DNA from: Candidatus Colenecus caballi
GTDB lineage: Bacteria > Bacteroidota > Bacteroidia > Bacteroidales > Bacteroidaceae
DNA length: 33,113 bases
Direction of reading: 5' to 3'
NCBI GenBank assembly: GCA_018065615.1
Contig: JAGHSY010000076.1
Span: 1-33,113 of the forward strand
Shown here: one piece after another, positions 1-33,113 of the stretch
How the letters are laid out: every line of letters starts with the position of its first letter
Position numbering within the stretch: the first letter of the stretch is position 1
Made by a program: the position numbers and the translations under genes
The notes under the pieces: model-generated
The model's input: only the letters and a program-made list of their open reading frames with translations
What the model was told of the DNA's origin: nothing
Database searches by the model: none

Positions 1-74
1 GTAAAGGAGAGATAGAACAGACATACCAGTGTCAGCGCTATTGCAAAAACCTTTACGAAACCTTTGTTCTGCAT
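1..74 (-). CDS. secDF: Protein translocase SecDF, N-terminal fragment (runs off the window)
   Basis: Only the first 24 codons lie in the window; the gene continues beyond base 1. The peptide starts MQNKGFVKVFAIALTLVCLF, a short positively charged head followed by a hydrophobic stretch. This matches the first membrane segment of the fused SecDF of Bacteroidetes, which uses the proton motive force to help proteins across the inner membrane after SecYEG. The call rests on my recognition of this conserved N-terminus and on the TAnnTTTG promoter box about 55 bases upstream. The periplasmic and RND-like domains cannot be seen, so a different protein with a similar first segment is possible but unlikely. 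Confidence 0.75.
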   Translation of the reverse strand, partial: MQNKGFVKVFAIALTLVCLFYLSF

Positions 75-129
75 ACTTTTATATTAATTGATTATTTAAA
101 ATATTTTCTACCCGAAAATAATAAGCGTG

Positions 130-137
130 CAAATATA
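130..137 (-). promoter_or_regulatory. -7 promoter box for secDF
   Basis: On the minus strand this reads TATATTTG, a perfect TAnnTTTG Bacteroidetes -7 box, about 55 bases upstream of the secDF ATG at 74. A perfect small palindrome, GGAATT-tttc-AATTCC (139-154 on the plus strand), sits directly upstream in the spacer region and could be an operator. No clear -33 TTTG was found. The rest of the 75-428 gap holds AT-rich leader and the palindromic repeat at 258-404; no gene is seen. Confidence 0.55.
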
Positions 138-257
138 GGGAATTTTTCAATTCCATATACTCGTACGCGCGTTTTCTATAGGAAATATATGCTTTTCGCA
201 GGTGCGGGGGCGTTTTTTGCGGGGTGGTTATGGCGATTTTTGCGTCTTCCTGGCGGC

Positions 258-404
258 TTTTGCCAACTACGGTAACACCAAGTGCCCATATAAGGCTTGT
301 GAATGGGACGAACGTTACTGAAAGGCTTCAAAAACGTGGTCCGGTAACAGTGACTGGCCCCACAAACGTTATGAGGACGGCCACTGTTACCATGTTTGGC
401 GAAA
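258..404. repeat. Palindromic intergenic element with four GTAAC/GTTAC boxes, copy 1
   Basis: A 147-bp element begins TTTTGCCAA (258-266) and ends with its near-perfect inverted copy TTGGCGAAA (396-404). Inside are GTAAC (272-276), GTTAC (314-318), GTAAC (344-348) and GTTAC (386-390). Outer boxes can pair with each other, as can inner ones, giving a long stem with an internal hairpin. A second copy lies at 25589-25736 with box offsets matching to within one base. It starts 25 bases past the lacZ-like stop and has no open reading frame of its own. It could be a MITE-like element or a structured 3'-end RNA. Confidence 0.7.
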
Positions 405-428
405 TGGAAAACGTGATCCAAGTGCCGG

Positions 429-4595
<4,167 letters not shown>

Positions 4596-4599
<4 letters not shown>

Positions 4600-5309
4600 T
4601 TTACTGATCTGACCAGATTGCTTGTCTTTACGAAAAGCCATGTTACAGGAACTGTAATGTCATGCCCTTTGCGGAGCATAAAGTTGTACAGCCATCCTGT
4701 GGCGGCGGCACCAAGATGTGCAAAGTCGCTGGCCGGATTGGATTTCGGCAGCAGGGCGGCATCGGCCAGAGCCAGAACAATGACTATATATTTTATCTTG
4801 ACTGGCCCGAACAGGGGAATGGGTTCGGCATGATTGGGCGCACGGAAAGCCAGAGCGGTGCTGAATGCCAGAATGCAGGCCGATGTCAGCGGTATGGTCT
4901 GCTGCCATCCCTTTCCGTTCACGGACGGGAAGGCCAGAAAGACGGCCATGAAACACAGCATTCCGGCAACTCCGCCCAGGACATAAAGCCCACGGAGCCC
5001 GTTGGCTGTGAAGAACTGCAGGAATATGCTTCCCAGCCAGAACAGTGTGATCATGTTGAACAGAAGGTGCCACAGGCCATGGCTTGTGAACAGAGCGGTG
5101 GCAATGGACCAGGGTTGTCTGAGCAGGACTGCCGGGTTCCAAGGGAACTGGAAGACGCGGGCTATTGACATGTCCGTGCCCGATGTGAACAGCGTGTAGA
5201 ATATGTCTGCAATCAGAATCAGGACAAACATGCCGCAGTTGACCAGCACCAGGCGGGTCAGGACATCGCCTGTCCTGAACTTGAGCTTCAGTTCTTCAAG
5301 AATGTTCAT
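4596..5309 (-). CDS. Rhomboid family intramembrane protease, divergent active site
   Basis: A 237-residue polytopic membrane protein of the rhomboid family, which cleaves other proteins inside the membrane with a Ser-His dyad. The conserved HxxxN of helix 2 is present (WHLLFNMITLFWLG, H81/N85), as is the helix-6 histidine (DFAHLGAAATGW, H198). The helix-4 GxSG motif is altered: the aligned segment is PLTSACILAF, with S143 kept but both glycines lost. This may be active with altered kinetics, or a pseudoprotease. Its ATG overlaps the stop of the preceding rhomboid gene by one base (TAATG), so the two are translationally coupled and possibly work together. Confidence 0.85.
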
Positions 5310-5998
5310 TACCAGGTGAATTCAATATGGTTGTCCTTGCGGTCCTTATGTTTCCAGTAAAGGATAATGAGGAAACCTACAAGCATCCCTCCAAGATGTG
5401 CAAAATGCGCTACGTTGTCAGCGGCGCTGGCACGGAGTCCGAGACCAAGTTCCAGAACGACATACCCTATTACCAGCCATTTGGCCTTGATGGGGAATGG
5501 AAAAGGTATGATGAACAGCTGGTTGTCGGGGAAAGTCATTCCATATCCGAGAAGAATGCCGTAAACGGCGCCCGATGCACCCACGGTAAGTATTCCGTCA
5601 AGGTATGTCTTCATGGGGACAATGTATCCGCCCATGCTGACCTGTTCATATTGGGCAAAGGCAATCTCATAATGCACAAACTGGCAGATCTCCTGCATTA
5701 CTCCTGCACCGATGCCGCACAGCAGGTAGAAAATCAGGAACCTTTTTGCTCCCCAGGTTTCTTCCATGATGCGGCCGAACATCCATACGGCAAACATGTT
5801 GAAGAAAATGTGCTGGAAGCCTTCGTGAAGGAACATGTAGGTGATGAGCTGCCAGATTCTGAAACTGGGTGCCATGAAGAAGTGCAGGCCGAAAAGCCTG
5901 TGCAGGTCAATGCCGTATTTGCCCAGAGCAAGAGTGCCCATCCAGGCCAGTACGTTAATGATCAGCAGATTCTTTGTGACTGTGGGCAATTTGTTCAT
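5309..5998 (-). CDS. Rhomboid family intramembrane serine protease
   Basis: A 229-residue rhomboid with about six membrane segments. The catalytic serine lies in VGASGAVYG (S142) and the catalytic histidine in AHFAHLGGMLVG (H201). The oxyanion-side HxxxN is H63/N67 (HIFFNMFAVWMFG), so the active site is complete. The reading frame stays open far upstream, into argS, but the ATG at 5998 is preferred because it starts at the family N-terminus (MNKLPTVTKNLLIINVLAW) and follows a -7 box at 6028-6035. It is the first gene of the unit rhomboid, rhomboid, EEP hydrolase, beta-galactosidase. Physiological substrates are unknown. Confidence 0.92.
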   Translation of the reverse strand: MNKLPTVTKNLLIINVLAWMGTLALGKYGIDLHRLFGLHFFMAPSFRIWQLITYMFLHEGFQHIFFNMFAVWMFGRIMEETWGAKRFLIFYLLCGIGAGVMQEICQFVHYEIAFAQYEQVSMGGYIVPMKTYLDGILTVGASGAVYGILLGYGMTFPDNQLFIIPFPFPIKAKWLVIGYVVLELGLGLRASAADNVAHFAHLGGMLVGFLIILYWKHKDRKDNHIEFTW

Positions 5999-6027
5999 AT
6001 GTCCTACATAATTAAGGTAACAGACGG

Positions 6028-6035
6028 CAAAAGTA
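6028..6035 (-). promoter_or_regulatory. -7 promoter box for the rhomboid unit
   Basis: The minus strand reads TACTTTTG, a perfect TAnnTTTG match, 29 bases upstream of the rhomboid ATG at 5998. It lies only 13 bases from the opposing -7 box of argS, so the two divergent promoters overlap and probably interfere with each other. Confidence 0.5.
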
Positions 6036-6048
6036 GCCATTTTTTCAG

Positions 6049-6056
6049 TAACTTTG
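6049..6056 (+). promoter_or_regulatory. -7 promoter box for argS
   Basis: TAACTTTG, a perfect TAnnTTTG match, ends 19 bases before the argS ATG at 6076. No clear -33 TTTG is found at 19-21 bases upstream. No Shine-Dalgarno sequence precedes the ATG, which is common in Bacteroidetes. Confidence 0.55.
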
Positions 6057-6075
6057 CAGTCCATTATCTTAATAT

Positions 6076-7905
6076 ATGAAAATAGAACAGCTGATAGCAG
6101 AAATGACCGTTCAGGCAGTGAAGGCACTGTACGGTCAGGACATTGAGACCGCATCGGTCCAGGTGCAGAAGACAAAGAAGGAGTTTGAAGGCCATCTGAC
6201 AATAGTCGTTTTCCCATATCTGAAAATGTCCCGCAAGGGTCCGGAGCAGACCGCAGGTGAGATTGGAACATGGCTGCGCAGCAATGTTGAAGCTGTAAGT
6301 TCATACAACGTCATCAAGGGTTTCCTGAACCTTGTCATATCCACCCAGGTGTGGGTTGACATGCTCAATGAGATCAATTCCGATGAAAACTTCGGAACCC
6401 GCAAGGCTACAGACAGCGACCCGCTGGTCATGATAGAATACTCATCGCCCAACACCAACAAGCCGCTGCATCTTGGACACGTTCGCAACAACCTGCTTGG
6501 CGGTGCGCTGGCCAACATCATGGCCGCCAACGGTTACCGCGTGGTCAAGACCAACATTGTCAACGACCGCGGCATCCATATCTGCAAGTCAATGCTTGCT
6601 TGGCTCAAGTGGGGAAACGGCGCCACACCTGAATCCACCGGTAAAAAGGGCGATCATCTGATAGGTGACTACTATGTGGAGTTTGACAGGCACTTCCGTG
6701 CCGAGGTCAAGAGCCTGCTGCCCGCAGACTATGAAAACCTTGATGAAAAGGCGCAGGAAGAGGCAAAGGCCAAGGCCGAAAAGGAGTCTCCGCTCATGCA
6801 GGAGGCCCACGCCATGCTGGTGAAATGGGAGGCCGGTGACCCCGATGTCCGCGCCCTGTGGGAAAAGATGAACAGCTGGGTCTATGCCGGATTCGATGAG
6901 ACCTACCGCCGTCTTGGCGTAAGCTTTGACAAGATATACTACGAGTCACAGACCTATCTTGAAGGCAAGGGCAAGGTAATGGAAGGCCTTGAAAAAGGTC
7001 TGTTCTTCCGTAAGGAGGACGGTTCCGTCTGGGCTGACCTGGCAGAAAACGGTCTTGACCAGAAACTGCTTCTGCGTAGTGACGGCACATCGGTCTATAT
7101 GACTCAGGACATAGGAACCGCCAAGCTGCGTTTCCAGGATTTCCCGATTGACCGCATGATTTACGTGGTAGGCAACGAACAGAACTACCATTTCCAGGTG
7201 CTTTCCATCCTGCTTGACCGCCTGGGCTTCAAGTGGGGCAAGGACCTTGTGCATTTCTCATACGGCATGGTGGAACTGCCCGAAGGCAAGATGAAGAGCC
7301 GTGAGGGTACGGTGGTCGATGCCGATGACCTTATGGACGAAATGATTGAGACCGCCCGCCAGACCAGCGCCGAACTTGGCAAGCTGGACGGCCTGACAAA
7401 GGAGCAGTCCGATGAAATTATGCGTATTGTGGGCATGGGTGCCCTGAAGTATTTCATCCTGAAGGTCGATGCACGCAAGAACATGACCTTCAATCCCAAG
7501 GAATCCATTGATTTCAACGGAAATACCGGCCCGTTCATACAATATACATACGCCCGTATCCGCTCAATCATGCGCAAGGCGGCAGAGGAAGGCATTAAAC
7601 TTAACCAGAGACTTTATGCAAGTGATCATGAAGTCATTTCTGAAAAGGAACTGGGACTCATACAGATGCTGAACGGTTTCCAGGATGTGGTGCACCAGGC
7701 TGCCGATGACTACAACCCGTCACAGATTGCCAACTACTGCTATGATCTGGCAAAGGAATTCAACCAGTTCTATCATGATTTCAGCATAATGCACGAACCA
7801 AGCCGTAACCTCAAGCTGTTCCGTCTGACTCTTGCTGCCAACGTTGGCAAGATTATCAGAACAGGTATGGGACTGCTCGGTATTGAAGTACCCGAAAGAA
7901 TGTGA
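6076..7905 (+). CDS. argS: Arginyl-tRNA synthetase
   Basis: A 609-residue class I aminoacyl-tRNA synthetase that charges tRNA-Arg with arginine in the cytoplasm. It shows the ArgS order: an N-terminal tRNA-recognition domain, the HIGH-type signature HLGH (132-135) inside SSPNTNKPLHLGHVRN, the KMSKS-type loop KMKSR (405-409, followed by EGTVVDADDL), and a C-terminal DALR anticodon-binding domain ending GLLGIEVPERM. Length is normal for the family. The RNase H gene starts one base after the stop, so argS heads a three-gene unit. Nothing appears missing. Confidence 0.97.
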   Translation: MKIEQLIAEMTVQAVKALYGQDIETASVQVQKTKKEFEGHLTIVVFPYLKMSRKGPEQTAGEIGTWLRSNVEAVSSYNVIKGFLNLVISTQVWVDMLNEINSDENFGTRKATDSDPLVMIEYSSPNTNKPLHLGHVRNNLLGGALANIMAANGYRVVKTNIVNDRGIHICKSMLAWLKWGNGATPESTGKKGDHLIGDYYVEFDRHFRAEVKSLLPADYENLDEKAQEEAKAKAEKESPLMQEAHAMLVKWEAGDPDVRALWEKMNSWVYAGFDETYRRLGVSFDKIYYESQTYLEGKGKVMEGLEKGLFFRKEDGSVWADLAENGLDQKLLLRSDGTSVYMTQDIGTAKLRFQDFPIDRMIYVVGNEQNYHFQVLSILLDRLGFKWGKDLVHFSYGMVELPEGKMKSREGTVVDADDLMDEMIETARQTSAELGKLDGLTKEQSDEIMRIVGMGALKYFILKVDARKNMTFNPKESIDFNGNTGPFIQYTYARIRSIMRKAAEEGIKLNQRLYASDHEVISEKELGLIQMLNGFQDVVHQAADDYNPSQIANYCYDLAKEFNQFYHDFSIMHEPSRNLKLFRLTLAANVGKIIRTGMGLLGIEVPERM

Positions 7906-7906
7906 T

Positions 7907-8536
7907 ATGCCCGGTCCGAAATTCTACGTTGTCTGGATTGGTCTTGCCCCGGGTGTCTATGATACTTGGGACGAGTGCAAGCAGCAGGTAGAAGGATGGA
8001 AAGGTGCCGTGTACAAAGGTTTTGAGACACGTCAGGAGGCCGAGCGTGCATTTCAGCTGCCTCCTGAAAACTTCATAGAGAAAAAGGTTTCACAGTGTGG
8101 CTGCAAAAAGGAGCCCAAGCCCGTTCCGGCCGAAGTGTGCCGTCAGGCTCTGGCCGTTGACGCGGCATGTAGCGGCAATCCCGGACAGATGGAATACCGT
8201 GCCGTCTATCTGGGTGACATGGAGGAAAAGTTCCATTTCGGCCCTGTTCTTGGAACCAACAACATTGGTGAGTTTCTTGCAATAGTGCATGCCCTAGCCC
8301 TTTACAGGAGCCGTGGGCTGGACTGGCCTGTCTATAGTGACAGCCGCAATGCCATTGCATGGGTCAGGCAGAAACAGTGCAGGACCAAACTGGAACGTAC
8401 CCCGGAGACCGAGACCGTATTCCAGCGCATTGACAGCGCCGAGCGCTGGCTCAGGGAGAACACTTACCGCAATCCCATAATCAAGTGGGAGACAGACAAA
8501 TGGGGAGAGATTCCCGCAGATTTCGGACGCAAATGA
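7907..8536 (+). CDS. rnhA: Ribonuclease H with N-terminal viroplasmin-like domain
   Basis: A 209-residue RNase HI that degrades RNA in RNA-DNA hybrids. Residues 4-50 form the caulimovirus viroplasmin-like hybrid-binding domain (FYVVWIGLAPGVYDTW). A linker of about 30 residues leads to the RNase H domain (about 80-209). All four metal-binding acids can be placed: D85 (AVDAACSGNPG), E122 (NNIGEFLAI), D145 (VYSDSRNAI) and D205 (WGEIPADFGRK). This is the Bacillus halodurans RNase H1 arrangement. The ATG at 7907 comes one base after the argS stop and gives the family N-terminus. Its own stop overlaps the next start as ATGA. Confidence 0.93.
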   Translation: MPGPKFYVVWIGLAPGVYDTWDECKQQVEGWKGAVYKGFETRQEAERAFQLPPENFIEKKVSQCGCKKEPKPVPAEVCRQALAVDAACSGNPGQMEYRAVYLGDMEEKFHFGPVLGTNNIGEFLAIVHALALYRSRGLDWPVYSDSRNAIAWVRQKQCRTKLERTPETETVFQRIDSAERWLRENTYRNPIIKWETDKWGEIPADFGRK

Positions 8537-10359
8537 AATCAGGACAAAGCAGAATACTGATGCTTGTCAGGCATTACCTGACTCTTGTGGTGCTGTTCAT
8601 TCTTGAAAAACCGCTGTTCATGCTGTATGCAGGCGGCATAGGACGGCATCTGGGACTGAAACAGTGGCTTCTGGTCATGTGGCACGGCATCCCTATTGAC
8701 CTGTCAGTTGCGGGATATCTGACTCTGCTGCCTGTTCTGCTTGTCATTGTATCAGTATGGTCAGCCTCATTTCCAATCAAGAAGATAATGCGGGTTTATG
8801 ATGCATTCATCGGCCTGCTTCTGGCACTGATATTTGTGGGCGACGCCGCACTGTATCCGTTCTGGGGGTTCAAGCTTGACGCATCAGTCCTGTTCTACCT
8901 GAAGACTCCGAAAGAGGCCATGGCCAGCATTTCGCCGCTTATGGTTGTGGTGGGAATCCTGGTTGTCCTGCTTGTCTGCTGGCTGATTTACAGAATGCTG
9001 TTAAGGTCACTCAAACCGATGGATGTGCAGTACCCGGCCGTACTTATGCCGGTCATTGTCACCTTTGCTGACATTCTGCTTTTTGCACCGCTTTTCCTTG
9101 CCATACGCGGCGGATTGAGCGAATCGACCATGAACGTGGGTCATGCTTATTTTTCAAGTGACCAGTTCCTGAACCATTCTGCCGTCAATCCGGGTTTCAG
9201 CCTGCTGTCATCTTTCAGCAAGACATCGGACTATTCACAGTGGTACGAATATTTTGATGAACAGCAGCGTGCGGAACTGTTTGACGGACTGTACAGCGTG
9301 TCGGACAGCACGACAGAGAAACTGCTTTCAGACGTGCGTCCCAATGTGCTGTTCATGGTGCTTGAGGGCTTTGGCGGTCCAATTGTTCATGACATTGAAG
9401 TGACTCCCTGCCTTCACTCTCTAATTGGTCAGGGGGTGTATTTCAGCAATTGTTATGCCAGCAGTTACCGTACTGACCGCGGCATGGTCTGCATAATGAA
9501 CGGACATCCCGGACTGCCCGTGACTTCAATAATGAAACTGCCCAACAAGAGTGCCACACTTCCGTCCATACCCGGAAAACTGGTGGAGCAGGGTTACAAG
9601 GCCGATTTCATGTACGGCGGTGATGTCAATTTCACCAATATGCGAAGCTGGCTGTTCAGCTGCGGATTCAGCAAGGTGACATCGGACGTGGATTTCACCA
9701 TTCAGGAGCGTCATACCAACGCATGGGGCGTGAATGATGACATAACAATGCGCCGTCTGCTGGACAATTTGACGTCACGTACTGATTCGCTGTGGATGAC
9801 TGGCTATCTGAGCCTTAGCAGCCATGAGCCTTTTGAGGTGCCGTATCACCGCCTTGAAGACCCCAGGGAAAACTCGTTCGCATATTCCGACAGCTGTCTT
9901 GGCGCGTTTGTTGACAGTCTGCGCAATACTCCGGTCTGGGACAATCTGCTTCTGGTAATCATGCCTGACCATGGAATACGCAATTCCACTACAAGTTCCA
10001 CGTATGCACCGGACATGTATCACATGCCGCTGCTTCTGTTGGGCGGCGCCGTCCTTCAGCCCCGTGTCATTGACACATTCATGAGCCAGTCCGATATTGC
10101 TGCAACCCTCCTTGCACAGATGGGCATTGACCACAGCGGTTTCCTGTTCAGCAGGAACGTGCTGTCATCGGACTACACATATCCGTTCGCGTTCTATACG
10201 TTCTCAAACGGTTTCGGCTTTCTGGACAGTACCGGCACGACTTTGTTTGATGCCGATGGAGACGGTGTGCTGTCAGACATTCAAGATGGTACGGACATGC
10301 GCCTTATGCGCGGCAAGGCCATACTCCAGACCCTGTATGACGATTTGGGCAGCCGCTGA
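8533..10359 (+). CDS. LtaS-like membrane phosphotransferase/sulfatase family protein
   Basis: A 608-residue protein with about five N-terminal membrane segments (1-200) and a periplasmic alkaline-phosphatase/sulfatase-fold domain related to lipoteichoic acid synthase and phosphoglycerol transferases. Metal and nucleophile positions are visible: E278 in VLFMVLEGFGG, T314 in SYRTDRG (the LtaS-type nucleophile), and D479-H480 in MPDHG. Gram-negative bacteria lack lipoteichoic acid, so this probably moves a phosphoglycerol, phosphoethanolamine or similar head group onto a glycan or lipid; the acceptor is inferred, not visible. The start overlaps the RNase H stop as ATGA. An ATG 48 bases upstream is less likely. 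It ends 26 bases from the convergent purT. Confidence 0.85.
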   Translation: MKSGQSRILMLVRHYLTLVVLFILEKPLFMLYAGGIGRHLGLKQWLLVMWHGIPIDLSVAGYLTLLPVLLVIVSVWSASFPIKKIMRVYDAFIGLLLALIFVGDAALYPFWGFKLDASVLFYLKTPKEAMASISPLMVVVGILVVLLVCWLIYRMLLRSLKPMDVQYPAVLMPVIVTFADILLFAPLFLAIRGGLSESTMNVGHAYFSSDQFLNHSAVNPGFSLLSSFSKTSDYSQWYEYFDEQQRAELFDGLYSVSDSTTEKLLSDVRPNVLFMVLEGFGGPIVHDIEVTPCLHSLIGQGVYFSNCYASSYRTDRGMVCIMNGHPGLPVTSIMKLPNKSATLPSIPGKLVEQGYKADFMYGGDVNFTNMRSWLFSCGFSKVTSDVDFTIQERHTNAWGVNDDITMRRLLDNLTSRTDSLWMTGYLSLSSHEPFEVPYHRLEDPRENSFAYSDSCLGAFVDSLRNTPVWDNLLLVIMPDHGIRNSTTSSTYAPDMYHMPLLLLGGAVLQPRVIDTFMSQSDIAATLLAQMGIDHSGFLFSRNVLSSDYTYPFAFYTFSNGFGFLDSTGTTLFDADGDGVLSDIQDGTDMRLMRGKAILQTLYDDLGSR

Positions 10360-10385
10360 CAGGAATTCCTTGGTATGAGGAAAAA

Positions 10386-11570
10386 TCAATACACCTTGAC
10401 TTTGAGTTTGGCGTAAGCGCGCTCAACCTTTTCAAGAGCCTTCTCAACGCTTTCCGCACGGGCAAGGATTACACCCATGCGGCGGTGTCCCTTGATGAAC
10501 GGTTTTCCGAACAGACGTATCTGGACATCGGGCTCGGAGAGAATCTCATCAAGGTTCTCGAATTCGACCATGCTGGTGTCACCTTCTACGACAATGGCCT
10601 TTGAAGCGCTTGGTCCGAAGAAATTGACTTTGGGAATTGGCAGGCCAAGCACGGCGCGTGCATGAAGAGCGAATTCTGACAGATCCTGTGAAATCATTGT
10701 CACCATGCCGGTGTCATGCGGACGCGGAGAAACCTCGCTGAAAAGGACGTTTTCACCGCATACGAACATTTCCACGCCGAAAATGCCGTATCCACCAAGT
10801 GCATCGGTAATCTTCTTTGCAATGTCCTGAGCCTGGGCTATAGCCTTGTCGCTCATGGGCTGTGCCTGCCATGATTCACGGTAGTCTCCGTCAACCTGAT
10901 GGTGTCCGATAGGATTGAGGAAAGTCGTTCCGGCGCTGTGGCGCACGGTCAGCAGGGTTATTTCATAGTCAAACTTAACAAAACCTTCAACAATCACCTC
11001 ACCGCCTCCGGCACGGCCGCCTTCCTGAGAAATCTGCCATGAACGGTCAGCATCGGCCGTGGTCTTGCATACACTCTGACCATGGCCGGATGAGCTCATG
11101 ATAGGCTTTACGACACAGGGTGTACCTATTTCGGCAATGGCGGCATCAAACTCCTGACGCGTTGCGGCAAAGCGGTATTTTGAAGTTGGAAGTCCCAGCT
11201 TTTCGGCTGCCAGCTGACGTATTCCCTTGCGGTTCATGGTCAGGAAAGTGGCGTTTGCTGTTGGGATCACATGATAACCTTCCTTTTCAAGTTCGACAAG
11301 CGTCGGGGTGGCTATGGCCTCGACTTCAGGAATAATCAGATCAGGCTTTTCCTGCTCTATTATCTCTCTGAGACGCGCTCCGTCAAGCATCGACAGAACA
11401 TAACTGCGGTGGGCCACCTGCATGGCAGGGGCATTCTCATAACGGTCAAGGGCAATGACTTCGACACCATAGCGCTGAAGTTCAATTGCAGCTTCCTTTC
11501 CCAGTTCGCCTGAACCGCACAGAAGGGCCTTTTTTGCGACTTTTGTAAGCGGTGTACCAATCTTTACCAT
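10386..11570 (-). CDS. purT: Formate-dependent phosphoribosylglycinamide formyltransferase (GAR transformylase 2)
   Basis: A 394-residue ATP-grasp enzyme of purine synthesis that makes formyl-GAR from GAR, formate and ATP. The N-terminal Rossmann-like part has [18 protein letters not shown] and the Gly-rich nucleotide site. The substrate segment [16 protein letters not shown] and the ATP-grasp region ([31 protein letters not shown]) match PurT closely, and the C-terminal segment ends [20 protein letters not shown]. Length is normal. It starts 11 bases after the stop of the ABC exporter gene and is probably cotranscribed with it. Confidence 0.97.
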
Positions 11571-11581
11571 ATACTGTTGAA

Positions 11582-13423
11582 TTATAACTGTTGCATATCA
11601 TTGAGACGCTTGTAATAGCCGTTCATGGCTATCAGTTCCTCATGCGTACCGCGTTCCACAATCTTTCCTTCATGCATGACGCATATTTCATCGGCATTCT
11701 TGATGGTTGAAAGACGGTGGGCAATGGCAATTGTCGTGCGGTCCTTCATAAGGCGTTCCAGTGCCTCCTGAACCAGGCGCTCCGATTCGGTATCCAAGGC
11801 CGATGTGGCCTCGTCAAGAATCAGGATCGGCGGGTTCTTAAGGATGGCGCGGGCTATGCTTATACGCTGGCGCTGTCCGCCCGAAAGCAGGCATCCGCGG
11901 TCACCGATGTTCGTGTCATAACCGTTTTCCGTCTCCATGATGAAGTCATGGGCATTGGCAATCTTTGCGGCGGCAATGACCTGTTCACGGGTGGCATCCT
12001 TTACGCCGAACGTTATGTTGTTGTAGAACGTGTCATTGAAAAGGATGGCCTCCTGGTTCACGTTGCCCATCATGCCGCGTATGTCCTTCATTGACATGTT
12101 TCTCAAATCCACACCGTCAATTGTGACCGAACCCTTTGTGACGTCATAGAATCTTGGGAGCAGATCGACCAGCGTGGATTTTCCTGAACCAGACTGCCCG
12201 ACAAGAGCTATGGTCTTGCCACGGGGGATTGTCAGATTTATGTCATGCAGGACCTCATGTCCGTCTTCATAAGAGAAACTCACGCCATTGTATCTGATCT
12301 CATGCTGCAGGACGCTGACCTTTTCGGGCTTTTCAGGATCTGTCAGATTGTTTTCAGCCAGCAGTATCTTGTCAATTCTTTCGACCGATGCCATACCTTT
12401 AGGAATAGCATACCCTGCCTTTGAGAAGTCCTTGATGGGATTGATTACGCTGTAAAGTATGACCAGATAGTAAATGAAGGTCGATGCATCTATCGATGCT
12501 ATTCCGTCAAGAATCAGCTTGCCTCCGAACCACAGAACGATTACAATGAGCGCAGTACCCATGAATTCGCTTACCGGATGTGCAAGAGCCTGCCGCAGAC
12601 TTACACGGTTGGTGGCCTTGCGCAGCAGTTCGCTCTTCTCAGCAAAGCGGGATGACATTTTCTTCTCTGCCAGGAAGGCCTTGATTACACGCAGTCCGCC
12701 CAGAGTCTCTTCAAGCTGTGACATTGTGTCGCTCCAGCGCGACTGCACTTCAAGAGACTGTGCCTTGAGCTTGCGGCCAATAGTACCCATTACCCAGATG
12801 ATGAGCGGTCCGACCACTATGGTGAACACTGTCAGCTGCCAGCTTGTGATTATAAGAGTGCCTACATAGACGATTATCAGGATGGGATTCTTTATGAGCA
12901 TGTCCAAAGACTGTGCAATTGAAGCCTCAATTTCTGAAACGTCACCGCTTATGCGGGTAATGATGTCACCCTTGCGTTCCTTTGAGAAGAAACTCATGGG
13001 CAGACTGAGAATCTTGTCGTAGATCTTTATCCTGATGTCACGGACAATGCCGCTGCGCAACGGAACCATGACTGCGGCCGAACCGTAATAGCACCCGGTC
13101 TTGAAGAAAGTCATCACTATCAGGACAAGTCCGAGAATGAGAAGCGTGTTTGACGGACCGTAAACGTCAATGAATTCAGAAACCTTGAAATAGAAGTTGT
13201 CCTTTATGACATTGAAATATTCCTTCAGGTTTCCGGCCTCTGCAAATGTGGTGTATGTGTATTCCTTTTCATTGATTTGGAACAGAATCTGGAGAATCGG
13301 AATTATCAGCGCAAAAGAGAACACGTTCAGGAATGCCGACAGCAGATTAAATAGAACGCTCTCCGCCAGATTCCTGCGGTATGGTCTTACGAAACGTTTT
13401 AGAAATGAGAAAAGATCCTTCAT
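11582..13423 (-). CDS. MsbA-type ABC exporter (fused permease and ATPase)
   Basis: A 613-residue half-transporter with a six-helix type IV permease (about 1-370) and a C-terminal ATP-binding domain. The Walker A is GQSGSGKST (K415), the signature is [14 protein letters not shown] and the Walker B is [12 protein letters not shown], followed by an H-loop (AHRLSTI). By family and length it resembles MsbA, which flips lipid A-core across the inner membrane as a homodimer, though other lipids or drugs are possible substrates. The ATG at 13423 is preferred over one 39 bases upstream because it gives the compact start [17 protein letters not shown]. The divergent neighbours at 13495-16714 are also envelope-lipid genes, which supports a lipid A role. 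Confidence 0.88.
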
Positions 13424-13481
13424 CAGAGACAGGTGACTTTGGTTTGTTTCGCGAAGATACAAATAATACCATTATTATAAG

Positions 13482-13489
13482 TAACTTTG
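13482..13489 (+). promoter_or_regulatory. -7 promoter box for the three-gene envelope unit
   Basis: TAACTTTG is a perfect TAnnTTTG box ending five bases before the ATG at 13495. Transcription would start within a few bases of the start codon, so the mRNA may be leaderless or nearly so. No -33 TTTG is evident. Confidence 0.45.
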
Positions 13490-13494
13490 TAGGC

Positions 13495-14523
13495 ATGATG
13501 AAACGATTTCATTTGTTCGGACTGGCAGTTGCCCTTTCAGTGAGCCTTTCTGCGGGTGCTGAAAGAGTCCGTTTCAACGTTTCCTTTGACGGACTGTTTG
13601 ACAACCGCGAGTTCAAGGACGACATGTTGCCTCAGACCATATACGGCATGCGTTTCATGCCTGAAATCGGAATAGACCAGAACGGTCACCGCATTATGGG
13701 AGGTCTCTCTAAGATATGGGAATTCGGGTCCGATGACAACATTGCACCGGACGTCGTCCTGTATTACAATTACAGTGGGGACAAATGGTCCTCATACTTT
13801 GGAGCCATTCCCCGCCGCTACCTTCAGCGCCAGCTCCCGGATGCGTCTCTTTATGATTCCATCGCATTTTTTGAGCCCACCATAGGCGGAACTGTAATCC
13901 AGTATGCCGGTCAGAATTTCCAGACCGAACTGTACTGCAACTGGTTCAGCCGTCAGAGTGAGACCCGCCGTGAGGCATTCCGCATTGTAACTGACGGCCT
14001 TTGGCAAGCAGGTGCCCTGAGCATGGGCTGGTTCGGGGCCATGACCCATTTTGCCAAGCCAAAGGAAAGCGGCCATTTCATTTATGAGAAGTTCATGTTC
14101 AACCCGTACATAGGCTGTTCCATAAGCGGCCCTGTCGCGTTTGACATACAGGCGGGTGTCCTGACTTCACTCATACGCTGCCGCAGGGAAGATCAGTGGC
14201 ACACGCCAACCGGATTCCTTGGAAGCATTGGGGCTGAATGGAAATGGCTGGACATAAAGAGCACCTTCTATGCGGGCGGGAAACAGCAGCATTTTCTTGA
14301 TGACCCGCAGGCCGGTCTGACATTTCACCGCAGTGACCCGTTTTACAACCATACCTTCTACAACAGTACGGAGATCGGTGCCACGTTCATTGCTGACAAG
14401 TACGTTGAATTCGGATTCCGCTGGAACCTTCATTTCACCCCGGACTCTCCTCTGCACAACCGGCAGATGATAACAGTCCGATACAACTTTGATCCGGACA
14501 AGGTGGTCCGTAACAGGCCATGA
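13495..14523 (+). CDS. Outer-membrane beta-barrel-like protein of unknown function
   Basis: A 342-residue protein with a clear signal peptide (MMKRFHLFGLAVALSVSLSA, cleavage likely after AGA). The mature part is rich in alternating aromatic and polar strands (for example DVVLYYNYSGDKWSSYFGA and YVEFGFRWNLHF) and ends in strands with hydrophobic and aromatic residues, which suggests an outer-membrane barrel. I do not recognise a named family. Two adjacent ATGs (13495, 13498) are both possible starts. Its stop overlaps the PAP2 start as ATGA, so it is translationally linked to the PAP2 phosphatase and the acyltransferase and may take part in envelope lipid handling; this role is only an inference from context. 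Confidence 0.75.
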   Translation: MMKRFHLFGLAVALSVSLSAGAERVRFNVSFDGLFDNREFKDDMLPQTIYGMRFMPEIGIDQNGHRIMGGLSKIWEFGSDDNIAPDVVLYYNYSGDKWSSYFGAIPRRYLQRQLPDASLYDSIAFFEPTIGGTVIQYAGQNFQTELYCNWFSRQSETRREAFRIVTDGLWQAGALSMGWFGAMTHFAKPKESGHFIYEKFMFNPYIGCSISGPVAFDIQAGVLTSLIRCRREDQWHTPTGFLGSIGAEWKWLDIKSTFYAGGKQQHFLDDPQAGLTFHRSDPFYNHTFYNSTEIGATFIADKYVEFGFRWNLHFTPDSPLHNRQMITVRYNFDPDKVVRNRP

Positions 14524-15770
14524 GAAAGTTTCTTGCCATAATTGCAATCTCAATACTGCCTGCAGCAGCTTTGGCGCAAATTCCCAATCCTTTTCATCCG
14601 TACAAGCCATTGAAACAGATTGACTGGAAGGCAAACTGGCAGCTTGGCAAGGATTCACTGCATTTGAGTTTCCGTCCATATTCACTGATGGAACGGTCAC
14701 TGGTTCCAGTTGCACTGTCGGCAGCCTGCATTGCAGACAATGACTATGTGTTGGAAAAACGCATAAAAAAGCTGGGCTCCATATCATCACCTGCACTCAA
14801 AGCCGCAAACGTCACACAGTATTCTCCTGCAGCCATCATGTATGTCATGAAATTGTGCGGAGTGGAAGGGCGCAGCGACTGGCCACGCATGATTACTGCA
14901 GACATTTTCAGCGAACTGCTGCAGGCAGGAATGGTCAACGTTCTCAAATATACCGTAAAAAGGGACAGGCCTGACGGACGTGCCAGGAACTCTTTTCCTT
15001 CAGGACATACGGCAACAGCATTCATGTGCGCAACACTGCTGCACAAGGAATACGGTGAGACCGTCAGTCCGTGGATAAGCGTTGCAGGTTACGGATTTGC
15101 CGTTTCCACCGGTATATTCCGGGTTGAGGCAAACCGCCATTTCTGTTCGGACGTGCTGGCCGGAGCCGCCATCGGCATTATTTCGGCCGAACTTGCGTAT
15201 GACATGACCGATGCCTTATTCGGAGAACGCGGATTGAAAAAGAAGATACAGTCTCCTGATGTCAGCGACAGGACAACCTGGAATTTCAGTCTTGTATCGG
15301 ACTATAGTGTAAAGTCTGATGTATTCACCGGAAATGACGCGAAACCGGCATACTCAATAGGTGTCAAAGCCGCGTATCAGCCCTGGTACCTGGGTGCCGC
15401 TGTCTATGCCGGAGCCACACAGCTGCAGTGGACAGGGAGTCAGGACGTGTATCTTGAAGACGGCGCCAGCGTGCCTGACGTAATTACAGTCGGGGCAGGT
15501 GTGACCATGGACATTCCGCTAATGAAAAGAGTGGACATTACCGGAGACGCCTTGTTTGGCAGTACCGTCAAGGACCTCAGCTACCGCTTCATATCAGATT
15601 CGGGGCCTGTCGTATGGGATATTTCAGCCGGACAGAGAATCAAGGCTGACCTTGGCGTTTCAATCCGCACAACCGGTTATTCAGGCGTATCGCTGACTGC
15701 CGGATATGACAGATATGAAGGTGTCTGGGAAGCATTCACATTGGGAACATCATTCAATTTCGTATTCTGA
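14520..15770 (+). CDS. PAP2-family lipid phosphatase with C-terminal barrel-like domain
   Basis: A 416-residue protein. After a signal peptide (about 1-20), residues 60-235 form a PAP2 acid-phosphatase domain with all three motifs: KYTVKRDRP (143-151), PSGHT (160-164) and RVEANRHFCSD (R201, H207, D211). This family removes phosphate from lipids such as lipid A (LpxE/LpxF type), undecaprenyl pyrophosphate or phosphatidic acids. Residues about 250-416 are strand-rich (DVFTGNDAKPAYSIGVKAAY to FTLGTSFNFVF) and end in phenylalanine, like an outer-membrane barrel. This is an unusual fusion for an inner-membrane-type enzyme. It overlaps both neighbours, and the acyltransferase next door points to lipid A remodelling. 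Confidence 0.85.
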   Translation: MRKFLAIIAISILPAAALAQIPNPFHPYKPLKQIDWKANWQLGKDSLHLSFRPYSLMERSLVPVALSAACIADNDYVLEKRIKKLGSISSPALKAANVTQYSPAAIMYVMKLCGVEGRSDWPRMITADIFSELLQAGMVNVLKYTVKRDRPDGRARNSFPSGHTATAFMCATLLHKEYGETVSPWISVAGYGFAVSTGIFRVEANRHFCSDVLAGAAIGIISAELAYDMTDALFGERGLKKKIQSPDVSDRTTWNFSLVSDYSVKSDVFTGNDAKPAYSIGVKAAYQPWYLGAAVYAGATQLQWTGSQDVYLEDGASVPDVITVGAGVTMDIPLMKRVDITGDALFGSTVKDLSYRFISDSGPVVWDISAGQRIKADLGVSIRTTGYSGVSLTAGYDRYEGVWEAFTLGTSFNFVF

Positions 15771-16714
15771 TGCGCAAGATACTGTCAACCATACTGTTCT
15801 GTATCATTTGGGCAATCTCTCTGCTGCCCCTCAGAGTCCTGTATCTGTTTGCGGACCTTGTCTGGCTCATCATGTTCATCTGCCCGCCATTAAGATACAG
15901 ACGCAGGATTGTTCAGAACAACCTGGCCCTTTCGTTCCCGGAAAAGGACGGTTCATGGCTTAAAAGGACTGAACGCCGTTTCTACTTCCAGTTCCTGAGT
16001 CAGATTATGGAAAGTCTGAAAATGGCCTCAATGGGACCGGGGTGGATGAAACGTCACATTGAGTTCAAGGGGATTGACGCCTTGAATGCGGAACTGGACA
16101 AAGGCAGGTCTCAGGTACTGTATCTGGGGCACACAGGCAACTGGGAATGGATAGCATCAATCCCGCTGCACCTTCACCCCGACAAGGCCATGGGATGCCA
16201 GGTCTATCACGTACTTGAAAATCATGTAATGGACAGTCTGATGCTGAAAATGCGCGGACGTTACGGCGCTGTCAGCATACCGATGGAGCACATTGCACGC
16301 AGACTTATTGAATACAGACGTTCCGGGCAGACCTTCGTTGTGGGCATGATAGCGGACCAGGTTCCGCTGTGGTGGAACATTCACTACTGGACCCGGTTCA
16401 TGAACCGCAAGACCCCTGTTTTCACCGGTTCCGAAACCCTGTCACGCAAACTCGGACTTGGAACATGGTATCTGCATGTGAGCCGTCCCCGCCGCGGCCG
16501 TTACTGCTGTGAATTCGTTCCCATGTTCAGTGAAACGGCAGGTCTTGATGAATTTGCCGTTACTGAAAGATACATGCGTCTTCTTGAAGACAACATAAAG
16601 GAATGTCCTGAACTGTGGCTTTGGACACACAACCGCTGGAAACGCACATGGGAAGGTTATCAGGACTGGCTCAAGTCCTGCAAATCAAACAGAAGGGATT
16701 CCGAAAGGGAGTGA
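15770..16714 (+). CDS. LpxL/LpxM-type lipid A acyltransferase
   Basis: A 314-residue member of the HtrB/MsbB lysophospholipid acyltransferase family, which adds secondary acyl chains to lipid A precursors on the inner face of the cytoplasmic membrane. One N-terminal membrane anchor (about 5-38) precedes the catalytic HTGNWE motif (H121, E126; HX4E). Family segments RRRIVQNNLALSFPEK, IADQVPLWW and ELWLWTHNRWK near the C-terminus are also present. Start and preceding stop overlap as TGATG. It is the third gene of the coupled unit with the barrel protein and PAP2 phosphatase. Some Bacteroidetes relatives acylate other lipids such as ornithine or glycine lipids, so the acceptor is not certain. 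Confidence 0.9.
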   Translation: MRKILSTILFCIIWAISLLPLRVLYLFADLVWLIMFICPPLRYRRRIVQNNLALSFPEKDGSWLKRTERRFYFQFLSQIMESLKMASMGPGWMKRHIEFKGIDALNAELDKGRSQVLYLGHTGNWEWIASIPLHLHPDKAMGCQVYHVLENHVMDSLMLKMRGRYGAVSIPMEHIARRLIEYRRSGQTFVVGMIADQVPLWWNIHYWTRFMNRKTPVFTGSETLSRKLGLGTWYLHVSRPRRGRYCCEFVPMFSETAGLDEFAVTERYMRLLEDNIKECPELWLWTHNRWKRTWEGYQDWLKSCKSNRRDSERE

Positions 16715-16740
16715 CCTCTGCCTGTTTCAGTCCCGCTGTC

Positions 16741-17325
16741 TTGGAACAAATTTGAGGCATTTTTTGTTCAACGATTGCGGTCACGCTGTCAGGCATGTGC
16801 CCCAGAAGCCGGATCAGCGGGAATTTCATGGGGAAAGTGATACGCAGGTTCGAACCATTTGTGTATCAAGGTTTTCCCTAGTCACGGGAGACCGGAAAGG
16901 GTACCATATATATCCGCCTTGCCGTCACAGGCGTCTGCCCGCCCGGTTAAAGAAATCCTGGAACACAAAATGCCTGTATTTTGTTCCAGGATTCCGGTTT
17001 CCGAAATGGTACCCCGTCCACAAGGCTTCTGAGGCACATGGCTTCTGTGTAACCGTATTCCATGAACAAATATCGGTGCTTTTTTGTTCAAGGATTGCTT
17101 TGGGGACACCGACTTTGGAAATGGTACCCCACTCACAAGGCTCCTGAGGCACATGGCTTCTGCGCAACCATATTCCATGAACAAATAACGGTACCTTTTT
17201 GTTCATGGATTGCTTTGGGGACACCGACTTTGGAAATGACACCTCGCTCACAAGGCTTCTGAGGCACATGGATTCTGCGTAGCAGTATTCCTTGAACAAA
17301 TTACGGCTCTTTTTTGTTCATGGAT
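16741..17325. repeat. Tandem hairpin array, about 115-bp period
   Basis: This fills most of the 713-base convergent gap between the acyltransferase and the second LtaS-like gene. Five hairpins of the type CCATGAACAAA-n-TTTGTTCATGG occur at 16741-16771, 16954-16993, 17058-17095, 17173-17209 and 17288-17324. The last three are exactly 115 bases apart. Between them is a conserved body containing TGGAAATGGTACCCC and ACAAGGCTTCTGAGGCACAT; GGTACC recurs at 16900, 17008 and 17123. The second interval is 12 bases shorter, and the leftmost part is degenerate and includes an inverted copy of the core (16794-16810). No gene is seen: the period is not a multiple of three, so frames do not repeat. Confidence 0.85.
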
Positions 17326-17415
17326 TGGCTGCAGCCGGTCTGTTCAGGCTATTGCCATTGCTTAAGGACACCATAATCAGGAGAGTGTCCGGTAAAGTTG
17401 TTAAACAATACCCGG

Positions 17416-17446
17416 AAAAGAGCCGGTTCAAAGGACCAGCTCTTTT
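17416..17446. terminator. Hairpin at the 3' end of the second LtaS-like gene
   Basis: AAAAGAGC (17416-17423) pairs perfectly with GCTCTTTT (17439-17446). Read in either direction the right arm ends in TTTT, so it could act as a weak bidirectional terminator between the convergent units. It overlaps the last codons of the minus-strand gene. Confidence 0.5.
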
Positions 17447-19389
17447 GTTGTCATATATTCCAGATATTGCTGGATGATTGCCTTCAACTGGCGCAGCATC
17501 TGTTCTTCGGCTTCAGGATACAGGCCTTTGACATTGTTCTTCAGGTACGGGTCCTTGGTGAATTCGTAAACACCGCTAAGCTCGACGCCGTCGAATCTGA
17601 TCATAAGGTCACCTTTGTAGAAGAAGTAAATCTCATTTGAGAAATTGGCCACCCATTTGTCTTCCGGATCTGTGCTCAGAATGTTCTGACCGAAACTTAT
17701 GAAAGGTCTGTCGTATCCCAGATACCCCAGAATTGTGGGCAGAATGTCACTCTGCTGTGCCAGCATGGGTCTGCGGCCGGCCAGTGAGTCAGACGGGTCG
17801 AAGAAAATGATGGGAATTCTGAACTGTCCGTGGTCTGACTGATAGAGCGGATGCTCTGACAGGTTTGTGTGGTCTGCTGTCAGGACAAACAGGGTGTTAT
17901 CATACCAGGGTTGCGTTTTGGCTTTTTCAAAAAACAATTCCAGTGCGTGGTCGGAATATCTGACAGTGCGGTAAATAGGCAGATTGCCTTCGTCCGGATA
18001 TGTGCTGCTGTAGCGTTCCGGAATATTGAACGGGTGGTGTGATGATGCCGTGAAGGCCGATACTACAAACGGCTGGCTGAATGTGCCTATCTTGTCACAC
18101 ATGTACTGCAGGAACTCCTCATCCCAGATGGCCCATACCCCGTCAAAAACGCTGCTGCCGCCGTACTGCGGTTCTTCCTCAAATTCATCACGTCCGAAAT
18201 AGTCCTTATAGCCTATTACTCTTGAATAGGAACGGAATCCCATGGAATTGTTGTCGGCTCCATGGAAGAATGCCGAATAGTAGCCTTTGTGCCCAAGTTC
18301 TTCAGCCAGACCGCTGACGTCCTTCTGCATCATGGTCGGAGTCAGAAAGAAATGGTCCTTGAGCATGGGGATTCCCGACAGTATGGACGGCATGGCATCG
18401 ATGCTCTTGCGCCCGTTTGCCATTGAATATTCAAAGGTCATGCTTTTTGACATGAGAGAGTCCAGAAACGGTGTGCAGTCATGAATGCCTTCCACGCCAC
18501 TGTTCTCAAATCCGATGTATTCGGCGCCAAAACTTTCAAGTATCATCACGACTACGTTCTTCTGCTTGAAAACGGCGGTGGAATCGGGTAAAATGACAGG
18601 AGTGTATATGGATTCCAGCTCCTGTTCGCTGTAGTATTTCGTTACCGTCAGGCTTTTCCTATCTATGGTACGTATGGCGCAGAATGGTGTGTTGAGAATG
18701 GCGGCTGCATCGGCCGGACGGTTCGCGTACTGGTAGGCGGTGCTCATGGTTATAGGTCTCAGGCTGGTGGACCATCCGCCTCGGATTCCGACAACACAGA
18801 ACAGACCGCTTACGCAAAACATCACAGTCTTGATTATGTAGTATGAACCCAGATTGTGGAACTTGAGAACTGCGGGAATCCTGATCTGCCAGACCAGCAG
18901 TGCTACGGACAGAATGAAAAACAGCACCAGAGGCCAGTTGTCCAGAAGCGCATGTATGATTATTGAACCAAGCTGGCCTCCACCTTCATTTTTGAATTCG
19001 GCCAGAGTCTGGAATGTGTTGCGGCAGCCTGTAAACGGAAAGTAGATGGTGTCTGCAAGGTTGGTCATGAGGCCTGCCGATACAAGCACAATGAACAGGA
19101 TCCGGCAGAATTTGTAGAATCCCTTTCTTTCCTTAATGTGCAGCGGGAACATCATGAGCGCAATGTACGGCACTGTCAGGTACATTATGCCCGATGTGTC
19201 GAACTTGAAGGCGCCCTTCAGCATTGGCCAGATTGCGGAACTGTACATTTGTCCTTTAAAGACGTCCCAGTTGTATGCTATGAATATGGGATGGCAGAGA
19301 AAGAAAAGCAGATATACCCATGCCAGATTAATGAGCATGGTTATGAAAGGTGTCCTGAAGAATAGGCGTTTTTGTGTTGTTGGGGTCAT
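17428..19389 (-). CDS. LtaS-like membrane transferase/sulfatase family protein, Ser-nucleophile variant
   Basis: A 653-residue protein with about five N-terminal membrane helices (1-225) and a periplasmic alkaline-phosphatase/sulfatase-fold domain. Key positions are E285 (VVMILESFGAEYIG), D506-H507 (LTADHTN) and the nucleophile segment ANGRKSIDAMPSI, where S329 stands where LtaS proteins use threonine. It is distinct from the relative at 8533-10359. Probable role is transfer of a phosphorylated head group to a periplasmic glycan or lipid; the acceptor is unknown. The ATG at 19389 lies two bases after the PfkB stop; a GTG six bases upstream (19395) would overlap that stop. It is the last gene of the SIS-isomerase/PfkB unit. 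Confidence 0.87.
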   Translation of the reverse strand: MTPTTQKRLFFRTPFITMLINLAWVYLLFFLCHPIFIAYNWDVFKGQMYSSAIWPMLKGAFKFDTSGIMYLTVPYIALMMFPLHIKERKGFYKFCRILFIVLVSAGLMTNLADTIYFPFTGCRNTFQTLAEFKNEGGGQLGSIIIHALLDNWPLVLFFILSVALLVWQIRIPAVLKFHNLGSYYIIKTVMFCVSGLFCVVGIRGGWSTSLRPITMSTAYQYANRPADAAAILNTPFCAIRTIDRKSLTVTKYYSEQELESIYTPVILPDSTAVFKQKNVVVMILESFGAEYIGFENSGVEGIHDCTPFLDSLMSKSMTFEYSMANGRKSIDAMPSILSGIPMLKDHFFLTPTMMQKDVSGLAEELGHKGYYSAFFHGADNNSMGFRSYSRVIGYKDYFGRDEFEEEPQYGGSSVFDGVWAIWDEEFLQYMCDKIGTFSQPFVVSAFTASSHHPFNIPERYSSTYPDEGNLPIYRTVRYSDHALELFFEKAKTQPWYDNTLFVLTADHTNLSEHPLYQSDHGQFRIPIIFFDPSDSLAGRRPMLAQQSDILPTILGYLGYDRPFISFGQNILSTDPEDKWVANFSNEIYFFYKGDLMIRFDGVELSGVYEFTKDPYLKNNVKGLYPEAEEQMLRQLKAIIQQYLEYMTTKELVL

Positions 19390-19391
19390 TT

Positions 19392-20318
19392 TCACTTAAG
19401 CTTATACTTGCCGGCAAATTCCGGACTTATGTAGTTCGATGTGCTCAGACAGGTCTCGGTTCCAAAATCTATGCCGTATGTGGCAAGGTTTTCCCATTTT
19501 TCATGTGATAGAGTGTCCAAGTCAGAATTTCTTACGTTTTCCCGCACAAGCCCGTATATGATTCCTGCGTTGAAGTTATCTCCTGCTCCAATGGTGCTGA
19601 CAGGAACAATGGGCCTGGAACTTAGCTGGTACATATATTCGTGATCATATATGATGACACCGCGACTGCCGCGCGTGCAGATGAACCTGGGGCAGAAAGG
19701 CTTTATTTCATTCCTGAAAATTTCCTGACAGTCATCATGGCCGTAAAGGTTGATCAGATCCTCGTGGCTGCATCGGACTATGTCAGCAAGTGCAAAATTC
19801 TCCTTGAATGTGTCACGCAGACTTTCAACTTCATGAGAGTGGTTGCTGCGGAAATTCAGGTCATAGTACAGGATGGCGCCCTGGCTCTTTGCATATTCAA
19901 GGAACCCCCTGACCTGCTTTCTCAGGACAGGGTTCAATGCGAAATACGCTCCGAACGCCACAATGTCATTCTCTTCAATGAAGGGCATCTCAAAGTCCAG
20001 GCGGTTGTTGGGGTAGTCCTTGTAGAAACTGTATTCGGCGTCATTGTCCTCATTCAGATATGCAAGGGAGATGGCTGTCTTCTTGCCCTGATAGCACGAA
20101 ACGTAGTCTGTGTTGATTCCGTTTTCCTGCATGAAACCCAGAATGTCCTGTCCCACGCGGTCCGATCCTATCTCAGTCACGAACGTACAGTCCAGTCCGC
20201 AGCGGCCAAGTGAAATCAGTCCGTTGAAGACTGACCCTCCGGGAACGGCGGCTATGGGCTTCCCGCCGCGGAAAAGGATGTCATATATTGTTTCCCCTAT
20301 TCCGAAAATCTTTCTCAT
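19392..20318 (-). CDS. PfkB-family carbohydrate kinase
   Basis: A 308-residue ribokinase-fold sugar kinase. The N-terminal substrate region (IGETIYDILF; GGSVFNGLISLGR) and the C-terminal PfkB signature GAGDNFNAG (catalytic base D247) are both intact. Fructokinase-like members phosphorylate fructose or related sugars with ATP; the exact sugar cannot be read from the sequence. Its ATG overlaps the stop of the SIS-domain isomerase as ATGA, and the LtaS-like gene starts two bases after its stop. Coupling with an arabinose-5-phosphate-isomerase-like protein suggests a shared sugar-phosphate pool, but this is inference. Confidence 0.88.
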   Translation of the reverse strand: MRKIFGIGETIYDILFRGGKPIAAVPGGSVFNGLISLGRCGLDCTFVTEIGSDRVGQDILGFMQENGINTDYVSCYQGKKTAISLAYLNEDNDAEYSFYKDYPNNRLDFEMPFIEENDIVAFGAYFALNPVLRKQVRGFLEYAKSQGAILYYDLNFRSNHSHEVESLRDTFKENFALADIVRCSHEDLINLYGHDDCQEIFRNEIKPFCPRFICTRGSRGVIIYDHEYMYQLSSRPIVPVSTIGAGDNFNAGIIYGLVRENVRNSDLDTLSHEKWENLATYGIDFGTETCLSTSNYISPEFAGKYKLK

Positions 20319-20914
20319 AACAGTTGTTTGGAACGTTGTCCAAGATATCCTCCGTGATGGCGTTTGTTGTATTCTTCAACGGTGAATCCTATCTTCTTCA
20401 TGGTCTCGACCACAAGGGCATCACCAATGACGGTCATGACTGTAGTGCTGGTTGTGGGTGCCAGTCCCAGGGCGCAGACTTCCTTGGGCCGGCCTGTGCC
20501 AAGTGCCACATCGGCCTGTTTTGCAAGCGGGCTGTCTGTGTTGCCGGTCAGTACGATGAACTTCAAGGACGGGTCCAGGGCGCGGGCCAGATTCACAAGC
20601 TCCAGAATCTCACGGGTCTTTCCGGAATTGGAAACCAGCAGGAAAAGGTCGTTTTCCTGAAGTATGCCAAGGTCACCGTGCTGGGCTTCACTGGGGTGGA
20701 GAAATATTGACGGAGTTCCTGTCGAACTGAAGGTGGTTGCCATGTTCATGGCTATCTGGCCGGCTTTTCCCATGCCGCTTGTGATCAGTTTCCCATTCAG
20801 GTCATGTACGTGGTGAACTATCAGATCCACGGCCTTTTCATATTCCGGGCCGATTGGGATGTTCAGAATGGCCTGAGCCTCATCTGCAATAAGCTGTCTG
20901 ATTGATTCTATCAT
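20315..20914 (-). CDS. SIS-domain sugar-phosphate isomerase (KpsF/GutQ/KdsD-like), no CBS domains
   Basis: A 199-residue protein that is almost entirely one SIS domain: KLITSGMGKAGQIAMNMA, FLHPSEAQHGDLG, LVSNSGKTREI and TGNTDSPLAKQAD, with the C-terminal KRHHGGYLG. These match D-arabinose-5-phosphate isomerases, which turn ribulose-5-phosphate into arabinose-5-phosphate, the first precursor of Kdo. The E. coli enzyme has about 320 residues with two CBS domains after SIS; those are absent here, so CBS-based control is missing. It heads the unit with the PfkB kinase and the second LtaS-like protein. Another ketose/aldose phosphate is a possible substrate. Confidence 0.82.
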   Translation of the reverse strand: MIESIRQLIADEAQAILNIPIGPEYEKAVDLIVHHVHDLNGKLITSGMGKAGQIAMNMATTFSSTGTPSIFLHPSEAQHGDLGILQENDLFLLVSNSGKTREILELVNLARALDPSLKFIVLTGNTDSPLAKQADVALGTGRPKEVCALGLAPTTSTTVMTVIGDALVVETMKKIGFTVEEYNKRHHGGYLGQRSKQLL

Positions 20915-20945
20915 TTCCAGAGATACAGATAATCATTACGGATTG

Positions 20946-20953
20946 CAAAGATA
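20946..20953 (-). promoter_or_regulatory. -7 promoter box for the SIS-isomerase unit
   Basis: The minus strand reads TATCTTTG, a perfect TAnnTTTG box, 32 bases upstream of the ATG at 20914. It is divergent from the pnp promoter; the two share a gap of 148 bases. Confidence 0.55.
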
Positions 20954-20977
20954 GCGCTTTTTCTTGTATATAAGGTG

Positions 20978-21008
20978 TTGATAATGTCAGACAATTGTAG
21001 TATTTTTG
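20978..21008 (+). promoter_or_regulatory. Promoter of pnp
   Basis: TTG at 20978-20980 is followed after 20 bases by TATTTTTG (21001-21008), which fits the Bacteroidetes -33/-7 layout. The ATG is at 21063, giving an AT-rich leader of about 45-50 bases. Confidence 0.6.
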
Positions 21009-21062
21009 CGCCAATTTACACGTGACATATATTTTTTTGAGGTTTTTTAATTATACAACAAG

Positions 21063-23318
21063 ATGAACATTGTAACAAAAGAGTTCCAGCTCCCTGACGG
21101 AAGAACCGTCAAACTGGAGACCGGGAAACTGGCAAAGCAAGCCGATGGAGCCGTTATGCTGGCATGTGGCAAAACCATGCTTCTGGCCACTGTATGTGCC
21201 GCTAAAGATGCAGTTCCCGGAACTGATTTCATGCCCCTGCAGGTAGAGTACAGAGAAAAGTACGCATCAATAGGCCGTTTCCCCGGCGGTTTCACCAAGC
21301 GTGAAGGCCGTCCTTCGGACTATGAAATTCTGACCTGCCGTCTGGTGGACCGCGCTTTGCGCCCCCTGTTCCCGGACAATTACCACGCAGAAGTTTTCGT
21401 AAACATCATACTGTTCTCAGCTGACGGCGAACAGATGCCTGACGCTCTGGCCGGTCTGGCAGCATCGGCTGCCCTGGCTGTATCGGACATTCCTTTCGGC
21501 GGTCCGATATCGGAAGTGCGTGTTGCACGCATTGACGGAGAGTATGTCATTGACCCCACTTTCAAGCAGCTTGAACAGGCCGATATGGACGTGATGGTTG
21601 CCGCCACATACGACAACATCATGATGGTTGAAGGTGAAATGAAGGAAGTCAGTGAAGCTGACCTGCTGGGTGCCATGAAGGCCGCCCATGAGGAAATAAA
21701 GAAGCACTGCAAGATCCAGATGGAACTGACGGAAGAAGTTGACAAGACCGTTAAGCGCGAATACTGCCATGAAGTCAATGATGAGGAACTGCGTGCTGAC
21801 CTGAAGGCTGTCACCTATCCGCTGGCATACGACGTTACCAAGCAGGCTCTTGAAAAGCAGGCACGTGCCGAGGCCTTTGAAAAGATTGCCCAGGACTACA
21901 AGGATGCATACGCAGCCGCTCATGCTGACCTGACAGAAGACGAACTTGCTGAAAAGAACGCTCTTATTGACCGTTACTTCATGGATGTTGAGCGTGACGC
22001 AATGCGCCGCTGCATTCTTGATGAAGGAATCCGTCTTGACGGCCGCAAGACCACTGACATCCGCCCCATCTGGTGCGAAGTCGGTTATCTGCCCGGACCT
22101 CACGGATCATCAATCTTCACACGTGGTGAAACCCAGTCCCTGTGCTCTGTAACTCTTGGCACCAAGGACGATGAGAAGATGGTTGACGATGTTCTGGACC
22201 AGCACGACGAACGTTTCCTGCTGCACTACAATTTCCCGCCGTTCTGCACCGGTGAGGCAAAGGCACAGCGTAGCCTTGGCCGTCGTGAGATTGGTCACGG
22301 ACATCTGGCATGGCGCGCTCTCAAGGGCCAGATTCCTGCCGAGTATCCATACACCGTTCGCGTCGTATCGGACATTCTCGAATCAAACGGTTCTTCATCA
22401 ATGGCTACCGTATGCGCAGGAACACTTGCACTGATGGATGCCGGCGTAAAGATAGGTAACCCCGTATCAGGTATTGCAATGGGTCTTATCAAGAACCCGG
22501 GCGAAAGCAAGTACGCAGTCCTTTCAGACATTCTTGGTGATGAGGATCATCTGGGTGACATGGACTTCAAGACCACAGGTACAGTCAACGGTCTTACCGC
22601 CACACAGATGGATATCAAGTGCGACGGTCTGTCATACGACATACTGGAGAAGGCTCTGGCACAGGCAAAGGCCGGCCGTGAGTACATCCTTGGCAAGATA
22701 CTTGAAACCATTCCCGAACCGCGTGCTGACCTTAAGCCCCACGCTCCGAGAATTGAATCACTTACTATACCTAAGGAGTTCATCGGTGCTGTAATAGGCC
22801 CGGGCGGCAAGATCATTCAGGGTATGCAGGAAGAGACCGGTGCAAGCATCAACATTGAAGAGGTTGACGGTGTTGGCAAAATCCAGATTGCCGCTTCAAA
22901 CCGTGACAGCATTGATGCCGCTCTTGCAAAGATCCGCGCTATTGTTGCCATTCCTGAAGTTGGAGAAGTATATGACGGCAAGGTCCGTTCAGTAATGCCT
23001 TACGGCCTGTTCGTAGAGTTCATGCCCGGCAAGGACGGTCTGCTCCATATCAGTGAGATAGACTGGAAGCGTTATGAGACAATTGAAGAGACCGGCATAA
23101 AGGAAGGTGACAAGATTCAGGTCAAGCTGATTGACATCGATCCCAAGACCGGCAAGTTCAAACTGTCAAAGCGCGCTCTGATTGAGAAGCCCGAAGGTTA
23201 TGAGGAACGTCCGGCACGCCAGCCGCGCCAGGACCGTGGTGAACGTCGTGACCGCCACAATCATCATGACAGGAAAAACAACGAACAACAGCCTGAAAGC
23301 AACAATGAGGAGAAGTAA
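21063..23318 (+). CDS. pnp: Polynucleotide phosphorylase
   Basis: A 751-residue exoribonuclease that degrades RNA 3' to 5' with phosphate, as a trimer. Two RNase PH-like domains are present: the first with [20 protein letters not shown], the second with [17 protein letters not shown] and [20 protein letters not shown], linked by the all-helical segment. A KH domain follows ([24 protein letters not shown] at 579-582), then an S1 domain from about 634 ([20 protein letters not shown]). The C-terminal tail is strongly charged ([19 protein letters not shown]), with Arg/His/Asn-rich low complexity, possibly an RNA or partner contact. The last 14 bases overlap the next gene. Confidence 0.98.
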
Positions 23319-24474
23319 TCTTCTGCTTTTGGCCTTATCATTTTTAGCAGTAGCCTGCCAGCCGGAAACTGGCAGGTTTACTGTTGAAGGGCAGATTGCC
23401 CAGGCCGATGGCAAGACAATGTATCTTGACCACATGGGGCTGGACAAGGTTTCAGTCATTGATTCAGTCAAGCTGGATGAAGACGGAATCTTCAGTTTCA
23501 CCGCTTCAAAGTCCGATGACTGTTTTGATTTCTACCGTCTGCGCATTGATGCCCAGACCATAAATCTTGTCATTGATTCAACTGAAACGGTTACTGTTAA
23601 GGCCAGTCTTCCTGTTATGCAGGTGGCATATACAGTTGACGGATCAGAAGACAACATCCGTCTTAAGGAAGTTGTAATGAGTCAGATGTCATTCCTGTCA
23701 GATTTGAAGAAAGTGTCTGAGCAGTACAGAGGTGCCGAGGTCAATACCCGTTCTGCACGTATCAATGAACTGGTTGACGTGTTCAAATCGGACTTGAAGA
23801 ATGAATTCATTCTGAAAGATCCGGCTTCACCAAGTTCATACTATGCCCTTTTCTTAAGTGTGGGCGGACAGATGCTTTTCACTCCTCAGAACGACCGTGC
23901 AGACGCCAAGTGCTATGCCGCCGTTGCAACCCAGATGGACATGCTTTATCCCGATGCTGTACGCACAAAGCATATCCACAATGTTGCCTTGAAGGGCATG
24001 TCCAAGACAAAACCCGCGGCTCCGATGTCTGCTGAAGACCTTCAGAAACTGGAGTCTCTGATCATCGAATCAGGCATCATTGAGATTGAACTTCCGGACC
24101 GTCAGGGCATAAGCAGAAAACTCAGTGACGAAAAGGGCAAGGTTGTGCTTCTTGATTTCACGGCATATAAGACCGACTATTCAGGCAACTACAACATGCT
24201 GCTGCGTGAACTTTACAACAAGTATGCTGAAAAGGGGCTTAGCATCTATCAGGTCTCATTTGACGCCGATGAAAGCTACTGGGCCAACACGGCGGGCAAT
24301 CTGCCATGGATATGCGTTTATGACGAATCAAGTCTTAATTCACAGATTCTGAAGTCATATAATGTAAGCCAGCTGCCTACAGCCTTTCTGATTGACAGGA
24401 ACGGTGATCTTGTTGACCGTCCCGAGAAGACCGATGATCTTGACGGCAAGATTGCCAGACTGCTTGAAAAATAA
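23305..24474 (+). CDS. Thioredoxin-fold lipoprotein lacking the CxxC motif
   Basis: A 389-residue predicted lipoprotein. The signal peptide ends in the lipobox LAVAC ([19 protein letters not shown]). The N-terminal part (about 25-120) is a strand-rich DUF4369-like domain ([20 protein letters not shown]). The C-terminal part (about 250-389) has a thioredoxin/AhpC-TSA fold with the beta-strand [12 protein letters not shown] and the cis-proline segment [14 protein letters not shown]. Where redox-active relatives have WCxxC, this has AYKTDYS, so it cannot be a normal disulfide oxidoreductase. Compare the intact relative at 27245-28300. The start is fixed by the signal peptide and overlaps pnp by 14 bases in another frame. 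Confidence 0.83.
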
Positions 24475-24488
24475 TTTTTTTGTCTTTT

Positions 24489-24521
24489 TTTGACAAAGAC
24501 CGAAAATTAATTCTATCTTTG
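24489..24521 (+). promoter_or_regulatory. Promoter of greA
   Basis: TTTG (24489-24492), 21 bases of spacer and TATCTTTG (24514-24521) form the best match to the Bacteroidetes sigma consensus in this window. It lies 110 bases upstream of the greA ATG, leaving a leader of about 100 bases. Confidence 0.7.
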
Positions 24522-24547
24522 CCATAGACTGATACATAAAAAAGGGG

Positions 24548-24585
24548 TTCCAACATCTGAAATAATATGTTGGAATTCATTTTTT
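24548..24585 (+). terminator. Terminator-like hairpin in the greA leader (attenuator candidate)
   Basis: TTCCAACAT (24548-24556) pairs perfectly with ATGTTGGAA (24567-24575), closing a 10-base loop, and is followed by TTCATTTTTT. This resembles an intrinsic terminator lying between the greA promoter and the greA start. It may be an attenuator, and GreA itself acts on paused RNA polymerase, so autoregulation is conceivable. It could also be a stabilising leader hairpin. Confidence 0.5.
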
Positions 24586-24630
24586 ATCTGTTCAATAACC
24601 CTATTGTTCAATTGACAAAACATTGATATT

Positions 24631-25095
24631 ATGGCATATATGTCAGAAGAGGGCTACAAGAAACTGGTAGCCGAATTGCAGTATCTGGAGGGTGTCCGCC
24701 GTCCGGAAATCATTCAGCAGATAGCTGAAGCACGTGATAAGGGTGACCTGTCTGAGAATGCTGAATATGATGCGGCAAAGGAAGCTCAGGGAATGCTTGA
24801 AGCCAAGATTGCCACACTCAAGTCCCAGATTGCCGATGCAAAGATCATTGACGAGTCAAAGATTGACACATCGGCCGTTCAGATTCTTACCAAGGTCAAG
24901 TTGCGCAACACTAAGAACGGCGCTACAATGGTTTATGCCATTGTTCCGGAAAGTGAGGCCGATCTTAAGGCTGGCAAGATTTCAAGCAACACCCCCATAG
25001 CCAAGGGACTGCTTGGACATAAGGTTGGTGAGACCGTCGAGATTCAGATTCCCAGCGGCAAGATTGGTTTTGAAATTCTGGAAATCACTCTTTGA
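24631..25095 (+). CDS. greA: Transcription elongation factor GreA
   Basis: A 154-residue factor that enters the secondary channel of RNA polymerase and rescues backtracked complexes by stimulating RNA cleavage. The N-terminal coiled coil (about 1-75) carries the conserved tip DKGDLSENAEYDAAKE, with acidic residues D39 and E42. The C-terminal FKBP-like domain contains ISSNTPIAKGLLGHKVGETV. Length is normal. It has its own strong promoter and a structured leader; the HIT gene follows two bases after its stop. Confidence 0.97.
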   Translation: MAYMSEEGYKKLVAELQYLEGVRRPEIIQQIAEARDKGDLSENAEYDAAKEAQGMLEAKIATLKSQIADAKIIDESKIDTSAVQILTKVKLRNTKNGATMVYAIVPESEADLKAGKISSNTPIAKGLLGHKVGETVEIQIPSGKIGFEILEITL

Positions 25096-25097
25096 AC

Positions 25098-25487
25098 ATG
25101 ACCATTTTCAGCAGAATCATTGCAGGTGAAATTCCCTGCTACAAGATTGCAGAGACTGAGAACTGCTTTGCATTTCTTGACATCAATCCCCTGGTCAAGG
25201 GACATGTGCTCTGTATTCCAAAGCGTGAGGTTGACTATCTGTTCGACCTTACAGACCAGGAACTCTGTGACCTGCAAATTTTTGCAAAGAAGATTGCAGT
25301 GGCCCAGAAGAAAGTGTTCAACTGCATCAAGGTGGGCCAGGCCGTGCTTGGTCTTGAAGTGCCCCACGCACACATCCACCTTATTCCAATGCAGTCCGAA
25401 AAGGACATGCTGTTCAGCAATCCCAAACTTAAGCTGACAGAACAGGAATTCCAGCAGATTGCATCTGACATCCGCGCTGCGCTCTGA
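25098..25487 (+). CDS. HIT-family nucleotide hydrolase/transferase
   Basis: A 129-residue histidine-triad protein. The HxHxH active site is PHAHIHLIP (H90, H92, H94). The N-terminal IFSRIIAGEIPCYKIAE and HVLCIPKRE are typical of Hint/HinT-like proteins, which hydrolyse nucleoside phosphoramidates and similar AMP conjugates. The ATG at 25098 begins two bases after the greA stop; an in-frame TTG at 25092 would overlap it and is less likely. It is cotranscribed with greA and followed by a strong terminator. Confidence 0.94.
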   Translation: MTIFSRIIAGEIPCYKIAETENCFAFLDINPLVKGHVLCIPKREVDYLFDLTDQELCDLQIFAKKIAVAQKKVFNCIKVGQAVLGLEVPHAHIHLIPMQSEKDMLFSNPKLKLTEQEFQQIASDIRAAL

Positions 25488-25512
25488 TTAAAGAGTGCAG
25501 TCATATCGGTAT

Positions 25513-25538
25513 GCCCCGGGCTTATGCTCGGGGCTTTC
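25513..25538 (+). terminator. Intrinsic terminator after greA-HIT
   Basis: GCCCCGGGC (25513-25521) pairs with GCTCGGGGC (25526-25534) across a TTAT loop with one G-U pair, followed by TTTC. It is GC-rich, 26 bases after the HIT stop and suitable to end the plus-strand unit. The 3' T-run is short. Confidence 0.75.
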
Positions 25539-25588
25539 TGCTCATGTACCGGTGGATTTTACGAATATGTTCAGCACCTCTGCGTTGC

Positions 25589-25736
25589 TTTTGCCAAGTT
25601 CAGTAACACATGGTGACCTCACAAGGCTTGTGCATGGTATGAGTGTTACTGAAACCTGTTTTTGAGACCTTTCAGTAACAATGACATGCCCTAGATGATG
25701 TTCTGGAGCAGGTCACTGTTACCGGCTTTGGCAAAA
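25589..25736. repeat. Palindromic intergenic element with four GTAAC/GTTAC boxes, copy 2
   Basis: The 148-bp element has perfect 9-bp inverted ends, TTTTGCCAA (25589-25597) and TTGGCAAAA (25728-25736). Boxes are GTAAC 25603-25607, GTTAC 25645-25649, GTAAC 25675-25679 and GTTAC 25718-25722. The inner pair forms a perfect 11-bp hairpin (TGTTACTGAAA / TTTCAGTAACA). GTGACC (25613-25618) and GGTCAC (25711-25716) extend the outer stem. It lies six bases past the flippase stop, between convergent genes. It is homologous to 258-404. Confidence 0.8.
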
Positions 25737-25742
25737 TGCGGT

Positions 25743-27245
25743 TTATTTTTTACGGAAATACTTGCCAATTACCGGAAGGCTTGATACGGGAAGGTCTTTT
25801 TTCAACAGATATGCTGCGTATATGCCAATCAGGACGGTGTTGATGAGCAGGCTCAGCCAGGTTGCAAACGGTTTGCAGCCAAGGTAGATGACATACAGAA
25901 CGGCAGCCAGCAGTACGTACCGGCCTATCTCCTTCAAAGGATAGGCAATGTAGCCTTTTTTCTGACCAATGAAATAAGACATGAGCATGCATGTGCCGTA
26001 GCCGGCCAGTCCGCCCCATGCGCAGGCCATGTAACCTGCCTTCGGAACGAATATGACGTTTATTGCAATCATTACGGCTGCGCCCGTGGCGCTCATGACG
26101 GCACCCCACCAGGTCTGGTCGCTCAGTTTGTACCAGAATGACAGGTTGAAATATATGCCCATGAACAGTTCGGCCATCATGACAATGGGAACAACTTCAA
26201 GTCCGACCCAGTATTCATGGTTGGTGACCAGATATCGGAATATGGGCAGGTAGAACATGACGCCAAGGAATGCCAGAATACCGAAAATGATGAAATATTT
26301 CATTCCCTGAGCCAGTGTTTCTGTGGAATTCCTGTCTTTTGCACCGCCAAAGACGAACGGTTCGTATGCGTATCGGAATGCCTGGGTGAGCAGGCTGAGT
26401 ATCATTGCAATCTTACAGCATGCTCCGTAAATTCCAAGCTGTACGCGTCCTTCCTCACCTTCAACAAGTTTGGGGTAGGCCATCTTGTCGAACACCTGGT
26501 TCAGAATGCCTACCAGTCCGAGGAGCAGGATTGGCCACGCGTATGCCAACATCCGTTTTGCCAGTTTTCCATCGAACCCGAAAGTGATTCCCTTCAGTTC
26601 TTTTAGGAATCCGAAAGTGACAAGGAATGTGCAGAGCAGGTTGACAAAGAATATCAGACCGACACCGTAGTCATACCTTATGTATATGTCCTGAAGGGCA
26701 GGCATGATGCCGAACAGTTTTGGCATCAGCCAGAATACTGCTACGTTCAGGATTACGTTCGGTATGATGAATGCCATTTTCAAGGCCATGAACTTCATGG
26801 GCCGGTGCTGCTGCCTTAAGTGGCTGAACATTATGGCCTGGAATGCGTCCAGAACGCCTATTATGGCAAAGCAGGCAACATATTCGGGGTGATTTGAATA
26901 GTCAAGGTAGCCGGCTATCGGGCCAAGGAAACAGAATACAAGTGCCAGAAATACAAGTCCGATGCCGCCGACCAGACGCAGTGCGGTACTATAGACCATG
27001 TTCTGGTCTTCACCTTCCTTGTTGGCAAAACGGAAGAATGTGGTTTCCATGCCGAAGGTCAGCAGAACGAACAGCAGGGCTGCCCACGCGTACATGTTTG
27101 ACACTATGCCGTATCCGCCGCTTCGCGGGTCAATGTAGTGTGTGTGCAGCGGTACCAGCAGGTAGTTCAGGAATCTGCCTACAATGCTGCTCAGTCCGTA
27201 TATCGCTGTGTCCTTGGCCAGCGTGGCCATCTTGTTTCCTGCCAT
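25743..27245 (-). CDS. MOP-superfamily polysaccharide/lipid flippase (Wzx/MurJ-like)
   Basis: A 500-residue integral membrane protein with about 12-14 hydrophobic helices, opening KDTAIYGLSSIVGRFLNYLLVPLHTHYI as O-antigen-type flippases do. Charged loops such as GMETTFFRFANKEGEDQ and AYEPFVFGGAKDRN are typical of the polysaccharide-export branch. Members move lipid-linked sugars across the inner membrane. There are no glycosyltransferases next to it, so the substrate is not indicated by context. Its ATG overlaps the stop of the upstream TlpA-like gene by one base (TGATG). A second ATG five codons in is also possible. Confidence 0.9.
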   Translation of the reverse strand: MAGNKMATLAKDTAIYGLSSIVGRFLNYLLVPLHTHYIDPRSGGYGIVSNMYAWAALLFVLLTFGMETTFFRFANKEGEDQNMVYSTALRLVGGIGLVFLALVFCFLGPIAGYLDYSNHPEYVACFAIIGVLDAFQAIMFSHLRQQHRPMKFMALKMAFIIPNVILNVAVFWLMPKLFGIMPALQDIYIRYDYGVGLIFFVNLLCTFLVTFGFLKELKGITFGFDGKLAKRMLAYAWPILLLGLVGILNQVFDKMAYPKLVEGEEGRVQLGIYGACCKIAMILSLLTQAFRYAYEPFVFGGAKDRNSTETLAQGMKYFIIFGILAFLGVMFYLPIFRYLVTNHEYWVGLEVVPIVMMAELFMGIYFNLSFWYKLSDQTWWGAVMSATGAAVMIAINVIFVPKAGYMACAWGGLAGYGTCMLMSYFIGQKKGYIAYPLKEIGRYVLLAAVLYVIYLGCKPFATWLSLLINTVLIGIYAAYLLKKDLPVSSLPVIGKYFRKK

Positions 27246-28300
27246 CAGTCAAGGAGTTCGGATATTTTCTTTTCCAGGTTGGCTCCTCTAAGTGAGGTGG
27301 CTATAATCTTGCCGGTCTTGCAGTCAATGAGGAAGTTTGCCGGGATGGAGTTCACGCCGTAAAGTGCTGCGGCTGCGTTGTTCCAGTATTGCAGGTCGCT
27401 GACGTGAATCCAGTTCATGTCATTGTCCTTGACAGCCTTGCGCCATGAGTCGCCGTTCTGGTCCAGTGAAACGCCCAGAATCTGGAATCCTTTCTTTGAA
27501 TACTTGGAGTATGTTTCCTTAAGGTATGGCACTTCTCCCATGCAGGGACCGCACCATGATGCCCAGAAGTCAATCAGGACGTATTTGGCATCGGACTCTC
27601 CGATTACCTGGCTGGCGGAAATCATGCCTCCGTTAATGCTCTCCTGACTGAAGTCGATGTAGTCCTTGCCCGTGCTGGTCTTCATTTTCTTTTCAGCGGC
27701 CGACATGATTCTGGTCCAGGTGGAATTCCGCTTCATTTCAGTTGAGAACCTGTCAAGCATTTCCACTACGGTTTCAGGGGCAAGTTCGTATGACAGGTCG
27801 CTCATAAGTGACAGTCCGAAAAGGTTGTCATAATTGTCCTTGACGCCGTCAGTAAGCATTTCCGTGTATTGTTCATCGACCTCTGCCTGAATGCCTTCCT
27901 TTTCCTCATTCTCTTCATAGTACCTGGTCAGCTCAAGTTCCTTCTTTGCGAATGCGGCCATCTTGTCATTGGTTTTTGTGCCGTACATGACGTATGTCTC
28001 ATAGTCAAGCATGTCGCTCATTTTCATTTTGCCGGGTTCAAGCAGGAAACGGCATGTCAGATTGGCTCCACGGGTGTTGGGATTGTCAACAATGTATGCG
28101 AACATGGGTTCATCGACGGTTCCCTTGAATGTGAATGAGCCGTCAGCCGTGGCTACGGAATCAATGGTTCCGTCACGGTTTATGAGCCAGACCATGTCAG
28201 ACCGGTAATTTTCAAACTTACCTGTAATTGTGTAAGTGTTGTTACTTGTGCAACTGGCAAAAGCTGCTGCAAAAATCAGTGAAAGGTAAAATTTTTTCAT
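27245..28300 (-). CDS. TlpA-like thioredoxin lipoprotein with DUF4369-like domain
   Basis: A 351-residue predicted lipoprotein: signal peptide with lipobox FASC (Cys at about 17), an N-terminal strand-rich DUF4369-like domain (YTITGKFENYRSDMVWLINR), a helical middle, and a C-terminal thioredoxin domain with WCGPC (C250, C253) and the cis-proline segment NSIPANFLIDCKTG. Such proteins reduce or oxidise disulfides in periplasmic or outer-membrane proteins. The redox motif is intact, unlike in the relative at 23305-24474. The start overlaps the nadE stop as ATGA and the stop overlaps the flippase start, so it is cotranslated within the nadE unit. Confidence 0.92.
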   Translation of the reverse strand: MKKFYLSLIFAAAFASCTSNNTYTITGKFENYRSDMVWLINRDGTIDSVATADGSFTFKGTVDEPMFAYIVDNPNTRGANLTCRFLLEPGKMKMSDMLDYETYVMYGTKTNDKMAAFAKKELELTRYYEENEEKEGIQAEVDEQYTEMLTDGVKDNYDNLFGLSLMSDLSYELAPETVVEMLDRFSTEMKRNSTWTRIMSAAEKKMKTSTGKDYIDFSQESINGGMISASQVIGESDAKYVLIDFWASWCGPCMGEVPYLKETYSKYSKKGFQILGVSLDQNGDSWRKAVKDNDMNWIHVSDLQYWNNAAAALYGVNSIPANFLIDCKTGKIIATSLRGANLEKKISELLD

Positions 28301-29019
28301 ATTTCTGGTTTGAAGCTTTCGGGCATTGAAAGTTTGAAAAGGTTTGTAGCATGCATGCGGTCAATTCTGGCCTTGATTTCCGGCTCCGGTTCCTGCTGTC
28401 CGCGAATGTACCTGTCAAGGGTTTCATAGCTGAATCCAATCTTGACCTCATCGGGGCTGGAGCCGGGCAGACCGTCATCGGGGGTCTTGTCAACCCATTG
28501 CGAAGGGAGCCCTAGGACATATCCTATCTGACGCACTTCGGTGACCGTCAGGCCTGATATGGGACGGAAATCGCCGCTGTCGTCACCCCAGCGTGTTGAG
28601 TATCCAATCCAGTCTTCGGACAGGTTGCAGTTGCAGCTTACGCGTCCGTTGTTGCTTTGTGATATGGCGTAGAGCATAGCCATGCGTATGCGCGGCGGCA
28701 GATTGAGTGTGGCCTGATGGGACCAGCCCAGATCCGTTTCATGAAAGGCCGATGTTATGGCGGTGATTGGTGCCACAATATAGCGGATTCCAAGATATGC
28801 GGCTATCTTGTCAGCGTCATTCTCACCCTGACAGCCGTCCGGCATTGACACTCCAATGACACGCTCCTTGCCAAGGGCTTCTGCGCACAGGGCGGCCACA
28901 ATGGTGGAATCCTTGCCGCCTGAAAGGCCTATGATGGCGTTGCAGCCCTTGCCGTTGCGCTCAAACCAGTCTCTGATCCACTGGACCAGTGCGTCTTTTT
29001 TCTTTTCAGCGTTGAACAT
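28297..29019 (-). CDS. nadE: NAD synthetase, ammonia-dependent type
   Basis: A 240-residue adenylating amidotransferase that makes NAD from deamido-NAD, ATP and ammonia. The PP-loop SGGKDS (33-38) and the NadE signature KTPDDGLPGSSPDE are present. No N-terminal glutaminase (nitrilase) domain precedes it, so the enzyme should use free ammonia. Length suits the short bacterial form. The gene lies 22 bases downstream of rubrerythrin and overlaps the TlpA-like gene as ATGA. Confidence 0.93.
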   Translation of the reverse strand: MFNAEKKKDALVQWIRDWFERNGKGCNAIIGLSGGKDSTIVAALCAEALGKERVIGVSMPDGCQGENDADKIAAYLGIRYIVAPITAITSAFHETDLGWSHQATLNLPPRIRMAMLYAISQSNNGRVSCNCNLSEDWIGYSTRWGDDSGDFRPISGLTVTEVRQIGYVLGLPSQWVDKTPDDGLPGSSPDEVKIGFSYETLDRYIRGQQEPEPEIKARIDRMHATNLFKLSMPESFKPEI

Positions 29020-29041
29020 CAGGTACCGTCATGCTGATCTG

Positions 29042-29581
29042 TCAGAAGTTTTCCTTGTGGATTTCGAAATAGGCCTTGGGGTGTGCGCATACGGGGCAGA
29101 CCTCAGGAGCTTTGGTGCCCACTACAATGTGTCCGCAGTTGCGGCATTCCCAGACTTTGACTTCGGACTTTTCAAATACCTGTGCGGTTTCAATGTTCTT
29201 GAGCAGTGCGCGGTAACGTTCCTCATGACGCTTTTCAATTGCTGCAACTGCACGGAATCTGGCTGCCAGAGCGGTGAAGCCTTCCTTTTCTGCTGTCTTG
29301 GCAAAACCTTCATACATGTCAGTCCATTCATAGTTCTCACCGTCAGCGGCTGCAGCAAGGTTCTGTGCTGTGTCACCAATGCCGTTCAGTTCCTTGAACC
29401 ACAGTTTTGCATGTTCCTTTTCGTTGTTTGCCGTCTCTTCAAAGAGGGCAGCTATCTGTTCGTAGCCTTCCTTTTTTGCCTTTGAAGCAAAATATGTGTA
29501 CTTGTTTCTAGCCTGTGACTCACCTGCAAAAGCAGCTTCCAGATTTTTCTCGGTCTGGGTGCCGGAATACTTTGTTGCCAT
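29042..29581 (-). CDS. rbr: Rubrerythrin
   Basis: A 179-residue non-haem iron protein that reduces hydrogen peroxide in anaerobes. Residues 1-130 form the ferritin-like four-helix diiron domain, with E21 (GESQARNKY), E54/H57 (ANNEKEHAK) and E116/H119 (IEKRHEERY). Residues about 142-175 form a rubredoxin-like domain with CRNC (C146, C149) and CPVC (C162, C165). The ATG has a good Shine-Dalgarno (AAAAGGAAA) about ten bases upstream, unusual in this window, plus a TAnnTTTG box. It heads the unit with nadE, the TlpA-like lipoprotein and the flippase and indicates an anaerobic lifestyle. Confidence 0.96.
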
Positions 29582-29616
29582 ATCGTTTTCCTTTTTAATT
29601 AATAGTATTGCTTTTA

Positions 29617-29624
29617 CAAATGTA
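29617..29624 (-). promoter_or_regulatory. -7 promoter box for rubrerythrin
   Basis: The minus strand reads TACATTTG, a perfect TAnnTTTG match, 36 bases upstream of the ATG at 29581, with a Shine-Dalgarno (AAAAGGAAA) between. No clear -33 box was found. Confidence 0.55.
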
Positions 29625-29715
29625 ATGGTTTCTTATATCGCCTGACCCTGTCCCTTACATTTTTTGCCAAATAAAAAACAAATAATGAATATGCATGTCA
29701 TTTCGTTAATTATAG

Positions 29716-29955
29716 CATATCTTTATAGTCATAATTCTTTCCATCAACTCTCACAACCATCTTGTCAGGCATCTGGAGGATTTCAGAACCCAGCAGTCAG
29801 TAGGGTGGCATTCCGATTATTCGACATATCATTATTCCATTGGTTCTGATGCTGTTGACGGCCTTCATGCCAATGTCTCCAGGAAGGCCGCCAACTTCTG
29901 GGATGTGCAGTACATTGCCATGGACATCATTGACGGAAAGACGGTAAGAATGTAA
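29716..29955 (+). pseudogene. Possible gene remnant (open stretch without start codon)
   Basis: An 80-codon open frame runs from an upstream TAG to TAA at 29953-29955 with no usable start. Its last 60 codons look coding: WHSDYSTYHYSIGSD, GLHANVSRKAANFWD and QYIAMDIIDGKTVRM, with the G/C-rich third positions of its neighbours. It may be the C-terminal end of a decayed gene. The opposite strand also shows a protein-like stretch (HIPEVGGLPGDIGMKAVNSI, then EILQMPDKMVVRVDGKNYDY) broken by a TGA at 29797-29799, so the true coding strand is uncertain. I do not recognise a family. Confidence 0.3.
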
Positions 29956-29964
29956 TGACACATG

Positions 29965-30011
29965 ACGTTAGGGAAAAAGCCGTGTCAGAGTGTGCTTTGC
30001 ATCCCTAACGT
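29965..30011. repeat. Inverted repeat, 10-bp stem
   Basis: ACGTTAGGGA (29965-29974) pairs perfectly with TCCCTAACGT (30002-30011) across 27 bases; after one mismatch, CAT/ATG extends the stem. It begins ten bases after the possible gene remnant and could be its old terminator or part of the palindromic element cluster. Confidence 0.6.
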
Positions 30012-30083
30012 GATGCCCGTCCCTGCGATTTTGCCATTTTTGCAATTACTTTAGGGATGGACAGGGCTCAGTGGAAATATACC

Positions 30084-30137
30084 GGACGCACTTGCAGGAA
30101 AAAGGCACTGTATCTGATTATGCGTGCAAGTGCGTCC
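30084..30137. repeat. Inverted repeat, 13-bp perfect stem
   Basis: GGACGCACTTGCA (30084-30096) is the exact reverse complement of TGCAAGTGCGTCC (30125-30137), with a 28-base loop. A perfect 13-bp stem is far from chance expectation in a gap this size. No T-run follows, so it is not a usual terminator. Confidence 0.75.
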
Positions 30138-30308
30138 ATCTGTTCCGAGCCGTATTCATATTACGGTTAAAGAATCTCATTCACATGGCGATGTATGTTG
30201 TTCCGGAAGCGCACAGACAATGAGGAGCAGTAAGTTCAATGCACGAAACGGACGAGAAGTGCATCGAAATGTCCGGTCTGAGGAACTGCACCATACTAAA
30301 GCACGATA

Positions 30309-30326
30309 TGCCTCAGGAGCCTTGTG
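30309..30326 (-). repeat. Core of the tandem hairpin array, isolated inverted copy
   Basis: On the minus strand this 18-base segment is CACAAGGCTCCTGAGGCA, identical to 17134-17151 in the tandem array 13 kb away. Similarity weakens outside the core but includes an ATGG some ten bases before it, so the two sites share an element family. Confidence 0.65.
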
Positions 30327-30363
30327 GAGCAGGTGCCCATTTTATGTGCCGGGACTGAGCCAA

Positions 30364-30448
30364 TTCTGTGCCTCAGGAAATGCCCGAGCCAGAAGCTATT
30401 TCTGCGTATAAACAGCGTTTTGCCTCGGACATTTGCTGAGGCACAGAA
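30364..30448. repeat. Near-perfect 25-bp-arm palindrome (MITE/REP-like)
   Basis: Arms 30364-30388 and 30424-30448 pair at 23 of 25 positions (TTCTGTGCCTCAG-AAATG-CCGAG and its complement) with two isolated mismatches. The 35-base loop contains a smaller CAGAA/TTCTG hairpin. The arm tip TGCCTCAGGA matches the core of the tandem array. It ends 36 bases before the stop of the minus-strand gene at 30484. Confidence 0.8.
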
Positions 30449-30483
30449 GGAATAAGGCAGATTCACTCCCTGACGTGATCAAC

Positions 30484-31080
30484 CTATTTCACGAACCTGA
30501 CCCCAATGATGTAGTATTCGGGGATGTACTTCATGATGTCCTCATTCAGGTCGGCTGAAATTTCGCTGTCACCGCAGAAACGGAACATGTCGTCCTCCGG
30601 ATCATACCAGTATGAGCCCAGCAGGACAAGAGGGTGGAAGTCATCGTTGATCTTCTTGCCGTCCTGCTTGAAAGGCCTGGTCTCACAGCCGTAACTGACT
30701 TCACCGTCCGCCGATTTCTGGCCCTGGAATGTCAGCGGCAGTGAGAACCCGCTGTTCTCATCGAACCAGATTCCTATCTTCTTGCCTTTTTCAAGCGGCG
30801 AAACGGTGACTTTCACGTTGCTGATGTGCTTGCCAAAGACCTCCCAGCCGAACGGAAGCGCGTTTTCACCATCCTTGACACCGTCTTTGAAGTGCATGAT
30901 TACAGGCTGGTAGGCCCCAATTTTCTTGAAGTCCGATACGTCAAACGTGTACACCTTGTACCCCATTTCATTGAACAGTCTGATGTAGTCGTCAGCCACA
31001 GCCTGCTGCGGCTTTATTTCCTGTGCCTTCAGTCCGATGCAGGCCAGCAGCAGGACAAGTTGCAGTAAAGTCTTTTTCAT
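30484..31080 (-). CDS. Secreted protein of unknown function
   Basis: A 198-residue protein with a clear signal peptide (MKKTLLQLVLLLACIGLKAQ, cleavage likely after KAQ). The mature part is soluble and mixed alpha/beta, with motifs such as YIRLFNEMGYKVYTFDVSD, PFGWEVFGKHISN and LLGSYWYDPEDDMFRFCGDS. I do not recognise a named family; it looks like a Bacteroidales-restricted periplasmic or surface protein. It lies 31 bases downstream of the C45-type hydrolase gene on the same strand and is probably cotranscribed with it and the Dabb lipoprotein. The 3' end is flanked by the palindrome at 30364-30448. Confidence 0.75.
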   Translation of the reverse strand: MKKTLLQLVLLLACIGLKAQEIKPQQAVADDYIRLFNEMGYKVYTFDVSDFKKIGAYQPVIMHFKDGVKDGENALPFGWEVFGKHISNVKVTVSPLEKGKKIGIWFDENSGFSLPLTFQGQKSADGEVSYGCETRPFKQDGKKINDDFHPLVLLGSYWYDPEDDMFRFCGDSEISADLNEDIMKYIPEYYIIGVRFVK

Positions 31081-31111
31081 TTCAGATAGTTTTTTCTTTT
31101 AAAAGTCCATG

Positions 31112-32197
31112 TCATTGGAACAAGTGCAGTTCCACCCACCTGTCAAGGTAGGGCAGAAATATGTGTAGTGTCAGTTCACCGGGTACAGCCACAATCCGGT
31201 ACCGGGTCAGGTCATGGCACGGACCGCCATTGGCTATGGTGGCTGACATTATTGATTTCATCATGGGGACATCGATCTGCCCCTTATGTCTTTCGGCCTG
31301 TGCCGTCATGTTGGACAGACGTGTAACGGAGTTCCAGCTGTCCTTGTCCGATGGCGTTGCGTACGGCCACAGGGGGCACGTGTAATGGTTGGTTCTGACA
31401 ATAAGCCCCTTTTGTGCTCCCGTGTCACACTTCATGCCGTCATGACACCATTCATAAAAGCGCGCTTCACTGCCGTCAGCCACACCTATTATGAACGATG
31501 CGCTGCTGCGTGTCTCATGGAAGAACCGGTCTGCATAGTCAAGCGACTGTGCATGGAGCAGCATGTCAAACAGTTCCGACGTGGCGGGACACATGTCCCA
31601 GTGTATGTCCCAGCCGGCTGACGGCATGCCGTTGTTCAGTTCCACGAAAATGCCTTTCTCATTCATTCCGTTCACGCAGTATATTTCACCGGCATACCCC
31701 ACCGTAGCCATTGCAAGTCCGTCATCGGGATGATATACGGTGACAAGAACATCACGGTCAATCTCACGGTAGCTGACAGCGTCATAATTGCGTCCGAACA
31801 CCATGGGGCCGCCAGTGTAGCCGTCCCATGCCGCCATGGCCGAGCACAGGAAACAGCCCTCGACATACTCAACGGCATTGCACAGCTTGAGCCGCTCCAG
31901 TCCTATGCCCGATGTCTCTGCGGCACCGCGCATGAACTCCCTGACATACTCCTTGCCCTGCACATACATGCGTTCAGCAATCTCCAAGGCCGATGCCATG
32001 CGCTCCCCATCACCGCCCAGTCTTTCATCGGCATAATCCAGAACGCTTTTCAGGTGCTCTTTCACAAGTCTGCCATACTGCCGCCCCATATCATGCCAGC
32101 TGCCCTGCAGACTTACCACATTGATTCCGTCAACATTTGTCATGAAAGGTTCTTTGGGGTTTGACAGGTTTTGCCTCCTGCATTGCGCATGTTTCAT
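31112..32197 (-). CDS. C45-type Ntn hydrolase / acyltransferase-like protein
   Basis: A 361-residue protein resembling the peptidase C45 family (acyl-CoA:6-aminopenicillanic acid acyltransferase and linear amide C-N hydrolases). These are N-terminal-nucleophile enzymes in which autocleavage exposes a catalytic Cys. The likely nucleophile is C118 in YVEGCFLCSAMAAWDGYTGG, followed by the family segment FGRNYD (135-139). Further typical features are GYAGEIYCVNGMNEKGIFVE and IVRTNHYT. The start at 32197 overlaps the Dabb lipoprotein stop as ATGA; an ATG at 32143 would begin at MTNVDGINVVSLQG and is also plausible. No signal peptide is visible. The substrate (an amide or lipid amide) is unknown. 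Confidence 0.8.
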   Translation of the reverse strand: MKHAQCRRQNLSNPKEPFMTNVDGINVVSLQGSWHDMGRQYGRLVKEHLKSVLDYADERLGGDGERMASALEIAERMYVQGKEYVREFMRGAAETSGIGLERLKLCNAVEYVEGCFLCSAMAAWDGYTGGPMVFGRNYDAVSYREIDRDVLVTVYHPDDGLAMATVGYAGEIYCVNGMNEKGIFVELNNGMPSAGWDIHWDMCPATSELFDMLLHAQSLDYADRFFHETRSSASFIIGVADGSEARFYEWCHDGMKCDTGAQKGLIVRTNHYTCPLWPYATPSDKDSWNSVTRLSNMTAQAERHKGQIDVPMMKSIMSATIANGGPCHDLTRYRIVAVPGELTLHIFLPYLDRWVELHLFQ

Positions 32198-32586
32198 TTG
32201 CTTATTGGCATTTGAATGTCCAGACATGCCCTTGAACTGATGTACGGCTTGATGGCTCCCGCACTTTTCAGGTGCTCCGGATGTGTGGAAAAATTGCTGA
32301 GAGCGTCCTTGCTCTCGAATGTTATGTCAAACATGAAGTCGCAGTTCGATGAAGGCAGTACCCCCTGATAGACGGCATCCATGCTGACTATTCCCGGAAT
32401 CCTGTCCTTCAGCGTGTAGAAGTTTTCACAGGTCGTCCTTATGATTTCCGCTTTACGTGAGTCATCAATGGAATCGTTGAGCGTCCAAAGTATTATGTGC
32501 CTGACAGGCTGCATCTTAACGGCCGCCCTGTCAGAGCATGCACCCAGCAGCAGTGCCGCTGCCATCAGTAGAATTGTTTTTTTCAT
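32194..32586 (-). CDS. Dabb (stress-responsive A/B barrel) domain lipoprotein
   Basis: A 130-residue predicted lipoprotein. The signal peptide ends in the lipobox LLGAC (MKKTILLMAAALLLGACSD). The remainder is a dimeric alpha/beta-barrel (Dabb) domain, beginning VRHIILWTLNDSID and including FMFDITFESKDALSNFSTHP. The fold occurs in small stress-induced proteins and in some ring-cleaving or cyclising enzymes; no catalytic function can be assigned. Its stop overlaps the C45-type gene as ATGA. A perfect -7 box lies only a few bases upstream of the ATG. Confidence 0.86.
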   Translation of the reverse strand: MKKTILLMAAALLLGACSDRAAVKMQPVRHIILWTLNDSIDDSRKAEIIRTTCENFYTLKDRIPGIVSMDAVYQGVLPSSNCDFMFDITFESKDALSNFSTHPEHLKSAGAIKPYISSRACLDIQMPISK

Positions 32587-32591
32587 ATCCC

Positions 32592-32599
32592 CAAAGATA
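32592..32599 (-). promoter_or_regulatory. -7 promoter box for the Dabb-C45 unit
   Basis: The minus strand reads TATCTTTG, a perfect match, ending five bases before the ATG at 32586. The predicted transcript is leaderless or nearly so, like that at 13495. The remaining gap to 32717 shows nothing else. Confidence 0.5.
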
Positions 32600-32716
32600 C
32601 AAATTTCTCTTCAGTATGGATATATCCGTATCGGTCTCAAGATATGCGTAACTCAGTTCTGCGACCTTGACCGTAAGTGTGACCACAGCCGACATTCTTC
32701 TGCCCCAAGCTCATTC

Positions 32717-33113
32717 TTATTCCCGGCAAGTAAATGTCGGACCATATAGGATGCACTTTATTACATAGAAAAGGGCCTCCTCAACGGATTTGCATTTCGT
32801 TACAATCTCAACGTGATGTTTCCACGGCACGAATGCGAAGTAGTCCGGGAATGGGACGGCATCATTAGTCTCAGACGGGGCTTCTATAATTTCTCGCCCA
32901 AGTTGTGCGAGTTTTTCTGCGGACTTGGCATAAAACAGGTACCACTGCTTCATACGCCAAAGATTTGACGGGCTGAATCCCTTTGACTCCGGGAATGCCG
33001 CCTGCAAATCCAGACTGACCTGTTCGAATATTCCCGAACCCCATTTCTCCTCAGCCTTGCGAGTCACGAGGTCCCGCCCCAACTGCCAGTTGAAGAACAG
33101 CTGCTCAGCGTTG
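32717..33113 (-). pseudogene. Truncated DUF1016 (YhcG/PDDEXK-type) N-terminal fragment
   Basis: The frame is open from the window edge to TGA-like end at 32717 (stop TAA), covering 131 codons. It reads NAEQLFFNWQLGRDLVTRKA, EKWGSGIFEQVSLDLQAAFP and KGFSPSNLWRMKQWYLFYA, which is the N-terminal domain of DUF1016 proteins. It goes on to VPWKHHVEIVTKCKSVEEALFYVIK. There the usual family text (an ENGWSR-like segment and the PDDEXK nuclease domain) should follow, but the frame changes to CILYGPTFTCRE and stops. Full-length relatives have about 340 residues, so the nuclease half is lost. The other frames downstream do not restore it. The true start lies outside the window. Confidence 0.7.

Follow-up and report, generated by a model that had tools for sequence, protein, structure and literature searches.

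Two four-box palindromes in the window

The DNA analysed here (the window: the whole 33,113-nucleotide stretch of contig JAGHSY010000076.1 from Candidatus Colenecus caballi) carries two copies of a palindromic element in which inverted ends enclose four short boxes, the word GTAAC alternating with its inverse GTTAC. Copy 1 has on one side a secDF-like gene, so named on inspection of its first residues by eye, and on the other a GH2 beta-galactosidase gene; copy 2 lies between convergent HIT-domain and Polysacc_synt genes. The parts of the two copies are as follows.

258..404, + strand: four-box element copy 1 (GTAAC word), 147 bp
258..266, + strand: copy 1 left end TTTTGCCAA (conserved TTYYGCCAA)
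272..276, + strand: copy 1 box 1, GTAAC
314..318, - strand: copy 1 box 2, GTTAC (inverted word)
344..348, + strand: copy 1 box 3, GTAAC
386..390, - strand: copy 1 box 4, GTTAC (inverted word)
396..404, - strand: copy 1 right end TTGGCGAAA
25589..25736, + strand: four-box element copy 2, 148 bp
25589..25597, + strand: copy 2 left end TTTTGCCAA
25603..25607, + strand: copy 2 box 1, GTAAC
25645..25649, - strand: copy 2 box 2, GTTAC
25675..25679, + strand: copy 2 box 3, GTAAC
25718..25722, - strand: copy 2 box 4, GTTAC
25728..25736, - strand: copy 2 right end TTGGCAAAA

On re-reading, the positions of the copies, their inverted ends and the box offsets (GTAAC at 14 and 86 in both copies, GTTAC at 56 and 128 in copy 1 and at 56 and 129 in copy 2) agreed with a preliminary description of this DNA, as did the placement of both copies just past a stop codon, 24 bp from that of the GH2 gene for copy 1 and 6 bp from that of the Polysacc_synt gene for copy 2. 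The right end of copy 1 reads GCGAAA, and the GCAAAA given for it earlier was wrong.

Dispersed repeat sets in the genome and the genus

The preliminary description had called the element two-copy, which is valid for the window only, because the GTAAC type has nine full copies of 147 or 148 bp in the genome (G000; 2.25 Mb in 125 contigs). A three-box pattern gave 18 matches there, corresponding to nine sites each found on both strands, and the reversed pattern that served as a control gave 3 and 1. The search of the whole genome and of related genomes that had been proposed was carried out with a sequence-only model and found further copies in both; the model recovered the nine copies at E ≤ 1.6e-29, but these were its training set, and it added weaker copies at 5e-10 and 9e-8 and weaker full-length relatives carrying other box words. 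More copies being present in genome and genus, the earlier suggestion of a MITE-like family, non-autonomous and mobile in nature, was borne out. When the nine GTAAC copies were aligned, 54 of 152 columns were invariant and the ends were sharp at TTYYGCCAA and TTGGCRRAA.

A GTGAC/GAGTC type occupies 13 places in the same genome, 11 of them full elements of 147 bp and one of 148 bp, while the thirteenth is a partial copy or a chance match (the reversed GTGAC pattern gave 3 and 3 matches). The GGTACC type comprises 9 distinct elements, all of exactly 129 bp, and its reversed pattern gave 0 matches. Since each word has its own dispersed set, we count three gene/word/length sets in this one genome, the genes being those described in the next section.

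When the GTAAC model was run on 61 genomes, 37 of the genus including our own and 24 of other genera, 11 matched, all within the genus. Copy numbers were modest, from 9 to about 25 places, the 39 matches in G019 falling at 25 places by a count made by eye. The box words met included GTAAC, GTGAC, GGTACC, GAGAAAC and GTCCCAC. Elements also occurred in genus genomes in which the gene described below was not found (for example G002, G008, G009, G021 and G030), perhaps through incomplete assembly or gene loss.

The gene between the elements

Elsewhere in the genome, GTAAC elements stand on both sides of a gene (G000:C10:26044-26967) for a protein of about 300 aa. Its two paralogues, on C54 (57% identity) and C23 (51%), each lie between elements built on the same plan but with GTGAC/GAGTC or GGTACC boxes; the three paralogous genes in the genome correspond to the three words, one gene to each repeat type, which is the arrangement expected of RAYTs.

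A homologue search of the 37 genus genomes found the gene in 13, in some of them as distant homologues only. All 15 close genus homologues (39% identity or more) had elements at most 0.9 kb away on both sides, as called by script or by eye, one of the elements beside the G011 homologue being 0.66 kb off; pairs of elements were spaced 0.2-2 kb around a single gene. Three of the 15 (G027, G006 and G014:C1) were interrupted by stops. The gene is under purifying selection, with a median dN/dS of 0.076 in the 18 usable pairs among 85 close pairs.

A scan of a contig collection yielded 83 relatives of the gene, of which 80 loci were kept. The record titles named Bacteroidales, Bacteroidaceae, Bacteroidia and Candidatus genera (Cryptobacteroides, Egerieousia), many of them from ruminant and horse gut. 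In an even sample of the phylum (395 genomes) the gene was found in our own genome only, and in a sample of the order (393 genomes) in three, our own included.

Beside the gene, elements defined by GCCAA...TTGGC ends and complementary boxes gave 68 matches in 138 kb, distributed over 42 loci, as against 10 in 234 kb farther away and 2 in 415 kb of shuffled sequence; 59 of the 68 measured 147 or 148 bp, the permitted range being 134-155. A scan blind to the ends, for a 7-mer followed by its inverse, itself and its inverse again, was positive for 96 of 160 flanks, which belong to 61 of the 80 loci (block-shuffled sequence, 8 of 320 flanks), leaving 19 loci at which the pattern was not found. The spacing was near 47/25/47 in 86 of these 96 matches, from 54 loci, and different in the other 10. 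Nine canonical RAYTs of the genus, taken as a control, gave 2 positive flanks out of 18, and in these two the spacing was different. Some flanks that a single-word script had missed, at L084, L089, L091, L092 and L098 and on one side of L090 and L093, proved by eye to hold elements with mixed or decayed words. Anchored at their centres, 122 non-redundant halves fell into a common frame of a TTYCGCCAAA end, word, arm, inverted word and GGCC-rich centre. One group of the palindromes that lie between genes in gut Bacteroidales MAGs is thus explained.

Identity of the protein

Residues H53, H55, Y111 and Q115 were invariant in all 73 homologues of our protein alignment (A3), which covers 73 of the 80 loci, L176 and L182 having been left out for frame breaks and five others for being shorter than 290 aa. 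The loci had been found via two conserved peptide stretches, and each matched at least one of them; however, the HUH search stretch is unmatched in 50 of the 73 and the Y stretch in 6, and both motifs are kept in all. Because the motifs are thus retained in members unselected on each stretch, their invariance is not an artefact of the search. A search that used no motif patterns had turned up 12 genus homologues, and all 12 carry the HxH and Y/Q motifs as well. Between the two histidines stands P in 58 of the 73 and L, I, Y, G or A in the other 15; a proline at this place is unusual for HUH proteins. As judged from these motifs, the protein appears to possess the HUH motif and single catalytic tyrosine (Y1) of a RAYT.

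Family models did not name it. At E ≤ 0.1, neither our own protein nor either of two genus homologues matched any Pfam or NCBIfam model, the RAYT model NF047646 (REP_Tyr_transpos) matched 0 of 73 members at E ≤ 1, and PF01797 (Y1_Tnp) matched 2 of 73 with a best E of 0.18, while unrelated Pfam families scored equally well or better (Rrn11, for example, with 4 members and a best value of 9e-4). We judged the scattered weak matches of the 73 members to unrelated Pfam and NCBIfam families to be chance.

Profile comparison with two bridging groups of distant homologues gave probabilities of 99.8% (E 2.7e-28) and 98.7% (E 2.2e-16). Four of five bridging proteins match NCBIfam REP_Tyr_transpos at 4.9e-5 to 6.5e-3, under its curated cut-off, and one bridging group matched the canonical RAYTs of the genus at 96% profile probability. 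All nine of the canonical RAYTs used match REP_Tyr_transpos, and the one example shown in full is also under the cut-off. Compared directly with canonical RAYTs, the family profile gave a weak result (probability 6.6%, E 0.0055), in an alignment in which HxH (H-V-H in canonical RAYTs), the tyrosine and the C-terminal end line up. On profile evidence, then, the protein is linked to RAYTs through its bridging homologues, and we file it as RAYT-like rather than as a RAYT member because PF01797 and NF047646 are not matched.

Searches of solved structures and of PHROGs returned weak matches. The two structures matched by the transposase profile were judged chance; bridging profile A5 gave five weak matches, all named transposase (E 0.13-0.26), bridging profile A6 gave three unrelated ones, and the canonical RAYT profile found 4er8 (TnpA_REP) at E 0.25, after two receptor sequences. 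In PHROGs, one bridging protein matched a transposase family at 0.051, and a match of the transposase to a virion protein at 0.009 was set aside as chance.

Word and protein go together

At 30 of the 32 loci with well-spaced matches on both sides, the words of the two sides had a run of at least 6 bases in common; between loci the figure was 12%. For the 49 loci with a well-spaced word and a row in the protein alignment, protein identity correlated with word similarity (Mantel r 0.57), a value that 0 of 2000 permutations reached (maximum 0.18), although these permutations leave common descent in, and common descent contributes partly to the correlation. Protein pairs of more than 80% identity had the word in common in 10 of 10 cases, those of 70-80% in 76% of 62, and those below 55% in about 6%.

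The 86 well-spaced matches contain 45 different 7-mers, which perhaps come down to 25-30 word types when phase-shifted forms are joined by eye; single-linkage clustering of the words was set aside, having chained 42 of the 49 loci. In a quick tree, in which 30 of 70 inner branches were well supported and 17 were drawn open, neighbouring proteins had neighbouring words, one clade comprising CAGTCCAC, CAGTGAGC, CAGTGAAC and CAGTTGAC.

We tentatively propose, with a little less than even confidence, that the family is an unclassified Y1 HUH branch, here in gut-type Bacteroidales MAGs only, in which a word of 7-9 nt present four times has been repeatedly re-specified while the length and spacing of the element stayed constant. 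If this were true, a recognition code, whether protein-DNA or of a guide-type DNA-DNA kind, could be readable from sequence, and a change of word would imply the replacement of entire genome-wide repeat sets.

Location and turnover

Of the 21 copies of types 1 and 2 in our own genome, 5 were spanned by an ORF of at least 130 aa, as against 411 of 630 random placements, and the five spanning ORFs are all short, ending within 241 bp. The elements of these two types are extragenic, as REPINs are, partial overlaps being uncounted. For 16 of the 21 copies, the nearest stop of an ORF of at least 100 aa running toward the copy was within 140 bp, a count taken without a control.

The element was absent from the site of copy 2 in all nine genus members that have the flanking genes within 1 kb, five of which were read and four scripted (G024, G004, G027 and G007). 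Among those read, G014 has a 56-bp gap at the site, the genes abut in G034, G036 and G002, and in G022 a short gap contains a palindrome of another kind. Similarly, an element present at MAG locus L167 is missing from the related locus L157. Such presence/absence differences at orthologous sites show turnover of the elements; exact insertion joints were not readable because the flanks are too diverged, nor were target duplications, which were sought by eye.

The palindrome in the G022 gap (L273, G022:C2) bears GGGACGGTTC and is of canonical-RAYT type, with no four-box element. At L106 and L141, partial copies (GCCAAAGTGTCCC...) lie beside a full element, and the two loci differ by 1.1 kb bounded by elements, which hints at recombination between copies.

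Pairing and predicted fold

The preliminary description had also taken the pairing kept between diverged copies as a sign of selection on an RNA or cruciform helix. Pairing is kept because the four boxes are one word copied in alternating orientation, and 26 elements in which two variants of the word can be distinguished allowed the coupling of the boxes to be compared with shuffling. The inner boxes 2 and 3 carried the same variant in 11 of the 26, where 13.1 are expected, and the outer boxes 1 and 4 in 25 (expected 23.2); for boxes 3 and 4 the count was 18 (15.6), and for boxes 1 and 2 it was 14 (13.0). These counts, 11 of 26 for boxes 2 and 3 and 25 of 26 for boxes 1 and 4, make the single box look like one more copy of a word that is recognised, and less like one side of a helix kept by selection. 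The notion of guarded helices went unsupported for the inner pair in this test, and the lack of pairwise co-variation between the inner boxes weakens the RNA-structure reading. The covariation check that had been suggested pointed the same way, with an RNAalifold covariation term of only -0.04 on the nine copies.

Folded as single-stranded DNA, 110 of 111 elements were predicted to be more than 2 SD better than their shuffles (mean z -6.0; 20 shuffles per element, the 111 elements being partly preselected by complementary ends). In the predicted folds box 1 pairs with box 4 and box 2 with box 3, and the arms contain small hairpins. The elements accordingly resemble REPINs in being inverted doublets with a spacer whose palindromic halves are predicted, in this end-preselected set, to fold as a long hairpin. 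Predicted RNA folds of both strands of the two window copies gave z of -2.5 to -5.8. With the box pairing predicted for the DNA of these end-preselected elements, a folded single strand may be what the transposase acts on.

Interpretation and alternatives

Very probably, the element is a REPIN-like repeat, itself non-autonomous and belonging to a divergent RAYT-like (Y1 HUH) transposase, the gene for which stands elsewhere in the genome between two copies. Along a route taken from RAYT and IS200 biochemistry, the palindrome would become single-stranded, as on the lagging-strand template, and fold; the transposase would recognise its cognate word, offered in four copies of alternating orientation at fixed spacing; its tyrosine would cut near the conserved TTYYGCCAA ends; and the element would be joined into new extragenic sites. 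TnpA_REP cuts and rejoins its own single-stranded REP, according to the available text of PMC6006769 and PMC8266576. By analogy, the present protein probably acts on the folded single strand, recognising its word there and moving the element; word binding, cleavage and single-strand transfer are all ascribed to it on that footing. What the data show directly is that element and gene are linked, that each gene has one word, that the geometry is fixed, that the elements are dispersed and differ in presence between species, and that the gene is under purifying selection.

One could instead regard the element as a structured RNA or an RNA-processing signal, such as a stabiliser of mRNA 3' ends, with helices under selection and no relation to the gene. 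Strong predicted folding as both RNA and DNA and the frequent position of copies close behind stop codons would suit such a role; however, the element is palindromic on both strands, its boxes copy one word that tracks the subfamily of the adjacent gene, the inner boxes are uncoupled where two variants mix, Rfam has no match within the window and the covariation term is near zero, so that we hold this to be very improbable. A protein that has been domesticated, serving as a sequence-specific binder or genome organiser with the elements as its binding sites, would account for the purifying selection, for the single gene per word in our own genome and for the modest copy numbers. It is nevertheless an unlikely explanation, given that presence and absence at orthologous sites amount to turnover and that the catalytic residues are invariant.

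Conserved inverted ends, a length of about 147 bp and a dispersed, extragenic distribution are what a MITE of a classical DDE transposase with terminal inverted repeats would also display, the HUH-like gene then being a bystander. That 15 of 15 close genus homologues stand between such elements, each with its own word, makes a bystander role highly improbable; the neighbours of the copies were read by eye. The pairing of copies 0.2-2 kb apart around one gene recalls integron attC-like sites for the recombination of gene cassettes, but the box spacing of about 47/25/47 is unlike that of attC. The integron-cassette idea was dropped because the gene that recurs between the pairs is a transposase homologue, and we give it almost no credence.

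Relation to known systems

RAYTs are the best-known domesticated bacterial transposases. As a small inverted extragenic palindrome of moderate copy number, the element is like the REPINs and BIMEs that accompany RAYTs (E. coli TnpA_REP, Pseudomonas SBW25 GI-GIII, RAYT groups 2 and 3), and REPIN/RAYT systems similarly have cognate pairs of word and gene with the gene kept by selection. Unlike REPINs, it has four words rather than two REPs and a fixed length of 147-148 or 129 bp; unlike canonical REPs, it has no GTAG/GTGG foot among its box words; and unlike known RAYTs, the protein has about 300 aa, with H-[P/other]-H and Y-x3-Q-[PA]-TKD, and is missed by the known models. The best reading is that a new RAYT-like branch has non-autonomous elements of a REPIN-like kind, whose geometry is fixed while their recognition word changes. 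Dozens of species carry the gene, with legibly differing words in an otherwise constant element, which constitutes a natural series for the study of specificity change, and the family is a RAYT-like branch left unnamed by the Pfam and NCBIfam models searched.

In the REPtron, too, as described in the available text of PMC3116915 and PMC8049555, each repeat type goes with one Y1 HUH gene that has its repeats on both sides. Within the TnpA_Y1 classification, as far as the available text of PMC6006769 describes it, the family resembles subclass 2.6 (RAYT group 5), found in Bacteroidetes, with 'atypical secondary structures' lacking GT[AG]G in the flanks and with copies elsewhere, and it resembles class 3 in its Y...Q motif. 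The motifs described in that text set the new protein apart from both: subclass 2.6 has NH[LIV]H, YIH[QN]NP and a length of 179, and class 3, mainly from Planctomycetes, Acidobacteria and Proteobacteria, has NHVH and YV[VI][AENY]EQ, whereas the new protein mostly has [ST]HPH and Y[TC][IV]xQ[PA]TKD in about 300 aa. TIRYTs and TIRtrons, in the available text of PMC3733652, are likewise RAYT-like genes flanked by inverted non-GTAG palindromes with moderately abundant dispersed copies; unlike the present elements, their TIRs are varied, some with GGGGWSAS. Palindromes of a GGGG-AC type, resembling these GGGGWSAS repeats of TIRYTs, lie upstream and downstream of the canonical RAYTs of the genus, not of the new family. 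Our literature search, with thin coverage of subscription journals and preprints, found no paper on the gene or the element.

Other repeats and palindromes

The canonical RAYTs of the genus (L202-L215; PF01797/NF047646) have palindromes of the GGGGACGGTTC or GGGGTCAGACCCC type on both sides, and our own genome has one PF01797 match, at C75:13189. Among distant homologues of the transposase, L096 (G031:C1) and L104 (G014:C4) are flanked by repeated GTGTGCGCACAC palindromes, while L097 (G001:C12) and L099 (G019:C59) lie inside arrays of short repeats, not four-box elements, with GGTACGGAATGCGGTTTG units and TCCTCA...GCGCT units.

The window itself holds further repeats. Its region 16739-17333 includes a tandem array (16989-17333) of three 115-nt units with a different palindrome, TCCATGAACAAA...TTTGTTCATGGA, which also contains GGTACC-like and CTCACAAGGCTCCTGAG stretches. 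A palindromic stretch at 30306-30448 carries CTGAGGCACAGAA, has a CACAAGGCTCCTGAGGCACAT-like stretch in common with the array at 16989-17333, and perhaps represents another repeat family.
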